Part shown: piece by piece, positions 1-64,000 of the stretch
How the letters are laid out: each line of letters opens with the position of its first letter
Numbering within the stretch: the first letter of the stretch is position 1
Source of the DNA: Microbacteriaceae bacterium PS02070
GTDB taxonomy: Bacteria > Actinomycetota > Actinomycetes > Actinomycetales > Microbacteriaceae
Assembly (NCBI GenBank): GCA_029959865.1
Contig: JASCPE010000002.1
Span: 434,001 to 498,000 of the forward strand
Length of the DNA stretch: 64,000 nt
Reading direction: 5' to 3'
The notes under the pieces: generated by a model
The model's database searches: none
What the model saw: the letters and a program-made list of their open reading frames with translations, nothing else
Told to the model about the DNA's origin: nothing
Position numbers and translations under genes: made by a program

Positions 1-254
1 GTGGTGGTCAGATCGAAGATCGCCTCGTCTGCGCTCGCACCCGCCGTCGTCAGCTCCGACAGTCGCTGGTCGTACGAGTCGTCGTCAGGGTTGCCAATGG
101 CGCCCGCGAAGATCGTCGGGTTGGTTGTCACGCCGACGACGTTCCGCGTCTTGATCAGATCGGCGAGGTTGCCCGTCGTGATCCGTGCACGGGAGAGGTC
201 GTCGAGCCAGATGCTGACGCCGGCGTCGCTGAGCGCCTGTGTGGGGGTGGTCAT
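1..254 (-). CDS. tal: Transaldolase, N-terminal part (runs off the window)
   Basis: Only the first 84 or so residues are inside the window. The reading frame begins [20 protein letters not shown] and continues through [15 protein letters not shown], the N-terminal signature of bacterial transaldolases. The enzyme moves a dihydroxyacetone unit between sedoheptulose-7-phosphate and glyceraldehyde-3-phosphate in the cytoplasmic pentose phosphate pathway. Its ATG overlaps the TGA of the upstream transketolase gene by 4 bp, so the two are almost certainly translationally coupled in one operon. The catalytic lysine lies beyond the window edge and cannot be checked. The identification is firm. Confidence 0.93.
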
Positions 255-2347
255 GAGTTCTCCTTCACGGTTTCACGAGCAGCGGCGGTCACGGCCTCCG
301 CCGTGATGCCGAACTTCTCGAACAGAGTCTTGTAGTCCGCAGACGCACCGAAGTGGTCGATGCCGACCGTGCGTCCGCGGTCGCCGACGATGCCGCGCCA
401 GAGCGCGGTGGCGCCGGCCTCGACGGACACGCGGGCGCGGATCTCCGAGGGCAGCACGCTCTCGCGGTACGCCTCGTCCTCCTCGTCGAACCACTCCAGC
501 GCCGGAGCGGACACGACGCGGGCGTTGATTCCGTCCTGCTTCAGTGCCTCGCGGGCGGCGAGCGCCAGCTGGACCTCGGAGCCGGTCCCGATGATGATCA
601 CGTCGGGCGTGCCACCGGGTGCCTCCGCGAGGATGTACGCCCCGCGCGTGGCGCCGTGCGCCGATGCGAGGGTGTCACCCTCGGCGTCGCCCTCGCCACG
701 CTCGAAGACGGGGAGGTTCTGACGCGTCAGAGCGAAGCCGGACGGGCCTTCGTTGCGGCGCAGAGCTTCCAACCAGACCTCGGCCGTTTCGTTCGCGTCG
801 GCGGGACGCACAACAGCGAGGTTCGGGATGAGGCGGAGCGAAGACAACTGCTCGATCGGCTGGTGGGTGGGACCGTCCTCACCGAGGGCGATGGAGTCGT
901 GTGTCCACACGAACAACGACGGAACGTTCATCAGCGCGGCCAAGCGCACCGCAGGGCGCATGTAGTCGCTGAAGATCAGGAACGTGCCGCCAAAAGGACG
1001 CGTGGGTCCGTGCAGCTTGATGCCGTTGATGATCGCACCCATGGCATGCTCACGGATACCGAAGTGCAGCACACGGCCGTAGGGGTCGCCCGACCACTCG
1101 TCGGTCGACCACTCCACGGGGATGAACGACTTCGCGTCCTTGATCGTGGTGTTGTTCGACTCGGCGAGGTCGGCCGAGCCGCCCCACAGTTCCGGCAGTT
1201 CGGGGGCGAGGGCGTTGATGACCTTGCCGGACGCCGCGCGCGTCGAGATCTCCTCGCCGGCAGCGAAAACGGGCAGGGCCTTCTCGATGCCCTCGGGGAG
1301 CTCCTGCGCATCCAGCCGGCGCAGCAGTTCGCGCCGCTCCGGGTTCGCCTCCGCCCAGGCGTCGAACGACTTCTGCCATTCGGCGCGGGCGTCTGCGCCA
1401 CGCTGCACCAGTTCGCGCGTGTGACCGATGACCTCGTCGGAGACCTCGAAGGTCTTGTCCGGGTCGAAACCGAGCACCTTCTTCGTTGCGGCGAGTTCTT
1501 CCGCGCCCAGGGCTGAGCCGTGGATCTTGCCGGTGTTCTGCTTCTTCGGCGCAGGCCACCCGATGATGGTCTTGAGGATGATGATGGACGGGCGCCCGGT
1601 CTCGTCGCGCGCCGCCTCGATGGCGGAGAAGAGCTCGGCGACGTCTTCGACGTACTCGCCGGTCTTCTTCCAGTCCACGGTCTGGACGTGCCAGCCGTAG
1701 GCCTCGTAGCGCTTGGCGACATCCTCCGTGAAGGCCACGTCGGTGTCGTCCTCGATCGAGATCTGGTTCGCGTCGTAGAACGCGATGAGATTTCCGAGCT
1801 GCTGGTGTCCGGCGAGGCTCGAGGCCTCCGAGGTGATGCCCTCTTCCAGGTCGCCGTCACTGGCGATCGTGTAGATGAAGTGGTCGAACGGACTCGTGCC
1901 GGGGGCGGCGTCCGGGTCGAACAGGCCGCGCTCATACCGGGCGGCGTACGCGAAGCCGACCGCGGAGGCCAGACCCTGCCCGAGCGGGCCGGTCGTGATC
2001 TCGACGCCATCGGTGTGGTCGAACTCGGGGTGCCCGGGGGTCTTTGAGCCCCAGGTGCGCAATGCCTTCAGATCGTCGAGCTCGAGCCCGAAGCCGCCGA
2101 GGTAGAGCTGCACGTACTGCGTCAGAGACGAGTGGCCCGCCGAGAGCACGAACCGGTCACGTCCGGCCCAATGGGTGTCCTTCGGGTCGTGGCGCATGAC
2201 GCGCTGGTACAGCAGGTAGGCGAGAGGGGCGAGGCTCATCGCGGTGCCGGGGTGGCCGTTGCCAACCTTTTCCACCGCGTCCGCGGCCAGGACACGTGCC
2301 GTGTCCACTGCGCGTCGATCGACTTCGTCCCATACAAGTTCAGCCAC
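251..2347 (-). CDS. tkt: Transketolase
   Basis: A 698-residue transketolase, the thiamine-diphosphate enzyme that moves two-carbon ketol units in the pentose phosphate pathway. Visible are the N-terminal [19 protein letters not shown] segment, the TDP/metal-binding SDGDLEEG region near residue 160, and the pyrimidine-domain [18 protein letters not shown] segment. I chose the GTG at 2347 (protein [12 protein letters not shown]) because a GAGGAAAGG ribosome-binding site sits about 7 bases upstream. The frame stays open to 2446, but the added residues look unlike the family. It is followed directly by tal in an ATGA overlap and is divergent from ctaB across about 220 bp. Confidence 0.95.
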
Positions 2348-2564
2348 ACGGCCGCCTTTCCTCAGGGCGTCTGTGCACAGTCTGGCGCCCTCGCTGAGAT
2401 GGAGAGGGGGTGAAAGAAGGCACGGACGCACGCGTGTTTTCAGCATAGCGAAGCCGGTGACGAAGGGGGTCCGAATATGACGCGTGACGGCCTTCGGTTT
2501 CGCGCTCCGCCGCGCGCAGATGCCCTAGACTCGGACGGGACGATCGGCGATACGAGCGGGAGCG

Positions 2565-3491
2565 ATGGACATCACGACGACGCAGCGGACACCGGCGCGC
2601 GAGAGCCGGACCTCCTGGGGTCGAACCATTCGCGCGTATGTCGCATTGACCAAGCCGCGCGTGCTGGAACTGCTCCTGGTCACCACGGTTCCGGTCATGA
2701 TCCTCGCGGAGCGAGGGCTCCCGAACCTCTGGCTCGTGCTCGCTACCGTCATCGGTGGTTCGATGTCGGCGGGGTCAGCAGCCGCGTTCAACATGTATCT
2801 CGACCGCGACATCGATGCGCACATGCAGCGCACGGAGAAGCGCCCGCTCGTCACGGGGGAGATCACCCCGCGGGCCGCACTCATCTTCGCGTGGACTCTG
2901 GCAGTCCTTTCCACGGTGTGGCTGCTGCTGACGACAAACTGGCTGGCCGCCGTCCTCAGTGCAACCGCGATCTTCTTCTACGTCGTGATCTACACGATGA
3001 TCCTCAAGCGGCGCACCGAGCAGAACATCGTCTGGGGCGGCATCGCCGGCTGCTTCCCCGTGCTCATCGGGTGGTCCGCGGTGACCGGGTCGCTTTCTTG
3101 GGCGCCGCTCGTTCTGTTCCTGCTCGTGTTCCTCTGGACACCGCCGCACTACTGGCCGCTCTCGATGAAGTACCGCACGCAGTACGAAGATGTCGACGTG
3201 CCGATGCTGGGCGCCACCCGCGACGGCTCCCAGGTGGGTCTGCAGGTCATCCTGTACGCGTGGGCGACCGTTGCCGCGTCGCTCCTGCTGATCCCGATCG
3301 CGCAGATGGGGCTCGTCTACACGGCCTCGGCGCTTGTCTTCGGTGGCTGGTTCATCGTCGAGTCCCACGTGCTCTACAGCCGCGCGGTCACGGGTGCGCA
3401 GCCTCGCCCGATGCGCGTCTTCCACGCGTCGATCACATATCTGACGCTGCTCTTCGTGGCCATCGCCGTCGACCCGCTGCTTCCCTTCTGA
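2565..3491 (+). CDS. ctaB: Protoheme IX farnesyltransferase (heme O synthase)
   Basis: A 308-residue polytopic membrane prenyltransferase of the UbiA family that adds a farnesyl group to heme b to give heme O for cytochrome oxidase. The first aspartate-rich motif is in [20 protein letters not shown] (about residues 76-95) and the second in [13 protein letters not shown] (about 205-217). Between and after these are about nine hydrophobic segments, and the length is normal. The next enzyme of the route, heme A synthase (ctaA), is 4 kb away on the other strand. The SURF1 oxidase-assembly gene is also in the window at 33 kb. A plausible -10 element (TAGACT) lies about 35 bases before the start. 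Confidence 0.95.
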
Positions 3492-3668
3492 CCCAGCCGG
3501 GTATCCCGCGCCCTTTATCAGGGACCGAGCCGGCACGGGCCCCGTTCTTCGCTCGGCGTCATGAGACGTCACGCTCCGTCATGCAATGCGGCGGGCGTTG
3601 CACCCACCGCGTTCTGCTCGAGATGGTGATTCATCGGCACACAGCCGACACCGACAGAAAGCAGAACG

Positions 3669-4823
3669 ATGACTGACACGACCGATTCGGCCGCGGCAGC
3701 CACCGCGAACGAGCAGCCGAAGCGACGCACAGGACTCCTGATCGTCGCCTTCGTCGCCGTTGCCGCACTCGCGGCCGGTGGCGGAGCCCTCATTGCGCGT
3801 AGCCTCCCGACCGGCTCCACCACGGCACCGGCCCCCGCGGCGGACGAAGGCGCGGCAAGCGCAGCATCCGTCGACATCGAGTACGGAGAGGCGCGAGGCA
3901 CCGCGGACGTCCATCAGGACGACGCGCTGGTGTCGACAGAATGGCTCTCCGAGAACCTGGACGACCCCTCTCTCGTGATCATCGAGGTCAGCGAGGGACG
4001 TTCCACCAGTACCTTGACCTCGTACGACACCGGGCACATTCCCGGGGCCGTCGAGTTCGTCTGGTACCGCGACTTCGTACAGCAGCTCACTCGGGATCTC
4101 GTCGACCGAGAGCAGTTCACAACGCTCGCGCAGTCCGCCGGGATCGAGCCCGACTCCACGGTCGTCATCTACGGCGACGCGAACAACTGGTTCGCCGCCT
4201 ACGGTGCCTGGGTCTTCAAGCTGTACGGATTCGACGACGTGAAACTCCTCGATGGAGGACGCGCAGCGTGGGAAGCGGAGGGCAAGGAACTCAGTGCCAC
4301 CGCGGAGGTACCGACGCCCGGGACATGGGAAGCGGAGGCGCCCAACTCCGACATCCGAGCGTTCCAGCCCGAGGTCCTCGAGGCGGCGACCGGTGAGTCG
4401 GATGCTGTCATCATCGATATTCGAGGACCCGCTGAGTTCAGCGGCGAGATCGGCGTTGCCGAGGGATTCGGTGGCGAAGCCGCCGCGAAGTGGGGCCACA
4501 TCCCTACGGCAGTCAACGCACCGTGGGGCCAGATCGTCAATCAGCAGGACGACGGTGGTGACGGGACCTTCAAGGACATCGAGGAGATTCGACAGCACTA
4601 TGCCGACCTCGGCGTCGACGGGACGAAGCCGATCATCGTCTACTGCCGCATCGGCGAACGGGCCAGCCACACCTGGTACGCACTGAGCCAACTCCTCGGA
4701 TACGACGTCAAGCTCTACGACGGATCGTGGACCGAATGGGGCAACTCGGTCGGGGTTCCCGTTTCCAACCCGACCCTCGAGGCCAGCGGTGGATACAGCG
4801 GCCTCTGGGGCGGCGAGGACTGA
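3669..4823 (+). CDS. Tandem-rhodanese sulfurtransferase with N-terminal membrane anchor
   Basis: A 384-residue protein with a hydrophobic segment at about residues 23-46 (LLIVAFVAVAALAAGGG), a low-complexity Ala/Pro linker, then two rhodanese domains. The C-terminal domain has the active-site loop CRIGERASHTW with Cys326 as the sulfur carrier. At the matching place the N-terminal domain reads YGDANNWFAAY with no cysteine, as is usual for the structural half of tandem thiosulfate sulfurtransferases. The topology puts the enzyme outside the membrane, either anchored or secreted. The next gene, 5 bp downstream, is a YeeE/YedE-type transporter, so the pair probably handles thiosulfate or persulfide sulfur at the cell surface. 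The exact donor is not deducible. Confidence 0.88.
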   Translation: MTDTTDSAAAATANEQPKRRTGLLIVAFVAVAALAAGGGALIARSLPTGSTTAPAPAADEGAASAASVDIEYGEARGTADVHQDDALVSTEWLSENLDDPSLVIIEVSEGRSTSTLTSYDTGHIPGAVEFVWYRDFVQQLTRDLVDREQFTTLAQSAGIEPDSTVVIYGDANNWFAAYGAWVFKLYGFDDVKLLDGGRAAWEAEGKELSATAEVPTPGTWEAEAPNSDIRAFQPEVLEAATGESDAVIIDIRGPAEFSGEIGVAEGFGGEAAAKWGHIPTAVNAPWGQIVNQQDDGGDGTFKDIEEIRQHYADLGVDGTKPIIVYCRIGERASHTWYALSQLLGYDVKLYDGSWTEWGNSVGVPVSNPTLEASGGYSGLWGGED

Positions 4824-4828
4824 CCCGC

Positions 4829-6070
4829 GTGACCTCTGTCATCACGGACAGCGGTGGTGTCTCCCCAGGGAGCGCCACCGCTGCGCGTCCGATCGGGTGG
4901 ACGCGCGCGGACACCGCGCGCACCATCCTGGCGCTGACGCTGGCCGCAGGGCTCGCCGTCACGGCGACGATCCTGCACAACGCGGCGGGAAGCGCTCCCG
5001 CCACGTCGCTGCTGATCGGCGCCGCACTCGGGATCGTGTTCGAACGCGGACGGTTCTGCTTCTACTGCATCTTCCGCGACCTGTTCGAGAAGAAGAACTC
5101 CCGCGGCTCCTACTCGATCCTCACGGCGCTCGCCGTCGGGTCCGTGGGATACGCGATCGTGTTCGCCATGCGCCTGCCCGCGCCCGTGCCGGGCAGCGAA
5201 GCCCCGGGAGCACACGTCGGCCCCGTCAGCCTCGCGCTGGTTGTCGCCGGGGTCGTTTTCGGCCTCGGCGTCGTGATCTCCGGGGGGTGTATCGCGGGGC
5301 ACCTGTACCGGCTCGGGGAGGGGAGTCTGCGCGCCATTCCCGCGCTCGCAGGTGCCCTGGTGGGCTTTGGCCTCGGGTTCGCCACGTGGAATCCCATCGC
5401 CCGACTGACAGTGCTCGGAGCGCCCGCCCCCTGGCTGCCGGCCGCCGCGGGCTACGTTCCGGCGCTGGTTCTCCAGTTAGGTGTTCTCACGGCGATCGGC
5501 GTGGCGTTGCTGCGCTGGAATCCCCCGCAGGCGGCGCAACCGGAACGAGTGATCACCGCGACCGAGATACGCCGTAGCCTCTTCTTCAAACGGTGGCCAA
5601 CGCTCCTCACGGGGGCTTTGGTGGGACTCATCGGCGTCATCGCCTACCTTCGTGTCGGACCGCTCGGCGTCACGAGTCAGCTCTCGAGCGCGACCCGCAC
5701 GGTGCTCGATGACACCGGGTGGATACCGGAAACCCTGGTCGGAATCGACGGAGCCCTGGCGGGGTGCGTCGCACTTGTGATCGACACGATCACCGACAAC
5801 GGGTGGCTCATCATCGGAATCCTCGTGGGCTCCCTCGCTGCTGCTCTTCCCGGCCGACGATTCCGCCTCGAGCCGGTGGGAGCACGGGGGAGCGGTGCTG
5901 CCCTCCTGGGCGGAATCATGATCGGGTGGAGCGCGGTCATCGGACTCGGATGCACTGTCGGCGTCTTCCTCTCCGGTATTCAGGCCTTCGCGGTCTCCGG
6001 GTGGGTCTTCGCAATCGCGCTCGTCAGCGGTCTCGCTGTGGGCTTCGCGCTGAAGCTGAATCGCTTCTGA
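4829..6070 (+). CDS. YeeE/YedE-family sulfur-compound transporter
   Basis: A 413-residue integral membrane protein of the YeeE/YedE family, whose characterised member TsuA imports thiosulfate. Conserved cysteine-bearing segments are present: GRFCFYCIFRD near residue 75, SGGCIAGHLYRLGEGS near 150, and GLGCTVGVFLSGIQAF near 370. In TsuA, cysteines at comparable places relay the substrate through the pore. I chose the GTG at 4829 because it starts 5 bp after the rhodanese stop, and in-frame starts upstream would overlap that gene by about 100 bp. Co-transcription with the sulfurtransferase is likely. Thiosulfate as substrate is inferred from the family; selenium or other sulfur oxyanions are possible. 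Confidence 0.85.
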   Translation: MTSVITDSGGVSPGSATAARPIGWTRADTARTILALTLAAGLAVTATILHNAAGSAPATSLLIGAALGIVFERGRFCFYCIFRDLFEKKNSRGSYSILTALAVGSVGYAIVFAMRLPAPVPGSEAPGAHVGPVSLALVVAGVVFGLGVVISGGCIAGHLYRLGEGSLRAIPALAGALVGFGLGFATWNPIARLTVLGAPAPWLPAAAGYVPALVLQLGVLTAIGVALLRWNPPQAAQPERVITATEIRRSLFFKRWPTLLTGALVGLIGVIAYLRVGPLGVTSQLSSATRTVLDDTGWIPETLVGIDGALAGCVALVIDTITDNGWLIIGILVGSLAAALPGRRFRLEPVGARGSGAALLGGIMIGWSAVIGLGCTVGVFLSGIQAFAVSGWVFAIALVSGLAVGFALKLNRF

Positions 6071-6288
6071 CGCTTCTTCACACGCTGCGTGCGACGACAG
6101 GGCGCGGTGGGCGCGGCCGAACTCCGCCGGTGCGGCCGGAGCCGGAAGCTCCGCGCATGATCGTGGCGACGCGCGTGAAGCCCCGAGACATCCGGCGCCG
6201 TTCCTGTCAGAGTGGGGAGTCAAGCGGCCCGCGGCACCACGCACGAGCCAGGTGAGGCGATCCGCACTCCGCACGAGAGCGAGGACCC

Positions 6289-7827
6289 ATGAACGATCAG
6301 GCATTCCAGCTCACCGCCATTGCGATCTACTTCGCGGCGATGATCGGAATCGGCGTCTACGCCGCGCGCAAGAACCAAAGCCACGAGGACTACATGCTCG
6401 CTGGCCGCAGTCTCAGCCCGACGACCGCGGCATTGAGCGCGGGAGCATCGGACATGTCCGGGTGGCTCATGATGGGCCTTCCCGGTGCCATCTACGCGGC
6501 GGGACTCATCGAGGCGTGGATCGCCATCGGACTGACGATCGGCGCATATCTCAACTGGCGCTTCGTCGCACCGCGGTTGCGCGCATACACAGAGGTCGCC
6601 GGAAACTCCATCACAGTGCCGAGCTTCTTCGAGAACCGACTCAAGGACCGGACCCGCCTCTTACGCGTGGTGTCCTCGCTGGTGATCCTCGTCTTCTTCA
6701 CCTTCTACATCTCGTCCGGCATGGTGGCCGGCGGTGTCTTCTTTGAGAGCTCGTTCGGCGTCGAGTACATCTGGGGCATGTTGCTGGTCGCGGGGGTGAC
6801 GCTGCTCTACACCCTCTTCGGTGGTTTTCTTGGGGCCTCGCTCACCGACGTGGTGCAGGGCCTGATGATGATGGGCGCGCTCGTCGCCATTCCGGTCATC
6901 GCGACCGTGACGCTCGGGGGCCCCGGCAACGTCGTGGACGCCGTCAACGCGGTCGATCCGGAGCTGTTCTCCCTCGTGGGCGGGGGCCTCACGCCTGTCG
7001 TGCTCTTGGCGATCGTGTCGGCGGCGGCGTGGGGGCTCGGCTACGCGGGCCAGCCGCACATTATCGTCCGATTCATGGCGTTGCGCAGTGTCCGCGCGGC
7101 CACTCCGGCCAGGCGGGTCGGCATGTCGTGGATGATCCTGTCGCTCGCCGGAGCCGTCACCTCGGGCTTCATCGGCCTGGCGTACATTCAGCGCAACGCG
7201 CTCGATCTGGCCGATCCGGAGACGATCAACCTCGTCATGTCGCAGGTGCTCTTCCACCCGCTGGTTGCCGGCTTCGTGCTTGCGGCGGTGCTTGCCGCAA
7301 TTATGAGCACTGTGTCCAGCCAGCTCATCGTCTGCTCCTCGGCGCTCGTGGAAGACCTCTACCGCGTCGTAACGAAGCGAACGCCCTCGCAGAAGACGCT
7401 CGCACTTGCGGGTCGTCTCTGCGTGCTCGCGATCGCCGTCATCGCCGGTGTCATGGCGATCGACCAGAGTGGCACGATTCTCGAGCTCGTCGGTTTCGCC
7501 TGGGCGGGGTTCGGCGCGGCGTTCGGGCCGGTCATCCTCCTTGCGCTGTTCTGGCGACGACTGACGAACTGGGGGGCGCTGACCGGAATGGTCGTCGGCG
7601 GCGTCACGGTGTTCGTATGGCCGCTGTTCGGTACCGGCCTCTACGAGATCGTGCCCGGCTTCGCGCTGAACCTGATCGTTGCCGTCGTCGTCAGCAGATT
7701 TACGTGGAAGCCCAACGAGGAGATCGACCGGGAGTTCGACGAGGCGGCACGCCTCGTCCGGGAGAAGGATGACACCACCTACGGCGCCCAACCGAGCACG
7801 CCGAACAGCGCCACGCGGGTGGCCTGA
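6289..7827 (+). CDS. putP: Sodium/proline symporter
   Basis: A 512-residue sodium:solute symporter. The protein opens with a transmembrane segment and the family's DYMLAGRSLSPTTAALSAGA stretch. It also has ASDMSGWLMMGLPGAIY (Na+/substrate-binding region of PutP) and the ALFWRRLTNWGALTGMVVGG segment near the C-terminus. About 13 hydrophobic segments are visible, matching the family. PutP imports proline as a nutrient or compatible solute. The gene is monocistronic: about 220 bp with no recognisable gene precede it, and a GC-rich hairpin separates it from the convergent ctaA. No nearby putA is in the window. Confidence 0.92.
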   Translation: MNDQAFQLTAIAIYFAAMIGIGVYAARKNQSHEDYMLAGRSLSPTTAALSAGASDMSGWLMMGLPGAIYAAGLIEAWIAIGLTIGAYLNWRFVAPRLRAYTEVAGNSITVPSFFENRLKDRTRLLRVVSSLVILVFFTFYISSGMVAGGVFFESSFGVEYIWGMLLVAGVTLLYTLFGGFLGASLTDVVQGLMMMGALVAIPVIATVTLGGPGNVVDAVNAVDPELFSLVGGGLTPVVLLAIVSAAAWGLGYAGQPHIIVRFMALRSVRAATPARRVGMSWMILSLAGAVTSGFIGLAYIQRNALDLADPETINLVMSQVLFHPLVAGFVLAAVLAAIMSTVSSQLIVCSSALVEDLYRVVTKRTPSQKTLALAGRLCVLAIAVIAGVMAIDQSGTILELVGFAWAGFGAAFGPVILLALFWRRLTNWGALTGMVVGGVTVFVWPLFGTGLYEIVPGFALNLIVAVVVSRFTWKPNEEIDREFDEAARLVREKDDTTYGAQPSTPNSATRVA

Positions 7828-7852
7828 ATCACCTCGCCAGCGACGATCCACG

Positions 7853-7870
7853 GCGCGGGCGAGCCCGCGC
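7853..7870. terminator. GC-rich hairpin between convergent putP and ctaA
   Basis: The 8-bp arms GCGCGGGC and GCCCGCGC are separated by 2 bases, so the folded form has a slightly larger loop. It lies 26 bp after putP and 65 bp after the end of ctaA, so it could stop transcription from either side. There is no clear T-tract, which is common in high-GC actinobacteria. Confidence 0.5.
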
Positions 7871-7934
7871 GGAGGAAGGTTCGCTCAGCGTGACGGCACG
7901 TCCGCGCTCAGCGCATGCCGCGTCGTCGCTCGCG

Positions 7935-8897
7935 TTAGCGGGCCGCGACGGTCTCGGGTGCGCGCGGATCGGTGGGGGTGAGTGTCGCCACCGGCGCCTT
8001 CAGATTCATCACGACCGCAGTCATCGCCGCCACGAGACACACGGCGAGCACCATGTGGATGTTCACGAGCGCGATGGGCAGGCCCGTGCGCGCCTGCCAG
8101 ACCCCGACGATGATCTGGATGATCTCGATTCCCAGCAGGAGGCTCGTCCAGCGGGTGAGATTGAGCACCTTCGGGGTTCGCAACGATCCCAGAACAAGGC
8201 CGATCGTCAGGAGGAACGTGACGTAGCCCGGCCAACTGTGCACGTGCTGCCAGAAGCTCGGGTCCAGTCCGTTTCGGGCTGCGGAGTCGTCACCGGCGTG
8301 CGGTCCGGCGCCGGTGAGAATGATCCCCACGATCACAGTGACGGTCACGGCGAAGGTCGTGAGGTGCGTCAGGATCGCATAGCGGCGCGGCACCGCGAGT
8401 CGCCGAGCGCTCGGCGGCGCGTAAACGAGCACGAGGTTCGCGGTGGAGACGGCGACAAGACCCGCGGAGACGAAATAGTGCACGCCGACGACCGACGGGT
8501 GCAGGTGCATCCACACGGTGATGCCGCCGATCAGCGCCTGCAGGATGATGCCGAGGCCCACGATGAATGTCAGCCGAGCCGGAGCTGGACGCTCGTGTCG
8601 TTGGCGGATGACGGCGAGGAAGGCGAACGCGGCGATCACGACGAGAACCCCGGTGAGCGTACGGTTGCCGAACTCGATCAGGGAGTGGGCCGAGAGCTCT
8701 GCCGTCGGAATGAGGGACTCGGGCGTGCAGGTCGGCCACGTCGGACAGCCCATCCCCGAACCGGTGAGACGCACGAGTCCGCCCGTGCCGACGATGCCGA
8801 TGTTCGAGATGAGCAGAGCCCAGGCGGTGATCTTCACCCAGCGGGTCACCGTAGTCGGCATCAGCGCGTCGCGGACGCGGGTGCGGAAGTCGTTCAT
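7935..8897 (-). CDS. ctaA: Heme A synthase (COX15/CtaA family)
   Basis: A 320-residue, eight-helix membrane enzyme that oxidises heme O to heme A for aa3-type cytochrome oxidase. It has the family's N-terminal block with GLVRLTGSGMGCPTWPTC (cysteine pair), EFGNRTLTGVLV with its histidine-bearing helices following, and the C-terminal-half block HSWPGYVTFLL and VNIHMVLAV. I placed the start at the ATG giving MNDFRTRVRD; the frame stays open upstream, but that part is antisense to sufB. The gene diverges from the suf operon across 225 bp, which must hold both promoters. Together with ctaB and SURF1 it shows a heme-copper oxidase respiratory chain. Confidence 0.92.
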   Translation of the reverse strand: MNDFRTRVRDALMPTTVTRWVKITAWALLISNIGIVGTGGLVRLTGSGMGCPTWPTCTPESLIPTAELSAHSLIEFGNRTLTGVLVVIAAFAFLAVIRQRHERPAPARLTFIVGLGIILQALIGGITVWMHLHPSVVGVHYFVSAGLVAVSTANLVLVYAPPSARRLAVPRRYAILTHLTTFAVTVTVIVGIILTGAGPHAGDDSAARNGLDPSFWQHVHSWPGYVTFLLTIGLVLGSLRTPKVLNLTRWTSLLLGIEIIQIIVGVWQARTGLPIALVNIHMVLAVCLVAAMTAVVMNLKAPVATLTPTDPRAPETVAAR

Positions 8898-9122
8898 GCG
8901 ATGCCTCCCGGGCCATCGAGGGAATCGGGCGCCCGAACGGGCGAGTGCCTGTAGACTCGGGGGAGCGAATGCCGTCGAGTAAGGCTCTGTTGTTACACAG
9001 TCTAAATGCGCCATTCGAGGTCGCGAACACGGTCCGAGAAGCGGCATCCCCCCGGTCAGACTCCGAGGCGGACAGGAATGCCGGGGCGGCTCACACCGCT
9101 GGGACCATGAGGAGGAAAAGTC

Positions 9123-10541
9123 ATGGCAGATGTGCTTATTGACCGGCCAGAGCTCGAAGGACTCGGTGTCTATGAGTTCGGCTGGCACGACCCCGACGCT
9201 GCGGGGGCGAGCGCGAAACGCGGTCTGAGCGAAGCCGTCGTCCGCGACATCTCCGCGCTCAAGGCAGAGCCGGAGTGGATGCTCAAGCAGCGCCTGAAGG
9301 GCCTGCAACTGTTCGGCCGCAAGCCCATGCCCACCTGGGGCGCGGACCTGTCCGACATCGATTTCGAGAACATCAAGTACTTCGTCCGGTCGACGGAGAA
9401 GCAGGCGCAGACGTGGGAGGACCTCCCCGAGGACATCCGTAACACGTATGAGCGCCTCGGCATCCCTGAGGCGGAACGCCAGCGCCTGGTCGCCGGTGTC
9501 GCCGCGCAGTACGAGTCCGAGGTCGTCTACCACCAGATCCGCGAGGACCTCGAGGAGCAGGGTGTCATCTTCATGGACACCGACACGGCGCTCCGCGAGC
9601 ACCCCGAGTTCTTCCAGGAGTACTTCGGCACCGTCATCCCCGCGGGCGACAACAAGTTCGCGGCGCTGAACACCGCCGTCTGGTCGGGTGGATCGTTCGT
9701 GTACGTCCCCAAGGGCGTGCACGTCGAGATTCCGCTGCAGGCATACTTCCGTATCAACACGGAGAACATGGGTCAGTTCGAGCGGACGCTGATCATCGCT
9801 GATGAGGACTCCTACGTCCACTACATCGAAGGCTGCACGGCGCCGATCTACAAGAGCGACTCGCTGCACTCCGCCGTCGTCGAGATCATCGTCAAGAAGA
9901 ACGCCCGTGTGCGTTACACGACGATTCAGAACTGGTCGAACAACGTCTACAACCTCGTCACCAAGCGTGCCGTCGCCCACGAGGGCGCCACGATGGAATG
10001 GGTCGACGGCAACATCGGCTCGAAGGTCACGATGAAGTACCCGTCGATCTTCCTGATGGGCGAGCACGCCAAGGGCGAGACCCTGTCGGTCGCCTTCGCC
10101 GGCCCCGGCCAGCACCAGGACGCCGGCGCGAAGATGATCCACATGGCGCCGTACACCCAGTCCTCGATCGTCTCCAAGTCGATCGCGCGCGGCGGTGGAC
10201 GCGCGGGGTACCGCGGTGAAGTGCGTGTCGACCCGAACGCTCACCACTCCGCCAACACAGTGCGCTGTGACGCGCTCCTGGTGGACACGATCTCCCGTTC
10301 TGACACGTACCCTGCCATCGACATCCGCGTCGACGACGTGCAGCTGGGCCACGAGGCGACTGTTTCGAAGGTCAGCGAAGAGCAGCTCTTCTATCTGATG
10401 AGCCGCGGCATGCCTGAAGACGAAGCGATGGCGATGATCGTGCGCGGCTTCATCGAGCCGATCGCCCGCGAACTGCCGATGGAGTACGCCCTCGAACTCA
10501 ACAAGCTCATCGAGATGGGCATGGAAGGATCCGTCGGCTGA
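9123..10541 (+). CDS. sufB: Fe-S cluster scaffold subunit SufB
   Basis: A 472-residue SufB, the scaffold subunit of the SufBC2D complex that builds Fe-S clusters in the cytoplasm. Typical features are [40 protein letters not shown], the cysteine in [20 protein letters not shown], and the C-terminal block [20 protein letters not shown]. An AGGAGGAAAAG-type ribosome-binding site lies just before the ATG. Its TGA overlaps the sufD ATG by one base (TGATG). No SufR-type repressor gene, usual at the head of many actinobacterial suf operons, is seen upstream. Confidence 0.96.
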
Positions 10542-11740
10542 TGACCGCTGAGACCCAGACCCCGATCATCGACACGGAGAGGGGTCACATCGACCCTGCC
10601 GCCGCATTCGTGCCGGTGCAGACGCGTTCGGAGCGCCCGCGGTCATATGACCCCGCGGACTACGACGCGCCGACCGGCCGTGAGGTCAATTGGAAGCACA
10701 CGCCGATCGCTGAGCTCGCCACCGTCTTCATCGACGAGGAGACCGAGTCCGGTGACGACATCGGCATCGAGTACTCGGTGATCGGCGAGGGTACAGAGTG
10801 GGTGGAGTCGACCGGCCACGAGGCCTCCGTCCGTGGTGAGTTCTTCGTGCCCGAGGACCTGCCCTCTGCGATCGCCTGGAAGCGATGCGCCAACGCGCTG
10901 CACCAGCGCATCCCGGCAGACGTTGAGCTCGAGGCTCCCGTGCACATCAAGGTGCACGGCAAAGATGGTCGTCACGCCAACGCGCACCTGATTATCGAAG
11001 CGATGCCCAACTCCAAGGGCACGATCATCCTTGAGCACTCGGGGTCTGCTCAGTATGCGCAGAACGTCGAGATCATCGTCCGCGATGGCGCGTCGCTCAC
11101 GCTCGTGAGCGTGCAGGAGTGGGACGACGACGCTGTGCACGTTGCCGCACACCAGGCTCGCGTCGACCGTGACGCGTCGCTGCGCCACATCGTGATCAGC
11201 CTTGGTGGCCGGATCGTCCGGGTCAACCCCAGCCTGGAACTGGCCGGCGCCGGGTCGGAGGGGGAGATGTTCGGTCTCGCCTTTGCCGATGACGGACAGT
11301 ACCTGGAGAGCCAGGTGTACCTCTACCACAAGGGAGAGAACACCACCGGAGACGTCCTGTACAAGGGTGCGCTGCAGGGCAAGACCGCCCGCACGACGTG
11401 GATCGGCGATGTCCTCATCGGTGCGCACGCCACCGGAACCGACAGCTATGAGGCCAACCGCAACCTGTTGCTCACCGACGGAGCGCGTGCCGAGTCGATC
11501 CCGAACCTGGAGATCGAAACCGGCGACATCAAGGGCGCGGGCCACGCGAGTGCCACGGGTCGTTTCGACGACGAGCAGCTCTTCTATCTGCAGGCGCGCG
11601 GCATCGCCGAGGAGGAGGCGCGGCGTCTCGTTGTCCTGGGCTTCTTGACCGAGGTCATCCAGAAGGTCGGCGACGACACGCTGGAAGAGCACCTCACCGC
11701 CGCCGTCGAGGCTGAGCTCGCAGGCGGTGTCGCCCGCTGA
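10541..11740 (+). CDS. sufD: Fe-S cluster assembly protein SufD
   Basis: A 399-residue SufB/SufD-family protein and the SufD partner in SufBC2D, by position and length. The central beta-helix is evident (repeated short hydrophobic/acidic strands), and the C-terminal block GHASATGRFDDEQLFYLQAR contains the conserved histidine region. Coupling to sufB by a TGATG overlap and the same TGATG junction with the following Rieske gene show one tightly linked transcription unit. SufD is believed to help iron entry into the complex. The assignment of D rather than a second B rests on gene order and the shorter, more divergent sequence. Confidence 0.94.
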   Translation: MTAETQTPIIDTERGHIDPAAAFVPVQTRSERPRSYDPADYDAPTGREVNWKHTPIAELATVFIDEETESGDDIGIEYSVIGEGTEWVESTGHEASVRGEFFVPEDLPSAIAWKRCANALHQRIPADVELEAPVHIKVHGKDGRHANAHLIIEAMPNSKGTIILEHSGSAQYAQNVEIIVRDGASLTLVSVQEWDDDAVHVAAHQARVDRDASLRHIVISLGGRIVRVNPSLELAGAGSEGEMFGLAFADDGQYLESQVYLYHKGENTTGDVLYKGALQGKTARTTWIGDVLIGAHATGTDSYEANRNLLLTDGARAESIPNLEIETGDIKGAGHASATGRFDDEQLFYLQARGIAEEEARRLVVLGFLTEVIQKVGDDTLEEHLTAAVEAELAGGVAR

Positions 11741-12069
11741 TGGCACAGCAGAAGGCCTGCGCGCTGAGCGACCTGGAGACGGACGCGGCTCATCGTGTCG
11801 TTCTCGACGGAGTACCGATTGCCGTCGTTCTCGACTCCGCCGGCGCCGTGCACGCGATCGGCGACACCTGCACGCACGGCGACATCTCACTCTCCGACGG
11901 CTTCGTCGAGGGAGAGACCCTGGAGTGCTGGGCGCACGGATCGGCGTTCTCGCTGAAGACCGGCCGCCCCCTGAACCTGCCGGCCTACGAGCCGGTGCCC
12001 GTATACGTGGTGACGATCGATGGCGATGATGTTCTCATCGACCCCGACGTGACCGTTGAACTGAACTGA
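11740..12069 (+). CDS. Rieske-type [2Fe-2S] ferredoxin in the suf operon
   Basis: A 109-residue soluble Rieske protein resembling the small ferredoxins of non-heme iron oxygenase systems. The cluster ligands are visible as CTHG (about residues 46-49) and CWAHGSAF (about 64-71), giving two Cys and two His. No signal peptide or membrane segment is present, so it acts in the cytoplasm. It sits between sufD and sufC and starts by TGATG overlap, an arrangement I recognise from other Actinobacteria. A role as electron donor or cluster carrier for the Suf machine is inferred from the context. Confidence 0.9.
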   Translation: MAQQKACALSDLETDAAHRVVLDGVPIAVVLDSAGAVHAIGDTCTHGDISLSDGFVEGETLECWAHGSAFSLKTGRPLNLPAYEPVPVYVVTIDGDDVLIDPDVTVELN

Positions 12070-12081
12070 GTGAGGAACGAG

Positions 12082-12852
12082 ATGTCTGTTCTCGAGATTC
12101 GTGACCTGCACGTGTCGGTGACCACCGACGACGGCGAGACCCCCATCCTGAACGGAATCGACCTGACGGTGCGCACCGGGGAGACCCACGCGATCATGGG
12201 CCCCAACGGCTCGGGCAAGTCGACGCTTGCCTACGCGATCGCCGGTCACCCCAAGTACACCGTGACGAAGGGTTCGATCACCCTCGACGGCGAGGACGTC
12301 CTGGAGATGGCGGTCGACGAGCGTGCGCGCGCTGGGCTGTTCCTGGCGATGCAGTACCCGGTGGAGATTCCCGGTGTCACCGTCACCAACTTCCTGCGGA
12401 CCGCTAAGACCGCTGTCGACGGCGAGGCGCCTGCCATCCGCCAGTGGACCAAGGACGTCAAGGAGTCGATGAAGAAGCTGCGCATGGAGCCGCGCTTCGC
12501 TCAGCGCAACGTCAACGAGAGCTTCTCCGGTGGCGAGAAGAAGCGCCACGAGATCCTTCAGCTCGAGCTCCTCAAGCCGAAGGTCGCCGTCCTCGACGAG
12601 ACCGATTCGGGCCTCGACGTCGACGCACTGAAGATCGTGTCCGAGGGCGTCAACCGCGCCCAGGCGGAGACGGACCTCGGTGTTCTGCTCATCACGCACT
12701 ACACGCGGATCCTTCGCTACATCAAGCCGGACTTCGTGCACGTGATCGTGAAGGGCAAGATCGTCGAAGAGGGCGGTCCCGAACTCGCACAGCGTCTGGA
12801 GGACGAGGGATACGATCGTTTCCTCCCTGCCGACGCCCCCATCGAGGCTTAA
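12082..12852 (+). CDS. sufC: Fe-S cluster assembly ATPase SufC
   Basis: A 256-residue ABC-type ATPase that drives SufBC2D. Motifs: Walker A GPNGSGKST (about residues 37-45), the SufC-typical signature NESFSGGEKKRHE, Walker B KVAVLDETDSGLDVDALK, and the switch histidine in LLITHYTRIL. I chose the ATG at 12082 (MSVLEIRDLHVS) because GAGGAACGAG lies directly upstream. A GTG four codons earlier is in frame but would leave that sequence inside the gene. It follows the Rieske gene by 12 bp and precedes sufT by 9 bp. Confidence 0.96.
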   Translation: MSVLEIRDLHVSVTTDDGETPILNGIDLTVRTGETHAIMGPNGSGKSTLAYAIAGHPKYTVTKGSITLDGEDVLEMAVDERARAGLFLAMQYPVEIPGVTVTNFLRTAKTAVDGEAPAIRQWTKDVKESMKKLRMEPRFAQRNVNESFSGGEKKRHEILQLELLKPKVAVLDETDSGLDVDALKIVSEGVNRAQAETDLGVLLITHYTRILRYIKPDFVHVIVKGKIVEEGGPELAQRLEDEGYDRFLPADAPIEA

Positions 12853-12861
12853 GATCGTTAT

Positions 12862-13191
12862 ATGACCGAGACGCTGAGCCCTGAGAAGTTCGACGAGGTT
12901 ACCGAGGCGCTCAAGGACGTCATGGACCCCGAACTGGGGATCAATGTCGTCGACCTCGGACTCATCTACGACCTCAGCTGGGACACCGAGAACGACGCAC
13001 TCGTCATTCACATGACGCTCACGTCGGCGGGTTGCCCGCTGACCGACGTGCTCGAGGAGCAGACCGCGCAGTCGTTGGACAACGTGGTGGAGCGTTTCCG
13101 CATCAACTGGGTGTGGATGCCACCGTGGGGTCCCGAGCGGATCACCGACGACGGTCGCGATCAGATGCGGGCCCTCGGCTTCGCGATCTGA
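12862..13191 (+). CDS. sufT: SufT-like Fe-S assembly factor (MIP18/DUF59 family)
   Basis: A 109-residue protein of the DUF59/PaaD-like family, which supports maturation of Fe-S proteins. It shows the family core VMDPELGINVVDLGLIYDL (about residues 20-38) and LTSAGCPLTDVLEEQ with the conserved cysteine (about 53-67). The C-terminal part has MPPWGPERITDDGRDQMRALG, typical of this family. It closes the suf operon and is followed by a strong GC hairpin. SufS and SufU, which usually lie between sufC and sufT in Actinobacteria, are absent here and must be encoded elsewhere or replaced. Confidence 0.9.
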   Translation: MTETLSPEKFDEVTEALKDVMDPELGINVVDLGLIYDLSWDTENDALVIHMTLTSAGCPLTDVLEEQTAQSLDNVVERFRINWVWMPPWGPERITDDGRDQMRALGFAI

Positions 13192-13202
13192 ACATCGCTG
13201 TT

Positions 13203-13231
13203 CCCGCCCGGGCGTCCTCGCTGCGGGCGGG
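13203..13231 (+). terminator. Terminator hairpin after the suf operon
   Basis: Perfect 8-bp arms CCCGCCCG and CGGGCGGG with a 13-base loop, 11 bp after the sufT stop codon. It is a GC stem without a long T-tract. It separates suf from the PLP-lyase gene that starts 58 bp later. Confidence 0.6.
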
Positions 13232-13288
13232 TTGCGCCGGGTTTCGGCCGAGGCGACGGAAGGGTCTCGTCGGCGATACGCTCGAAGG

Positions 13289-14449
13289 GTGAGTGCCGTT
13301 CCCCTCGATGCCCTGCCACTTGACCAGCTCCGACGTCGGCACAGCACCAAATGGCGCAGCTACAGCGAGGACGTCATCCCGATGTTCGTCGCCGAGACGG
13401 ACTTTCCGCTCGCGGCTCCCATCCACGACGCGCTCGCGGAGGCGGTCGCGAACGGCGACACCGGCTACACCCCGCCCGACCCGGGGCTCCGCACCGCCTT
13501 TGTGTCCTTCGCGAAGCGGCACTTCGGGTGGGACGTCGATCCTGCCGGCATCCGCTCCACCGGCGACGTCATGATGGGCGTCGTTGAGATCCTCCGTGCC
13601 GTCATCGAACCTGGCGACCGCGTCGTGATCTCCACGCCCGTCTACCCGCCGTTCGGGATGATCATCCCCGAGGCCGACGGTGTCATAGAGGATGTTCCCC
13701 TGATCGACACGGGGACCACGTGGGAACTCGACCTCGACGGCATCGACGCCGCCCTCGCCGACGGCGCCCGCGCCGTGTTGCTCTGCAACCCCCAGAACCC
13801 CACCGGTACCGTGCACTCCCGCGAGTCGCTTGCGGGCCTCGCGGAGATTGCACGACGCCATGGCGTCCCTGTCGTCAGCGACGAAATCCACTCCCCGCTG
13901 GTGTACCCCGGAGCCACCTTCACGCCCTTCTTGGATGCCTCCCCGGACGCCGTCGAAGTCGGCTTCGCCGTGACGAGCGCCTCCAAGGCGTTCAACCTCG
14001 CTGGCCTCAAATGCGCTCTGATGGTCGCTTCCGGAGACGGCCCGAAGAAGGTCCTCCGCGAGCTCTCCCCTGAAGTCGAATGGCGCACGAGCTTGTTCGG
14101 CGCGATCGCGGGCGTGGCTGCCTTCTCGGACGACTCCGCTCCGTGGCTCGAGAGCCTCGTGGCCCGGCTGGATCTCAATCGTGTCCTGCTCGCCGACCTC
14201 CTCGACGAGCACTTGCCGCTCGCGCGGTACCGCATCCCTGAGGCGGGGTATCTCGCCTGGATCGACGTCTCGGCGTACGGGTGGGGAGACGATCCGGCGC
14301 GCGCGATCCTTCGTGGAGCGCAGGTCGCGCTCCACCATGGACCGCTGTTCGGCCCGCAGGGTGTCGGGCATGTGCGGGTGAACTTCGGATGCGCACCCGA
14401 GGTGCTGCGGGAGGCCGTCGCTCGTATCGCGGCGCTCACCGCCTCGTGA
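13289..14449 (+). CDS. MalY/PatB-family PLP-dependent C-S lyase or aminotransferase
   Basis: A 386-residue fold-type I PLP enzyme. It has the MalY/PatB opening (HSTKWRSYSEDVIPMFVAE), the substrate/PLP block LCNPQNPTGTVHSRE, the cofactor aspartate region VPVVSDEIHSPL, and the PLP-binding lysine in TSASKAFNLAGLKCALM. Characterised relatives are cystathionine or cysteine beta-lyases, releasing homocysteine or sulfide, pyruvate and ammonia. I start at the GTG at 13289, giving VSAVPLDALP, as the upstream frame falls in the intergenic hairpin. Its stop overlaps the start of the MFS gene. Being just downstream of suf operon genes it could feed sulfur metabolism, but that is only suggestive. Confidence 0.85.
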   Translation: MSAVPLDALPLDQLRRRHSTKWRSYSEDVIPMFVAETDFPLAAPIHDALAEAVANGDTGYTPPDPGLRTAFVSFAKRHFGWDVDPAGIRSTGDVMMGVVEILRAVIEPGDRVVISTPVYPPFGMIIPEADGVIEDVPLIDTGTTWELDLDGIDAALADGARAVLLCNPQNPTGTVHSRESLAGLAEIARRHGVPVVSDEIHSPLVYPGATFTPFLDASPDAVEVGFAVTSASKAFNLAGLKCALMVASGDGPKKVLRELSPEVEWRTSLFGAIAGVAAFSDDSAPWLESLVARLDLNRVLLADLLDEHLPLARYRIPEAGYLAWIDVSAYGWGDDPARAILRGAQVALHHGPLFGPQGVGHVRVNFGCAPEVLREAVARIAALTAS

Positions 14450-15801
14450 CCACCGTCTGGACCGCGCGCTACATCTGGGTGACCGTCGGCGCCGTCGCGC
14501 TGATCTTCCTCGCCGCGACCCAGGCGCTGGCGATCACGACCGTGATGCCGGTTGTCAGCGCCGACCTCGGCGGCGAGCACCTCTATGCGGTGGCGTTCTC
14601 CGGCACGCTTGCCACCAGCGTCATCGGCATGGTCGCTGTCGGTGCCTGGTGCGACCGGCGTGACCCCGTGCTGCCGCTCACCGTGTCCGTGGTCCTCTTT
14701 GTCATCGGGCTGTTGATCGCGGGCTTCGCAGGCTCGATGGAAGTGCTTGTGGTGGGCCGTCTGCTCCAGGGGTTGGGCACGGGCGGCCAGACCGTCGCGC
14801 TCTATGTCGTCGTGGCGCGGGTGTACCCCGCCGAGCTCCATGGGCGACTGTTCGCGGCGTTCTCCGCGGCCTGGGTCATCCCATCGCTCGTGGGACCGGT
14901 GCTCGCCGGCGCCGTCGCGGAGCATATCGACTGGCGGTGGGTGTTCCTGGGCGTCGCGATCCTCACCGCGGGGGCGTTCGCGCTCGTGTTCTGGAAGCTT
15001 CATCGCACCCCGCTGGTCGTCGAAAAGCCGTCGACCGACCCGGTCGCCGTGCGGCTCGCCCTGGCGACGCTCGTCGCGTGCGCGGCGGTCGCGTTGAGCC
15101 TCGCCGGGGGAGCGGGAGCATGGTCTCCGGTCATCATCGTCGGCGCGCTCGTCATCATCGCGGTCGCGGCTCGGCCGCTGTTGCCGCGTGGCACCCTCCG
15201 CTCAGCGCGCGGACTGCCGAGCGTCGTTCTCATGCGCGCCCTCGTCGCCGGAGCGCTGTACGGGGCCGAGGCCTATCTGCCGTACGTCCTCATCGCCGAC
15301 TACGACTTCTCCCCCACGTTCGCGGGCTTCGGTCTGACCGCGGCAGCTCTGGCATGGGCGGTCGCCGCGGAGATCCAGGGTCGCTACGGCGACCGGCTCG
15401 GGAACCGTCGCATCACCATCCTCGGATCGATTCCCCTGGTCATCGCGATCGGTGGTGTCGGCCTTGCCGCGTGGCTGCACCTGCCACCGGCTGTCATCAT
15501 CGCAGTGTGGGGTCTGGCGGGCGTGGGCATGGGGCTCATGTATCCCCGGCTGACCGTCCTGACACTCGCGTACTCGACACCGCAGAACCAGGGCTTCAAT
15601 TCTGCGGCGCTGTCGATCTCAGACTCGGTCGGCGCCTCCGCGGCGATCGCCGTGATGGGTGTCGTCTTCGTCAGCCTCGCTGGTACCGGCGCGGGCTTCC
15701 CGGTCGTCTTCGCGCTGGCCACGGGCCTTGCGCTTCTCGCCTGCGTTCCCGGACTCCGCCTCGGTCACGCCCGTGAGCTCTCGCACGCCTCACAGCACTG
15801 A
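14446..15801 (+). CDS. Major facilitator superfamily transporter
   Basis: A 451-residue MFS protein with about 12-14 hydrophobic segments. It begins with a helix ending ATQALAITTVMPVVSADLGG, followed by the motif-A-like loop CDRRDPVLPL and VVGRLLQGLGTGGQTVALYV, features of drug:proton antiporters of the DHA2-like type. The start is the GTG at 14446, overlapping the lyase stop codon (GTGA), so the two genes are translationally coupled. The substrate cannot be read from the sequence. Coupling to a C-S lyase makes export of an amino-acid or thiol compound a possibility. Confidence 0.82.
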   Translation: MTTVWTARYIWVTVGAVALIFLAATQALAITTVMPVVSADLGGEHLYAVAFSGTLATSVIGMVAVGAWCDRRDPVLPLTVSVVLFVIGLLIAGFAGSMEVLVVGRLLQGLGTGGQTVALYVVVARVYPAELHGRLFAAFSAAWVIPSLVGPVLAGAVAEHIDWRWVFLGVAILTAGAFALVFWKLHRTPLVVEKPSTDPVAVRLALATLVACAAVALSLAGGAGAWSPVIIVGALVIIAVAARPLLPRGTLRSARGLPSVVLMRALVAGALYGAEAYLPYVLIADYDFSPTFAGFGLTAAALAWAVAAEIQGRYGDRLGNRRITILGSIPLVIAIGGVGLAAWLHLPPAVIIAVWGLAGVGMGLMYPRLTVLTLAYSTPQNQGFNSAALSISDSVGASAAIAVMGVVFVSLAGTGAGFPVVFALATGLALLACVPGLRLGHARELSHASQH

Positions 15802-15803
15802 AG

Positions 15804-15834
15804 GCCCGCACGGGGCAGTGAGAGCCTGGCGGGC
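15804..15834. terminator. Weak hairpin between convergent MFS and siderophore-reductase genes
   Basis: Six-base arms GCCCGC and GCGGGC with a 19-base loop, in the 42-bp gap between two convergent genes. Position is right for a bidirectional terminator but the stem is short. Confidence 0.35.
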
Positions 15835-15843
15835 TTAGCTGGC

Positions 15844-16758
15844 TCAGACCTCTGCTTTGCCGATGCGCCAATAGCCCATGAATGCGACCGTGCGGCGGTC
15901 AAGCCCACGCTCGCTGACGAGGTGCCGCCTCAGCGTCTTGATGGCTCCGGCTTCACCGGCAAGCCACGCGTAGAGCGGAGTGCTCTTCAGCGCCGCTCCG
16001 CCCTTCGCGGTGCGTCGCGGCGCCTCCCACAACGTCTCGTGATCGATGTCGATCTCGGTCACGTCCGTGCCCTCGCCCTGAATCATCAGTGTCTGGGCAG
16101 CAGCTTCGACGGCGGGCACGAGGAAGGAATGGCGTTCGCGTCCTTCGCGCGAACCGACGCGGTACTCAAACCCCGGGTGGACCGGAAAGTAGGCGGCATC
16201 GGCAGCGTCGGGAAGCTCGGCGACGACCACTCCGCGTGCGTTGGGTGGCAACTGCTCAAGGATGACGGCGATGGCCGGGGCGGCGGTCTCGTCGCCGACA
16301 AGAAGGTACGCGTCAGTGTGCTCGGGAGGCAGGAAGTCCACGCCGTATGCACCCTCTACGGCGGTCGTCGGGCTGGAGATGAGAAGCTCCTGGCCAACTT
16401 CGGCCTGCGCGATCCATGTGCTTGCGGGGCCGAGGATTTCGTGGAAGACCATGTCGATCTCCACTTCACACTGGTTATTGCGCACCGCGCGTGTCGTGTA
16501 GGTCCGAAAGGGCACCTGGCGGTCAGTGGGGAGGGCGCGCCACTCTTCCCACCACGCATCGCCGGTCGGCATGTCGTCGAGGGTGAGGGCTTCTGTCGGG
16601 AAGACGACCTTGATGCGCTGGTCCGGTCCCGACCAGCCGAAGTCGGCGAGGTCGTCCCCGCGAAGGGTGAAGCGCCGGAAGCTCGGGGTGAGCTCCTCGA
16701 TCTTGACGACGGGCGCGCGGAAGAATCGTGCGATGCGGGCGGCGGTCTGGGTTGTCAT
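15844..16758 (-). CDS. Siderophore-interacting protein (ferric-siderophore reductase, SIP family)
   Basis: A 304-residue flavin-dependent reductase of the SIP/ViuB type, which releases iron from imported ferric siderophores in the cytoplasm. Visible are the FAD-binding barrel motif RTYTTRAV (about residues 83-90) with EVEIDMVFHE following. The NAD(P)H-binding domain has LLVGDETAAPAIAVILEQLP (about 152-171) and the C-terminal WLAGEAGAIKTLRRHLVSERG, FMGYWRIG. It is the last gene of the five-gene iron-uptake operon. Its ATG overlaps the ATPase gene's stop region by 4 bp. Confidence 0.93.
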   Translation of the reverse strand: MTTQTAARIARFFRAPVVKIEELTPSFRRFTLRGDDLADFGWSGPDQRIKVVFPTEALTLDDMPTGDAWWEEWRALPTDRQVPFRTYTTRAVRNNQCEVEIDMVFHEILGPASTWIAQAEVGQELLISSPTTAVEGAYGVDFLPPEHTDAYLLVGDETAAPAIAVILEQLPPNARGVVVAELPDAADAAYFPVHPGFEYRVGSREGRERHSFLVPAVEAAAQTLMIQGEGTDVTEIDIDHETLWEAPRRTAKGGAALKSTPLYAWLAGEAGAIKTLRRHLVSERGLDRRTVAFMGYWRIGKAEV

Positions 16759-17657
16759 GCGTCTCCATGTGGTCCGTCGGTCGCGTCAGGCGAGACCGCG
16801 GGCAGCGAGTCAGCGGCGGGAGGTGCCACGTGGTGGCGGCCGCGCGGAAGGACGATCGGGGCGCCGGACACGGGGTCGGGAACGACAAGAGCGTCCAGAT
16901 CGAACACGCTCTTGATGAGATCGGCGTCCAAGATGTCACGAGGCGCACCCGCGGCAACGATCTTGCCGGCTCGCATGGCGATGAGATGGTCGGCGTAGCG
17001 CGCGGCGATATTCATGTCGTGCAGCACCATGGCGATCGTCGTGTTCGAGTCATGATTGAGGTCGGTCAGGAGGTCAAGGACATCGATCTGATGGGTGACG
17101 TCCAGGAAGGTGGTCGGCTCGTCGAGGAGCAGGATGTCGGTCTCCTGGGCGAGCGCCATCGCGATCCACACCCGTTGCCGCTGGCCGCCGGAGAGCTCGT
17201 CCACGGCTCGGTCTGCCAGCTCCGACGTCCCTGTGACCTCCAGGGCGCGCGCGACCACCTCGTAGTCGCGTGCGTTCCAGCGTGCGAGCGGCTTCTGATG
17301 CGGGTGGCGGCCGCGACCGACGAGATCTGCGACAGCGATCCCCTCCGGAGCGATTGGGCTCTGCGGCAACAAGCCGAGAATCCGTGCGACCTCTTTGGAA
17401 GGCCGTGCGCCGATCGGCTCACCGTCGAGGAGGACCTGACCGTCTCGTGGCGAGAGGAGCCGCGCGAGTGAGCGCAGCAGCGTTGACTTCCCGCAGCCGT
17501 TCGGACCGATGATCGCGGTGATCCTGCCTTCAGGGATCGAGACCGTGAGGTCCTCGACAATCGGCCGTGCGCCGTAGGAGAGGGTGAGCGCGTCGGCCGC
17601 GAGCGTGTGGTGGCCAGGCGCGGACGCGGAATCAATGGCGGTGGGTGGGGGTGTCAC
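16755..17657 (-). CDS. Iron-siderophore ABC transporter, ATP-binding protein (FepC type)
   Basis: A 300-residue ABC ATPase with Walker A GPNGCGKST (about residues 52-60), Q-loop in LGLLPQSP, signature ELSGGQRQRVWIAMAL, Walker B ILLLDEPTTFLDV and the switch histidine in VLHDMNIAAR. The sequence is closest in style to FepC/FhuC ATPases. The C-terminal about 50 residues are a proline- and alanine-rich tail. It overlaps both neighbours by 4 bp (permease upstream, SIP reductase downstream), so the whole set is one translationally coupled operon energising ferric-siderophore import. Confidence 0.94.
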   Translation of the reverse strand: MTPPPTAIDSASAPGHHTLAADALTLSYGARPIVEDLTVSIPEGRITAIIGPNGCGKSTLLRSLARLLSPRDGQVLLDGEPIGARPSKEVARILGLLPQSPIAPEGIAVADLVGRGRHPHQKPLARWNARDYEVVARALEVTGTSELADRAVDELSGGQRQRVWIAMALAQETDILLLDEPTTFLDVTHQIDVLDLLTDLNHDSNTTIAMVLHDMNIAARYADHLIAMRAGKIVAAGAPRDILDADLIKSVFDLDALVVPDPVSGAPIVLPRGRHHVAPPAADSLPAVSPDATDGPHGDA

Positions 17658-18697
17658 AGTGACCCTCCTGCGCGGTTGGTGCGGATGAGGAGATAGATCA
17701 GGTAGGGGGCGCCGAGTACTCCGGTGACGACGCCGACGGGGTACCGGTCATCGAACGCGAACTGTCCGATGAGGTCAGACGTGAGGACGAGGATGACCCC
17801 GACCAGTGCCGAGGGGATCAGCGGGCTCGACCCCGGCCCCACGATGCGGGCGGCAATCGGGCCGGACATGAAAGCGACGAACGCGATCGGCCCGCACGCC
17901 GCGGTCGCGAATGCGAGGAGAGCAACGGCGGAGACGATGAGGAGCAGTCGCGTGCGCCCGACGTGAACGCCGAGAGACGCCGCCGAGTCGTCGCCGAGCC
18001 GGAGGGTCTCCAGGTCGCTCACGAGCCACATCATGACCGGAATCAAGATGATCGAGGCGATCGCGAGGGGAACCACACCCTCCCACGTCGCCCCGTTCAG
18101 GCTCCCCGTCAGCCACCGCAGCGCCGTCTGGAGGTCCCAGGCCGCCGCGCGGGAGAGCACGTACGAGACGATCGCGTCGAGCATGGCCGCTACGCCGATG
18201 CCGATGAGGATGAGGCGCGTGCCCGCGAAACCCCCGCGAAACGACAAGAGGTAGATGCCGACGGCCGTGGCGAGTGCGCCCAGGAGCGCCGCGAAGGAGA
18301 CAGCGGTGTCGGAGAGTCCGAAGGTGATGAGCGCGATCACGGCGGCCGCGCTGGCGCCGGAACTGATCCCGATGATGTCGGGCGCGGCGAGGGGGTTTCG
18401 CAGCATGGTCTGGAACGTCACTCCGGCGATGCCGAACGCGATTCCGGCGAGAAGCCCCATGGTGGCGCGGGGGAGTCGGAGCTCTCCAACCGTGAACGAT
18501 GCGCCGGGGACATCCTGCCCGAAGATGACTCCGAGCACCTCCCCGGGCGGGTAGAAGGTCTGACCCACCATCAGGGTGACGAAGAAGACGGCCATCGCAA
18601 GCACGACGAGGATGAGCGTTCGGATCATGCGGCTGCGCTGTCGCTGGGCACGACCGGCACCGATGGTGTCGACGGTGCGCGCGGCGGTGAGGCTCAT
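17654..18697 (-). CDS. Iron-siderophore ABC transporter permease (FecCD family), second subunit
   Basis: A 347-residue FecCD/BtuC-type permease. The N-terminal helix (LILVVLAMAVFFVTLMVGQ) is followed by the family blocks LRLPRATMGLLAGIAFGIAG, RNPLAAPDIIGISSGAS and GPIAFVAFMSGPIAARIVGPG. The last is the cytoplasmic loop that meets the ATPase. I start at the ATG giving MSLTAARTVD because it overlaps the preceding permease stop (ATGA). Longer in-frame starts would run into the other permease gene. It forms the heterodimeric channel with the gene immediately upstream. Confidence 0.93.
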   Translation of the reverse strand: MSLTAARTVDTIGAGRAQRQRSRMIRTLILVVLAMAVFFVTLMVGQTFYPPGEVLGVIFGQDVPGASFTVGELRLPRATMGLLAGIAFGIAGVTFQTMLRNPLAAPDIIGISSGASAAAVIALITFGLSDTAVSFAALLGALATAVGIYLLSFRGGFAGTRLILIGIGVAAMLDAIVSYVLSRAAAWDLQTALRWLTGSLNGATWEGVVPLAIASIILIPVMMWLVSDLETLRLGDDSAASLGVHVGRTRLLLIVSAVALLAFATAACGPIAFVAFMSGPIAARIVGPGSSPLIPSALVGVILVLTSDLIGQFAFDDRYPVGVVTGVLGAPYLIYLLIRTNRAGGSL

Positions 18698-19737
18698 AGT
18701 TCTCGCACCTTCTGTCGCCGCACGATCCAGATGAACAGGGGGGCGCCGACGATCGCGGTGAGGATGCCGACCTCCACTTCGCCGGGGCGTGCCACGAGGC
18801 GGCCGATGGTGTCTGCAGCGACGAGCAGACACGCACCGACGACCACCGAGAACGGGAGGAGCCATCGGTGATCCGTGCCGATGAGGAGTCGGCACATGTG
18901 CGGCACGACGAGGCCGACGAAGCCGATGGGCCCGGCGACTGCGGTGGCGGCCCCGCAGAGGATGACTGCGCCGACCGCGGCGATCATGCGGGTGCGCCCC
19001 ACGTTCTCGCCGAGCCCCGCGGCCATGTCGTCACCGAGGGCGAGCGAGTTCATGCCGCGGGCGGTGATCATGCAGATCAGCGCCCCGATTCCGAGGATCG
19101 GAAGCAGGAGCACGATACGGTCCCACGTGGCGCCACCGACCCCGCCGATCTGCCAGAACCGGAACGACTCCACGAGGTCGACCCGCGGAAGGAGAACGGC
19201 GCTGACGAGCGACATGAACGCCGCGGAGGTCGCCGCGCCGGCGAGTGCGAGCTTCAGCGGGGTGGCCCCCCCTCGTCCGAGTGAGCCCACTGCGTACACG
19301 AACACTGCTGCCGCGGCTGACCCCAGGATCGCGAGCAGGATCCGCGGGTAGGTGGCGGTGATGTTGAAGAGGGCGAGTCCGATGACGACCGCGAGTGCAG
19401 CGCCGCTGGTCACTCCCAGGATGCCGGGGTCGGCGAGGGGATTGCGCGTCACCGCCTGCATCGTGGCGCCGGACATCGCCAGTGCGGCGCCGATGAGAAC
19501 CGCGAGCACGGTGCGTGGAATCCGGTTGAGGACGGCGGCGCCGGAGATTCCTTCCGGGTGGCCGGTGAGCGCCGCCACGATCTCCGCCAGCGAGACGTCT
19601 CGCACCCCGAGGGAGACGCTCGCCACACACAGGATCGCCAGTAGCACGAGGCCGCCGACGATCCATGCCATGGCGGCACCAGCCGGACGTCTCGACGGGG
19701 AGACGTCCGGCTGGTGGGTGGCGGTGGCCGTCGTCAC
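18694..19737 (-). CDS. Iron-siderophore ABC transporter permease (FecCD family), first subunit
   Basis: A 347-residue FecCD-type permease with RIPRTVLAVLIGAALAMSGA, RNPLADPGILGVTSGAAL and GPIGFVGLVVPHMCRLLIG, the hallmark segments of the family. I chose the GTG at 19737 (VTTATATHQPD), which lies 4 bp past the substrate-binding protein's stop. In-frame codons further upstream would overlap that gene heavily and encode an Arg/Ser-rich stretch unlike a membrane protein N-terminus. Pairs with the following permease to make the inner-membrane channel. Confidence 0.92.
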   Translation of the reverse strand: MTTATATHQPDVSPSRRPAGAAMAWIVGGLVLLAILCVASVSLGVRDVSLAEIVAALTGHPEGISGAAVLNRIPRTVLAVLIGAALAMSGATMQAVTRNPLADPGILGVTSGAALAVVIGLALFNITATYPRILLAILGSAAAAVFVYAVGSLGRGGATPLKLALAGAATSAAFMSLVSAVLLPRVDLVESFRFWQIGGVGGATWDRIVLLLPILGIGALICMITARGMNSLALGDDMAAGLGENVGRTRMIAAVGAVILCGAATAVAGPIGFVGLVVPHMCRLLIGTDHRWLLPFSVVVGACLLVAADTIGRLVARPGEVEVGILTAIVGAPLFIWIVRRQKVREL

Positions 19738-19741
19738 CGAC

Positions 19742-20791
19742 TCAGCTGAGCGGGCCTGCGAGGACCGCGAAGTACTCGTCGATGCCCCACGGGATGGACA
19801 GCGGCGATGGGTTGGCCGAGGCAGCCAACGGGGTGCTGTTCTCCAGGATCGCGATGCGTCCCTCCGCAACCGCGGGGATCTGGGACAGGAGCGGGTCAGC
19901 CTGCAGCGTCGAGATGACGTCCTGTCCGGGGTCGCCGTAGGTGACGAAGACATCGACGTCGTCGAAGCGGTCAGCCTCCTCGGCGCTCACCGAGACGTAG
20001 AACTCCTCGGTGTTCGCGGATTCCTCCGCCACGATCGTGGGTGCGGGAAGGCCTGCTTCTTCGAGGAAGCCCGGGCGGGTGTCGTGGCTCGTGTAGAACC
20101 CGACCTGGCTGAGGTCGGCGGGGTCGAGGTATGCGAACAGGACCTTCTTCCCGTCGAGTGCGGGCTGGGCGGCGAGGGCGTCAGAGACCTGCTGCTCAAG
20201 GTCGCCGATCAGTTCCTCACCCTCGTCCGCGAGGCCGATCGCCTCGGAGTTCAGACGGATCATGTCCTGATACGACGTGCCCCACGCGACTTCCGGGTAT
20301 GCGACCACGGGAGCGATCTTCGACAGCGTGTCGTAGTCGTCCTGGCTCAGGCCCGAGTAGGAGGCCAGGATGACGTCGGGGTCGGTGTCCGCGACGGCCT
20401 CGAAGTCGATGCCGTCTGCCTCGTCGAAGAGGACCGGTGTCTCCGCGCCGAGCTCTTCGAGCTTGTCTTCGACCCAGGGCAGCACGCCGTCACCGTCGTC
20501 GTCGCCCCACGTCGCCTTGCTCATGCCGACGGGCACGACCCCGAGGGCGAGCGGCACCTCGTGGTTGCCCCACGCGACAGCGGCGATCCGCTCCGGCTTG
20601 GACTCAATGATGGTTTCGCCGTAGGCGTGCTCGATCGTGACGGGGAAGCCCTCGGAGCTGGCGGCGTCGGTGGCCTGAGTGTCATCGCTGGGGGCGGTGT
20701 CGTCCGCCGACGCACAGCCGGCCAGGAGAAGACTCGCGGCTGCGGTGAGAGCGAGGGCACCCACAATGCGGGAGCGGGGAGTACGGATCAC
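19742..20791 (-). CDS. Iron-siderophore substrate-binding lipoprotein
   Basis: A 349-residue periplasmic-binding-protein-like lipoprotein. It has a basic start, a hydrophobic core and lipobox LLLAGC, with Cys26 as the lipidated residue, then an Asp/Thr-rich linker. The mature part has the FepB/FhuD layout: PERIAAVAWGNHEVPLALG, GIDFEAVADTDPDVILAS and SIPWGIDEYFAVL. It captures a ferric siderophore at the outer face of the membrane and delivers it to the two permeases. It is the first gene of the five-gene operon. A palindromic DtxR/IdeR-type site lies 64 bp upstream of its start, so iron repression is likely. The siderophore itself cannot be named. Confidence 0.93.
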   Translation of the reverse strand: MIRTPRSRIVGALALTAAASLLLAGCASADDTAPSDDTQATDAASSEGFPVTIEHAYGETIIESKPERIAAVAWGNHEVPLALGVVPVGMSKATWGDDDGDGVLPWVEDKLEELGAETPVLFDEADGIDFEAVADTDPDVILASYSGLSQDDYDTLSKIAPVVAYPEVAWGTSYQDMIRLNSEAIGLADEGEELIGDLEQQVSDALAAQPALDGKKVLFAYLDPADLSQVGFYTSHDTRPGFLEEAGLPAPTIVAEESANTEEFYVSVSAEEADRFDDVDVFVTYGDPGQDVISTLQADPLLSQIPAVAEGRIAILENSTPLAASANPSPLSIPWGIDEYFAVLAGPLS

Positions 20792-20855
20792 GTTCGATCC
20801 ATCCTTTCTGCCGTCGGGTAACGGCGGTTGCAGAGCGGGTGATCCGCTCCGTCCG

Positions 20856-20874
20856 TAAGGCTAGCCTTACCTTA
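20856..20874 (-). promoter_or_regulatory. DtxR/IdeR-type iron box upstream of the siderophore-uptake operon
   Basis: The 19-mer TAAGGCTAGCCTTACCTTA contains a perfect 14-bp palindrome (TAAGGCTAGCCTTA). It matches about 15 of 19 positions of the DtxR/IdeR consensus known from Actinobacteria. It lies 65-83 bp upstream of the start codon of the substrate-binding protein. An iron-loaded DtxR-family repressor would be expected to bind here and silence uptake when iron is plentiful. Confidence 0.85.
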
Positions 20875-20931
20875 GACCCCGCTTTCACGATCCGCGAGTC
20901 GATGATCTTCCTGTGAAGCGGAAAGCCTCGA

Positions 20932-20990
20932 ACACGCACCGAGGGCCGGGACGGATCACGCGATCCCTCCCGGCCCTCGATTGTGCGTGT
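20932..20990. terminator. Long hairpin terminator at the end of bioY
   Basis: Nested perfect arms: ACACGCAC (20932-20939) with GTGCGTGT (20983-20990), and CGAGGGCCGGGA (20940-20951) with TCCCGGCCCTCG (20968-20979), joined by a 3-base bulge and closed by a 16-base loop. The outer right arm reaches the last base of the bioY stop codon. It insulates bioY from the divergent iron-operon promoter. Confidence 0.8.
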
Positions 20991-21622
20991 CAGTCGCGTG
21001 TGCTGCGCTCCGCCGCCCGGACGCCGACCCACGCCGCGGGCACGAGGAGGGCCGCTGCGGCGGCTTTGATGAGGCCGGGGACGATGAAGGGGAGCACGCC
21101 CGCGGCCATCACCGATGCGAAGGTGACTTCGGTGCCGGCGACCGTCGACAGGATGAAGGCCATGTACGGCACCCCGATGAGGAAGGGGATGATCGAGGAG
21201 GCGACGAAGCCGACGAAGGCCAGCCACGGGGTGCGGTCCCAGGCGCGCTGCGCGAACCAGCCGGCCACGAAGGCCGCGGGAATGAAGCCGAGAACAAATC
21301 CGAACGAGGGAGTCAGCACGTAGGCGGGACCTGCCAGGGGAGCGGCGAAGACGGGCACACCGGCGAGGCCGGTGACAGCGTAGGTCGCAAGCGCGGCCGC
21401 ACCGCGGCGAGCGCCGAGCGCGGCGCCGACGACGATGACCCCGAGGGTTTGGCCCGTGATCGGGATCGGCCCGATGAAGAACGACACCTTCGCCAGGAGC
21501 GCGACGAGGGCGACGCCGGTCAGGACCAGCGCGGCATCGAGGGCGAATGCCCGTACGCGGGAGGATGGGCGCGCGACGAGGTCTGCGAGGACGGCGCGGC
21601 GCGGCGCGGCGGAGAGGGACAT
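20990..21622 (-). CDS. bioY: Biotin transporter BioY
   Basis: A 210-residue S-component of an ECF transporter (or solitary biotin carrier), with six hydrophobic segments. Family segments seen are VSFFIGPIPITGQTLGVIVVGAALGARRGAAAL (read in two parts), the glycine-rich GLAGVPVFA, and TPSFGFVLGFIPAAFVAGW. Solitary BioY proteins can transport biotin; no bioM/bioN ATPase or T-component genes are adjacent here. A large hairpin follows the stop codon. The upstream gap to the amidase gene is only 57 bp, so read-through from the amidase promoter is possible. Confidence 0.9.
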   Translation of the reverse strand: MSLSAAPRRAVLADLVARPSSRVRAFALDAALVLTGVALVALLAKVSFFIGPIPITGQTLGVIVVGAALGARRGAAALATYAVTGLAGVPVFAAPLAGPAYVLTPSFGFVLGFIPAAFVAGWFAQRAWDRTPWLAFVGFVASSIIPFLIGVPYMAFILSTVAGTEVTFASVMAAGVLPFIVPGLIKAAAAALLVPAAWVGVRAAERSTRD

Positions 21623-21679
21623 GGGGGCTCCTTCGATCGCTCAGGGTAGGCGGGCGTGCACGCGGCCCGCGCGACCATC

Positions 21680-23644
21680 CTAGGGGTGGGGGGGAAGAGG
21701 AACGAAGGACATCTGCGCTGCCCCGCCGGCGTGGGCGAGGACGAGGATTTCCGGTGTCAGTCGGCGGCGGGCACGCGATACCTCGCCGCTGTACCGCCCG
21801 CACTCGCCCGCGACCGGGCGGAGAATGTGTCCGTCGGCCGTGACAGAGGCATCGGCGACCGGGGGGTCCAGCTGAACGTCGACTCGCCACTGGCGATCCT
21901 CGCTGGTTACGTCGACGTCGACCCTCAGCTGCCCGTCGAGCGTTCCGTCACCGGCCACGGCCGGCCGGATCTGGTTGCTGGGGAGGGTGGGAGTGAGGAA
22001 CGCGGGTTCGCGGCGGCGCGTGGCGTGCTCGTACGCACGCGCCCGGTCGAGGAGGACGTCGTCGCTGTAGGCGGGCCCCGCGAAAGTCAGCCCGACCGGC
22101 ATCTGCGTGTCGGACATGCACCCCATCGGCACTGTCACGCTGGGGATCCCCAGGTGGCGCAGCACGCGATTGGTGTGGGAGTAGACGACACCGTTGCGCG
22201 AGGCCTGCTCCAGTGATTCGACGCGAGTGAACAGGTCGTCCCGACCGACGTCGCCGGCAGCGGGGAACACCACCAGATCGAGATCGTTCTCACGCAGCCA
22301 GTCTTCGAAGTCGACGCGCCGAGCTTCCTCGAGCCCTCGGAGGAGGTGGTCGAATCCGTCGACGTCCTCGAGTGAGTCGGGCAGGCCGGCCTTGACCAGT
22401 TCAGCCAGTCGTTGCCAGTCGAACCCGCCGCGCGCCCGTGTGATCCAGACGGGAACGGGTGCGTCCTCGACGGGGAACACCGTGTCACCGTCGACGTCCG
22501 CCCAGGAATTCAGCGCCGGGTCGCCGTTGATCCGCAAGAAGTCGTCGAAGAGCTTCGCCGTCACGACGCCGCCCTCCAGCGATCGCCAGTTCGAAGGAAC
22601 GAGCCCGCGCGCGGCGAGCCCCTGGGCGCCGGGGCGATCCTCTTCGTAGTTGGACACAACGGGAAAGTCGACGTGGACGATCTCGGCGCCGAGCGCGCGC
22701 AGGTCCTCGGCCGCGCGGTCCCAGAGAGCGCGCACACTGTCTCTGGTCACGGGTGGGTCGACGGCGTCGAGGTCCTCGCCGATGTACATCTTCGGGACGC
22801 CGATGCGCACGCCATCAAGCCGGTCCGGACGTTCTCGCACCAGCGGGCGCGGCAGGGTCTCCCGCGGTTTCGGGAGGGGCACGACGCGCTGTTGCCGCCA
22901 GAAGTCCCCCTCCGTGACGGGGTCTTCCTCAGCGAGGACATCGAGCACGAGGAGGAGATCATCGACGGACCGCGTGTGCGGCACGACGACGTCGCACGTG
23001 GGGCGCAGTGGCCAGTTGCCGCGGATCGAGAGGACTCCGCGCGACGGGGTGTAGGCGACGAGAGCATTGTTGGATGCGGGGGAGCGGCCGGATGAGACGG
23101 TCTCCTCCGCCATGCCGAACGCACACATGCTCGCCGCGGTGGCGGTCCCGGAGCCGTTTGAGGATCCCGATCCGTACGCCGCCGTCAGGTAGACCGGGTT
23201 GTAGGGGCTGCGGGCATAGTCATAGAGACCGGGTTGGACGCCTCCCGCGGCCATCGGCGGCATGTTCGTCTTCCCGAGGAGCACGGCACCGGCGGCGCGC
23301 AGCTGCGCGATGGAGGCGGCGTCCTCGGTGGCGATGAGGTCGGCGAGCGCCGGGCTCCCGCACGCGACGGTGAGTCCCTTCACCTTGTAGCTGTCTTTCA
23401 CCGTGAAGGGGATCCCCTCCAGAGGGCCCGCCTCGCCTCGGTGGCGTCGGGCGTCGGAGGCTGCGGCGTCGTCAAGGACGTCGGGGTTGAGTACTGCGAT
23501 CGCATGCAGGCAGAGGCCGGTCCGGTCGTAGTAGGCGATCCGGTTGAGGTAGGCCACGACGAGGTCGACGCTGGTGACACGACCGGCGTCCAGTGCCTCG
23601 AGCATCTCTGCGATGCTCCACTCCCATACGTCTGCCGCGCTCAT
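21680..23644 (-). CDS. Amidase-signature family amidase
   Basis: A 654-residue protein. The catalytic core has the Ser-cisSer-Lys arrangement: lysine in FTVKDSYKVKG (Lys83), the Gly/Ser loop GSGSSNGSGTATAAS (about residues 158-172) and the nucleophile loop ETVSSGRSPAS (Ser185 by alignment). A C-terminal extension of about 110 residues beyond the usual catalytic core is rich in Asp/Val and may be a beta domain. Amidases of this family hydrolyse carboxamides to acid and ammonia; substrate not predictable. I start at MSAADVWEWS, since the open frame upstream overlaps an opposite-strand small gene and is low quality. Confidence 0.85.
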   Translation of the reverse strand: MSAADVWEWSIAEMLEALDAGRVTSVDLVVAYLNRIAYYDRTGLCLHAIAVLNPDVLDDAAASDARRHRGEAGPLEGIPFTVKDSYKVKGLTVACGSPALADLIATEDAASIAQLRAAGAVLLGKTNMPPMAAGGVQPGLYDYARSPYNPVYLTAAYGSGSSNGSGTATAASMCAFGMAEETVSSGRSPASNNALVAYTPSRGVLSIRGNWPLRPTCDVVVPHTRSVDDLLLVLDVLAEEDPVTEGDFWRQQRVVPLPKPRETLPRPLVRERPDRLDGVRIGVPKMYIGEDLDAVDPPVTRDSVRALWDRAAEDLRALGAEIVHVDFPVVSNYEEDRPGAQGLAARGLVPSNWRSLEGGVVTAKLFDDFLRINGDPALNSWADVDGDTVFPVEDAPVPVWITRARGGFDWQRLAELVKAGLPDSLEDVDGFDHLLRGLEEARRVDFEDWLRENDLDLVVFPAAGDVGRDDLFTRVESLEQASRNGVVYSHTNRVLRHLGIPSVTVPMGCMSDTQMPVGLTFAGPAYSDDVLLDRARAYEHATRRREPAFLTPTLPSNQIRPAVAGDGTLDGQLRVDVDVTSEDRQWRVDVQLDPPVADASVTADGHILRPVAGECGRYSGEVSRARRRLTPEILVLAHAGGAAQMSFVPLPPHP

Positions 23645-23773
23645 GTGTGGTCCCTTCGTCCGGTGCTCCCATCTTCGTCCTGTGAGAAGCGCAGGTGTAT
23701 TCCGGCACGGCGACGTCACAGACCTGAAACCTTGCGGACGCTCACGCGTTGCGATGGTCGCTATCGTTGCCGC

Positions 23774-24091
23774 ATGGGATTCTTCGGGAGCCGCGACAAG
23801 CAGGCCGCTGACGGTCAGGATGTGGCGCTTCCTACCCTGTCGGTCGAACAGGCGAATCACCTCCGTGCCGTCACCCGGACGGTGCTGGCCGAGATCGGAT
23901 TCGAGGCGACCGTATTCGGCAGCCACCTGGAGGTCGCCGACGGCCGAGAGCTGGAAATGGATGCGCTCGCCGAGCGAGTGCGTACCGTGCCGCGTGCCGA
24001 GTGGGAGGCAGTGGTGCGCGAGCACGTCGCGCTCCTGCCGCAGACCCCCCGCGAGGCCGGTCCTCAGGAGCGCCTCTCCGACGAGTCGTAG
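23774..24091 (+). CDS. Small conserved-looking hypothetical protein
   Basis: A 105-residue soluble protein (MGFFGSRDKQAADGQD start) with no membrane segment or signal. Its middle, EQANHLRAVTRTVLAEIGFEATVFGSHLEVADGRELEMDALA, looks like a compact alpha/beta fold. Codon use is normal for the genome. It starts 129 bp from the divergent amidase and ends 124 bp before the PLP enzyme gene. I do not recognise a family. It resembles the T3SS-chaperone/YbjN-like 'bacterial sensory transduction' size class only loosely, and I assign no function. Confidence 0.65.
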   Translation: MGFFGSRDKQAADGQDVALPTLSVEQANHLRAVTRTVLAEIGFEATVFGSHLEVADGRELEMDALAERVRTVPRAEWEAVVREHVALLPQTPREAGPQERLSDES

Positions 24092-24215
24092 GTCACCGAC
24101 CGGGCGCGGGCGGTGACGATGCGGGTCGCGGTCCCGTCGCGCGGTGGCATCGATCACCGGCGAAGATGACGTCATCTGCCGCGCGTATCGCGTCGTCCCC
24201 GGTAGCGTCGAGCCC

Positions 24216-25418
24216 ATGACCCGCCCGGACAAGGAAGACGCACAGACCCTCTCCGACTTGAGCATGGCTGTCCATGCGGGCAACCGGGTGGACGAGGGGA
24301 GTCGTGCGCTGCGCACGCCGCTCGTGATGGCCAACTCCTACCTCCTCGACGACGATCCTTCGCAGATCAGCTGGTCATCGACGGACGGTGGGCTCTATAC
24401 ACGGAACACGGGCGTCAATCAGGTCGCGCTGCAGCGCAAGCTGGCCGCGCTCGAGGGGGCGGAGGACGCAGTCGCGCTCGCGTCGGGGGTCGCGGCACTG
24501 CACGCGGTCTTCTTCACGCATTTGCGCAGCGGAGACCATGTGGTCGTTTCTGACGCGACGTATGAGGCCACGTTCAAGCTGTTCACCGATCTCTTGCCCG
24601 TGAAGTATGGGATCGATGCAACCTTCGTGAATATCTCGGACGCGGACGCCGTGCGGACGGCGGTGACGCCGCGCACTCGTTTGATCGTGACCGAGGTGAT
24701 CGCCAATCCGACGACGCGCGTCGCCGATGTGGGGGTGCTGTCCCAGATTGCCCATGAGGTGGGCGCGCTTCTCGTCGTCGACTCGACGTTCACCCCGCCG
24801 CCGTTGTATCGACCGCTGGCGGATGGTGCCGACTTGGTCGTGCATTCGCTCACGAAGTACATCAACGGCCACGGTGATGCGATGGGCGGTGCCGTCGTCG
24901 GACGGACAGAACTCATCAAACCGATCAAGGACGAAGCGATGGTCGATGTGGGGGGCGTGATTTCACCGTTCAACGCGTGGCAGATCGTGCGCGGCTCGGT
25001 CACCCTCCCGTTGCGGCTCCGCCAGCACGGTGAGACCGCTCTCGCGCTCGCTCACGCATTGGAGGACGACCCGCGCATTGCCTACGTCGCCTATCCGGGG
25101 CTGGAGTCGCACCCGCAGCATGCTCTCGCGACGGCCCAGTTCGGCGGGCGCGGATACGGGGGGATGATCGCGTTCGCGCTGGAGGGTCCGCCTGAGCTTC
25201 AGAACCGCTTCGTCTCCGAGCTGAAGCTCATCACGTCGGCGGTGTCGCTCGGTCATGACGAGTCCCTCATCGTGCATGTCGGCACCGACGGTCCGCGCGT
25301 GCGGTACTACCCGGAGCAGTTCCGCAGGCTGGGGCATCTGCGCTTCTCCGTCGGGTTGGAAGACGTCGAGGACCTGCGTCAGGACTTGCGCGCGGCGCTG
25401 GACGCGGTACGGGACTGA
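24216..25418 (+). CDS. Cys/Met-metabolism PLP enzyme (cystathionine gamma-synthase / methionine gamma-lyase family)
   Basis: A 400-residue trans-sulfuration-family enzyme. Visible are TRNTGVNQVALQRKLAALEG, ALASGVAALHAVFFTHLRSG, VIANPTTRVADV, the cofactor aspartate region LLVVDSTFTPPPLYRPL, and the PLP lysine in HSLTKYINGHGDAMGGAVVG. The C-terminal block TDGPRVRYYPEQFRRLGHLR-FSVGLED is typical. It may act as cystathionine gamma-synthase, gamma-lyase or methionine gamma-lyase; motifs alone do not decide. It stands alone between short gaps, so no partner gene helps. Confidence 0.88.
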   Translation: MTRPDKEDAQTLSDLSMAVHAGNRVDEGSRALRTPLVMANSYLLDDDPSQISWSSTDGGLYTRNTGVNQVALQRKLAALEGAEDAVALASGVAALHAVFFTHLRSGDHVVVSDATYEATFKLFTDLLPVKYGIDATFVNISDADAVRTAVTPRTRLIVTEVIANPTTRVADVGVLSQIAHEVGALLVVDSTFTPPPLYRPLADGADLVVHSLTKYINGHGDAMGGAVVGRTELIKPIKDEAMVDVGGVISPFNAWQIVRGSVTLPLRLRQHGETALALAHALEDDPRIAYVAYPGLESHPQHALATAQFGGRGYGGMIAFALEGPPELQNRFVSELKLITSAVSLGHDESLIVHVGTDGPRVRYYPEQFRRLGHLRFSVGLEDVEDLRQDLRAALDAVRD

Positions 25419-25484
25419 TTGCGGTAACCAAAGCCCCTCTGGGAGGGCGGGTGACGGACGGCCTGCGGGAAAGCGCGGACAAGC

Positions 25485-26393
25485 TCACAGGTGGGGGAAG
25501 GGTCCCTGCTGGTGCTCGCCCTTCTCGTAGATGCGTGAGGCCGGCCCGACGATCTTGCCGTCGACCGTGCCGACGAGGTCGTGGTCCTTGTTCGGATAGT
25601 CAGCTCCGGCGAGCAGGACGCGGAACGCCTCGATTCGCGCACGCTTCTTGTCGTTGGACTTGATGACCGTCCACGGAGCGTCGGCGGTGTCGGTGTAGAA
25701 GAACATCGACTCCTTCGCCTCGGTGTACGCATCCCACTTGTCCAGGCTCGCGAGGTCGGTGGGGGAGAGCTTCCACTGGCGCACCGGGTCGGTGCGGCGC
25801 GAGTCGAACCGCGCGAGCTGTTCCTCGCGGCTGACTGAGAACCAGAGCTTGACGAGGCGGATCCCGGAGTTCACGAGCATGCGCTCGAGTTGCGGCGCCT
25901 CGCGCATGAACTCGAGGTATTCGGTCGGCGTGCAGTAGCCCATGACCCGCTCCACGCCGGCCCTGTTGTACCAGGACCGGTCCATGAAGACCATCTCGCC
26001 GCCCGAGGGGAGGTGGGAGATGTAGCGCTGGAAGTACCACTGTGTCTGTTCGATATCGGTCGGCTTTTCCAACGCGACGATCCGAGCGCCGCGCGGGTTG
26101 AGGTGCTCCATGAACCGCTTGATGGTGCCGCCCTTGCCGGCCGCGTCGCGCCCTTCGTTGATGACGAGGAGCTTGCCTCCGGTCTCCTTGATGTGCAGCT
26201 GATACTTCAAGAGTTCGACCTGGAGCTTGCGCTTTGTCTCCTCGTACTCGTCGCGGGACATCTTCTTGTCGTACGGATACCCCTGCCGCCATGCCTTGCC
26301 GGAGGTCTTCTTGCCGAGGAGTTCGCCGATCTCGTCGATCTCTCCGGCTTCGTCCGATGCGACGACGGTGGGTTCATCAGGTTTCGCGCTCAC
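25485..26393 (-). CDS. ppk2: Polyphosphate kinase 2 (PPK2 family)
   Basis: A 302-residue PPK2 enzyme, which transfers phosphate between polyphosphate and nucleotides. Walker A GRDAAGKGG is at residues 81-89 and the Walker-B/lid region DRSWYNRAGVERVMGYC starts at Asp138. A PPK2-typical WKLSPTDLASLDKWDAYTEA block is near residue 220. The length matches one-domain class I or III PPK2 proteins; the preferred nucleotide (GDP, ADP or AMP) is not decided by the motifs I can see. A separate transcription unit, facing the PLP-enzyme gene. Soluble, cytoplasmic. Confidence 0.93.
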   Translation of the reverse strand: MSAKPDEPTVVASDEAGEIDEIGELLGKKTSGKAWRQGYPYDKKMSRDEYEETKRKLQVELLKYQLHIKETGGKLLVINEGRDAAGKGGTIKRFMEHLNPRGARIVALEKPTDIEQTQWYFQRYISHLPSGGEMVFMDRSWYNRAGVERVMGYCTPTEYLEFMREAPQLERMLVNSGIRLVKLWFSVSREEQLARFDSRRTDPVRQWKLSPTDLASLDKWDAYTEAKESMFFYTDTADAPWTVIKSNDKKRARIEAFRVLLAGADYPNKDHDLVGTVDGKIVGPASRIYEKGEHQQGPFPHL

Positions 26394-26878
26394 AGCGCGA
26401 GCCTATTCCCGCGTGCGTGCGGCGGAAAGAGGCCACGGCCGCGGTGCTCCTTTTTGGGAGTAGCCCGGCTGTTTCTTTCGCCCGACGACGGTCAGCGCGA
26501 CGCGTGGGTGGGGCGGGGGAGAGGCCTCGCTGGGAGCGCTCAGCTCCGGCTGTCCTCACACCGGTCGTGTCTCGATACGGATCGCGAGGGATCGCTGAGG
26601 CCTGGAGAGGGAAATCGCGCGGGGATGTCTCGGCTTCTTCACGGCGAACGAGCCAGGTCTGCCGCGCTGGGGTGAGCCGGGTCCGTGAGGGGGTGGAGAG
26701 GCGATGTTCCTGATCGTCGACGCCGCGCCCGTCGGCCACCTCGGGGTCGAGGCGCTGGCGGGCCTGGGCATTGCGGCTGCGGTGTTGCAGACGGCGCGTG
26801 TGGCCGGTGGAGGCCCGTCACGCGGAATGCTGCGGACGGTCGTGGACAGCCCCGGGAGCAGGCCGTTAGCCTCGGAGC
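26394..26878. other. 485-bp stretch with no convincing gene
   Basis: This gap between ppk2 and the ABM-domain gene contains only short frames. The best is 26704-26928 on the plus strand (74 codons after a GGAGAGG sequence), encoding MFLIVDAAPVGHLGVEALAG and then a basic tail. It would overlap the next gene by 50 bp, and I do not recognise it. Local sequence has stretches of GGGG and simple composition but no repeats or hairpins of note. It may hold the promoter for the next two genes and decayed sequence. Confidence 0.5.
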
Positions 26879-27184
26879 GTGACCTTCGCGAACGTCGGTA
26901 CCATCGGGGTGCTTCCCGGTCAGCGTGATGCCGTGATCGAGATTCTGACGCGACGCAGTGAGGTGCTCCGCGATGCGGGCTGTGTTCAGTACGACGTCGG
27001 GGTCGCTGCGGATGATGCGGACACCGTGTATGTGGTCGAGCTGTGGCAGAGCGAGCAGGCGCACCGGGCGTCGCTGGAGCTCGCGGAGGTGCGCGCGGCG
27101 ATCGCGGAGGCGCGGCCGTTCCTCAGCGGTGCGTTCGGTGGCTTCCGCTTCGACGTTGTGGGTTCGCCCCTGGTCGAGACATGA
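26879..27184 (+). CDS. Antibiotic biosynthesis monooxygenase (ABM) domain protein
   Basis: A 101-residue ferredoxin-like dimeric alpha-beta barrel protein. It has the ABM pattern: strand (TFANVGTIGVLPGQRDAVIEIL), RRSEVLRDAGCVQYDVGVAADD, the YVVELWQSEQAHRASLE strand-helix, and a C-terminal phenylalanine-rich end. Family members range from quinol monooxygenases to heme-degrading enzymes, and many small ones have no known substrate. The start is GTG. Its TGA overlaps the ATG of the next gene, so the two are coupled. Confidence 0.8.
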   Translation: MTFANVGTIGVLPGQRDAVIEILTRRSEVLRDAGCVQYDVGVAADDADTVYVVELWQSEQAHRASLELAEVRAAIAEARPFLSGAFGGFRFDVVGSPLVET

Positions 27185-27558
27185 CCGCGGCCGACCGGCT
27201 CGTCCGAGTTCGCAGTGGAGCAATCGAGCCGGAGGGCTCATGGGTCTACGTGTGGATCGACGTCGGGAGCGGGGAGGTTGCGTACGTCGGGGCGACGGGC
27301 TTCGATCCCGAGGCCCGTGTGTACGCGCACCTCACCAGTGAGGACCCGGCGGTGGGTCGTGTGCGCGCGACTGTGCGGGGCGCTTCTGAGCGCGACTTCG
27401 ATGTCCTTGCGTTCGCGATCTCACCGCACGCCGATCGCCAAGAGGTGAAGCGGAACCTCGTGGCCGCGCTGTCGAATGCGGAGGAGCCGTTCGGTGAGGA
27501 CGCTCGCCGGGCGTACGACGCGATTCAGGCGTACCGGACGCCGCGGAGCGACATCTGA
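27181..27558 (+). CDS. GIY-YIG-like small protein
   Basis: A 125-residue soluble protein. The segment WVYVWIDVGSGEVAYVGATG, followed by an arginine and a histidine (ARVYAHL), resembles the beta-hairpin and first helix of GIY-YIG nucleases. The order is VY..., YVG, R, then a conserved H/E region later. A clear catalytic glutamate/asparagine partner is not obvious, so catalytic activity is uncertain. It is coupled by an ATGA overlap to the ABM-domain gene. Family assignment is my pattern reading only. Confidence 0.55.
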   Translation: MTAADRLVRVRSGAIEPEGSWVYVWIDVGSGEVAYVGATGFDPEARVYAHLTSEDPAVGRVRATVRGASERDFDVLAFAISPHADRQEVKRNLVAALSNAEEPFGEDARRAYDAIQAYRTPRSDI

Positions 27559-27590
27559 CCCGGTGTCAACGGGGCATGAGCGTGAGCCAC

Positions 27591-27646
27591 GGACCTCCGG
27601 TTGAGTCATGTGGTGTGTCGTAAACCCACGTCCTCGCCGGAGGTCC
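27591..27646. repeat. 10-bp perfect inverted repeat downstream of the GIY-YIG-like gene
   Basis: GGACCTCCGG at 27591-27600 and CCGGAGGTCC at 27637-27646 enclose 36 bases that are less GC-rich than the surroundings. It could be a transcription terminator for the two genes on its left, or the remnant of a mobile-element end. The sequence after it, up to 27748, codes for nothing I recognise. Confidence 0.5.
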
Positions 27647-27748
27647 CTCCTCTGTCACCCGTTCACAACCTCCCAGGGAAGTACAGTTAGCTCCCCTGCC
27701 CAGTGGTTCTTGGCACCGAATGAGGTAGACGTCAGGGTCTTGGACGAA

Positions 27749-28363
27749 CTAGTCAGCTCCGCCGCGAGCGTTGTAGACCGTGACCGACGCGGCATCCACG
27801 GCGTCCCGGTAGGCGCGGAAGACGCTGATCGCTTCTTCTCGCAAGACATCGCTGACGACGGTGATTCCGCGTTGCTCGAACTCGCGGCGCCAATCGTCGT
27901 GCATCGGTCCTTCGTCGAACGTCGTGATCTCCTCCAATTCGGGTCCGGAACCCGCGATCACGAGCGTGCGCACGCCTGACCACAGGGTGGCGCCATAACA
28001 CTGCACGCAGGGCCGCCAGTTGACGACGAGCTCGTGGTCGGGAAGGCCAGCGCCGCCGAGGTCCCACGTGCCGAGCCGGGCTTGTGCGAGTCCGAGGGCG
28101 GTGACTTCGGCGTGACCGGACGAGATCCCCGTCCCGAGGACCACATTGACGCCCACCGAGACGATCCGTCCTGTCGCGCTTTCCGCGACGATTGCAGCGA
28201 ACGGACCCCCGTTGCCCTCTCGGAAGTTGCGTGCGGCGAGTCTGTTGACCAGGCGCATGCGTTCCTCGCGGGTGGGGAGGACGTCCGGCACGTCTTGGAG
28301 TGCGTCGTCGATCCACCCCGGCAGGGCGAGGGTCAAGTCGTGTGCGAGGTCTTCCGTGCGCAT
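27749..28363 (-). CDS. Nucleoside/cytidine-deaminase-fold zinc deaminase
   Basis: A 204-residue member of the cytidine/deoxycytidylate deaminase superfamily. The zinc-binding catalytic pair is intact: HAE at residues 84-86 (SSGHAEVTALGLAQ) and PCVQC at 118-122 (NWRPCVQCYGATLWSG). The opening MRLVNRLAARNFREGNGGPF-AAIV is typical of guanine/other nucleoside deaminases of the GuaD-tRNA adenosine deaminase side. Substrate unknown. I start at MRTEDLAHDL; an in-frame extension upstream carries no sign of conservation. Its upstream side is a repeat region. Confidence 0.85.
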   Translation of the reverse strand: MRTEDLAHDLTLALPGWIDDALQDVPDVLPTREERMRLVNRLAARNFREGNGGPFAAIVAESATGRIVSVGVNVVLGTGISSGHAEVTALGLAQARLGTWDLGGAGLPDHELVVNWRPCVQCYGATLWSGVRTLVIAGSGPELEEITTFDEGPMHDDWRREFEQRGITVVSDVLREEAISVFRAYRDAVDAASVTVYNARGGAD

Positions 28364-28515
28364 GTGAGTCCTTGCAGTGAGGTGTGGGGTGGTCATCAGA
28401 CGGGCGAGCTGCCCCGGGGGTCCCACGACCGGAGGCTACGTGAGGGGAGTTTCGCTCGTGTTTCCCGGTCAGCCCGTGTGCTCGGTGTTCGGCGTTCGGT
28501 CTCGGATGCCGGGTG

Positions 28516-28581
28516 GGTGCTGGTGCTGGTGCTGGTGCTGGTGCTGGTGCTGGTGCTGGTGCTGGTGCTGGTGCTGGTGCT
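28516..28581. repeat. Hexanucleotide microsatellite, 11 perfect copies of GGTGCT
   Basis: Eleven uninterrupted GGTGCT units (66 bp), followed by a degenerate copy. It lies in non-coding DNA between the deaminase and HNH genes. Perfect hexamer tracts of this length are prone to slippage and are likely variable in copy number between strains. Because the unit is 6 bp, several frames stay open across it, but none has other support as a gene. Confidence 0.95.
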
Positions 28582-28669
28582 GGCTCGTGCTGGTGCTGGA
28601 TCGACGCTGAGCCGTTCGTGCCCGGGTGTCCGTCGTCGAGCGACACCGACGTGACCGGGCACAACGCAC

Positions 28670-28860
28670 CAGAGGCCGTAGCTGCCGAGCGCATCCATCA
28701 GAGGCCGTAGCGGCGGAGCGCACCGATCAGAGACTGCAGGGGCTGGGTTGATGCTTCAGTGACTGCAGGGCGGAGCGCACCGATCAGAGACTGCAGGCGC
28801 TGGGTTCACGCTTCAGAGACGGTAGTGTTCGGGCACACCCATCAGAACGGTGTCGGTCCG
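28670..28860. repeat. Degenerate tandem array, about seven units of 28-29 bp
   Basis: Units beginning CAGAGRCYGYAGS occur at 28670, 28699, 28728, 28757, 28785, 28814 and 28843, that is every 28-29 bp. Alternate units are most alike, giving a higher-order 57-bp repeat (28714 and 28771 copies nearly identical over about 50 bp). The last unit overlaps the 3' end of the HNH gene at 28842. There are no conserved repeats with unique spacers, so this is not a CRISPR array. Function unknown. Confidence 0.9.
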
Positions 28861-30302
28861 CCTCTTGCTGCGGCACCGCTTGCTGGCGGGCTCGATGGGA
28901 CGAATCGGACGCCGGGTGGGTGTCCGAGGGGAATCGGTCGATCGGGGTACTGGCGCTGGGTGGGACTGGTCCACGTGATGGTGCCATCCGTGTCTTTTCG
29001 AACCCGCCATCGAGTGTGGTGCTTCAGGATGTGGTGGCGACGGCACAAGTGGGAGAGATTGTCTGTGGAGGTCGCGCCCCCGAGCGCGGCGTCTTGGACG
29101 TGGTCGAGGTCGCAGTGCCGAGCGAGGTGGGCACAGCCGGGGAAGCGGCACCGTTCGTCGATGATCTGCAACGACCTTCGCATGGAGTGGGAGGGTCGAT
29201 AGCGGTCCACTGTCAGGGTTTGCTCGGTGATGGGATGGGTGAGAATCCGATTCCATCCAGCCGATGCGCCCGCCAGTCGGCGCGCGGTGACGCCGTCAAT
29301 CGGTTGGCGTCCCTCGAGGAGAGGAGGCGTGGCGCTAGCGATAGCTGTCGATTCGGTCGCGGGGCTCTCGGGACAGATGGAACCGGACCCGCCGGCGGTG
29401 ATGTCGCCGGGCGGAGCCATGGCGCAGGCGGTGGTGGGTGATCGATCTCCGAGCAGGGTGAGTACGGGGATGACGATGCTGACTTGCGCCCGGATCTCCG
29501 AGAGCGATCCCGTTTCGTCGTGTCCGACGGGGTCGCCTGTGAGGGCGAGGTCGGCGAGAAGATCGGCACGAAGTTGAGCGAGCGTGCGGTTCTCTCCTGG
29601 ATCCTGTGCGTGAAGCGCCCGCCCCATCGAGCTGAGCCGGTCATGGATGCCATGCGCGAGGGTGGCCGGGAGGTCGGCGGTAAGACGCGCCATTCCGTCG
29701 GGCAGGTCGCTCACGTACACGCACCGCTCCGCAGCAGCCTCCTCGTGCCGCTCCTCAAGGGTGCGTGGAGTCGCCTCCTCGGCAGCGACCGCCGCGAACC
29801 GACGAAGCCGGTTGGCGGACTCGGCGCGGGCAACGTCGAGCACACGCGCTTCATACTCAGCCCGCGCACACTCATCGCCGATGGGGCTCCCGCACTCGAG
29901 AATCACCTCGACATGTCGGTTACTGATCTCGCCCAGTGAGAGCGCGCGGTGGGTCTCGGGGAAGTGGTTCACGAGCGCCGAGGCGCGGTCGATTTGCCGT
30001 TGGATCGTACGGTCGGGTTCGCGAACAGCGGCACCGATCTCCGCCGCAAGGTCACGGATCGCGAGATCACTGTCTCGTCCGCCCGGCCCAGCCTCAGCGA
30101 TGACAAGCGCGCGAACCTCGTCCAGCGCAGCGGCTTCCAGCGCCTGCACTTGTGCGATCATCTGCCGACATGATGTAACGACCCGGATACACGCGTCCGT
30201 GGCTGCCGTGACGAGATCTGCGTGACGCCCGGAAGGGTGCGAATCGTGCCGATCATCTCCCGACCCCGCAGGATCAGGAGGAGTGGTCGGTTGCGATTCC
30301 AT
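28842..30302 (-). CDS. DUF222-HNH endonuclease family protein (13E12-repeat type)
   Basis: A 486-residue protein with the alpha-helical DUF222 region (about residues 20-330) and a C-terminal HNH motif. The motif is built from CRFPGC, HCDLDHVQDAALGG, TSTDNLSHLCRRHHILKHH: the two cysteines and the H...N...H residues of an active nuclease are present. Such genes are multicopy in Actinobacteria and match the mycobacterial 13E12 repeat family; they are thought to be selfish or repeat-associated. I start at MESQPTTPPD (ATG); a TTG start 33 bp upstream is possible. The gene is flanked on both sides by tandem-repeat arrays, and its 3' end lies within one of them. Confidence 0.88.
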   Translation of the reverse strand: MESQPTTPPDPAGSGDDRHDSHPSGRHADLVTAATDACIRVVTSCRQMIAQVQALEAAALDEVRALVIAEAGPGGRDSDLAIRDLAAEIGAAVREPDRTIQRQIDRASALVNHFPETHRALSLGEISNRHVEVILECGSPIGDECARAEYEARVLDVARAESANRLRRFAAVAAEEATPRTLEERHEEAAAERCVYVSDLPDGMARLTADLPATLAHGIHDRLSSMGRALHAQDPGENRTLAQLRADLLADLALTGDPVGHDETGSLSEIRAQVSIVIPVLTLLGDRSPTTACAMAPPGDITAGGSGSICPESPATESTAIASATPPLLEGRQPIDGVTARRLAGASAGWNRILTHPITEQTLTVDRYRPSHSMRRSLQIIDERCRFPGCAHLARHCDLDHVQDAALGGATSTDNLSHLCRRHHILKHHTRWRVRKDTDGTITWTSPTQRQYPDRPIPLGHPPGVRFVPSSPPASGAAARGGPTPF

Positions 30303-30500
30303 ACTCCTATTCTTCCAGGGGCTTCCGACATTCAAATCGCAGATCAGGCTCTGTTAATGGCTTCCCCTGAGACGCGGTTTGGGGAGGAGTCGAACCCCGC
30401 CCGAATCCCTGTGCGTGGGATTCGTGGGTGGGATAGCCGCGTGAGGTCCGCGGGGCTCATGCTTCGGTCCGTGCACCCGCAGCCCTCACACCTACATCCG

Positions 30501-31220
30501 CACAACTGCGGCGCCGAGGTCGGACACGCCGTCGCATCGTCGGGAGTGCACGGCGTGTCGCCCGCCCACGCCGCAGTTGTGCTGGGTGTCGCCCGCAGGG
30601 TCCGGCCGACGTGACATACGGATTTCGAGATCGAGGACGCGACTGCATGCGGGGCCCTGCACAACTGCGGCGTCGAGGTCGGGCACGCCGATGTGTTGTC
30701 GGGAGTGCACGGCGTGTCGCCCGCCCACGCCGCAGTTGTGCTGGGTGTCGCCCGCAGGGTCCGGCCGACGCGACACGCGGGATTCGAGATCGAGGACGCG
30801 ACTGCATGCGGGGCCCTGCACAACTGCGGCGCCGAGGTCGGGCACGCCGATGTGTTGTCGGGAGTGCACGGCGTGGCGCCCGTCGACGCCGCAGTTGTGC
30901 CGCGGCTCGCTCCACTCGGGTCCGGCCGACGCGACACGCGGGATTCGAGATCGAGGACACGACCGCATGCGGGGCCCTGCACAACTGCGGCGTCGAACCA
31001 CAACGCGCCGATGTGTTGTCGGGAGTGCACGGCGTGGCGCCCGTCGACGCCGCAGTTGTGCCGCGGCTCGCTCCACTCGGGTCCGGCCGACGCGACACGC
31101 GGGATTCGAGATCGAGGACACACCGCATGCGGGGCCCTGCACAACTGCGGCGTCGAACCACAACGCGCCGATGTGTTGTCGGGATTGCACGGCGTGTCGC
31201 CCGTCCACGCCGCAGTTGTG
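30501..31220. repeat. Array of five 81-bp hairpin units with perfect terminal inverted repeats, period about 160 bp
   Basis: Five 81-bp units lie at 30501-30581, 30660-30740, 30819-30899, 30980-31060 and 31140-31220. Each starts with CACAACTGCGGC and ends with GCCGCAGTTGTG, a perfect 12-bp inverted pair that extends to 13, 14 or 17 bp depending on the unit. Inside is a second pair, CACGCCG ... CGGCGTG in units 2 and 3, closing a conserved 19-base loop. Units are separated by 78, 78, 80 and 79 bp of sequence that is itself conserved. The whole region between HNH and the ABC-F gene (30303-31407) has no other feature. Open frames across it on both strands look like repeat artefacts. Confidence 0.93.
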
Positions 31221-31407
31221 CTGCGCGGCCCACCCGGCCTGCGGCCCACCCGCCTGCGGCCCACCCACTCACCGACCCAGACCCCTACGCACCGGACCCG
31301 CCGACCGTCGCGGGTGGGGCCTTCAGGCGCGACACATCGAGGCACCGGTAGACTGAGCGTTCGGCATTCGCCGATCACCTCACTCATTGAAGAAACGGAC
31401 GTTCGCC

Positions 31408-33006
31408 GTGCTCGCCGTACACGACCTCGAGATCCGCGTGGGCGCTCGCACGCTCATGGCGGACGTGTCGTTCCGCGTGCAGGCGGGGGACAAGGTGGGA
31501 CTCGTCGGGCGCAACGGAGCCGGCAAGACCACTCTGACCAAGGTGCTCGCCGGGGACCTCCTGCCGGCAGAGGGCAAGGTCACCCGTTCGGGCGAGCTGG
31601 GCTACCTTCCGCAGGACCCCCGCTCCGGAGATCCCGAGATGCTCGCCCGCACCCGGATCCTCGATGCGCGCGGCCTCGGTTCCCTCGCCATCGGCATGAG
31701 CGAGGCGTCCCTCCTCATGGCCTCCGACGACGCGGATGAAGCCGCCCGGGCGATGCGCAGGTACGGGAACCTCACCGAGCGCTTCGAAGCCCTCGGCGGG
31801 TACGCGGCGGAGGCCGAAGCCGCCTCCATCGCGCACAACCTCTCCCTGCCGGACCGTATCCTCGACCAACCGCTGAAGACCCTGTCCGGCGGACAGCGAC
31901 GCCGCATCGAACTCGCGCGCATCCTCTTCTCGGATGCCGAGTCGATGATCCTCGACGAGCCGACCAACCACCTCGACGCCGACAGCGTCGTGTGGTTGCG
32001 CGAGTTCCTGAAGGGCTACAAGGGCGGGCTCATCGTGATCAGCCACGACGTGGAGCTCGTCGGCGATACCGTCAACCGCGTGTTCTACCTCGACGCGAAC
32101 CGCCAGATCATCGACATCTACAACATGAACTGGAAGAACTACCTCCGCCAGCGCGCCGCCGACGAGGAGCGCCGCAAGAAGGAGCGCGCGAACGTCGAGA
32201 AGAAGGCCACGGCGTTGCAACTGCAGGCTGCCAAGTTCGGCGCAAAGGCAAGCAAAGCTGCTGCCGCGCACCAGATGACTGCCCGAGCGGAGAAGATGCT
32301 CTCCGGTCTGGAAGAGATGCGTCAGGTGGACCGGGTCGCGAAGCTTCGGTTCCCGAAGCCGTCCCCGTGTGGCAAGACACCACTTATGGCGTCGGGTCTC
32401 TCGAAGTCGTACGGTTCGCTGGAGATCTTCACCGACGTCGATCTTGCGATCGACCGTGGCTCGAAGGTCGTCATCCTCGGCCTCAACGGCGCCGGAAAGA
32501 CCACCCTCCTGCGGATCCTCGCGGGGGTCGACGCGCCCGATACCGGACAGCTCGAACCCGGCCACGGCCTCAAGATCGGCTACTACGCGCAGGAGCACGA
32601 GAACCTCGACGTCGACCGTTCCGTCCTGCAGAACATGATGTCATCGGCTCCGAACATCACGGAGACCGAGGCTCGGAAGGTGCTCGGCTCGTTCCTGTTC
32701 ACGGGTGACGATGTTCTCAAGCCTGCAGGGGTGCTCTCCGGCGGCGAGAAGACGCGCCTCTCCCTCGCGACGCTCGTTGTGTCGTCGGCGAACATGCTCC
32801 TGCTCGACGAGCCCACCAACAACCTCGACCCTGCCTCGCGCGAGGAGATCCTGGACGCGCTCTCGCACTACGAAGGCGCCGTTGTGCTCGTCTCTCACGA
32901 TGAGGGAGCTGTCGAGGCGCTCAATCCGGAGCGGGTGCTCATTCTGCCCGACGGCGTGGAGGACATCTGGGGTCGCGACTACGCCGACCTCGTCACCCTC
33001 GCCTGA
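31408..33006 (+). CDS. ABC-F family ATPase
   Basis: A 532-residue soluble protein with two ABC cassettes and no membrane domain. Walker A motifs are GRNGAGKTT (about residue 32) and GLNGAGKTT (about 350), signatures LSGGQRRRIELARIL and LSGGEKTRLSLATL, and Walker B MILDEPTNHLDAD and LLLDEPTNNLDP. A charged linker with KKERANVEKK lies between them. ABC-F proteins act on the ribosome as translation factors or antibiotic-protection proteins; this looks like a housekeeping type, but resistance cannot be excluded. I chose the GTG at 31408 (VLAVHDLEIRVG), since the TTG seven codons upstream adds residues not seen in the family. Its stop codon lies in a tandem repeat. Confidence 0.9.
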   Translation: MLAVHDLEIRVGARTLMADVSFRVQAGDKVGLVGRNGAGKTTLTKVLAGDLLPAEGKVTRSGELGYLPQDPRSGDPEMLARTRILDARGLGSLAIGMSEASLLMASDDADEAARAMRRYGNLTERFEALGGYAAEAEAASIAHNLSLPDRILDQPLKTLSGGQRRRIELARILFSDAESMILDEPTNHLDADSVVWLREFLKGYKGGLIVISHDVELVGDTVNRVFYLDANRQIIDIYNMNWKNYLRQRAADEERRKKERANVEKKATALQLQAAKFGAKASKAAAAHQMTARAEKMLSGLEEMRQVDRVAKLRFPKPSPCGKTPLMASGLSKSYGSLEIFTDVDLAIDRGSKVVILGLNGAGKTTLLRILAGVDAPDTGQLEPGHGLKIGYYAQEHENLDVDRSVLQNMMSSAPNITETEARKVLGSFLFTGDDVLKPAGVLSGGEKTRLSLATLVVSSANMLLLDEPTNNLDPASREEILDALSHYEGAVVLVSHDEGAVEALNPERVLILPDGVEDIWGRDYADLVTLA

Positions 33007-33059
33007 ACGCCGACCTCGTCACCCTCGCCTGAACGCCGACCTCGTCACCCTCGCCTGAA
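32982..33059 (+). repeat. Three perfect tandem copies of a 26-bp sequence spanning the ABC-F stop codon
   Basis: Exact 26-bp copies at 32982-33007, 33008-33033 and 33034-33059. The first copy contains the last eight codons and TGA of the ABC-F gene (ADLVTLA-stop); the other two repeat that gene end, out of frame, in the short gap before the convergent SURF1 gene. A fourth, partial and diverged copy (CGTCGGCTTCGTCAG) follows. Confidence 0.95.
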
Positions 33060-33070
33060 CGTCGGCTTCG

Positions 33071-33889
33071 TCAGCGGCCTAGGGCGTCCAGCAGAGCGTC
33101 TTCTTCTTCCATGTCCTGGTCGCGCCGCGGGTCGGGCACGAGCGACTGGTCCTCTTCCTCTTCCCGCGCGCGCCTCTCGGTGCGAATCATGTACCAGATG
33201 AAGGCGAAGCCCATCACGCCGAACAGGATCCACTGGATCGCGTACGAGAAGTGCGGGCCCGCATCATCGGAGGGGCGCTCGAGCGCTTGCGGCGACGACG
33301 CCGGAGCAGGGTCCTCCGCTGCAAGCTGGGCGTACGCGCCGTCGATGAGACCGGCGTTGTCGGCCATGAGGTCGCCGATGAGAGGCACGTTGAGCGTCGG
33401 GATCTGACCGTCCACGGCAGACCAGTCGGAGCGGGGTAGCTGCTCGGTGGGCACGAGACGTGCGATCACCGTCACCTCGCCGGCAGGCGGCGCGGGGACC
33501 GCAGAAGGCTCGTGGGTTTCTTCCGCCGGCGGCACCCACCCGCGATCGATCACGAGCACCTGTCCGTCGGTGGTTCGGAAGGGGACGAGGACCTCGAAGG
33601 CGCTCGTTCCGCCGTGTGCGCGATTGCGCACAAGCACTTGGTCTTGAGTGAGATATTCGCCGACGAGCTCCACGGGCCGCCACCGTTCGGAGTCCCAGTA
33701 GGCCTCACCCGGTGCAATGACCTCGCTCAGCGGGGTCGGGTCGGCATCATAATTCGCGTCCACGAGCGCGAGCTGGTGCGCGCGCTCCTCGTTGCGGGAG
33801 AACTGCCAGTTTGCGAGGAATCCACAGGCGACCGCGAACGCGATCGCGACGGCGATATAGCCGGTCCAGCGGCGGGCGGTAGGGCTCAT
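33071..33889 (-). CDS. SURF1-family cytochrome oxidase assembly protein
   Basis: A 272-residue SURF1 protein with the usual two transmembrane helices: residues about 10-27 (YIAVAIAFAVACGFLANWQF) and about 220-237 (WILFGVMGFAFIWYMI). Between them is the external domain with GEYLTQDQVLVRNRAHGG and VLVIDRGWVPPA. SURF1 assists heme A insertion into cytochrome c oxidase, fitting ctaA and ctaB in this window. The cytoplasmic C-terminus is unusually acidic (EEEEDQS and MEEEDALLDALGR). It overlaps the upstream small gene by 4 bp. Confidence 0.92.
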   Translation of the reverse strand: MSPTARRWTGYIAVAIAFAVACGFLANWQFSRNEERAHQLALVDANYDADPTPLSEVIAPGEAYWDSERWRPVELVGEYLTQDQVLVRNRAHGGTSAFEVLVPFRTTDGQVLVIDRGWVPPAEETHEPSAVPAPPAGEVTVIARLVPTEQLPRSDWSAVDGQIPTLNVPLIGDLMADNAGLIDGAYAQLAAEDPAPASSPQALERPSDDAGPHFSYAIQWILFGVMGFAFIWYMIRTERRAREEEEDQSLVPDPRRDQDMEEEDALLDALGR

Positions 33890-34080
33890 GCGTTCTCCCG
33901 CATCTCTACGCTGACCGGAAAGTCACGCGCCGCGAGGTAGTCGCGCAGGTAGTCCACGTGCGCGTCGCATGCGTCCCACATCTTGCGCCGGTCGGGCGTG
34001 TGGATTCGGGGATTGCGCCACACCACCTCCCAGCGCGAGGGCGCCCGGCACCCGGCGCGCGAACACGTGCGGTCCGTCAC
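33886..34080 (-). CDS. Small cysteine-containing actinobacterial protein
   Basis: A 64-residue protein with CSRAGC near the start and ACDAHVDYLRDYL in the second half, suggesting a Cys/His metal site. The sequence VWRNPRIHTPDRRKMWDACDAH matches a short conserved actinobacterial protein I recognise between SURF1 and DUF3099 genes; databases sometimes label it, misleadingly, as acetone carboxylase-like. Overlaps both neighbours by 4 bp (SURF1 downstream, DUF3099 upstream), so it belongs to the same operon. Function unknown; a link to oxidase biogenesis is inferred from position only. Confidence 0.8.
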   Translation of the reverse strand: MTDRTCSRAGCRAPSRWEVVWRNPRIHTPDRRKMWDACDAHVDYLRDYLAARDFPVSVEMRENA

Positions 34081-34430
34081 GCGGTCTCACCGCGCTCGTC
34101 GCGCGCTTCCTCGATTCGGATCACCTGCGGAGGCAGTGTGGGAGCCTGCGGCTCAGGCGTCGCGGCGGGCAGGGCCCGCTCGGGGCTGACCGCGCGGTGA
34201 GATGGGTCTCGGCTGCCGACGTTCGCAACCACGACCGCGAGATACGGCAGGACGGCCGCGCCGACCGCGAACGCCCAGGTGTACCAGGAGTACGGCGTCA
34301 CCGTGACCATCAGCACGAAACACGCGACGCGGACCGACATCATGATGAAGTACTTCTTCATGCGGCCGTCCGCTTCCGCATCCGGGGATTGCGGAAGCGA
34401 TGTCGCGGACTGCTGGGCATCATTCTTCAC
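34077..34430 (-). CDS. DUF3099 membrane protein
   Basis: A 117-residue protein with two close hydrophobic segments: KKYFIMMSVRVACFVLMVTV (about residues 24-43) and WYTWAFAVGAAVLPYLAVVVAN (about 49-70), then a proline-rich basic/acidic tail. This is the DUF3099 pattern. I chose the GTG at 34430 because GGAGG lies 5 bases upstream, and longer frames overlap the fabG promoter. It is the first gene of a three-gene operon with the Cys-containing small protein and SURF1. Function unknown. Confidence 0.82.
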   Translation of the reverse strand: MKNDAQQSATSLPQSPDAEADGRMKKYFIMMSVRVACFVLMVTVTPYSWYTWAFAVGAAVLPYLAVVVANVGSRDPSHRAVSPERALPAATPEPQAPTLPPQVIRIEEARDERGETA

Positions 34431-34535
34431 GGTGCCTCCAGCGTACGCGCGTTGCGCCATACCCGCGGCGTTCCGCGGTGACCGGACCGCCGCAGATAGG
34501 CTGGATCGGTTCCACTCGTGCGTCAAGGAGGCCCC

Positions 34536-35246
34536 ATGTCCAACGATCGTGTCGCGCTCGTCACCGGCGGCAACCGAGGGATCGGTCGTGCGATCGCGGA
34601 GCGCCTCCTGCGAGACGGGTACCGCGTCGCGGTCACGGCGCGCTCGGGTGAGGGCCCAGAGGGCACGCTGACCGTGCGGGCCGACGTGACGGATTCGGCA
34701 TCGCTGGATGCGGCCTTCACAGAGGTCGAGCAGGAGCTCGGACCCGTGACGATCGTCGTTGCGAACGCCGGAATCACGAAGGACACTCTCCTGCTGCGCA
34801 TGACAGAGGACGATTTCGACTCTGTCATCGCGACCAACCTCGGCGGCACCTTCCGAGTGGTGAAGCGCGCGACCAAGGGGCTCGTCCGTGCAAAGTGGGG
34901 GCGAGTGATCCTCATCTCGAGCGTTGTCGGGCTCTACGGCTCCGCCGGACAGATCAACTACTCCTCGTCCAAAGCCGCCCTCGTCGGCTTCGCGCGTTCG
35001 CTCACCCGTGAGCTGGGCGGACGCGGCGTCACGGCGAACGTCGTCGCTCCGGGTTTCATCGAAACGGACATGACGGCCGCGCTCCCCGAGGAGACACAGG
35101 CTCAGTACAAGAGTTCGATCCCCGCCGGAAGGTTTGCCACGACGGACGAGGTCGCGGGCGTTGTGTCGTGGCTCGCCTCAGACGACGCCGCCTACGTCTC
35201 TGGAGCGGTCATCCCGGTCGACGGTGGCCTCGGCATGGGGCACTGA
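34536..35246 (+). CDS. fabG: 3-oxoacyl-ACP reductase (FabG family)
   Basis: A 236-residue classical short-chain dehydrogenase. It has the cofactor motif TGGNRGIGRA (about residues 10-19), NAGIT (about 81-85), the catalytic Ser in ISSVVGLYG and the YSSSK catalytic Tyr/Lys box (about 141-145), followed by NVVAPGFIETDMTAAL. FabG reduces beta-ketoacyl-ACP with NADPH in fatty acid synthesis. The size and sequence, including LTRELGGRGVTANVVAPGF, match actinobacterial FabG/MabA-like enzymes. AAGGAGG lies just upstream of the chosen ATG. The gene is not beside other fab genes, so a different keto substrate is possible. Confidence 0.85.
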   Translation: MSNDRVALVTGGNRGIGRAIAERLLRDGYRVAVTARSGEGPEGTLTVRADVTDSASLDAAFTEVEQELGPVTIVVANAGITKDTLLLRMTEDDFDSVIATNLGGTFRVVKRATKGLVRAKWGRVILISSVVGLYGSAGQINYSSSKAALVGFARSLTRELGGRGVTANVVAPGFIETDMTAALPEETQAQYKSSIPAGRFATTDEVAGVVSWLASDDAAYVSGAVIPVDGGLGMGH

Positions 35247-35284
35247 CGACGACGCAAGCGCGGGCTGTGTGCCTCGTCTGGCCG

Positions 35285-35947
35285 TCACGGCAGAAGCGGG
35301 ATGACCTCTCGAAGATCCACTCGTCCGATCACGACGTCGGCCACCGCCCGCACGGCGGGCTTCGCGTTGAAGGCAACCCCGAGCCCCGCGCGCGCCATCA
35401 TCACGAGATCATTCGCACCGTCACCGATTGCGATGGTGCGTGTGAGCGGCACGCCGTGCTCATCGGCCCACTCCGCGAGCGTCTCTGCCTTCGCCTGGGC
35501 ATCCACGATTGCACCGTCGACGGTGCCCGCCAGCACCTGGTCGGCGAGCGTCAAGCGATTCGCACGCCAGAAATCGACGCCGAGCTGAGGGGCGACCTGG
35601 TCGAGGATCTCGTGGAAGCCGCCGGAGACGACCCCTACAGCCCCGCCCCGCGCGTGAACTGCCTCGATCAGCGCGTGCACACCGGGGGTCGGCTCGATGC
35701 GGGCTCGGACCCGTTCGAACGACGCCGTCGGAACGCCGGCGAGGGCAGCGACCCGCCCGCGCAGGCTTGCTGCGAAGTCCACCTCACCTCGCATCGCCGC
35801 CTCCGTGGCGGCGGCGACTTCGGCACCCCGACCCGCCTCATCGGCGAGGAGTTCGATGACCTCGTTGCGGATCAGGGTGGAGTCGGCGTCAAGGATCACG
35901 AGAAAACGCGCAGAAGACACCCCATGAGCGTAGCGGTGGCTTGCCAT
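35285..35947 (-). CDS. serB: Phosphoserine phosphatase (HAD superfamily)
   Basis: A 220-residue HAD phosphatase. Motif I is in DADSTLIRNEVIELLADEAG (DxDxT, catalytic aspartates), motif II in GVVSGGFHEIL, and motifs III/IV in DAQAKAETL and AIGDGANDLVMMARAG. These are the hallmarks of SerB, which makes L-serine from O-phosphoserine. There is no N-terminal ACT domain, so this is the short form. Start choice is uncertain: I use the ATG giving MASHRYAHGV; a GTG nine codons later (VSSARFLVIL) is equally plausible. It is convergent with fabG across 38 bp. Confidence 0.9.
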   Translation of the reverse strand: MASHRYAHGVSSARFLVILDADSTLIRNEVIELLADEAGRGAEVAAATEAAMRGEVDFAASLRGRVAALAGVPTASFERVRARIEPTPGVHALIEAVHARGGAVGVVSGGFHEILDQVAPQLGVDFWRANRLTLADQVLAGTVDGAIVDAQAKAETLAEWADEHGVPLTRTIAIGDGANDLVMMARAGLGVAFNAKPAVRAVADVVIGRVDLREVIPLLP

Positions 35948-35999
35948 CGCCGTGATCCCGTGATGGGCTGAAAAGATCCCCAATAGTCAGGAGACACGC

Positions 36000-36902
36000 A
36001 TGACTTCGCACGACGAAACCAACAACCGCGCCGAAAGCTTGGCTGGGCCGGAAGGCGGATTCCCGTCGCAGGAGCAGACTCCTCCCGGGCTCACCTCCCA
36101 CATGGAACCGCTGCCCGATCACGGGGAAGACACCTACGTCGGAAACGGTCGCCTCACGGGGCTGCGCGCGCTGATCACGGGTGGTGACTCCGGCATCGGT
36201 CGTGCCGTCGCCATTGCCTACGCACGTGAGGGTGCCGATGTCGCGCTGTCCTATCTGCCGGAGGAGCAGGAGGATGCGGAAGCCACCGCTGAGTGGGTTC
36301 ACAAAGCCGGCCAGAAGGCGGTCCTCATCCCCGGCGACTTGCAGACCGAGAAGGCGTGCGCCGAGCTCGCGGAGAAGGCTCTCGCCGAGCTGGGCGGGAT
36401 CGACATCCTGGTGAACAACGCAGGCTTCCAGATGGCGCGTACCGACGGCATCGAAGAACTGCGCGACGAGGATCTTGACCGCGTCATCAAGACGAACCTG
36501 TACGCAACGTTCTGGTTGACCCGGGCCGTCGTGCCGCACCTGACGAAGGGCGCGAGCATCATCACGACGACGTCGATCCAGGCGTACGAGCCGTCCACAA
36601 CGCTCCTCGATTACGCCGCGACCAAGGCCGCACTCAACAACTTCACGGTGAATCTCGCGGCCGAGCTGGGGCCGCGCGGGATTCGGGTGAACGCGGTGGC
36701 GCCCGGCCCGATTTGGACGCCCCTGCAGCCGGCGACCCAGGAAGGGGACCACCTCGTCTCCTTCGGTGGGGACACACCGCTCGGCCGCGCGGGTCAGCCG
36801 AGTGAAGTCGCGCCCGCGTTCGTCTTCCTCGCGTCGCCCGCCGACTCGAGCTACGTCTCGGCGACCGTCATCGGCGTCACCGGCGGCAAGCCCGTCTTCT
36901 AA
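36000..36902 (+). CDS. SDR-family oxidoreductase (YghA/YdaD-like)
   Basis: A 300-residue short-chain dehydrogenase with a 45-residue N-terminal extension before the Rossmann core, a layout shared with E. coli YghA and the Bacillus stress protein YdaD. It has ITGGDSGIGRAVAIAYAREG (about residues 59-78), NNAGFQMA (about 138-145), the catalytic segment TTTSIQAYEPSTTLLDYAATK with Tyr-x-x-x-Lys, and the C-terminal TVIGVTGGKPVF. The extension includes GLTSHMEPLPDHGEDTY, typical of this subgroup. Substrate unknown; relatives respond to general stress. A strong terminator follows the stop. Confidence 0.88.
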   Translation: MTSHDETNNRAESLAGPEGGFPSQEQTPPGLTSHMEPLPDHGEDTYVGNGRLTGLRALITGGDSGIGRAVAIAYAREGADVALSYLPEEQEDAEATAEWVHKAGQKAVLIPGDLQTEKACAELAEKALAELGGIDILVNNAGFQMARTDGIEELRDEDLDRVIKTNLYATFWLTRAVVPHLTKGASIITTTSIQAYEPSTTLLDYAATKAALNNFTVNLAAELGPRGIRVNAVAPGPIWTPLQPATQEGDHLVSFGGDTPLGRAGQPSEVAPAFVFLASPADSSYVSATVIGVTGGKPVF

Positions 36903-36915
36903 GCGCACCGAAACG

Positions 36916-36951
36916 ACTCGCCCCCGACCAGAGCTCCGGTCGGGGGCGAGT
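36916..36951. terminator. Bidirectional terminator between SDR gene and glgC
   Basis: Perfect 14-bp arms, ACTCGCCCCCGACC and GGTCGGGGGCGAGT, with an 8-base loop. It fills the 58-bp gap between two convergent genes and should stop transcription from both. Confidence 0.9.
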
Positions 36952-36960
36952 GTCGTTGGC

Positions 36961-38202
36961 TCAGGCGGTGACGTGGACGTCCTTGCCGACGACGGTGATG
37001 CCGCTTTCGGTGACGGTGAAGCCGCGTTCCCGGTCACGTTCGCGATCGACGCCGACCGTGGCGCCGGGTTCCAGGACGACATTCTTGTCGAGGATCGCGC
37101 GGTGCACACGCGCGCCGCTTCCCACCTGGACGTGATCGAAGAGCACAGAGTCGGTGATGGTCGAGCCGCCGCCGGACAGGGTCCACGGGCCCACGACGCT
37201 TCGTTCGAGATGCGTCCCCGACAGCACCGAGCCGAGCGAGACGATCGAGTCGATCGCGTTGCCCATTCGTCCGACACCATCGCGCACGAACTTCGCGGGG
37301 GGTGAGTTGACCGTCTGCGAGTGGATCGGCCAGTCCGTGTTGTACAGATTGAAGATGGGCAGCGTGGAGATGAGATCCATGTGCGCGTCGAAGAACGATT
37401 CGATCGTTCCCACATCTCGCCAGTAGTCGCGGTCACGATCGGTCGATCCGGGAACGTCGTTGCGCTTGAAGTCGTAGACGCCCGCTTCGCCACGTCCGAC
37501 GAAGTAGGGGACGATGTCGCCGCCCATGTCGTGGTTGGAGGCCGACAGTTCGCCGTCGGTCTTGACCGCCTCGATGAGTGCCTTGGCGTCGAAGATGTAG
37601 TTACCCATCGATGCGAGCACCTCATGCGGAGCATCCGGGAGGCCGGTCGGATCCTGGGGCTTTTCGAGGAACTCGTTAATGGTGACGCCATCGGAGTTCA
37701 GATCGATGACACCGAACTGGTTCGCCAGGCCGATCGGCTGGCGAATGCCCGCGACGCTCGCGGGGGCCCCGGATTCGATGTGGGCATCGAGCATCTGCCG
37801 GAAGTCCATGCGGTAGACGTGGTCGGCACCGATCACGACGACGATGTCGGGCTTCTCGTCGTTGATGAGGTTCAGCGACTGCAAGATCGCGTCAGCCGAA
37901 CCGGAGAACCACCGCTTGCCGAGCCGCTGCTGTGCAGGCACGGAGGCGACGTACGAGTTCAGGAGCGCCGACATGCGCCACGTTTGAGAGATGTGGCGGT
38001 CAAGGCTGTGCGACTTGTACTGAGTGAGCACGACGACCTGGCGCAATCCCGAATTGATGAGGTTCGAGATTGCGAAGTCGATGAGTCGATACTGGCCCCC
38101 GAACGGCACAGCGGGCTTAGCCCTGTCCGTCGTCAGGGGCATGAGTCGCTTCCCCTCGCCGCCGGCGAGGATGATTCCGAAGACCTTCGGCGCTGCAGGC
38201 AT
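36961..38202 (-). CDS. glgC: Glucose-1-phosphate adenylyltransferase
   Basis: A 413-residue ADP-glucose pyrophosphorylase. It has the nucleotide-binding start [24 protein letters not shown] (read as two parts), [15 protein letters not shown], the [11 protein letters not shown] loop and [15 protein letters not shown]-terminal left-handed beta-helix ([29 protein letters not shown]) follows. It makes ADP-glucose from ATP and glucose-1-phosphate for glycogen or maltosyl-phosphate synthesis. The start codons of glgC and the divergent glgA are only 46 bp apart, so the promoters must overlap and are likely co-regulated. Confidence 0.95.
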
Positions 38203-38248
38203 GTCTCCACACTATGCCCCGTCATGCCCCTGTACTACCGTCGAATGC

Positions 38249-39454
38249 ATGCGGGTCGACATCGTGACGAAAGAATATCCTCCGGAGATCTATGGCGGAG
38301 CGGGAGTGCACGCGACAGAGCTGGTCAAGGCGCTCCGGGAACGAGACGGGGAGCCGGTCGACGTGCGTGTACATGCCTTTGGCGCTCCGCGCGAGGAAAA
38401 GGACACTCAGTCATATGCCGTGCCGGTGGGACTGGCGGATGCGAACGGCGCGGTGCAGACCCTCGGTGTCGATCTGGAGATCGTCGGCGACGTCGCGGGG
38501 GCCGACGTCGTCCACAGTCACACCTGGTACGCGAACTTCGCCGGCTTCTTCGCGTCGCTTCTCCACGGCATCCCGCATATCGTGACCGCGCACTCCCTCG
38601 AGCCGTTGCGCCCGTGGAAGGCGGAGCAGCTTGGCGGTGGATACGCGATCTCCAGTTATGTCGAGAAGACGGCCTACGAGCAGGCCGCCGCGGTCGTTGC
38701 GGTCAGCGACGGAATGCGACGCGACATCCTGCGGTCTTACCCTGACCTGGATCCCGAGAAGGTCAGGGTCATCTACAACGGCATCGACCTGGAGCAGTGG
38801 CACGCGGTGGAGGATGCCGAGGTCCTTCAGCAGTGGGGGATCGACCCCGCCCGCCCTTCGGTCGTCTTCGTCGGCCGCATCACACGTCAGAAGGGCTTGC
38901 CCTACCTCTTGCGCGCTGCAGCAGAACTGCCGCCCGAGGTGCAGCTCGTCCTCATCGCCGGAGCGCCGGACACCCCGCAGATCCTGGACGAGGTCGAGGG
39001 GCTCGTGAAAGGCCTGCAGGAGACCCGCGACGGCGTGGTCTGGATCGGCGAGCACCTCGACCGGCACGACATGTGCGCGATCCTCTCGGTGGCAACGACT
39101 TTCGTATGCCCCTCGGTGTATGAACCTCTGGGCATCGTGAACCTGGAGGCCATGGCCTGCGGTGCGGCGGTCGTGGGAACGGCCACGGGGGGCATCCCCG
39201 AGGTGGTCGTCGACGGTGTCACCGGACGTCTCGTCCCGATCGAGCAGGTGCAGGATGGCACCGGCACACCGGTTGATCCGGACCGCTTCGTCGCAGACCT
39301 CGCCGCAACACTCATCGAGGTCGTCTCTGATCCCGAGAAGGCACGCGAGTACGGCAGGGCCGGTCTCCAACGTGCCGCCGATGACTTCAGCTGGAGCGCG
39401 ATCGCCGACGCCACGGCGGCGCTGTACGCCGAGGTGGGAGGCGCCAGCCGATAG
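38249..39454 (+). CDS. glgA: Glycogen synthase (actinobacterial type)
   Basis: A 401-residue GT4-type glycosyltransferase of the Corynebacterium/Mycobacterium GlgA class, using ADP- (or UDP-) glucose. It opens MRVDIVTKEYPPEIYGGAGV with the sugar-binding glycine loop. It continues with HSHTWYANFAGF, VVAVSDGMRRDIL, the GT-B hinge VVFVGRITRQKGLPYLL and the nucleotide-sugar site CPSVYEPLGIVNLEAMACG (E-x7-E). I chose the ATG at 38249; longer in-frame starts would run back into glgC. In mycobacteria the orthologue (GlgM) makes maltose-1-phosphate from ADP-glucose, and that activity is equally possible here. Confidence 0.93.
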   Translation: MRVDIVTKEYPPEIYGGAGVHATELVKALRERDGEPVDVRVHAFGAPREEKDTQSYAVPVGLADANGAVQTLGVDLEIVGDVAGADVVHSHTWYANFAGFFASLLHGIPHIVTAHSLEPLRPWKAEQLGGGYAISSYVEKTAYEQAAAVVAVSDGMRRDILRSYPDLDPEKVRVIYNGIDLEQWHAVEDAEVLQQWGIDPARPSVVFVGRITRQKGLPYLLRAAAELPPEVQLVLIAGAPDTPQILDEVEGLVKGLQETRDGVVWIGEHLDRHDMCAILSVATTFVCPSVYEPLGIVNLEAMACGAAVVGTATGGIPEVVVDGVTGRLVPIEQVQDGTGTPVDPDRFVADLAATLIEVVSDPEKAREYGRAGLQRAADDFSWSAIADATAALYAEVGGASR

Positions 39455-39463
39455 GCTGGGAGC

Positions 39464-40255
39464 ATGGCCCAGGTCCTCGATTTCGCAGACGTCGTCGTTC
39501 GCCGCAACGCCAGAAACATCGTCGACCACGTGGACTGGTCGGTCGACGACGGGGAGCGCTGGGTCATCCTCGGCGCGAACGGCGCGGGGAAGACCACCAT
39601 CCTCCAGCTCGCTGCCACGCTCCAGCACCCGACCTCCGGAACGGTGACGATCCTCGACGAGCCGCTGGGACGCACGGACGTGTTCGAACTGCGTCCGCGC
39701 ATCGGGTTCGCCTCTTCGGCGATGGCACGGCGCGTCCCGCCGGAGGAGAGCGTGCTGGATGTCGTCCTCACCGCGGCCTTCGCCGTGACCGGACGGTGGA
39801 ACGAGGAGTACGACGAGATCGACGAGCGGCGCGCGCGTCGCGTCCTCTCTGCGTGGCGCCTCGGTGATCTGGCGGAGCGGTCCTTCGGCACGCTCTCCGA
39901 CGGCGAGCAGAAGCGTGTCCAGATCGCACGAGCGGTCATGACCGACCCGGAGCTCCTGCTCCTGGACGAGCCGACCGCGAGCCTCGACCTCGGGGCGCGC
40001 GAAGAGCTGCTCGTTCTCCTGAGCAACTATGCACAGGAGCCATCGACGCCCGCGATGGTGATGGTCACCCACCACGTCGAGGAGATTCCGGTCGGTTTTA
40101 CGCACGTGCTTCTTCTGCGCGCGGGCGCGGTTGTCGCGCAGGGTCCGATCGCAGACACGCTCACCAGCGAGAACCTCTCCGAAGCCTTTGGGCTGTCCAT
40201 CGAACTGGCGCAGCAGGACGGGCGCTACACCGCCCGTGCGACCGGGTTGGGCTGA
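39464..40255 (+). CDS. Orphan ABC transporter ATP-binding protein
   Basis: A 263-residue ABC ATPase with Walker A GANGAGKTT (about residues 38-46), signature TLSDGEQKRVQIARAVM, Walker B LLLLDEPTASLDLGA and switch histidine in VTHHVEEIP. The signature has Asp in place of the first Gly of SGG (LSDGE), a variant seen in ModF/YlmA-like ATPases. There is no permease gene beside it, so it either acts with a membrane partner elsewhere or has a non-transport role. It follows glgA by 9 bp and may be co-transcribed with it. Confidence 0.85.
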   Translation: MAQVLDFADVVVRRNARNIVDHVDWSVDDGERWVILGANGAGKTTILQLAATLQHPTSGTVTILDEPLGRTDVFELRPRIGFASSAMARRVPPEESVLDVVLTAAFAVTGRWNEEYDEIDERRARRVLSAWRLGDLAERSFGTLSDGEQKRVQIARAVMTDPELLLLDEPTASLDLGAREELLVLLSNYAQEPSTPAMVMVTHHVEEIPVGFTHVLLLRAGAVVAQGPIADTLTSENLSEAFGLSIELAQQDGRYTARATGLG

Positions 40256-40280
40256 GCCGCCCAGCGGTGATAGAATTGGC

Positions 40281-40348
40281 GTTTGGTGCGTCCGCACCAC
40301 AGACTTTCCCGTCCCGACCGCAGATCGGGAACCACCGATGAGGATGAC
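40281..40348 (+). promoter_or_regulatory. Structured leader of the L31 gene (candidate ribosomal-protein leader)
   Basis: Downstream of a -10-like TAGAAT (40271-40276) the untranslated leader contains two hairpins. The first is TGGTGCG/CGCACCA (40284-40290 and 40293-40299) with a 2-base gap; the second is TTCCCG/CGGGAA (40306-40311 and 40326-40331). Ribosomal-protein L31 leaders that bind L31 are known in several bacterial groups including Actinobacteria. I infer this could be one, but I cannot match it to a covariance model. No Zur-like box is evident. Confidence 0.5.
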
Positions 40349-40603
40349 ATGAAGACTGACATTCACCCCGACTACCAGGCCGTCGTATTCCGCGACCTGG
40401 GCTCCGGCGAGACGTTCCTGACCCGTTCGACGGTCACCAGCGAGAAGACGATTGAGATCGACGGCGTCGAGTACCCCGTCATCGACGTGGAAATCTCTTC
40501 CGCTTCGCACCCGTTCTACACGGGCAAGCAGCGCATCATGGACTCGGCCGGTCGCGTCGAGAAGTTCAACCAGCGCTTCAAGAACTTCGGCGGCAAGAAG
40601 TAA
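40349..40603 (+). CDS. rpmE2: Ribosomal protein L31 type B (zinc-independent)
   Basis: An 84-residue L31 of the large ribosomal subunit. It begins [20 protein letters not shown] and ends [19 protein letters not shown]. There is no CxxC zinc motif, so it is the type B (C-minus) form, often made under zinc limitation. Within this window it is the only L31. It is monocistronic, with a structured leader and a strong terminator. Confidence 0.96.
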
Positions 40604-40617
40604 GTCGCTCCCTCGGA

Positions 40618-40645
40618 AGCCCCGCTTCGGCGGGGCTTTCGTCTT
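40618..40645 (+). terminator. Rho-independent terminator of rpmE2
   Basis: Perfect 8-bp arms AGCCCCGC and GCGGGGCT around a TTCG tetraloop, followed by TTTCGTCTT. It starts 14 bp after the rpmE2 stop codon. One of the clearest intrinsic terminators in the window. Confidence 0.93.
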
Positions 40646-40715
40646 CCCTGGTCGGTGCGTTGCGACGCTCCCGTAGCGGCCGTCGATCCGCGGGCCGGCT
40701 CGTAGACTCGGTCGC

Positions 40716-41615
40716 GTGACCGTTTCCTCCCCGTACGCCGATCGGCTGAACGAGGTCCCCGTGCGCCGCGAGCAGATCGAGGTCGCCGGCAGTACGACGA
40801 CCTATTGGGTCTACGGTCCCGACGATGCGTCGACGGAACTCGTGGTCGTCCACGGCTTCCGTGGCGACCACCACGGCTTGGAGCCCGTGATCGCGCATCT
40901 TCCGGGTGTGCGGGTGATCTCGCCCGACCTTCCCGGCTTCGGCGAGACGCCGCCTCTCCCGGGCACGCGTCACACCCTGCAGGCGTACGCGGCGTGGCTT
41001 GGAGAGTTCGCGGGCGCGGTGGCGGCCGGTGCCGATATCCTCGGCCACTCTTTCGGTTCGATCGTGGTGTCCGCTGCGCTTGCGCAGGGTCTCGATGCGC
41101 CACGTGTGATTCTCGTGAACCCCATCGGCGCTCCCGCCCTGAGCGGTCCGCGCGGCGTCCTCACGCGCCTCGCGGTGTTCTACTACTGGGCAGGCGCGGC
41201 GTTGCCGCGCGCGGTGGGGGAGCGGCTTCTGCGGCTGAAGCCGATCGTCCGCGTCATGAGCATCACGATGGCCAAGACGAAGGACCGAGCTCTGCGGGCG
41301 TTCATCCACGACCAGCACGATCGATACTTCTCGAACTTCTCGGACCGCGAGGTTCTGCACGACGCTTTCGTCGCGTCTGTCTCCCACGATGTCAGCGAGT
41401 TCGCCGACACCATCGAGCAACCGGTGCTGCTTGTGGCCGCCGAGACAGATGACATCACACCGATCGAGGCGCAGCGGGTCCTGAAGAAGCGATTCCGCGA
41501 CGCTCGGCTCGTGGAGATCGCCGACGTCGGGCACCTGATTCACTACGAGACTCCGGCCGCGGCGGCAGCGGCGATCACGGAGTTCCTCGAAGCGGCAAAC
41601 GGTGGGCCGCGCTAG
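40716..41615 (+). CDS. Alpha/beta hydrolase
   Basis: A 299-residue alpha/beta-hydrolase fold protein. The oxyanion-hole region is VVVHGFRGDHHG (about residues 43-54), the nucleophile elbow GHSFGS has its serine near residue 112, the acid is probably in LLVAAETDDITP, and the catalytic histidine in ADVGHLIHYE (about 271-280). The insert between core strands (LTRLAVFYYWAGAALPRAVGERLL) forms a helical cap. Substrate unknown. The GTG start follows 112 bp after rpmE2. The gene is convergent with, and almost touches, the Lrp regulator. Confidence 0.85.
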   Translation: MTVSSPYADRLNEVPVRREQIEVAGSTTTYWVYGPDDASTELVVVHGFRGDHHGLEPVIAHLPGVRVISPDLPGFGETPPLPGTRHTLQAYAAWLGEFAGAVAAGADILGHSFGSIVVSAALAQGLDAPRVILVNPIGAPALSGPRGVLTRLAVFYYWAGAALPRAVGERLLRLKPIVRVMSITMAKTKDRALRAFIHDQHDRYFSNFSDREVLHDAFVASVSHDVSEFADTIEQPVLLVAAETDDITPIEAQRVLKKRFRDARLVEIADVGHLIHYETPAAAAAAITEFLEAANGGPR

Positions 41616-41618
41616 GAG

Positions 41619-42092
41619 CTAGTCGCCGTTGCGTGCGCGGTCGAGCAGGGGACCGATGCGATAGCCGATGACCTCGCCCATGATGAGGGAGGTCTCGGCA
41701 CGTTCGACGCCTTCGATCGAGAGGATGCTGGCGTCGATGTCGAAGAGGTGCTCGGTGTCGCGTGCGGCGACACGGACCATGAGGTCGACCTGGCCGCTGA
41801 CGCCGTGTGCCTGCACAACCTCGGGGAGTTCGGCGAGTTGCGCCGTGATCCTGGGCAGGTCTGCCTGACGCACGGTGACGGCGATCAGCGCTTCGATGGG
41901 GAAGCCGAGCGCCTCGGGCGCGATGGCACGCTCATAAGACAGGAAGACGCCCGCCTTCTCCAGCTTGGCCATGCGCGCCTGCACGGTGTTCCGGGAGAGC
42001 TTGAGTCGCTCCGCCAGCGCGACGACTGTCGCGCGAGGGTCCGATGCCAAGGCGCCGAGAAGCTCAAGATCCACATTGTCGAGGCGGGTCAT
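41619..42092 (-). CDS. Lrp/AsnC-family transcriptional regulator
   Basis: A 157-residue regulator. The N-terminal winged HTH is LELLGALASDPRATVVALAERLKLSRNTVQARMAKLEKAGV (read in pieces, residues about 7-47). It is followed by a ligand-binding RAM/AsnC domain with AHGVSGQVDLMVRVAARDTEHLF, including the Gly-x-Asp turn. Lrp-type proteins form octamers that sense amino acids. I start at MTRLDNVDLE; an in-frame GTG/ATG further up adds a basic tail lacking support. Its own target is not evident: neighbours are a hydrolase and a phosphatase. Confidence 0.92.
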   Translation of the reverse strand: MTRLDNVDLELLGALASDPRATVVALAERLKLSRNTVQARMAKLEKAGVFLSYERAIAPEALGFPIEALIAVTVRQADLPRITAQLAELPEVVQAHGVSGQVDLMVRVAARDTEHLFDIDASILSIEGVERAETSLIMGEVIGYRIGPLLDRARNGD

Positions 42093-42178
42093 ATCGCGAA
42101 CGCTAGCACAGCGGACGGGCGCACTTCTGCGCAAGATGCTCAGTCGTTATCGTTCGGCTTGAGCGAGGTGCGCGATGG

Positions 42179-42775
42179 CTACGTGCGGATGTGATCGTAC
42201 TCGACGAGGCCCACGGCACCGTCATCGAGGATGAAGGTATTGATCGCAACGTTGGGGAGGCGTTCGCCCTCGAGAGGGTAGACATCGTCGCTTGCGGCTC
42301 GAATCAGCTCACGGATAAGGCCGCCGTGAGCAACGATGACGACCTGCGCGTCATCGCCCAGGGACGCGCGGGCATCCTCGACGGTTCGGGCGAGGTCCGT
42401 GAGCGCCCGGGCACGCACAGCGTCCCACGGCTCGGCGATCGAGCCGTCAGCGCCCAGCGGGCCGTAGGTGGCGTAGTACTCGGCGATATCCATGCCCTCC
42501 GCGTCACCGTAAGAGCGTTCCCGCAGGCCCTCATAGGTGTGGACCTCCTGCGCTCCCAATCCCGCGGCGATGATCTGGGCGGTCTCCTGGGCGCGCGAAA
42601 GGTCGCTCGCGGCAACGTACACGGGAGTGGGGGCGAGCAGAGCCTGGAGCCGTTGTGCGGCGCCTCGTGCCTGCTCACGGCCCGTGTCGTTGAGCGGGAT
42701 GTCCGTCGCCCCTTGAATGCGGCGCCCGCGGTTCCACTCGGTCTCACCGTGCCGGACGACGTAGATCGTGGTCAT
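42179..42775 (-). CDS. Histidine phosphatase (phosphoglycerate-mutase-like)
   Basis: A 198-residue cofactor-independent-style histidine phosphatase of the PhoE/CobC branch. It has the catalytic RHGETEWNRG (His9), ASDLSRAQETAQII, the acid/arginine region LRERSYGDAEGM, and the second histidine in VIVAHGGLIREL. Small members of this family dephosphorylate various sugar or nucleotide phosphates. It is followed on the same strand by a short gap and the Lrp gene, and preceded by the sirtuin gene by 9 bp, so sirtuin and phosphatase probably share a transcript. Confidence 0.88.
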   Translation of the reverse strand: MTTIYVVRHGETEWNRGRRIQGATDIPLNDTGREQARGAAQRLQALLAPTPVYVAASDLSRAQETAQIIAAGLGAQEVHTYEGLRERSYGDAEGMDIAEYYATYGPLGADGSIAEPWDAVRARALTDLARTVEDARASLGDDAQVVIVAHGGLIRELIRAASDDVYPLEGERLPNVAINTFILDDGAVGLVEYDHIRT

Positions 42776-42784
42776 CCCTCGAGC

Positions 42785-43645
42785 TTACGTGGCGGTGCCG
42801 GTCAACCCCTTCGCAAGCGCGGCGAGCACTTCGCTCGTCCCCGCATTGATCTTCACGGCAGCTTTGCGGTCGGCGCGAGTGTCTCCTCGGTTGATGATGA
42901 CGACGGGGAGTTTTCGACGTCGCGCACGCTCGACGAGTCGGATACCCGAGTTCACGACGAGGGAGGAGCCGGCCACGATGAGGGCTTCGCTTGAGGTGAC
43001 GATTCGCTCTGCCTCGGAGAACTTCTCCGGTGGGATGTATTCGCCGAAGAAAACGACGTCGGGCTTGAGCACGCTCCCGCAGATGCTGCACTCGGGGATG
43101 ACAAAGCCGTCGCTGGATTCGGGGAGGGCGTCACCGTCGGGTCCGAGCTTGATGTTGTCCGGCACCGTGATCCACGGATTGGCGGCTTCGACGCGTTCGG
43201 CGAGGTCGCGCCGGTCGAAGACCTGCCCGCAATGGATGCAGAAGACTCGCCGCATCGTGCCGTGCAGTTCGACGACGCGGTGGCTCCCCGCGCGCAGGTG
43301 CAGGCCATCGACGTTCTGCGTCACGACGCCATTGACAACTCCGGCGCGCTCCAGGTCCGCGAGGGCGAGATGCCCTGCATTCGGCTCGGAGGCGGCGAAC
43401 GTGCGCCATCCCAGGTGGCTGCCGACCCAGTAGCGGCGGCGGGCCTGTTCGCTTGCGAGGAACTGTTGCGCGGTCATCGGCGTACGCACGGGAGCGCCTT
43501 TGCCACGGTAGTCGGGGATGCCCGAGTCGGTGGAAACGCCGGCGCCGGTGAGCACGGCGACCCGGCGCCCCGAGAGGACCTCGATCGCGCGGGCGATCGC
43601 ATCGGTCGCGTGCGCGTCCGGGGGAAGCAGGGTGGTCATCGTCAT
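42785..43645 (-). CDS. SIR2-family NAD-dependent protein deacylase
   Basis: A 286-residue sirtuin. NAD-binding motifs are GAGVSTDSGIPDYRG (residues 34-48) and TQNVDGLH (109-116), the catalytic histidine is in ELHGTM (His128), and the zinc site is formed by CIHCG (from 136) and CSICG. It removes acyl groups from lysine with NAD+, giving nicotinamide. The class-III Ala-Tyr-Arg sequence is not seen, so deacetylation rather than desuccinylation is the default guess. The start could be the first ATG or the one two codons later. Confidence 0.93.
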   Translation of the reverse strand: MTMTTLLPPDAHATDAIARAIEVLSGRRVAVLTGAGVSTDSGIPDYRGKGAPVRTPMTAQQFLASEQARRRYWVGSHLGWRTFAASEPNAGHLALADLERAGVVNGVVTQNVDGLHLRAGSHRVVELHGTMRRVFCIHCGQVFDRRDLAERVEAANPWITVPDNIKLGPDGDALPESSDGFVIPECSICGSVLKPDVVFFGEYIPPEKFSEAERIVTSSEALIVAGSSLVVNSGIRLVERARRRKLPVVIINRGDTRADRKAAVKINAGTSEVLAALAKGLTGTAT

Positions 43646-43712
43646 TTCCTCACCCCGAGCCTACGCGGGGTGCTTTTCGTGGATGTTACGACCGCCGTGA
43701 CACAGTGAAGAC

Positions 43713-44513
43713 ATGGCGATCTTCGAGGTGAATGACGCGGGTGACGCGCGTGTCGAGGACTTTCGCAATCTGACGGACGTCGCGTGGCGGCGTGTGCAAG
43801 AACCCGCGGCGGGCTTGTACATCGCTGAGTCGGAGAAGGTCATCACCCGGGCAGTCGCGGCGGGGCACCTCCCGCGATCATTCCTCGTGCAGCAGAAGTG
43901 GCTGGACTCGGTGGTTCCGCTGGCGGGCGACGCGCCGATCTACCTCGTGCCGGATGAGGTCATGGAGCAGGTGACCGGCTATCACGTGCACCGCGGCGCT
44001 CTTGCCGCGATGCAGCGACCCGCTCTCGCGGAGGTGGGGGATCTCATCAGGGATGCCCGCACCGTCGTCGTGCTCGAGGACATCGTGGACCATACGAACG
44101 TGGGTGCGGTGTTCCGATCGGTCGCCGCGATCGGCGCGGACGCGGTCCTGGTCACACCGCGATGCGCGGATCCGCTGTATCGGCGGAGCGTCCGGGTGAG
44201 TATGGGAACCGTCTTTCAGGTCCCGTGGACTCGCACCCACAGCTGGGCACGCACCCGCGAGGCGTTGCACGATGCCGGGTTCCACATCGCTGCGCTCGCT
44301 CTCGATGAACGAGCGCAGGACCTGGACGCATTTGCCGCGACCCGGGCAGAACGCGTCGCGCTCGTTCTCGGGGCCGAGGGAGATGGACTCTCTCGCCGCG
44401 CGTTGGAGGCCGCCGACAGCACGGTCATGATCCCGATGGTCGGGGGAGTCGACTCGCTCAACGTTGCGGCCGCGGCTGCAGTCGCGCTGTGGGCGCTGCG
44501 GGTGCGGGTCTGA
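43713..44513 (+). CDS. SpoU/TrmH-family RNA 2'-O-methyltransferase
   Basis: A 266-residue SPOUT methyltransferase with an N-terminal substrate-binding domain (EPAAGLYIAESEKVITRAVAAG). The knot domain has motif 1 VDHTNVGAVFRSVAAIGADA (about residues 126-145), motif 2 LVLGAEGDGLSRRAL (about 213-227) and motif 3 IPMVGGVDSLNVAAAAAVAL (about 235-254). It adds a 2'-O-methyl group to rRNA or tRNA using S-adenosylmethionine. The exact target is not readable. A second, different member of the family is at 48 kb. Confidence 0.9.
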   Translation: MAIFEVNDAGDARVEDFRNLTDVAWRRVQEPAAGLYIAESEKVITRAVAAGHLPRSFLVQQKWLDSVVPLAGDAPIYLVPDEVMEQVTGYHVHRGALAAMQRPALAEVGDLIRDARTVVVLEDIVDHTNVGAVFRSVAAIGADAVLVTPRCADPLYRRSVRVSMGTVFQVPWTRTHSWARTREALHDAGFHIAALALDERAQDLDAFAATRAERVALVLGAEGDGLSRRALEAADSTVMIPMVGGVDSLNVAAAAAVALWALRVRV

Positions 44514-44519
44514 GGTCGC

Positions 44520-45404
44520 TCAGGTCCGGTCGTTTTCGGCGTCCGGTTCGTCGCTCTCCGTCTCCGACATCGCCTGGGCAAGCTTCTGGATGGGGAGCGC
44601 GTCCGGGCGCTTAGCGGTGATGTTGTCGCCCGAGGACTGATGACGCAGGCGCCGCAGTACCCAGGGAACGAGGTATTCGCGTGCCCAGACCAGGTCGCTG
44701 ACGGCCGCCTGACGCCACGTGCGCGAGGGCACGGGATCGGGTTGCATCGGCTGGAGATCGTTCGGCACATTAAGCGCACGAAGCACCATTCGAGCGACCT
44801 CGTGATGGCCGAGGGCATTGAGATGCAGTCGGTCATCGTCGAAGAAGCGCGCGTCCTGAATCTCCTTGAGCGCCCATTGATCGGCCACGATGCAGTCATA
44901 TCTGTCTGCGATGGCGCGAATGTTCTCGTTGTAGATCGCGACCTTGCCGCGGATTCCGCGAAAGACCGGGGTGAAGTTCGTGTCGATCCCGGTGAACACG
45001 ACGACGGTCGCTCCTTCCGAAGAAAGCCGCTTCACGGCATCTTCGAAAAGGACCGCCACTGCGTCCGGATCCGATCCGGGGCGGATGACGTCGTTGCCGC
45101 CGGCGGAGAAAGTGATGAGGTCCGGATGGAGGGCGAGGGCGGGCCCGATCTGGTCATCGTCAATCTGACGGATGAGCTTGCCGCGTACGGCGAGGTTCGC
45201 GTACGCGAAGTCGGGCACCTTTGCTCCCAGCACCTCCGCGACGCGGTCCGCCCACCCGCGATGTCCGCCTTCCAAGGTCGGCTCGGGGTCGCCGATCCCT
45301 TCGGTGAACGAATCCCCGATGGCGACCATTCGCCGCCAGGGCGGGGTCTGGGCATTCTCCACGTAGGGGGTGCGGGGTGCGTCGGCCGGGTCTGCCGTGG
45401 TCAT
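44520..45404 (-). CDS. SGNH/GDSL hydrolase
   Basis: A 294-residue hydrolase with block I GDSFTEGIGDPEP (catalytic Ser in residues about 28-40), block III SAGGNDVIRPG, and block V DDDRLHLNALGHHEVAR (catalytic Asp and His). It has no signal peptide, so it should act in the cytoplasm on an ester of unknown kind. A C-terminal extension ends with an acidic tail (ESDEPDAENDRT). I chose MTTADPADAP because GAGGAGTTGT lies just upstream. The gene faces the methyltransferase with a 6-bp gap. Confidence 0.87.
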   Translation of the reverse strand: MTTADPADAPRTPYVENAQTPPWRRMVAIGDSFTEGIGDPEPTLEGGHRGWADRVAEVLGAKVPDFAYANLAVRGKLIRQIDDDQIGPALALHPDLITFSAGGNDVIRPGSDPDAVAVLFEDAVKRLSSEGATVVVFTGIDTNFTPVFRGIRGKVAIYNENIRAIADRYDCIVADQWALKEIQDARFFDDDRLHLNALGHHEVARMVLRALNVPNDLQPMQPDPVPSRTWRQAAVSDLVWAREYLVPWVLRRLRHQSSGDNITAKRPDALPIQKLAQAMSETESDEPDAENDRT

Positions 45405-45517
45405 ACAACTCCTCTGGTGCGGTTCTTCGAGGCTACTGGTTCCGCACACGTTCTTCAGGTTCGTACGGGTAGCCTGAGGACGGCGTTCGGCGGAACGCGC
45501 TGCACACAAGGAGTCAC

Positions 45518-46240
45518 ATGAAAGCCCGCACCACATCGACGTTGGCCATCGGAGCTGTTGCGCTCCTCGCACTCGCTGGCTGTTCGGCCGACGAGCCGAC
45601 CAGCTCTTCCACGCCGGTCGACACCGGTCAGCCGACCGTGACGGAGGAGACGCCTTCCTCGACCCCGGTTCCGACTCCTTCCACGGCGGGTGCCCTCACC
45701 GAGGATGAGATTTCCACGGTCATGAGCTCGATCGATTTCGAACCGGATGCATTCGCGAGCACCGAGGAGATGTTCGCGTCGGTGTACCCCGGGGTGAGCG
45801 CTTCCGATGCGGGGTGCCTCCTGCCATTCGGCGTCGGCTGGGCCGAGGACGCGCAGCTTTCCAGTGCGACCACCCAGTGGGGCCCGAGCACGGACCGTTC
45901 CATGACGGCGGTTGTCGCGAGTGCCGCCGACGAGAACGCCGCTGAGGACATCGCCGATCGCATCGAGGACTCGGTTGAGAACTGCCTCGAGTCCGGTGCA
46001 ACGTTCGAGCTTCAGGGCGTCGCCGTCGACCTCGACGTCGACGATTTCGACCTCGACATCAACGGTGCCGACGATGACGAGGGCTGGAAGGCCACCGGCA
46101 CTCTCGCCGGCACGAACTTCACCCTCATCGGGTCCGTCGCGCGCGTCGGGACGAACGTGGTCACCATCGTCGGATGGGATCCGCAGAGCAACGAGTCGTT
46201 CGTTCCGCAGGCGACCCAGATGTTCGTCGACGCACTCTGA
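45518..46240 (+). CDS. Hypothetical lipoprotein
   Basis: A 240-residue protein with a lipoprotein signal ending LLALAGC (Cys22), then a Thr/Ser/Pro-rich linker of about 40 residues and a mainly acidic domain. The domain includes two cysteines (SDAGCLLPFG and ENCLESGATF), which may form a disulfide, and a striking DVDDFDLDINGADDDEG stretch that could bind metal such as calcium. ACAAGGAG precedes the ATG. I do not recognise a family. Being membrane-anchored and outward-facing, it may be a surface binding protein; no neighbour gives a clue. Confidence 0.78.
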   Translation: MKARTTSTLAIGAVALLALAGCSADEPTSSSTPVDTGQPTVTEETPSSTPVPTPSTAGALTEDEISTVMSSIDFEPDAFASTEEMFASVYPGVSASDAGCLLPFGVGWAEDAQLSSATTQWGPSTDRSMTAVVASAADENAAEDIADRIEDSVENCLESGATFELQGVAVDLDVDDFDLDINGADDDEGWKATGTLAGTNFTLIGSVARVGTNVVTIVGWDPQSNESFVPQATQMFVDAL

Positions 46241-46285
46241 TCCCGCGCATCCCGATGTCTGCGAACTGACCTATCCTTGTCACTC

Positions 46286-48103
46286 GTGGAATCGGACGGA
46301 CGTGAGCAATTCGGCAGCTTCGCGGCCGAGCACCTTTCGCCCGCATTCCCGCAGCGCGCGCCGTGGGGGACCGCGGACCGCCTGCGGGCCTGGCAGGTAG
46401 AGGCTCTTGACGCGTACTTCGGTGCCGAGGGTCCCGACGGAGTCGGCAACGGCCCCCGCGACTTCCTCGCGGCGGCCACCCCGGGCGCCGGGAAGACGAC
46501 GTTCGCACTGCGACTGGCGAGCGAGTTGCTGCGGCGGCGCATCGTCGATCGCATCGTCGTGGTCGCCCCGACCGCGCATCTGAAGACGCAGTGGGCAGAT
46601 GCTGCTGCGCGCGTGTCGATTCGGCTCGACCCCGCCTTCGCCAATCGTCACTATGCCCCGGCCCGGCACTACCACGGTGCCGCGGTCACGTACGCGCAGG
46701 TGGCGGCAAAGCCGGTTCTGCACCAGCGGTTGACGGAGACGGCACGCACGCTGGTCATCTTGGACGAGGTGCATCACGGTGGCGATGCGCTCAGCTGGGG
46801 CGACGGACTCCGCGAAGCCTATGGGCGTGCGACCCGCCGCCTGCTGCTGTCGGGCACTCCATTTCGCAGCGATACGGCGCCGATCCCGTTCGTCGAATAC
46901 GCCCCGGATGAGCGTGGCGTTCGCCTCTCCCGCACCGACTACTCGTACGGCTACGGCCGGGCACTCGCGGACGGGGTCGTCCGGCCGGTCTTGTTTCACG
47001 TCTACTCGGGCGAGATGCGCTGGCGCACACGCGCCGGGGATGAAATCGATGCGCGTCTCGGCCAGGAGAACACGAAGGACATCACCTCGCAGGCGTGGCG
47101 GACCGCCCTCGACCCGGGCGGGGAGTGGATGTCGGCGGTCCTGCGTTCGGCGGACCGGCGTCTCACCGACATCCGCCGGGACGTGCCCGACGCCGGGGGT
47201 CTGGTCATCGCGACCGATCAGACGGACGCGCGCGCATACGCGGGGCTTCTCGCCGACATCAGCGGGCAGCGACCCACGATCGTCCTCTCCGACGACGCGG
47301 GGGCTTCGGAACGAATCGAGCGCTTCTCCCAGAGCACCGACCGGTGGATGGTCGCGGTGCGCATGGTATCGGAGGGCGTCGACGTTCCGCGTCTCGCAGT
47401 CGGGGTATACGCGACGTCAGCCTCGACGCCGCTGTTCTTCGCTCAGGCGATCGGACGCTTCGTCCGTGCCCGGCGTCGAGGGGAGGCAGCCAGCGTCTTC
47501 CTGCCGCACGTTCCGCAGTTGCTCACGCTCGCGGCGGAGCTCGAACGCGAGCGGGACCACGCCCTGGACCGCGACCCCGGTGCCGCGGACGGACTCGAAG
47601 ACGATCTTCTCGCGTCGGCGGAGCGTGAGGAGAAGGCATCGGAGGAGCTGACCGACGAGTTCGCCTTTGCCGCGCTCGGGTCACAGGCTCACTTCGATCG
47701 AGTGCTGTACGACGGCAAGGAATTCGGCGAGCTCGCGGTTCCCGGCAGCTTGGAGGAGGAGGAGTTCCTCGGCCTTCCGGGGCTCTTGGAGCCGGAGCAG
47801 GTGCACGAAATCCTCATGCAGCGCCAGTCGCGCCAGACCCGACACCGGCAGGAGCGTGAGGCGGCGGAGCAGGCGGATCCGGAGCGTGAGCCAGCGTTAC
47901 CCGCACCGTTGCACCGGAGCCTGCGTGAGCAGCGGCAGCTCCTGAATTCGCTCGTCGGTCTCTATTCGCGTCGGACGGGGGAGCCGCACGGTGCCGTACA
48001 CGCGGAGCTGCGGCGGGTGTGTGGGGGGCCAGCCGTCGCGCAGGCAACCATGACTCAGCTGCAGTCGCGCATTGAACTCCTGCGTAAGCGCGTGCGTTCC
48101 TAG
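46286..48103 (+). CDS. DEAD/DEAH-box (superfamily 2) helicase
   Basis: A 605-residue SF2 helicase. Motifs: Walker A ATPGAGKTT (about residues 64-72), Ib VVVAPTAHLKTQW, DEVHHGGD (motif II, about 160-167), SGTPFRSD (motif III), and the C-terminal RecA domain with SEGVDVPRLAVGVYA and QAIGRFVRARR (motif VI). The last 150 residues are a highly charged helical tail. It is like the actinobacterial SSL2/RadD-type helicases; substrate not known. I take the GTG at 46286, three codons after a possible TTG. Its stop overlaps the stop of the opposite-strand methyltransferase gene by 4 bp. Confidence 0.88.
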   Translation: MESDGREQFGSFAAEHLSPAFPQRAPWGTADRLRAWQVEALDAYFGAEGPDGVGNGPRDFLAAATPGAGKTTFALRLASELLRRRIVDRIVVVAPTAHLKTQWADAAARVSIRLDPAFANRHYAPARHYHGAAVTYAQVAAKPVLHQRLTETARTLVILDEVHHGGDALSWGDGLREAYGRATRRLLLSGTPFRSDTAPIPFVEYAPDERGVRLSRTDYSYGYGRALADGVVRPVLFHVYSGEMRWRTRAGDEIDARLGQENTKDITSQAWRTALDPGGEWMSAVLRSADRRLTDIRRDVPDAGGLVIATDQTDARAYAGLLADISGQRPTIVLSDDAGASERIERFSQSTDRWMVAVRMVSEGVDVPRLAVGVYATSASTPLFFAQAIGRFVRARRRGEAASVFLPHVPQLLTLAAELERERDHALDRDPGAADGLEDDLLASAEREEKASEELTDEFAFAALGSQAHFDRVLYDGKEFGELAVPGSLEEEEFLGLPGLLEPEQVHEILMQRQSRQTRHRQEREAAEQADPEREPALPAPLHRSLREQRQLLNSLVGLYSRRTGEPHGAVHAELRRVCGGPAVAQATMTQLQSRIELLRKRVRS

Positions 48104-48921
48104 CTCGTGGCGCGCTGCCTGGCCGCCTCGTACAGGATCACGGTCGCGGCGCCGGCGGCGTTGAGCGAGCTGGCCGCTCCGCCGATCGGGATACGCGCCA
48201 TCACATCGCATGCTTCCCGCCAGCCTGCGCTGAGCCCGGCCGTCTCATTCCCGATGGCCAGGAGAGTCGGCCCGGTGAGGTCGACATCCGCGATGTCCGC
48301 CTCGCCGTGCTCATCGGTGCCGACGACGGTGATCGGGCGCCCGGCCTCGCGTTCCGCGCTGATCCACTCGAGCACCTGGGCGGGACCCGGGACCCTCACG
48401 GTGGGAACGGCGAACAGTGATCCCGTGGATGCACGGACCGCCTTCGGATCGTAGGGGTCGGCGGCGTGGCCGGTGACGATCATGCCCGCACCGCCGAACG
48501 CATCGACGGACCGGATGATCGATCCGATGTTTCCGGGCGCGGACGGGCGGTCAAAGAGCACGCCGAGGAAGGCTGGTCCGACCGGAATGCGGGTGAGGTC
48601 GTCGGGCGGGAGAGCGACGACGGCGACGACTTCCGGTGCGTCGGAATCCTTCTCGCCGAGCTGTCGCAGAAGGTCGGGTGACATTGCGACGTGTACGCCG
48701 CCCGCGCGTTTGCGCACGCCCTCTGCCCACTCGGAGAGGTGGCGCTCCGCGTCGTAGATGAGAGCACGGATCTCCCAGCCGTGTTCGATGGCGAGGGTGA
48801 TGGGACGCACGCCTTGCACGAGGAACTCGCCCGAGCGGTGCCGCTTCGTCCGGTTGCGCAGGAGAGACTCCCACTGCTGGTACTGAGAATTCGCACGTGT
48901 GATGTGCAAGGTGCGTGCCAT
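48100..48921 (-). CDS. TrmH-family RNA methyltransferase
   Basis: A 273-residue SPOUT methyltransferase. The N-terminal L30e-like domain (KRHRSGEFLVQGVRPITLAI) precedes the knot domain, with FDRPSAPGNIGSIIRSVDAFG (about residues 134-154), LLAIGNETAGLSAGW and IPIGGAASSLNAAGAATVILYEA. A 2'-O-methyltransferase for rRNA or tRNA. I start at MARTLHITRAN; the longer frame adds residues encoded in a poorly conserved region upstream. Convergent, with the helicase gene ending inside its last codon region. Confidence 0.9.
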   Translation of the reverse strand: MARTLHITRANSQYQQWESLLRNRTKRHRSGEFLVQGVRPITLAIEHGWEIRALIYDAERHLSEWAEGVRKRAGGVHVAMSPDLLRQLGEKDSDAPEVVAVVALPPDDLTRIPVGPAFLGVLFDRPSAPGNIGSIIRSVDAFGGAGMIVTGHAADPYDPKAVRASTGSLFAVPTVRVPGPAQVLEWISAEREAGRPITVVGTDEHGEADIADVDLTGPTLLAIGNETAGLSAGWREACDVMARIPIGGAASSLNAAGAATVILYEAARQRATS

Positions 48922-49089
48922 CGTGATCCACTCTTTCGACACCGACGTTCCCCCACACTCCCACACTCCCGCGTGCGGGACGGACGGCCTGGCGGCGCGC
49001 GATCATGCGCGGGTGGTTCGGAGTTCCGAAACTCTGACAATCGGCGCGAATCCGCGGATCTCGACTCACCGCGCCGCTACCGTTGCCTC

Positions 49090-50181
49090 GTGCAGACGAT
49101 CCCTGAGCCGACGGCGAAAGAACGCAAGCGATGGGCGCGCTACCTCGTTGAGGAGCGCGCCGAGGCGCACGTTTATCGGACGCTGGCGCAACGGCGCGAA
49201 GGGGAGGAACGAGAGATTCTGCTCGCCCTCGCGGAGGCGGAGGGTCGCCACGAGCGGCACTGGCTGACCCTGCTCGGTGGGGAGCCGGCGAAGCTCCCGT
49301 CGCCGGGACTGGAGAGCCGAATCCTCTCGGTCATGGCCAAGCGGTTCGGTTCGATCTTCGTGCTTGCACTCGCGCAGAACGCGGAGGACCGCTCGCCGTA
49401 CGACGATGACCCCTCGGCGACGTCGGCGATGGTGGCGGACGAGAAGATTCACCGCGAGGTCGTGCGCGGGCTCGCAGCTCGTGGCCGCCGCCGACTGTCG
49501 GGAACCTTCCGCGCCGCCGTGTTCGGTGCCAACGACGGCCTCGTGTCGAATCTCGCGCTCGTGATGGGAATCGGCGCGACCGGGGTCGCACCGCAATTCG
49601 TCCTCTTCAGCGGGATCGCGGGGCTTCTCGCCGGCGCCCTGTCGATGGGGGCGGGGGAGTACGTCTCCGTCAGGTCGCAGCGGGAGCTGCTGGATGCGAC
49701 CGCGCCGAGCAACTACGGGGACGAGGTTCTGCCCGACCTCGATCTGGATGCGAACGAGCTCGCGCTTGTCTATCGGACCCGGGGCTTCGGTGCGGAGGAG
49801 GCGCAGAAGATGGCGCGCGAGATCATTCAGGCCGCGCACAGCGCCGACCGGTCATCGCCATATCGCCGCCCCGACGAGGTTGCCGCTGAGGAGCATGAGG
49901 TTGTCGGTGGCGCCTTCGGCGCCGCAGTGTCGAGCTTCCTGTTCTTTGCATCGGGCGCGATCATTCCGGTGCTTCCGTGGCTCCTCGGCCTGCAGGGCGC
50001 GGTTGCCGTCGTGATCGCGCTGGTGCTCGTCGGCCTCGCGCTCGTGGCAACGGGTGCCATGGTCGGCTTGCTCTCTGGCGCGCCGCCGCTCCGCCGCGGC
50101 CTGCGCCAGCTGGCCATCGGCTTCGGAGCGGCCGCAATCACGTACGTTCTTGGGCTGCTGTTCGGCGTCTCCGCAGGCTAG
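49090..50181 (+). CDS. Ferritin-like domain fused to VIT1/CCC1 transporter (MbfA-like)
   Basis: A 363-residue fusion. Residues 1-70 form a ferritin/rubrerythrin-like helical part with EERAEAHVYRTLAQRREGEER and EAEGRHERHW, carrying Glu and His metal ligands. The rest is a five-helix VIT1/CCC1 transporter with AAVFGANDGLVSNLALVMG (about 150-168), GALSMGAGEYVSVRSQ (cytoplasmic metal-binding region starts here) and the final GFGAAAITYVLGLLFGVSAG. Bradyrhizobium MbfA of this architecture exports iron and protects from iron and peroxide stress. The GTG start is preferred. Directly downstream is the tRNA-Leu gene where the mobile element is inserted, and that element carries a second VIT protein. 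Confidence 0.9.
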   Translation: MQTIPEPTAKERKRWARYLVEERAEAHVYRTLAQRREGEEREILLALAEAEGRHERHWLTLLGGEPAKLPSPGLESRILSVMAKRFGSIFVLALAQNAEDRSPYDDDPSATSAMVADEKIHREVVRGLAARGRRRLSGTFRAAVFGANDGLVSNLALVMGIGATGVAPQFVLFSGIAGLLAGALSMGAGEYVSVRSQRELLDATAPSNYGDEVLPDLDLDANELALVYRTRGFGAEEAQKMAREIIQAAHSADRSSPYRRPDEVAAEEHEVVGGAFGAAVSSFLFFASGAIIPVLPWLLGLQGAVAVVIALVLVGLALVATGAMVGLLSGAPPLRRGLRQLAIGFGAAAITYVLGLLFGVSAG

Positions 50182-50260
50182 CGACCGTGCCTGCGGTGAT
50201 TCGGGTCGAGTGCGGATTCGTGGTAATGTCATTCTTCGGTTGCGATGCAATCACACCCAT

Positions 50261-50346
50261 GCGCGGGTGGCGGAATAGGTAGACGCGCTAGCTTGAGGTG
50301 CTAGTGCCCGTATTAGGGCGTGGGGGTTCAAGTCCCCCCTCGCGCA
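50261..50346 (+). tRNA. tRNA-Leu (anticodon GAG)
   Basis: An 86-base type-II tRNA. The acceptor stem GCGCGGG pairs with CTCGCGC (one G-U), the D-arm contains GGAATAGGTAGACGC, the anticodon stem CTAGC/GCTAG holds loop TTGAGGT with GAG at 50295-50297, and there is a long variable arm (TGCCCGTATTAGGGCG). The T-arm is GGGGG-TTCAAGT-CCCCC. The discriminator base is A at 50346 and CCA is not encoded. The last 21 bases, from the T-loop, are part of the element attachment core, so the 3' end is of element origin. Confidence 0.97.
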
Positions 50347-50348
50347 CA
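50326..50348 (+). repeat. attL: left attachment-site copy at the tRNA-Leu 3' end
   Basis: A 23-bp sequence from GTTCAAGTCC to CTCGCGCACA, covering the tRNA T-loop, the 3' half of the T-stem and acceptor stem, the discriminator and 2 bases beyond. It is identical to 61609-61631. Confidence 0.95.
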
Positions 50349-50353
50349 AATGG

Positions 50354-50402
50354 AAAATGGCCTCTGACCTGGGGTTTAGATACCTAGGTTGGGGGTCATT
50401 TT
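50354..50402 (+). terminator. Element-borne hairpin behind tRNA-Leu
   Basis: A 17-bp stem (50354-50370 with 50386-50402) formed from AAAATGGCCTCTGACCT and AGGTTGGGGGTCATTTT, including several G-T wobble pairs, ending in TTTTCG. It sits at the same offset from the att core as the host terminator at 61641-61677 and shares GGCCyCTGACCTGrGrTTT with it. It probably terminates tRNA-Leu and the convergent integrase. Confidence 0.75.
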
Positions 50403-50408
50403 CGTGCC

Positions 50409-50429
50409 ATGTGCTGAGTTATGTGCTAA
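50409..50429. repeat. Left pair of ATGTGCTRA direct repeats (candidate integrase arm sites)
   Basis: ATGTGCTGA at 50409 and ATGTGCTAA at 50421, 12 bp apart, 61 bp inside the left att core and overlapping the integrase stop. The same pair with the same 12-bp spacing is found near the right end (61471, 61483). Confidence 0.65.
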
Positions 50430-51711
50430 GCCCCACCGAGATGGGCCGCGAAGCGGTCTGCTGCGGCTTTCTGCATCGTCGGGGTGACATGGCTGTAGAT
50501 GTTCATCGTGGTGGTGATGGTGGAGTGCCCCAGGCCTCCTGTACTACCTTGGGATGCTCGCCCAACTCCAGTAGGAGTGTGGCGTGCGTGTGGCGCAGCC
50601 CCTTGATCGTCACGCGGGGCAGCGTCGGGTGGACTTTGGCGAGCCAGTTCATGCGGCGATCCCAGCGGCTCGTCATGGCGTCGGGAGAGCGCAGCTTGCC
50701 CTCGTCGTCACCGAACACATACGCATCGGCCCCCGCGAGCTTGAACGACACTTCGGAGCGGGCGACCTTGTAGGAGGCGAGCACTTTGAGGGTTGCGGCG
50801 TCCACGTCGATCACGCGGGCGTTGCCCGTTTTGGTGGTCTTGGTGGCCGTCCAGTCCTCGGTGTTCACCGCTCGCCGGATGCTGACCCTGCCGGTTCTGG
50901 TGTTGATGTCGTTCCATCTGAGCGCGAGAGCCTCTGAACGCCGCATCCCCGTGTAGGCGATCAGTCGCCACAGCGGGAACAGTTCGTCTTTCAGCTCCTG
51001 CTCGTTCCAGGTGAGGAACGTCTGTAGCTGCTCGCCCGTCCAGGTCACGATTTCCGGTTTCTGCGCGCGCACCTGTGATGACTTCGGGGCGTTCACGGTG
51101 CGCTTCTTCTTCGCTGGGTTGACCTGGATCAGCCCGTTGTCGATTGCGGCGTCGAGGATCGCGCCGAGGACGACATGCACCTTGTGGATGCTGTTGGCCG
51201 ACAGGGGCTTGCCTTTGCCGTACTCGTCCTTGCGGCCTGACTTCTCCAACTCCCGGTAGTGGGAGCCGATGCGGGTAGCGGTGAGCTTGTCGATCCTGAT
51301 GCGGCCCAGGTCGGGGGTGATGTGGTTGCGGATGATCTTCCGATACCCCTTGATCGTGGAATCGGCCAAGCGCAGCGACGTCACCCAATGCTCGACGTAG
51401 ACGCCGACCGTGGGGGTCTTGCCCTGGAACTTCTCGTTCCTCGCCTTCTTCCGCAGCGCCTCGGTGAGTGCGGCCTGCGCTTCTTCGAGGTCGGTGAACC
51501 CGCCACGGGTCAGCCGCTTCTCGCCAAGCTCGGGCTTCTCGGGATCGATCAGCACATAGATTTGGAACTTCCACCGATGCCCCTTGCGGGTTTGGTAGTC
51601 GCCCAGCGATCCCTGATGCCGCGAGCGGGAACGCCGCTGCTGCTTCTGCTTCACCCCCTCAACGCTGCTTGGGGCCGCCTCGTTGGGCGGCGGGTTGCTG
51701 GCTGGTGCCAT
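50426..51711 (-). pseudogene. Tyrosine site-specific integrase, frameshifted before the catalytic His/Tyr
   Basis: A phage-type integrase: N-terminal AP2-like arm-binding domain (HRWKFQIYVLIDPEKPELGEKRL), SAM-like core domain (HWVTSLRLADSTIKGY) and catalytic domain with Arg257 in TGMRRSEAL and KGLRHTHATLL (residues 370-380; Lys in the usual His place). After VVQE the intact frame reads AWGTPPSPPR and stops. In the next frame it continues LGHSTITTTMNIYSHVTPTM and ends at 50426, carrying the catalytic His of LGH and the Tyr nucleophile in NIYSH. One base is missing at 50534-50535 (expected Arg codon CGC appears as GC). Either a real inactivating mutation or a sequencing error. RBS AGGAGC before the ATG. 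Confidence 0.9.
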
Positions 51712-51776
51712 AGCCCTGCTCCTTTCTCTCCTGGTGGTATCTCGCGCTCGTTCGGCGCGGGAAGATCAATGGTGCG

Positions 51777-52337
51777 TTACTCGAAGGCGAGTGAGTCGTT
51801 CGGGTCGAGCTGCAACAACCTGCCGGTGGCGTGTTCCTCGCGCGCGGTCTGCACGTCGTAGCGTTCCTGGTACACCTCGCGCGGGGTGACACCGACCTGG
51901 CCACGGTCGTACTTGGCGAGCATCTCCTCGGCCCAGTGCGCCGAGTTGATCGCCTGGAAGCGTCGCTCTTTCCAGTAGCGCACCAAGTCCTCGGTGGTGA
52001 GCTTCACGGCACCTGCGACCCATGCCTGTATCTCTTCGGGCAGGAACGACTCGGGCACCCCGGTCAGCGTGACCGCCTCAGCGGGCGGCGTGAGCAGTGC
52101 TGCGGGTGTGGTGCGGAGGATGTAGGCGAGGGCGGTGAGGTCGTCCACGTCCACGCGACGGTCGCCGTTCTCGATCTTGCTGATCCCCGACGGGGCGAGC
52201 TTCCGGCCCGCCTCGGTCATCAGCCGGGCGGCGGTGCGCACGTCCATGCCGATGGCCTGGCGTGCGGTGCGGAGGTTCTGGGCGACGTGCTCATGTGTGA
52301 TCCCGGCAGGGTTTCCCCGTAGTCGTTCTGTTTCCAT
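51777..52337 (-). CDS. XRE-family (cI-like) repressor of the element
   Basis: A 186-residue regulator with an N-terminal HTH, VAQNLRTARQAIGMDVRTAARLMTEAG, then LAPSGISKIENGDRRVDVDDLTALAYIL (residues about 15-72), the standard Xre helix-turn-helix. The C-terminal half has no peptidase or recognised ligand domain. It contains DLVRYWKERRFQAINSAHWA and an amphipathic stretch. Divergent from the excisionase-like gene across 95 bp, it likely represses its own and the neighbouring promoter, as in other integrative elements. ATG at 52337 is used; the frame extends upstream into the promoter region. Confidence 0.88.
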   Translation of the reverse strand: METERLRGNPAGITHEHVAQNLRTARQAIGMDVRTAARLMTEAGRKLAPSGISKIENGDRRVDVDDLTALAYILRTTPAALLTPPAEAVTLTGVPESFLPEEIQAWVAGAVKLTTEDLVRYWKERRFQAINSAHWAEEMLAKYDRGQVGVTPREVYQERYDVQTAREEHATGRLLQLDPNDSLAFE

Positions 52338-52432
52338 ACTAGGAACGTACATGCCTGCTCTTGACTCGTCAAGCGCTCTACCGTACTTTATTGGGAACTT
52401 TACACGCTTGATTAGGAACGGCAGGCAGGGCG
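52338..52432. promoter_or_regulatory. Face-to-face divergent promoters of the element's repressor switch
   Basis: Rightward: TTGACT (52361-52366), 17-bp spacer, TACTTT (52384-52389). Leftward: TTGACG (complement of 52367-52372), 17-bp spacer, TACGTT (complement of 52344-52349). The two -35 boxes abut and form the near-palindrome TTGACTCGTCAA (52361-52372). GGAAC motifs at 52343, 52394 and 52415 (contexts CTAGGAAC, TTGGGAAC, TTAGGAAC) are candidate repressor half-sites. A repressor bound at the centre could shut off both directions. Confidence 0.65.
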
Positions 52433-52672
52433 ATGAGAGACATATCGGTGACACTGGACGACTTGCGTGCTTCCCGCAACGCGGTCATTACCCGCGCGGA
52501 GGCTGCGGCGGCGCTCGGGGTCGATCCCCGCACGATCACGGCGAGCATCGAGAACGGGTCGATCCCGTCCGTGAAGCTCGGCAGGCGAGTCGTGATCCCG
52601 CGCGAGAAGTTCCTGCGCATCTTCGACGGCGAAGACACACCCCACACGGTTCCCGGCACCGCCTCGCGGTGA
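52433..52672 (+). CDS. Excisionase-like helix-turn-helix protein
   Basis: A 79-residue protein built around a MerR-like winged helix: ITRAEAAAALGVDPRTITASIENGSIPSVKLGRRVVIPREKFL (read in pieces, about residues 19-61). This is the HTH_17/excisionase layout, with the helix ending in a short wing and R-R-V-V-I-P. Such proteins bend DNA next to the attachment site and steer integrase towards excision, or act as activators. It is first on the rightward transcript from the divergent promoter. If integrase is dead, any excisionase role would be idle. Confidence 0.82.
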   Translation: MRDISVTLDDLRASRNAVITRAEAAAALGVDPRTITASIENGSIPSVKLGRRVVIPREKFLRIFDGEDTPHTVPGTASR

Positions 52673-52780
52673 CAGGGCTGGTGGTGCCGATTCGGCACTC
52701 CCGCGCTGGGCGTCCGGCTGTTTGTCGGACGTGCCGCGTAGACTGAACTCACGAAGCCGACCACGAGGAGGCACCCCATC

Positions 52781-52987
52781 ATGGCGACGAAGACTCGCGT
52801 ATCCGAGGCGCACGTTCAGCGCGTCCTCGCTGAGGTGCAGGCCGGGCAGCAGACCGCCGGTGAGGAAATGACCCCCGAGGGGCTGGAGCTTCTGGCCCGG
52901 CAGGTGCGCGGCGAGATCACCGTGGACGAGGCTGTCGAAGTGATCGCCGCCCGTACCCGCGCACGCCTGGCTGCTCGCACCGCCTGA
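52781..52987 (+). CDS. VbhA-type antitoxin
   Basis: A 68-residue antitoxin with the VbhA domain (EGLELLARQVRGEITVDEAVEVI, C-terminal half). Antitoxins of this kind insert a glutamate into the Fic ATP pocket through an inhibitory helix with the pattern [ST]xxxE[GN]. Here the corresponding stretch is TAGEEM: Thr25 and Glu29 are in place, but the following Gly/Asn is Met. It lies 16 bp before the fic gene, so the two form a toxin-antitoxin operon. The AGGAGG ribosome-binding site is strong. Identification is by domain pattern. Confidence 0.83.
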   Translation: MATKTRVSEAHVQRVLAEVQAGQQTAGEEMTPEGLELLARQVRGEITVDEAVEVIAARTRARLAARTA

Positions 52988-53003
52988 ACCGTTCGGCGTC
53001 GGG

Positions 53004-53789
53004 ATGCCTGATCGGTACACCTATCCGGGCAGCGATGTTCTGGTCAACACGTTCGGCATCACCGACTACGACGACTGGAAAGATGCTGAGGCTGACTTCA
53101 TCGGTGCGCGCATGGGTGCGCTGCGCGAGCATCCCATCGCGGGTGGCTACGATCTGCCGCACCTGCAAGCGATCCATGCCTATCTGACGCAAGATATGTA
53201 CTCCTGGGGCGGAGAGATTCGCACCACCGACACGCATCCCGGCGGCACCGGCATCGCGCATTGCCGCCCGCAGTTCATCGTTCCCGAGACTGACCGCGTG
53301 TTCGATGCGCTCGCCCAGCGCGACTACTTGCGCGGGCTGGACCTGGATGCGTTCTCGGACGGGCTGGCGTGGGTGTGGGGTGAGACGACGGCGATCCATC
53401 CGTTCCGTGACGTGAACACGCGCAGTCAGCATGTCTTCTTCAACCAGCACGCGCGCGATGCCGGATGGGTGATCGACTGGTCGCAGATCCCCGGCGACGT
53501 GTTCGCCCATGCCCGCACCCTCGCCATCGTGGAAGATCACTCCGGGCTTGACGCGCTGATCCGCCCGAATCTCGTCACCGTCGAAGACGCCGCACGCTCG
53601 GACCGCCTCAGGGCGAGCCTGGATGAGCACGCGCAGGGCTTCACCACTCGCCGGTCGGTGCGCGACCCGGAGACGCTGGATCGTGCGCTCGACGCCGCCC
53701 GGCAGCGCCGCCGGAACCTCCCGCCACCTGAGGCGTTCGGTGGTGCGTCGCCCCGTGATCCGCGCAGCGGCCCCTCACTCGGCCTATAA
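53004..53789 (+). CDS. Fic/Doc-family toxin (VbhT-like AMP-transferase)
   Basis: A 261-residue Fic protein with the active-site loop HPFRDVNTRS at residues 132-141. The consensus HPFxxGNGR has both glycines replaced (Val and Thr). His132, Phe134, Asn138 and Arg140 are kept, as in other actinobacterial variants with NTR. The upstream flap region (SWGGEIRTTDTHPGGTGIAH) is typical of Bartonella VbhT. VbhT AMPylates gyrase and is neutralised by VbhA, encoded just before. The C-terminus ends GPSLGL, the same six residues that end the convergent relaxase; the two genes overlap by 6 bp at their 3' ends. May serve plasmid/element maintenance or, speculatively, act as a transferred effector. Confidence 0.88.
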   Translation: MPDRYTYPGSDVLVNTFGITDYDDWKDAEADFIGARMGALREHPIAGGYDLPHLQAIHAYLTQDMYSWGGEIRTTDTHPGGTGIAHCRPQFIVPETDRVFDALAQRDYLRGLDLDAFSDGLAWVWGETTAIHPFRDVNTRSQHVFFNQHARDAGWVIDWSQIPGDVFAHARTLAIVEDHSGLDALIRPNLVTVEDAARSDRLRASLDEHAQGFTTRRSVRDPETLDRALDAARQRRRNLPPPEAFGGASPRDPRSGPSLGL

Positions 53790-56700
53790 GCCCAGGCTCG
53801 GGCCGTCACGACGCGGCTCTGTGCTCGGGTGGTTCTGCTCGACCGCGCCGCGCAGTCGCCGCGCGCGGTCAGCGGCAAGCTGCCGGACCTGCTCTGCCGC
53901 TGCACGCTTCACTTCGACCAGTGCGGCGGCTTGCTCGGGCGGCAGGGCGCGCAATTCCTCGGCATCGCGCCGCGCCACCGCCGCCTGTGCGTGCACGTTG
54001 CGGGCTTCGCGGTCGGGGCGGATGAACCGTGCTCGTATCGGGTCACGACGCACCCGTTCGACCCCCAACTCTCGCGCGAGCAGCGTGAGGCGTTCGCGGT
54101 TGTGCTGGTCTTTGAGCGCCGCCCGCCCAGACTGCGCATCCGCGAGGCGGCGGTCGGCGTCGGTCACTCGCGGGTCGTTCTCGGCACGCCGCTCGGCACC
54201 GGTGGTGGCCCACTCGGTGAGGCTGTCGCTGTGGCGCGGTAGTACACCCCAGGCGTCGCGCACCTGCTCGCGTGCCGTGTGGGTGCGCTCGGTCGCGGCC
54301 TGGTACTCCTGTCGCGCTCGGCGTCGTCCGAACCTGCCCGACGTGGCGAGCCGTTCCGATGTGGTGCTCTCGGCGGTGACGGCTGTGAGGTAGGTTTCGC
54401 CGTCCTCGACGGCCTGCGGCACCAACTCCGCGACGACCTCGGCGCGGGCTTGGGCTGTGTGAGTCTCGGCGGCGCGGATCATCTCGGCGCTTTGCTCGTC
54501 CTCCGCCTGGTGGTTGGCCTGCTGCTGGTCGAGCCGCTCCGCGATCTGCTCCCACTTCTCGGCCGTTCGCTCGGCACGCTCGGCCTCGCGCACGAGTCGG
54601 GCAACCTCGTCGTTCACCTTGCTCACGGGGCCGTCAACGACGAGGCCGCGCACCGCCTCGGCTGCGCGCTTGGTGGCGTCGGCGAGTCCTCGGTCTGCGC
54701 GGTCGCTTTCCATCGCCTCGATGAACTGCGCTCGTGCATCGGCCATGCTCTCCGCGACAACGTGCAGGGTGTTCTCGTTTCGGCCTCGGGTCATGCCGAC
54801 ATAGACCGCTGCGCCGCCCATCTGCTCACCAAGAACGGTGTGCGAGACGGGCACGGTCACGCCCTGCACCCCGTATGCGGTCGCGGCATAGGAGAGGTGG
54901 GCGTGTTCGCGCACATACTCGGCGGGCAGATGGATCGTGTGTTCGCGTTTGCGGTCGCTGTGCGCGTCGCGTACCCAGAGCGACCCGTCCGCCAAGACGT
55001 GTTGTACAGTCCATTGTTGCCGGTTCGCCGCGCCCAGGTCGGCGCTGTTCTTGCGGGTCTGGATCAGGTCACCCCGACCGATGCTGAGGCCGTCGCTGCC
55101 CGTGGCCGTAGTGGTGTCGTCAACGAGACTCAGGCGGGTGCGTTCGTCTCGGATGCGGTCATTCAGTCGCGCCGCTTCATCGTTTGATGCCACGGTGAGG
55201 GCTTCGCCGTCGTGTCTGCTCGTGGCGAGGTGTTCGCGCAGCTCGTCGGCATCGGCGTGCAGCCGGATCAGCCCAAGCTCGCGTAGCCGGTCGAACACCT
55301 GGCCGGGGTCGCGGCGGTCGCGCATCCGCACCGTGACCTCGGCATAGGCCGGGTCGGTGAAGCGGTGTACCTCGGCCATATCGAACGCGCGGCCCCGGAG
55401 TTGCGCGGCCATGTCCAATACGCCGCCCCTGCCGACTGCGGGCAGTTGCGCGCGATCCCCGACGAGAGCGACCGTTGCACCCGTCTCCGCAGCGACCGTG
55501 AACAGGGCAAGGGCGGTGTCTTGGTCGAGCATCCCCGCCTCGTCCACCACGATCCGCTCACCACGACGCAACTGCGCGTCTCGGGGTGGGCCGGTGTAGG
55601 TTCCGCCAGTCATCGGATCGGTGTCGCCTGGGGCGAGGCGTGTCCATACGCCGTCCTGGTTCCAGCGCCATCCGTACGCGTAGACGAGGGCGGCGACGCT
55701 TTCGGCGGGAACGCCGAGTTCCTGGTGCGCGACCTCAGCGGCACGCTTCGTCGGCGCAACCACCCGCACCCTGCCACCTCGCTGCTCGGCGGCGCGGATC
55801 GCGGTGGCGAGCATCGTGGTCTTGCCCGCACCCGCTGCACCCTCCACGATCACCAGCGGATCCTGCGAGACGACCGCTGCGGCCGCGACGAGCTGGCCAG
55901 CGTCAAGCTGCTGCCCGAGTGCTGCTGCGTGTTCGCGCACGTCAGGGTGCTCCGGCTCCTGCTCGGGAGTTCGGGCGGTGATGCGGTCGCGCAGTTCCGT
56001 CTCAACCTGCACCACCCGCACGCTTGTCAAGTGCGCGACATGCTCCGGCGTCGCGGTGTCGGGCGGGAGGATCGAGAAGCAATCCTCGAGCGCGAGCGTC
56101 GTCGCAACCGTCACCAGTTCGCGCAACTCTTGCGGGGTGGCACGCACGCCCGCCTCGGTGATGATCCGGGTGGCGTGCTCCTGCACGGTGTGTCGAGTCC
56201 ACGCCGACTCTGCCGCGGCGCAACGATCCAATGCACGCGACGCGATCCGCTGCACAGACACCTCATCCGGTGATACCGGCACACGCGCCGGCATGCGGGC
56301 CAGGTGTTCGGGGTCGTAGCCGGCCTCGCGGAGCTCGGTCAGCCAGGCTTCCTCTTCCCGCAAGGTCGTGGGCTTCTTCGCGGGGCGCTCATACGCCCAC
56401 GCCTGCGCTGTCAGCCGAGATGAGACGACCGGCCCCATCGTCTCGCCCGGATGCGCCGTCTCCCACTCGGCTTCGAGCCGTTCCAGGTTCTTCCGCACCT
56501 GCTCGCCGCGCTTCGACATGAGCAGTTTGAACGGTTCGAGTTCGGTGACTTCGCCAGTCGTCACCGGGTCGAGGGTGAGGCCGTGACGGTCGAGCACTTC
56601 CGCGAGTTCGGCGCTGGCGGCGATCACGGCAGTACCGAGGGCGCGGATCGCGCCTTGCTGCCGGAACGTCGCCGCCGTGTCGAGCGCCCGCCACTTGCCC

Positions 56701-57245
56701 GCCGCCCAGACACGGGCGCCGATCTGCATGTGGATATGCCGGTGAGGATCACCGGCCCGGCTCGTCCGGTGCGTGATGCCGACCACCTGCATGTGCTCAA
56801 TAGGTACGACCTCCTGCTTGCCGCGCGGGCCGACACGAGTCACGGAGTACTGGGCGAGCCACCGCTGAATCTCCGCCAGGGCGTCCTGCTGTGCTGCGTC
56901 CAGCGCCTTGGATACCTCGGGATGCAAGGCGGCAGCGGCGGACAGGCTCTTGGGGGTGTTGATGACCATTTCCGCGAACCGGGGCGACCCCTGCCGATCC
57001 AACCCCGCGAGGCGAGGCTTTCCCATCTGCTCGCCGGTATCGGGATTGATCCAGTCCACCCATCCCGCATACTCGTCAGCGGTCAGCACCCGACTACTCA
57101 CGGCCTCGCCCGAAGCGTCGAGCACCGCGTACTGAACCCCGGTGCTGTCAGACAGATAGTAGTCGTCAGCACCTGAGCGGTCGGCCTCGACATAGCGCAG
57201 CGCATCAGCCCCGGTGCCCCGGAGCAAGATCACGCCGCCCTGCAT
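53784..57245 (-). CDS. MobF-family conjugative relaxase with RecD-like helicase
   Basis: A 1153-residue TrwC/TraA-type protein. The N-terminal relaxase part has a tyrosine pair in ADDYYLS (about residues 29-30) and the three-histidine metal motif HRTSRAGDPHRHIH (159-172). The helicase part has Walker A GAAGAGKTT (469-477), VVDEAGMLDQD (motif II) and a UvrD-like C-terminal region with YVGMTRGRNENTLHVVA. The last 250 residues are a charged coiled-coil-rich tail ending GPSLGL. It nicks oriT and unwinds DNA for conjugative transfer. I use the ATG at 57245 (MQGGVILLRG); GTG and TTG codons a few positions upstream are alternatives. No T4 coupling protein gene is nearby. Confidence 0.9.
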   Translation of the reverse strand: MQGGVILLRGTGADALRYVEADRSGADDYYLSDSTGVQYAVLDASGEAVSSRVLTADEYAGWVDWINPDTGEQMGKPRLAGLDRQGSPRFAEMVINTPKSLSAAAALHPEVSKALDAAQQDALAEIQRWLAQYSVTRVGPRGKQEVVPIEHMQVVGITHRTSRAGDPHRHIHMQIGARVWAAGKWRALDTAATFRQQGAIRALGTAVIAASAELAEVLDRHGLTLDPVTTGEVTELEPFKLLMSKRGEQVRKNLERLEAEWETAHPGETMGPVVSSRLTAQAWAYERPAKKPTTLREEEAWLTELREAGYDPEHLARMPARVPVSPDEVSVQRIASRALDRCAAAESAWTRHTVQEHATRIITEAGVRATPQELRELVTVATTLALEDCFSILPPDTATPEHVAHLTSVRVVQVETELRDRITARTPEQEPEHPDVREHAAALGQQLDAGQLVAAAAVVSQDPLVIVEGAAGAGKTTMLATAIRAAEQRGGRVRVVAPTKRAAEVAHQELGVPAESVAALVYAYGWRWNQDGVWTRLAPGDTDPMTGGTYTGPPRDAQLRRGERIVVDEAGMLDQDTALALFTVAAETGATVALVGDRAQLPAVGRGGVLDMAAQLRGRAFDMAEVHRFTDPAYAEVTVRMRDRRDPGQVFDRLRELGLIRLHADADELREHLATSRHDGEALTVASNDEAARLNDRIRDERTRLSLVDDTTTATGSDGLSIGRGDLIQTRKNSADLGAANRQQWTVQHVLADGSLWVRDAHSDRKREHTIHLPAEYVREHAHLSYAATAYGVQGVTVPVSHTVLGEQMGGAAVYVGMTRGRNENTLHVVAESMADARAQFIEAMESDRADRGLADATKRAAEAVRGLVVDGPVSKVNDEVARLVREAERAERTAEKWEQIAERLDQQQANHQAEDEQSAEMIRAAETHTAQARAEVVAELVPQAVEDGETYLTAVTAESTTSERLATSGRFGRRRARQEYQAATERTHTAREQVRDAWGVLPRHSDSLTEWATTGAERRAENDPRVTDADRRLADAQSGRAALKDQHNRERLTLLARELGVERVRRDPIRARFIRPDREARNVHAQAAVARRDAEELRALPPEQAAALVEVKRAAAEQVRQLAADRARRLRGAVEQNHPSTEPRRDGPSLGL

Positions 57246-57261
57246 CGCTCTCACCACCAAT

Positions 57262-57278
57262 GTTTCTAAACTAGAAAC
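57262..57278. promoter_or_regulatory. 17-bp perfect inverted repeat in front of the relaxase gene
   Basis: GTTTCTA and TAGAAAC separated by AAC, 17-33 bp upstream of the relaxase start. The half TAGAAAC resembles the TAGGAAC sites in the repressor switch at 52.34-52.42 kb, so the element's XRE protein may also control mobilisation. The rest of the gap (57279-57462) contains a second near-palindrome, CTACCACGGTAG, but no gene; it could also hold oriT. Confidence 0.5.
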
Positions 57279-57462
57279 TCTATCTATCTACCACGGTAGC
57301 ATACGTTCATTCAGAAGTCAGCAGAGCGATCTTAGAATCGCACTGTGCGACACGGAAGGTTCGCGTAAGTCGGTGACGGCTTCTGAGCCGCGAGTGAACA
57401 CTGCGTGAATGCAGCGCGGCGAGTCGCGCCAGTCCCGGACGGTGCCCCATTCTGAGTAAGAA

Positions 57463-58677
57463 ATGTTATCCGCAGAAGGTGGCCGTCGAACCGACTTTGG
57501 CGCGCCATTGCTGGTCCTTCTGGTGTTCTTGAGGTTAGGGTGCACGTCGTTCGGTGGCCCGGTCGCTCATCTAGGATATTTTCGAGCAGAGTTCGTCGAG
57601 CGACGCAGGTGGCTGGGTGATCGCGCGTATGCGGATCTTGTCGCATTGTGCCAGTTTCTTCCCGGCCCGGCATCAAGCCAGGTCGGCATGGCGATCGGTT
57701 TGCAGAGAGCTGGAATACTCGGTCTTGTCGCGGCATGGCTCGGGTTCACACTGCCATCTGCGGTATTGCTGTTCGGGTTCGCGCTCGGCGTATCGACCCT
57801 TGGCGACGTATCGCAGGCTGGATGGGTGCTGGGCCTGAAGGCTGCGGCGGTCGCGGTCGTGGGTCATGCTGTGCTCGGGATGGCAAAGTCACTCACGCCT
57901 GATGCGCGACGAGCGACGATTGCTGTCGGGGTGCTCACTGTCGTGCTGCTCGTACCCGGCCCGCTGACGATGTTCGGCGCGATGGCCTTGGCCGGGATCG
58001 CGGGGTTCTTCGTCTGTCGATCCCCGAGCACGGCCGAGAACGATGAACCGCGTTTCCGGGTGCGCCTGCGGCCCGCAGTCGGATGGTTGAGCCTGGCTGT
58101 GTTCGTCATGCTGCTCGCAGGGTTGCCTATTCTTGCTGCGTTCACCGGCAACGCCACGGTAGGCCTGATTGACACCTTCTATCGTGCGGGGTCGCTCGTG
58201 TTCGGTGGCGGGCATGTCGTGCTCCCGCTTTTGCAGGCTGAGACAGTGCAAACTGGACTGGTGGAGCCGGGTGCGTTCCTCGCGGGGTATGGTGCCGCGC
58301 AGGCGGTGCCAGGGCCGCTGTTCACCTTCGCCGCGTTTCTCGGAGCGGTCACCACGAGCGGCCCGAGTGGGCTGCTCGGCGCATCCATTGCGCTGCTCGC
58401 GATCTTTCTGCCGTCTGCGCTGCTCGTGATGGGGGTGCTGCCCTTCTGGGAGCGGTTGCGTCGTGCGCCGAGAGTGCAGCGTGTGCTGACGGGCGTGAAC
58501 TCCGGAGTCGTCGGGCTGCTCGCCGCCGCGCTGTACGACCCCGTATTCACCGCGGGTGTCACGAACGCCGCATCACTCGTCGTCGCGGCACTCGCGTTCG
58601 TCGCACTCACGTCCTGGAAAACACCGGCATGGGCGGTAGTGCTCGGGGCCGCAGGAGCCGGGGCATTGCTGCTCTGA
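57463..58677 (+). CDS. chrA: Chromate transporter ChrA
   Basis: A 404-residue CHR-family exporter with two homologous halves. The N-terminal half has SFGGPVAHLGYFRAEFV (about residues 28-44) and QFLPGPASSQVGMAIG; the C-terminal half has FGGGHVVLPLLQAE and AAQAVPGPLFTFAAFLG, giving about ten membrane segments. ChrA expels chromate (and takes sulfate-like anions) across the membrane. It starts 217 bp from the divergent relaxase gene and ends within 75 bp of the ATPase gene. It is the first of a three-gene cargo operon. Confidence 0.92.
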   Translation: MLSAEGGRRTDFGAPLLVLLVFLRLGCTSFGGPVAHLGYFRAEFVERRRWLGDRAYADLVALCQFLPGPASSQVGMAIGLQRAGILGLVAAWLGFTLPSAVLLFGFALGVSTLGDVSQAGWVLGLKAAAVAVVGHAVLGMAKSLTPDARRATIAVGVLTVVLLVPGPLTMFGAMALAGIAGFFVCRSPSTAENDEPRFRVRLRPAVGWLSLAVFVMLLAGLPILAAFTGNATVGLIDTFYRAGSLVFGGGHVVLPLLQAETVQTGLVEPGAFLAGYGAAQAVPGPLFTFAAFLGAVTTSGPSGLLGASIALLAIFLPSALLVMGVLPFWERLRRAPRVQRVLTGVNSGVVGLLAAALYDPVFTAGVTNAASLVVAALAFVALTSWKTPAWAVVLGAAGAGALLL

Positions 58678-58749
58678 ATGCGCTACGCGGATACTCAGGC
58701 GAGGCTGGCCTGCAATGCGAGAAGCGTGCCCGCCTGGGAGGATTGGAGC

Positions 58750-60708
58750 ATGAGCCGTGTTTCATCTCTGGTCAGGGCATATCCACTCGTGATCGCAACA
58801 CTGTTGGTGGCTATGATCGGGTTGGTTCTCTTAGCGACTCCGGCCAGTGAGTCGGCCAGCTGGATTGTGGGTGCGTATGCGCTCGTGATTGCCGGGTGGG
58901 AGGCGGTCGGGATGATCCGGCAGCTCATCCGAGGGCACGCCGGGCTCGACATTCTTGCGGTGACGGCAATCACCGCTGCAGTGCTCGTTGGGGAGCCGTG
59001 GGCGGCGCTCGTGGTGGTGCTGATGCTCACCGGCGGGGCGGCCCTCGAAGATTACGCTGAGAACCGTTCGAAGCGGGAACTGACCGCGCTGCTGCGTAAG
59101 GCACCCCAGCAGGCCACGCGCGTTCTCGCCCCAAGCGCACCCGGCGCGGACATGCACGGGCATACTGCCGAGGTCACGACCGAGGACATACCGGTCGAAG
59201 AAGTCGAGGTGGGTGATCTGTTGTTGGTGCGGCCGGGTGCACTCGTGCCTGTGGACTCGATCCTCGTCTCCGAGCACGCCGTGTTCGATGAGTCGTCATT
59301 GACCGGTGAAAGTCTGCCCGTTGAGCGTGACGCGGGAGAGAAAGTGTCGAGCGGTGCGGTGAATGGACAAGCCGCAGTCACCATGCGGGCTGCGGCTCCG
59401 GCCGCCGAGAGCGAGTATCAGCAGATTGTTCGGCTCGTCGAACAAGCCGCGGGGAGCAAAGCCAAAGTCGTGCGGCTCGCCGATCGGTACGCGGTGCCGT
59501 TCACAGTGCTCGCGCTCGTGATCGCCGGGATCGCGTGGGCGGTCAGTGGAGAGGCTGTCCGGTTTGCCGAGGTGCTGGTGGTGGCGACCCCATGCCCGCT
59601 GCTGATCGCCGCGCCGGTCGCGTTTCTCGGTGGCATGAGCCGTGCCGCGAGGTTCGGGCTGATCGTCAAGGGCGGCGGCACCCTCGAACAGCTTTCACGA
59701 GCCCGCTCGGCGGCATTCGATAAGACCGGCACCATCACTACCGGCAAGCCAGTGCTCGAACGCCTTCTGCCCGCCGACCGCGCCAGCGAAGACGAGCTGC
59801 TGCGTTTCGCAGCCTCAGCGGAGGTGTACTCCTCTCACGTGCTTGCGGACTCCGTCGTGCAGGCCGCGAAACAGCACGGTCTGTCGCTCGTCGAAGCCGA
59901 ACATGCCGAGGAGATCGCGACAAACGGAGTCGCGGCTGTGTTCCGCACTCCTGACGCACCTGAGGCAGTGACGGTTCGTGTCGGCAAGCCCTCCTGGGTG
60001 CGCCACTCCGCGCCGGACCTCGTGCTGGCAGACCTTGCTCCAGGGGAACTCGCAATCTACGTCTCAGTCGACGGCCGTTTCGCCGGAGCCATCGTCATGC
60101 GCGACCAAGTGCGCGAAGAAGCAGCCCAGGCTCTCCGTCAGCTGAGCGCACTCGGTATCGAGCGTACGCTCATGGTCACCGGGGACGTTGCAGCCACCGC
60201 CGAACCCATCGCGCGGCGCCTTGGAATCAGCGAGGTGCACGCGGAGTGCCGCCCCGGCGACAAAGTTCGCATTGTCAGTAGCGTGCAGCCCCGCCCGCTC
60301 ATCATGGTCGGTGACGGCCTCAACGATGCCCCAGTGCTCGCTGCTGCGGATATTGGCTTCGCAATGGGGGCGCGCGGTGCAACCGCAGCATCGGAGTCTG
60401 CGGACATCGTGAACCGCTACGACACGCTCTCGGCCCTGCCGCGCGCGGTGAGCATCGGCAAGGACACCGTGCGCATCGCACTGCAAAGCATCTGGCTCGG
60501 CATCATCATCAGCGTCGGCCTCATGCTCATCGCCGCCTTCGGGTTCCTCCCCGCACTCCTCGGCGCGTGGCTGCAAGAAGTCGTTGACCTGGTGGCCATC
60601 CTCGGCGCACTCCGTGCAGTCGGCCCACGATCTGAGCGAATCACACGATCATCACCAGTCGCATCGACGGAACAACTTCACTTCAGCACGACCCAAGACA
60701 GGAAATGA
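58750..60708 (+). CDS. P1B-type heavy-metal ATPase with TPC motif
   Basis: A 652-residue ion-pumping ATPase: TGES (185-188), membrane metal-site motif TPCPLLIAAPVAF (from 280), phosphorylation motif DKTGT (324-328) and GDGLNDAP (from about 521). The usual CPC or CPx is replaced by TPC, and the P1B hallmark His-Pro dipeptide reads His-Val (SSHVLA). Such TPC pumps have been linked to nickel or iron rather than copper or zinc. There is no N-terminal heavy-metal-binding domain. I start at MSRVSSLVRAYPLV, where GGGAGG lies 8 bases upstream; an ATG at 58678 overlapping the chrA stop is possible. Metal substrate not established. Confidence 0.88.
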   Translation: MSRVSSLVRAYPLVIATLLVAMIGLVLLATPASESASWIVGAYALVIAGWEAVGMIRQLIRGHAGLDILAVTAITAAVLVGEPWAALVVVLMLTGGAALEDYAENRSKRELTALLRKAPQQATRVLAPSAPGADMHGHTAEVTTEDIPVEEVEVGDLLLVRPGALVPVDSILVSEHAVFDESSLTGESLPVERDAGEKVSSGAVNGQAAVTMRAAAPAAESEYQQIVRLVEQAAGSKAKVVRLADRYAVPFTVLALVIAGIAWAVSGEAVRFAEVLVVATPCPLLIAAPVAFLGGMSRAARFGLIVKGGGTLEQLSRARSAAFDKTGTITTGKPVLERLLPADRASEDELLRFAASAEVYSSHVLADSVVQAAKQHGLSLVEAEHAEEIATNGVAAVFRTPDAPEAVTVRVGKPSWVRHSAPDLVLADLAPGELAIYVSVDGRFAGAIVMRDQVREEAAQALRQLSALGIERTLMVTGDVAATAEPIARRLGISEVHAECRPGDKVRIVSSVQPRPLIMVGDGLNDAPVLAAADIGFAMGARGATAASESADIVNRYDTLSALPRAVSIGKDTVRIALQSIWLGIIISVGLMLIAAFGFLPALLGAWLQEVVDLVAILGALRAVGPRSERITRSSPVASTEQLHFSTTQDRK

Positions 60709-61442
60709 ACAATATGGCATCCGACTCAAGCACCACGCCGCATCCCGGCGAAGCCCACCTGCAGAACGTGGGCCAACGTTTGAACTGGCTACGTGCAGGG
60801 GTGCTCGGCGCAAACGACGGCATCGTCTCTACCGCGGGTGTCGTCGTCGGTGTCGCTGCCGCTACACCAAACAACGTACTGGCAATCGCGACGGCCGGTA
60901 TCGCCGCCGTAGTTGCCGGGGCGTTCTCAATGGCTGGCGGAGAGTATGTTTCGGTGAGCACCCAACGCGACACAGAGAAAGCGCTCATCGCAAAAGAACG
61001 GTGGGAGCTCGAAACCATGCCCGAGGAGGAGCTTGAAGAACTCACCGAGCTCTATCGACAGCGGGGCCTTTCAGATGACCTCGCACATCAGGTCGCGGTG
61101 CAGCTTACCGAGACGGACGCTCTCGCCGCTCACGCAGAGGTTGAACTCGGAATCGACCATGAAGAGTTCACAAGCCCGTGGGCAGCCGCCGTGTCATCGT
61201 TCATTGCGTTCGCCGTTGGAGCGCTGATCCCACTCATCATGATCTTGCTCCCCGTCGGCGGACACCGAGTTTGGATCGCAGCCATCGCAGTTGTGATCGG
61301 CCTCTTCCTCACCGGTTGGATCAGCGCTGCGCTCGGTGGCGCGCCGCGCGGTCGCGCAATTCTCCGGAACGTGGTCATGGGCTCAGCGACCATGATCGCC
61401 ACATACGCCATTGGGGCACTCTTTGGCGTGGCCATCGGATAG
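60705..61442 (+). CDS. VIT1/CCC1-family iron/manganese transporter
   Basis: A 245-residue membrane protein. GVLGANDGIVSTAGVVVGVA is in the first helix, AGAFSMAGGEYVSVSTQRD starts the cytoplasmic metal-binding region, and the last helices end YAIGALFGVAIG. It moves Fe2+ or Mn2+ out of the cytoplasm or into storage. Its ATG overlaps the stop of the ATPase gene (ATGA), so they are translated together: a pump plus a transporter for what may be the same metal. A second VIT protein, with an extra ferritin-like domain, lies just outside the element at 49 kb. Confidence 0.92.
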   Translation: MNNMASDSSTTPHPGEAHLQNVGQRLNWLRAGVLGANDGIVSTAGVVVGVAAATPNNVLAIATAGIAAVVAGAFSMAGGEYVSVSTQRDTEKALIAKERWELETMPEEELEELTELYRQRGLSDDLAHQVAVQLTETDALAAHAEVELGIDHEEFTSPWAAAVSSFIAFAVGALIPLIMILLPVGGHRVWIAAIAVVIGLFLTGWISAALGGAPRGRAILRNVVMGSATMIATYAIGALFGVAIG

Positions 61443-61470
61443 GCCGCTTCTCGTGATCCGGCCCGCTTTC

Positions 61471-61491
61471 ATGTGCTAACTCATGTGCTAC
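61471..61491. repeat. Right pair of ATGTGCTAM direct repeats (candidate integrase arm sites)
   Basis: ATGTGCTAA at 61471 and ATGTGCTAC at 61483, again 12 bp apart and in the same orientation as the left pair. They lie 117 bp inside the right att core, between the VIT gene and attR. Confidence 0.65.
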
Positions 61492-61522
61492 CGACGCTGC
61501 TAGGTTGTGAATCGCGGTGCAG

Positions 61523-61531
61523 TTATCCACA
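61523..61531 (+). other. Perfect DnaA-box-like 9-mer in the element's right end
   Basis: TTATCCACA, the consensus DnaA box, 78 bp before attR in a 160-bp non-coding stretch. A single box is weak evidence for an origin. It is noted because the surrounding DNA has no other role assigned. Confidence 0.3.
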
Positions 61532-61608
61532 GGTGGGCCTCGCAGAAACCGCGGAATCATGCGGCAGAACGCCGATTCACGATTTCGTGTGCGAGGGGGA
61601 ACGGATCA

Positions 61609-61631
61609 GTTCAAGTCCCCCCTCGCGCACA
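61609..61631 (+). repeat. attR: right attachment-site copy (fragment of the original tRNA-Leu)
   Basis: A 23-bp exact copy of attL. Upstream, GTGTGCGAGGGGGA (61588-61601) is nearly the inverse of the right half of the site, forming an imperfect palindrome around 61602-61615. This may be a core-type integrase site on the element side. The remaining tRNA is not present here, so this copy is only a footprint of the pre-insertion gene end. Confidence 0.95.
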
Positions 61632-61640
61632 CGAAGAAAC

Positions 61641-61677
61641 GGCCCCTGACCTGAGATTTCTCTCGAGGTCAGGGGCC
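61641..61677 (+). terminator. Original tRNA-Leu terminator, displaced by the element
   Basis: Perfect 12-bp arms GGCCCCTGACCT and AGGTCAGGGGCC with a 13-base loop, starting 9 bp after attR. By position it was the terminator of tRNA-Leu before insertion. It now probably serves the convergent glycosyltransferase gene and the element's right-end transcript. Confidence 0.85.
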
Positions 61678-61693
61678 CTCTCTGTGTCGACGA

Positions 61694-62788
61694 TTAGTCG
61701 GTGCGTGTGCGGAGGGCAACGATACGGTCGGCCGCGACTTCTGCGCCGCTCGGTGCGGCGCGCAGTCGGTTGCCGATCTGGGCTGCGCGGCGCCGGAGCG
61801 CGTCGTCACCGATCATGCCTTGAACCTCGGAGCGGATCCGTGATGGGCTAGCGGATTTCTGCAGCCACCGACCCGCGCCAGCGCTCTGGACGATGTGAGC
61901 GATCATCCGCTGATCGGACGTCGGATTGACCGGCAGGATCAGGAGCGGAACCCCGTGTGCGAGCGTCTTCATCGTCGTGGAGTGTCCGCCGTGTCCGATG
62001 ACGAGATCGACCGTGGGGAGAAGCTCGGCGTGTGGCACCCAGCCGTGAACCTCGACGTTCGCGGCAGTCGGCAGGGGGCCACCGAGCTCCACGCCGCCGG
62101 TCGTTACGACGGCCTCCACTGCGAGCGACGAGAGCGCATCGATGATGCGTCGATAGACGGCGAGCATGCCCGGCCAGGTGGTGGAACTGAGTGCGACGAG
62201 CACTCGAGAAGGAGTGCCCCGAGGCAGGGGTTCGGTCCCGGCCTCTGTCGTCCCGGTCCACTCATACCCGCGGAGCCGGGGGTCGTCCCGTCCGGGATCG
62301 AGGTCACGGTCGGTGAGGAGAAGTCTTGCGGAGGCATGCTCCCAGAGCGAGCTCGGACGCAGGCCCACCGCGCCGAAGAATCGGCCGATCGCACCGCGGT
62401 CAAAGGAATCGATCCAGAAGCTTCCGACGGTGTGGAAAAGTGCCACGACCGGCACGCCGCTTGCGATCGCGCCACGGAGCGGTGCGGGCAGCATGCAGTC
62501 GACGACGACCACGTCTATGCGTCGTTCGCGAACGAGTGCAGCCGCTGCGGTGGAGGTCTCGGCGCTGATCATGAGGCGTCGCAGCGCGCCGAACTCGCGC
62601 AGCCCCTGGCGATGACCCTCCGGTCTGATCGCGGTGGCGCGCTCGAACGGCACATGAGTCAACGAGGTGCGTCCCCCGCGCAGTCCTGCGATCTCGACGT
62701 CGATCCCGCGGCGTGCGACCGCCTCGGCGACGGCGAGAGTCGGAGGAATGTTGCCACCGAGGTCGGCGGTCACAAAGAGCACCTTCAC
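61694..62788 (-). CDS. GT1-family glycosyltransferase
   Basis: A 364-residue GT-B glycosyltransferase of the macrolide/UDP-glucosyltransferase type. The N-terminal Rossmann half opens MKVLFVTADLGGNIPPTLAV. The C-terminal half carries the donor-binding signature VHGWVPHAELLPTVDLVIGHGGHSTTMKTLAHGVPLLILP (read in parts, about residues 242-281), including the His and Gly-Gly-His. It attaches a sugar to a small lipophilic acceptor, perhaps a glycolipid or xenobiotic. It is the first chromosomal gene after the element and stands alone. Confidence 0.88.
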   Translation of the reverse strand: MKVLFVTADLGGNIPPTLAVAEAVARRGIDVEIAGLRGGRTSLTHVPFERATAIRPEGHRQGLREFGALRRLMISAETSTAAAALVRERRIDVVVVDCMLPAPLRGAIASGVPVVALFHTVGSFWIDSFDRGAIGRFFGAVGLRPSSLWEHASARLLLTDRDLDPGRDDPRLRGYEWTGTTEAGTEPLPRGTPSRVLVALSSTTWPGMLAVYRRIIDALSSLAVEAVVTTGGVELGGPLPTAANVEVHGWVPHAELLPTVDLVIGHGGHSTTMKTLAHGVPLLILPVNPTSDQRMIAHIVQSAGAGRWLQKSASPSRIRSEVQGMIGDDALRRRAAQIGNRLRAAPSGAEVAADRIVALRTRTD

Positions 62789-62982
62789 GGCGTCCTCCTC
62801 ATCGGATTGTGGCGAGATGCCCTCGATCGCGCAGATCCGCGCCTTCAGTGTGGCAGGGAGGACCCGAAGCCGGCTACGCGCTCTCGTCCGGATTCGTGAT
62901 CGGCACTGCCCGTCGTCCCGGAACGGAAAGTAGAGCTGCCATCCTGGCTGCGGCAGTGGGGGCTGGCGGTAGCCTGGATCGT

Positions 62983-63465
62983 ATGCCCGAGCATGTATCC
63001 ACGGCGAGGGTGAGCCCCCGCACTCTCTTCCGGACGTTCGCTGTCGCCGAGATGTTCACATGGGCGGGCCTCATCACCGCGCTGATCCTGCGCGCGCTCG
63101 ACACGGTGAACATCGTGCCGATCGCGGGAGGCATCCACGGATTCGTCTTCCTCTGTTACGCGGCATCGACCGTCTTCGTGTGGATCAACCAGCGCTGGCG
63201 GCTCCCGGTGGGCATGACGGGGCTGCTGTCGGCCGTGATCCCATTCGCGACGCTCCCGTTCGAGCTGATCATTGACAGGAAGGGACTCCTCGCCGGCACG
63301 TGGCGCCTCGCCCCCGGGGGTGAGCAACCTCGCGGTGTTGTGGAGAAGCTGCAGGCCTGGGTCCTGCGCCGCCCCATTCTCGCCGCTGTCGTCCTGCTCA
63401 TTCTCGTGACGATCGTCTTCGTCACGCTCCTCTGGATTGGACCACCGATCCCGCGGGGCGAATGA
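62983..63465 (+). CDS. DUF3817-type small membrane protein
   Basis: A 160-residue protein with four hydrophobic segments: AEMFTWAGLITALILRAL (about 22-39), VPIAGGIHGFVFLCYAASTV (about 45-64), VGMTGLLSAVIPFATLPFEL (about 75-94) and PILAAVVLLILVTIVFVTLL (about 131-150). The pattern AVAEMFTWAGL and HGFVFLCYA match DUF3817, found in actinobacteria and firmicutes with unknown function. It is divergent from the glycosyltransferase across about 190 bp. Upstream of the peptidase by 99 bp. Confidence 0.83.
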   Translation: MPEHVSTARVSPRTLFRTFAVAEMFTWAGLITALILRALDTVNIVPIAGGIHGFVFLCYAASTVFVWINQRWRLPVGMTGLLSAVIPFATLPFELIIDRKGLLAGTWRLAPGGEQPRGVVEKLQAWVLRRPILAAVVLLILVTIVFVTLLWIGPPIPRGE

Positions 63466-63564
63466 CCACCGTGCTGCATCTGGCGGGCTGACCCACCCTG
63501 CGTGAGTTCGTGAGCCAGCCGAATGCGGGCAAGCCCACTGCTGACGGCGAGTAGCGTGGAGCGC

Positions 63565-64000
63565 ATGGCCGAAAGCACCGAGCTGCCCGAGGTCGCCCGC
63601 GTCGCGCGCGATCTCATCCGCATTGATACGACCAACTACGGCGAGGGCCGCGCCAAGGGCGAGCGGGAGGCCGCTGGGTATGTCGAGAGCTACCTGCGGA
63701 ACCTGGGTCTGAGTCCGGAGATCTACGAGCCGATCGACCGTCGCACCAACGTGTCCGCGCGTGTACGCGGGCGCAATCCCGAAAAGCCGGCGCTCATCCT
63801 GCACGGGCACCTCGATGTCGTGCCCGCGGTGGCGGAGGACTGGAGCGTCGATCCGTTCGAAGGAATCGTGAAGGACGGACTTCTCTGGGGGCGCGGCGCA
63901 GTCGACATGAAGGACATGGACGCCATGATCCTCACCTCCGTCGCGGACCTGCTTCGCGCCGGAGACGCGCCCGAGCGCGACATCATCGTCACGTTCTTCG
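63565..64000 (+). CDS. M20-family metallopeptidase, N-terminal part (runs off the window)
   Basis: The first 145 residues of a zinc peptidase of the M20/M25/M40 type. It opens MAESTELPEVARVARDLIRI, with DTTNYGEGRAKGEREAAGYV following, then the zinc ligand motif LHGHLDVVP (about residues 78-86) and GRGAVDMKDMDAM with the metal-bridging aspartate (about 109-121). Likely an aminoacylase, succinyl-diaminopimelate or carboxypeptidase-like enzyme. The C-terminal zinc ligands and dimerisation domain lie outside, so the subfamily is not decided. Confidence 0.9.
   Translation, partial: MAESTELPEVARVARDLIRIDTTNYGEGRAKGEREAAGYVESYLRNLGLSPEIYEPIDRRTNVSARVRGRNPEKPALILHGHLDVVPAVAEDWSVDPFEGIVKDGLLWGRGAVDMKDMDAMILTSVADLLRAGDAPERDIIVTFF

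Follow-up and report, generated by a model that had tools for sequence, protein, structure and literature searches.

The analyzed window (the whole stretch of 64,000 nt from contig JASCPE010000002.1 of Microbacteriaceae bacterium PS02070) contains an element of 11,283 bp, bounded by exact 23-nt repeats and located in a tRNA-Leu(GAG) gene (Table 1). The features of an integrative element inserted in a tRNA gene were found: direct repeats at both ends, one of them corresponding to the 3' end of the tRNA, and a relative whose site is empty (see below). The element also carries a MobF relaxase gene, the hallmark of integrative mobilizable elements, with a score above the curated cut-off, and a Pfam and NCBIfam scan of its seven main frames recovered no coupling-protein or secretion families. 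Since no conjugation machinery was found among the seven scanned genes, the element appears to be of the integrative mobilizable type. The Fic and relaxase genes are convergent, with stop codons overlapping at 53784-53789, and both proteins end in GPSLGL; the hairpin expected between these converging genes was not found.

Table 1. Features of the element and of its attachment sites in the window.
Feature	Coordinates	Strand	Remarks
tRNA-Leu (anticodon GAG), attachment gene	50261..50347	+	ARAGORN; 3' end is the source of the left repeat
Left 23-nt attachment repeat	50326..50348		Exact direct repeat
Out-of-frame 3' end of integrase gene	50426..50533	-	With LGH histidine and tyrosine; ends in TAG; matches L034 residues 394-427 at 100%
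Tyrosine integrase gene, shortened ORF	51711..50503	-	402 aa; last residues out of frame; PF00589 match to profile position 155 of 172
Site of the one-base shortfall	50530..50540	-	Alignment to L031, L033 and L034
Helix-turn-helix (XRE-like) regulator	51777..52454	-	PF13560 and PF01381, each slightly below cut-off; true start may be further in
Fic/DOC family protein	53004..53789	+	PF02661 above cut-off; VbhT- and Fic-type NCBIfam models below theirs
MobF (TrwC-type) relaxase-helicase, open frame	53784..57260	-	PF08751, PF13604; NF041492 MobF above cut-off
Chromate transporter	57463..58677	+	PF02417; TIGR00937 above cut-off
Heavy-metal translocating P-type ATPase	58678..60708	+	TIGR01525 and TIGR01512 above cut-offs
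VIT family protein	60705..61442	+	PF01988
Right 23-nt attachment repeat	61609..61631		Exact direct repeat; L033 alignment to the window ends at 61631

The left flank of the element was searched in 38 genomes (its own included), and the nine same-genus genomes in which the match ran through the tRNA were examined closely. The M20 peptidase gene found on the right side of the element in the window comes after the tRNA in all nine, at a distance of 73-328 nt in eight of them and of about 2.5 kb in L076, and no element DNA was detected at the tRNA in any of these genomes (E 1e-5). In L078, a stretch of 44 nt that follows directly after the tRNA, with a 12-nt hairpin, is 91% like the window sequence to the right of the right repeat; judged from this junction, the tRNA locus of L078 is an empty attachment site. 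The region 61632-63520, compared with the same nine relatives, gave matches to the peptidase alone, plus the 44-nt hairpin stretch in L078, so that another segment specific to the lineage may lie directly to the right of the element. A glycosyltransferase gene (61694-62788) and its neighbor occupy this region and separate the element from the peptidase gene, the glycosyltransferase scoring far under the macrolide-glycosyltransferase cut-offs.

The integrase frame stops early, ending in VVQEAWGTPPSPPR followed by TGA, and its tail AWGTPPSPPR consists of out-of-frame residues. When aligned to three near relatives, from Nesterenkonia MAG bin114 (L031), an uncultured Microbacteriaceae MAG (L033) and 'Candidatus Leucobacter sulfamidivorax' GP (L034), the window was one base short at 50535, within the ten or so positions where the initial annotation had placed a single-base deletion. 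The one-base frame break is thus confirmed as an observation on the sequence. A second frame, from 50533 to 50429, reads LGHSTITTTMNIYSHVTPTMQKAAADRFAAHLGGA and is closed by TAG at 50428-50426; the 35 residues past the break are identical to the L034 integrase and include the LGH histidine and the tyrosine. Both the shortened frame (48 bits) and the intact L034 protein (73.5 bits) scored above the PF00589 cut-off of 27.1, with matches ending at profile positions 155 and 170 of 172, respectively. The GH histidine and the tyrosine, which we take to be catalytic residues in the tyrosine recombinase family, were placed in the lost part by aligning the intact L034 protein to solved recombinases. 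These included PDB 6emy (presumably the Int of the element Tn1549), a distant structure (E-value 8.8e-9) to which, as to other solved tyrosine recombinases, the intact relative aligns over residues 135-423, the RHT...GHS...Y stretch included. The C-terminal histidine and the nucleophilic tyrosine therefore do not share a frame with the rest of the protein, both lying past the break, as had been claimed from the letters of the sequence.

In order to place this break among related integrases, loci were drawn from a genus sample of 198 genomes, a scan of named genomes (20 loci), and samples of the family (398 genomes) and the order (396 genomes), the last two each including the genome under study, and only best matches became loci. 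The break site was spanned in one frame by 55 of the 60 loci with at least 55% identity; the other five were copies of the window (L001, L058, L072 and L097) and a locus whose contig ends before the site (L037). The 55 loci formed 37 DNA-distinct groups, from which L070 was dropped because it is only a short match, to a different gene in the genome under study, and the site was unbroken in all 36 remaining relatives. Among loci below 55% identity, 26 of 27 span the site in one match; the match of L030 (28% identity) stops at residue 407. The same pattern was observed in the wider samples: matches reached at least residue 420 of 427 in all 20 other genomes of the family sample that matched at E 1e-80, and at least residue 423 in all five other genomes of the order sample, whereas the match of this copy stops at residue 396. 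Frame changes elsewhere in the integrase gene were detected in two of the 36 relatives (L015 and L028), indicating that a broken integrase copy is not unusual; partial matches only were obtained for L017, L027, L050 and L112. Integrase matches in 1,048 phage and 168 plasmid records were all distant (below 60% identity), and the sole match in viral contigs covered 26 residues.

Within the genes of the element, the integrase site was the only frame-breaking indel relative to L031, L033 and L034 (the first of these being comparable up to 57927 only). One further coding indel was found, a 3-nt in-frame difference in the relaxase, while the remaining indels were intergenic, within the tRNA or close to the right repeat, and no stops occurred within the frames of the other element genes. 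The 35 bp at 51739-51773, between the regulator and the integrase, are absent from all three relatives. The integrases of L033 and L034 are intact, unlike that of the window. The same is true of those of L031 and of Brevibacterium aurantiacum ATCC 9175 (L032), which share 95% protein identity with the window over residues 1-395 and whose genes are identical in DNA to that of L034 over 1,284 nt; similarity to the window ends at 52593 in L032 and at 57927 in L031, where the contig ends soon after. Such DNA identity across Nesterenkonia, Brevibacterium and Leucobacter suggests a very recent cross-genus spread of this integrase.

A missing base may also arise during sequencing or assembly, in which case the integrase would be intact in the living strain. 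The 35 unchanged residues past the break would fit such an error, as would the constrained appearance of the integrase gene, which is that of an intact gene. The quality of the contig and the context of the site argue against it. In a control based on conserved genes compared with a related genome (292 genes, 310,189 of the 464,000 nt of the same contig), seven candidate breaks were obtained and none was real: two fell in the 23S rRNA, one in the RNase P RNA, and four came from stop-to-stop frames extending upstream of the gene into its neighbor. The rule of three accordingly places the rate of detectable indel errors at less than roughly one per 100 kb (95%), in a control with no internal positive, its reference genome being without the integrase. 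Moreover, the site lies outside any run of at least four equal bases (a GGGG begins directly after it, at 50531). The same context also counts against a real deletion, in that simple slippage does not account for it. Given the lack of any true break in 292 conserved genes of the same contig, a deletion that occurred in the cell, in a gene free to decay, appears more likely than an assembly error, which we regard as unlikely. A separate scan of the window against relatives flagged the integrase site in 33 comparisons. Other apparent breaks in that scan were rejected as gene boundaries or shadow frames (near 12078, 38225, 39463, 40308 and 42830) or as intergenic (51740 and 52672), and at 50480, 52387-52421 and 57254-57320 no frame-breaking indel was present in L033 and L034.

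The ratio of non-synonymous to synonymous divergence (omega) relative to L034 was 0.13 for the 5' part of the integrase, compared with 0.13 for the Fic gene, 0.18 for the regulator and 0.20 for the relaxase. In this same part of the integrase, polarised changes (synonymous/non-synonymous) amounted to 6/7 on the window branch and 13/9 on the L034 branch, with 39/12 unassigned, numbers too small to separate decay from constraint. As the integrase gene still looks constrained, and its 35 residues past the break are unchanged relative to L034, its loss is probably recent.

The account that we consider very likely is that of a mobilizable element in tRNA-Leu(GAG) whose integrase was later disabled by a probably recent one-base deletion. 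The 11.3 kb element would have entered the 3' end of the tRNA gene by means of its own tyrosine integrase. The subsequent loss of one base from the integrase gene, probably a recent event, would have deprived the product of both the catalytic histidine and the nucleophilic tyrosine. The shortened integrase would keep its DNA-binding parts and early catalytic residues, and is predicted to be unable to cut or join DNA. Lacking the link between tyrosine and DNA, this copy is expected to have lost self-excision, and would remain tied to the chromosome unless a related integrase acts in trans. The initial annotation had described the element as stranded if the deletion is real, which agrees with the predicted failure of self-excision but overlooks a possible rescue: both 23-nt terminal repeats of the element are undamaged, and other genera have intact integrases of this type, making excision by a related integrase in trans possible. 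In the genome itself, no second match to this integrase was found at E 0.001. Four other PF00589 matches were present, namely two high-scoring genes (putatively Xer-like), a different integrase that appears full-length (contig 33) and, on contig 52, a frame of 90 aa with the domain end only.

The element would thus represent a clean case of apparently recent mobility loss, with close intact sisters in other genera, and the loss of the integrase would fix the metal-transport cargo in one chromosome. A functional role for the lesion can also be imagined, with a stable integrase that binds DNA without cutting it, locks the metal-transport cargo in place and blocks the excision or entry of active sister elements; we consider this very improbable. 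This copy looks instead like an ordinary representative of an already known type of element, disabled not long ago, which involves no new mechanism and leaves the general picture unchanged.

Even less probable is a split recombinase, composed of the shortened protein and a short C-terminal peptide whose translation would begin anew at the ATG sharing bases with the stop (ATGA at 50506-50503): such a peptide would begin with MNIYSH and hence carry the tyrosine, but it would be without the LGH histidine, the AGGAGG motif lies 28 nt ahead of the ATG, too far for ordinary initiation, and none of the 36 relatives is split at the site. The chance that programmed ribosomal frameshifting joins the two frames into a full-length integrase is close to negligible, for although the -1 frame runs 93 codons before reaching a stop and a single AGGAGG motif, of the type that stimulates some frameshift sites, is present in the frame (50540-50535), the whole integrase frame holds no X XXY YYZ heptamer and no shift is needed at the site in any of the 36 relatives, so that neither a conserved shift site nor a slippery sequence was found. 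Recoding had been doubted from the start for want of a slippery heptamer, a doubt that these results bear out; the +1 direction then named was mistaken, since rejoining a frame that lacks one base takes a -1 (or +2) shift.

Regarding the relatives of the element, the closest sisters were those of L034 and L033, whose alignments with the window begin at the tRNA-Leu and extend as far as the right repeat (about 11.4 kb), with 95.6% and 95.4% identity, respectively, and which are 99.7% alike over 11,269 nt. Identity was unevenly distributed along the element. In bins of 500 nt, values relative to L034 ranged from 86.6 to 97.6% between 50261 and 56260, compared with 98.0 to 99.8% between 56261 and 61760, the step (at 56261) falling inside the relaxase. 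Synonymous divergence (dS) followed the same trend, with values of 0.16-0.24 from the integrase to the relaxase genes versus 0.01-0.02 in the cargo. A further relative, Leucobacter weissii (L038), has the cargo (from 57261) in common with the window at 97.6-99.8% identity, while its backbone is much more distant (69-77% in the relaxase bins and 81-91% at the integrase end). These identity profiles mark the element as a mosaic whose metal-transport module was exchanged recently. Its cargo and relaxase front resemble those of the nearest sisters far more closely than the integrase end does, so that this family of elements swaps modules. No near match to the cargo was found in the plasmid collection.

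As for the literature, the available excerpts of the paper on strain GP report MobF/TrwC relaxases and a chromate transporter and do not describe this element (PMC6868719), and nothing on it appears in the excerpts available from the cheese-rind literature (PMC6579920 and PMC5719810). Searches with strict term sets returned no paper on frameshifted or defective integrases of integrative elements, including those in tRNA-Leu or Actinobacteria, a result that is not put forward as absence from print. Finally, two VIT-family genes occur in the window, one (48691-50181) in the chromosomal flank by the tRNA and the other (60705-61442) within the cargo of the element.
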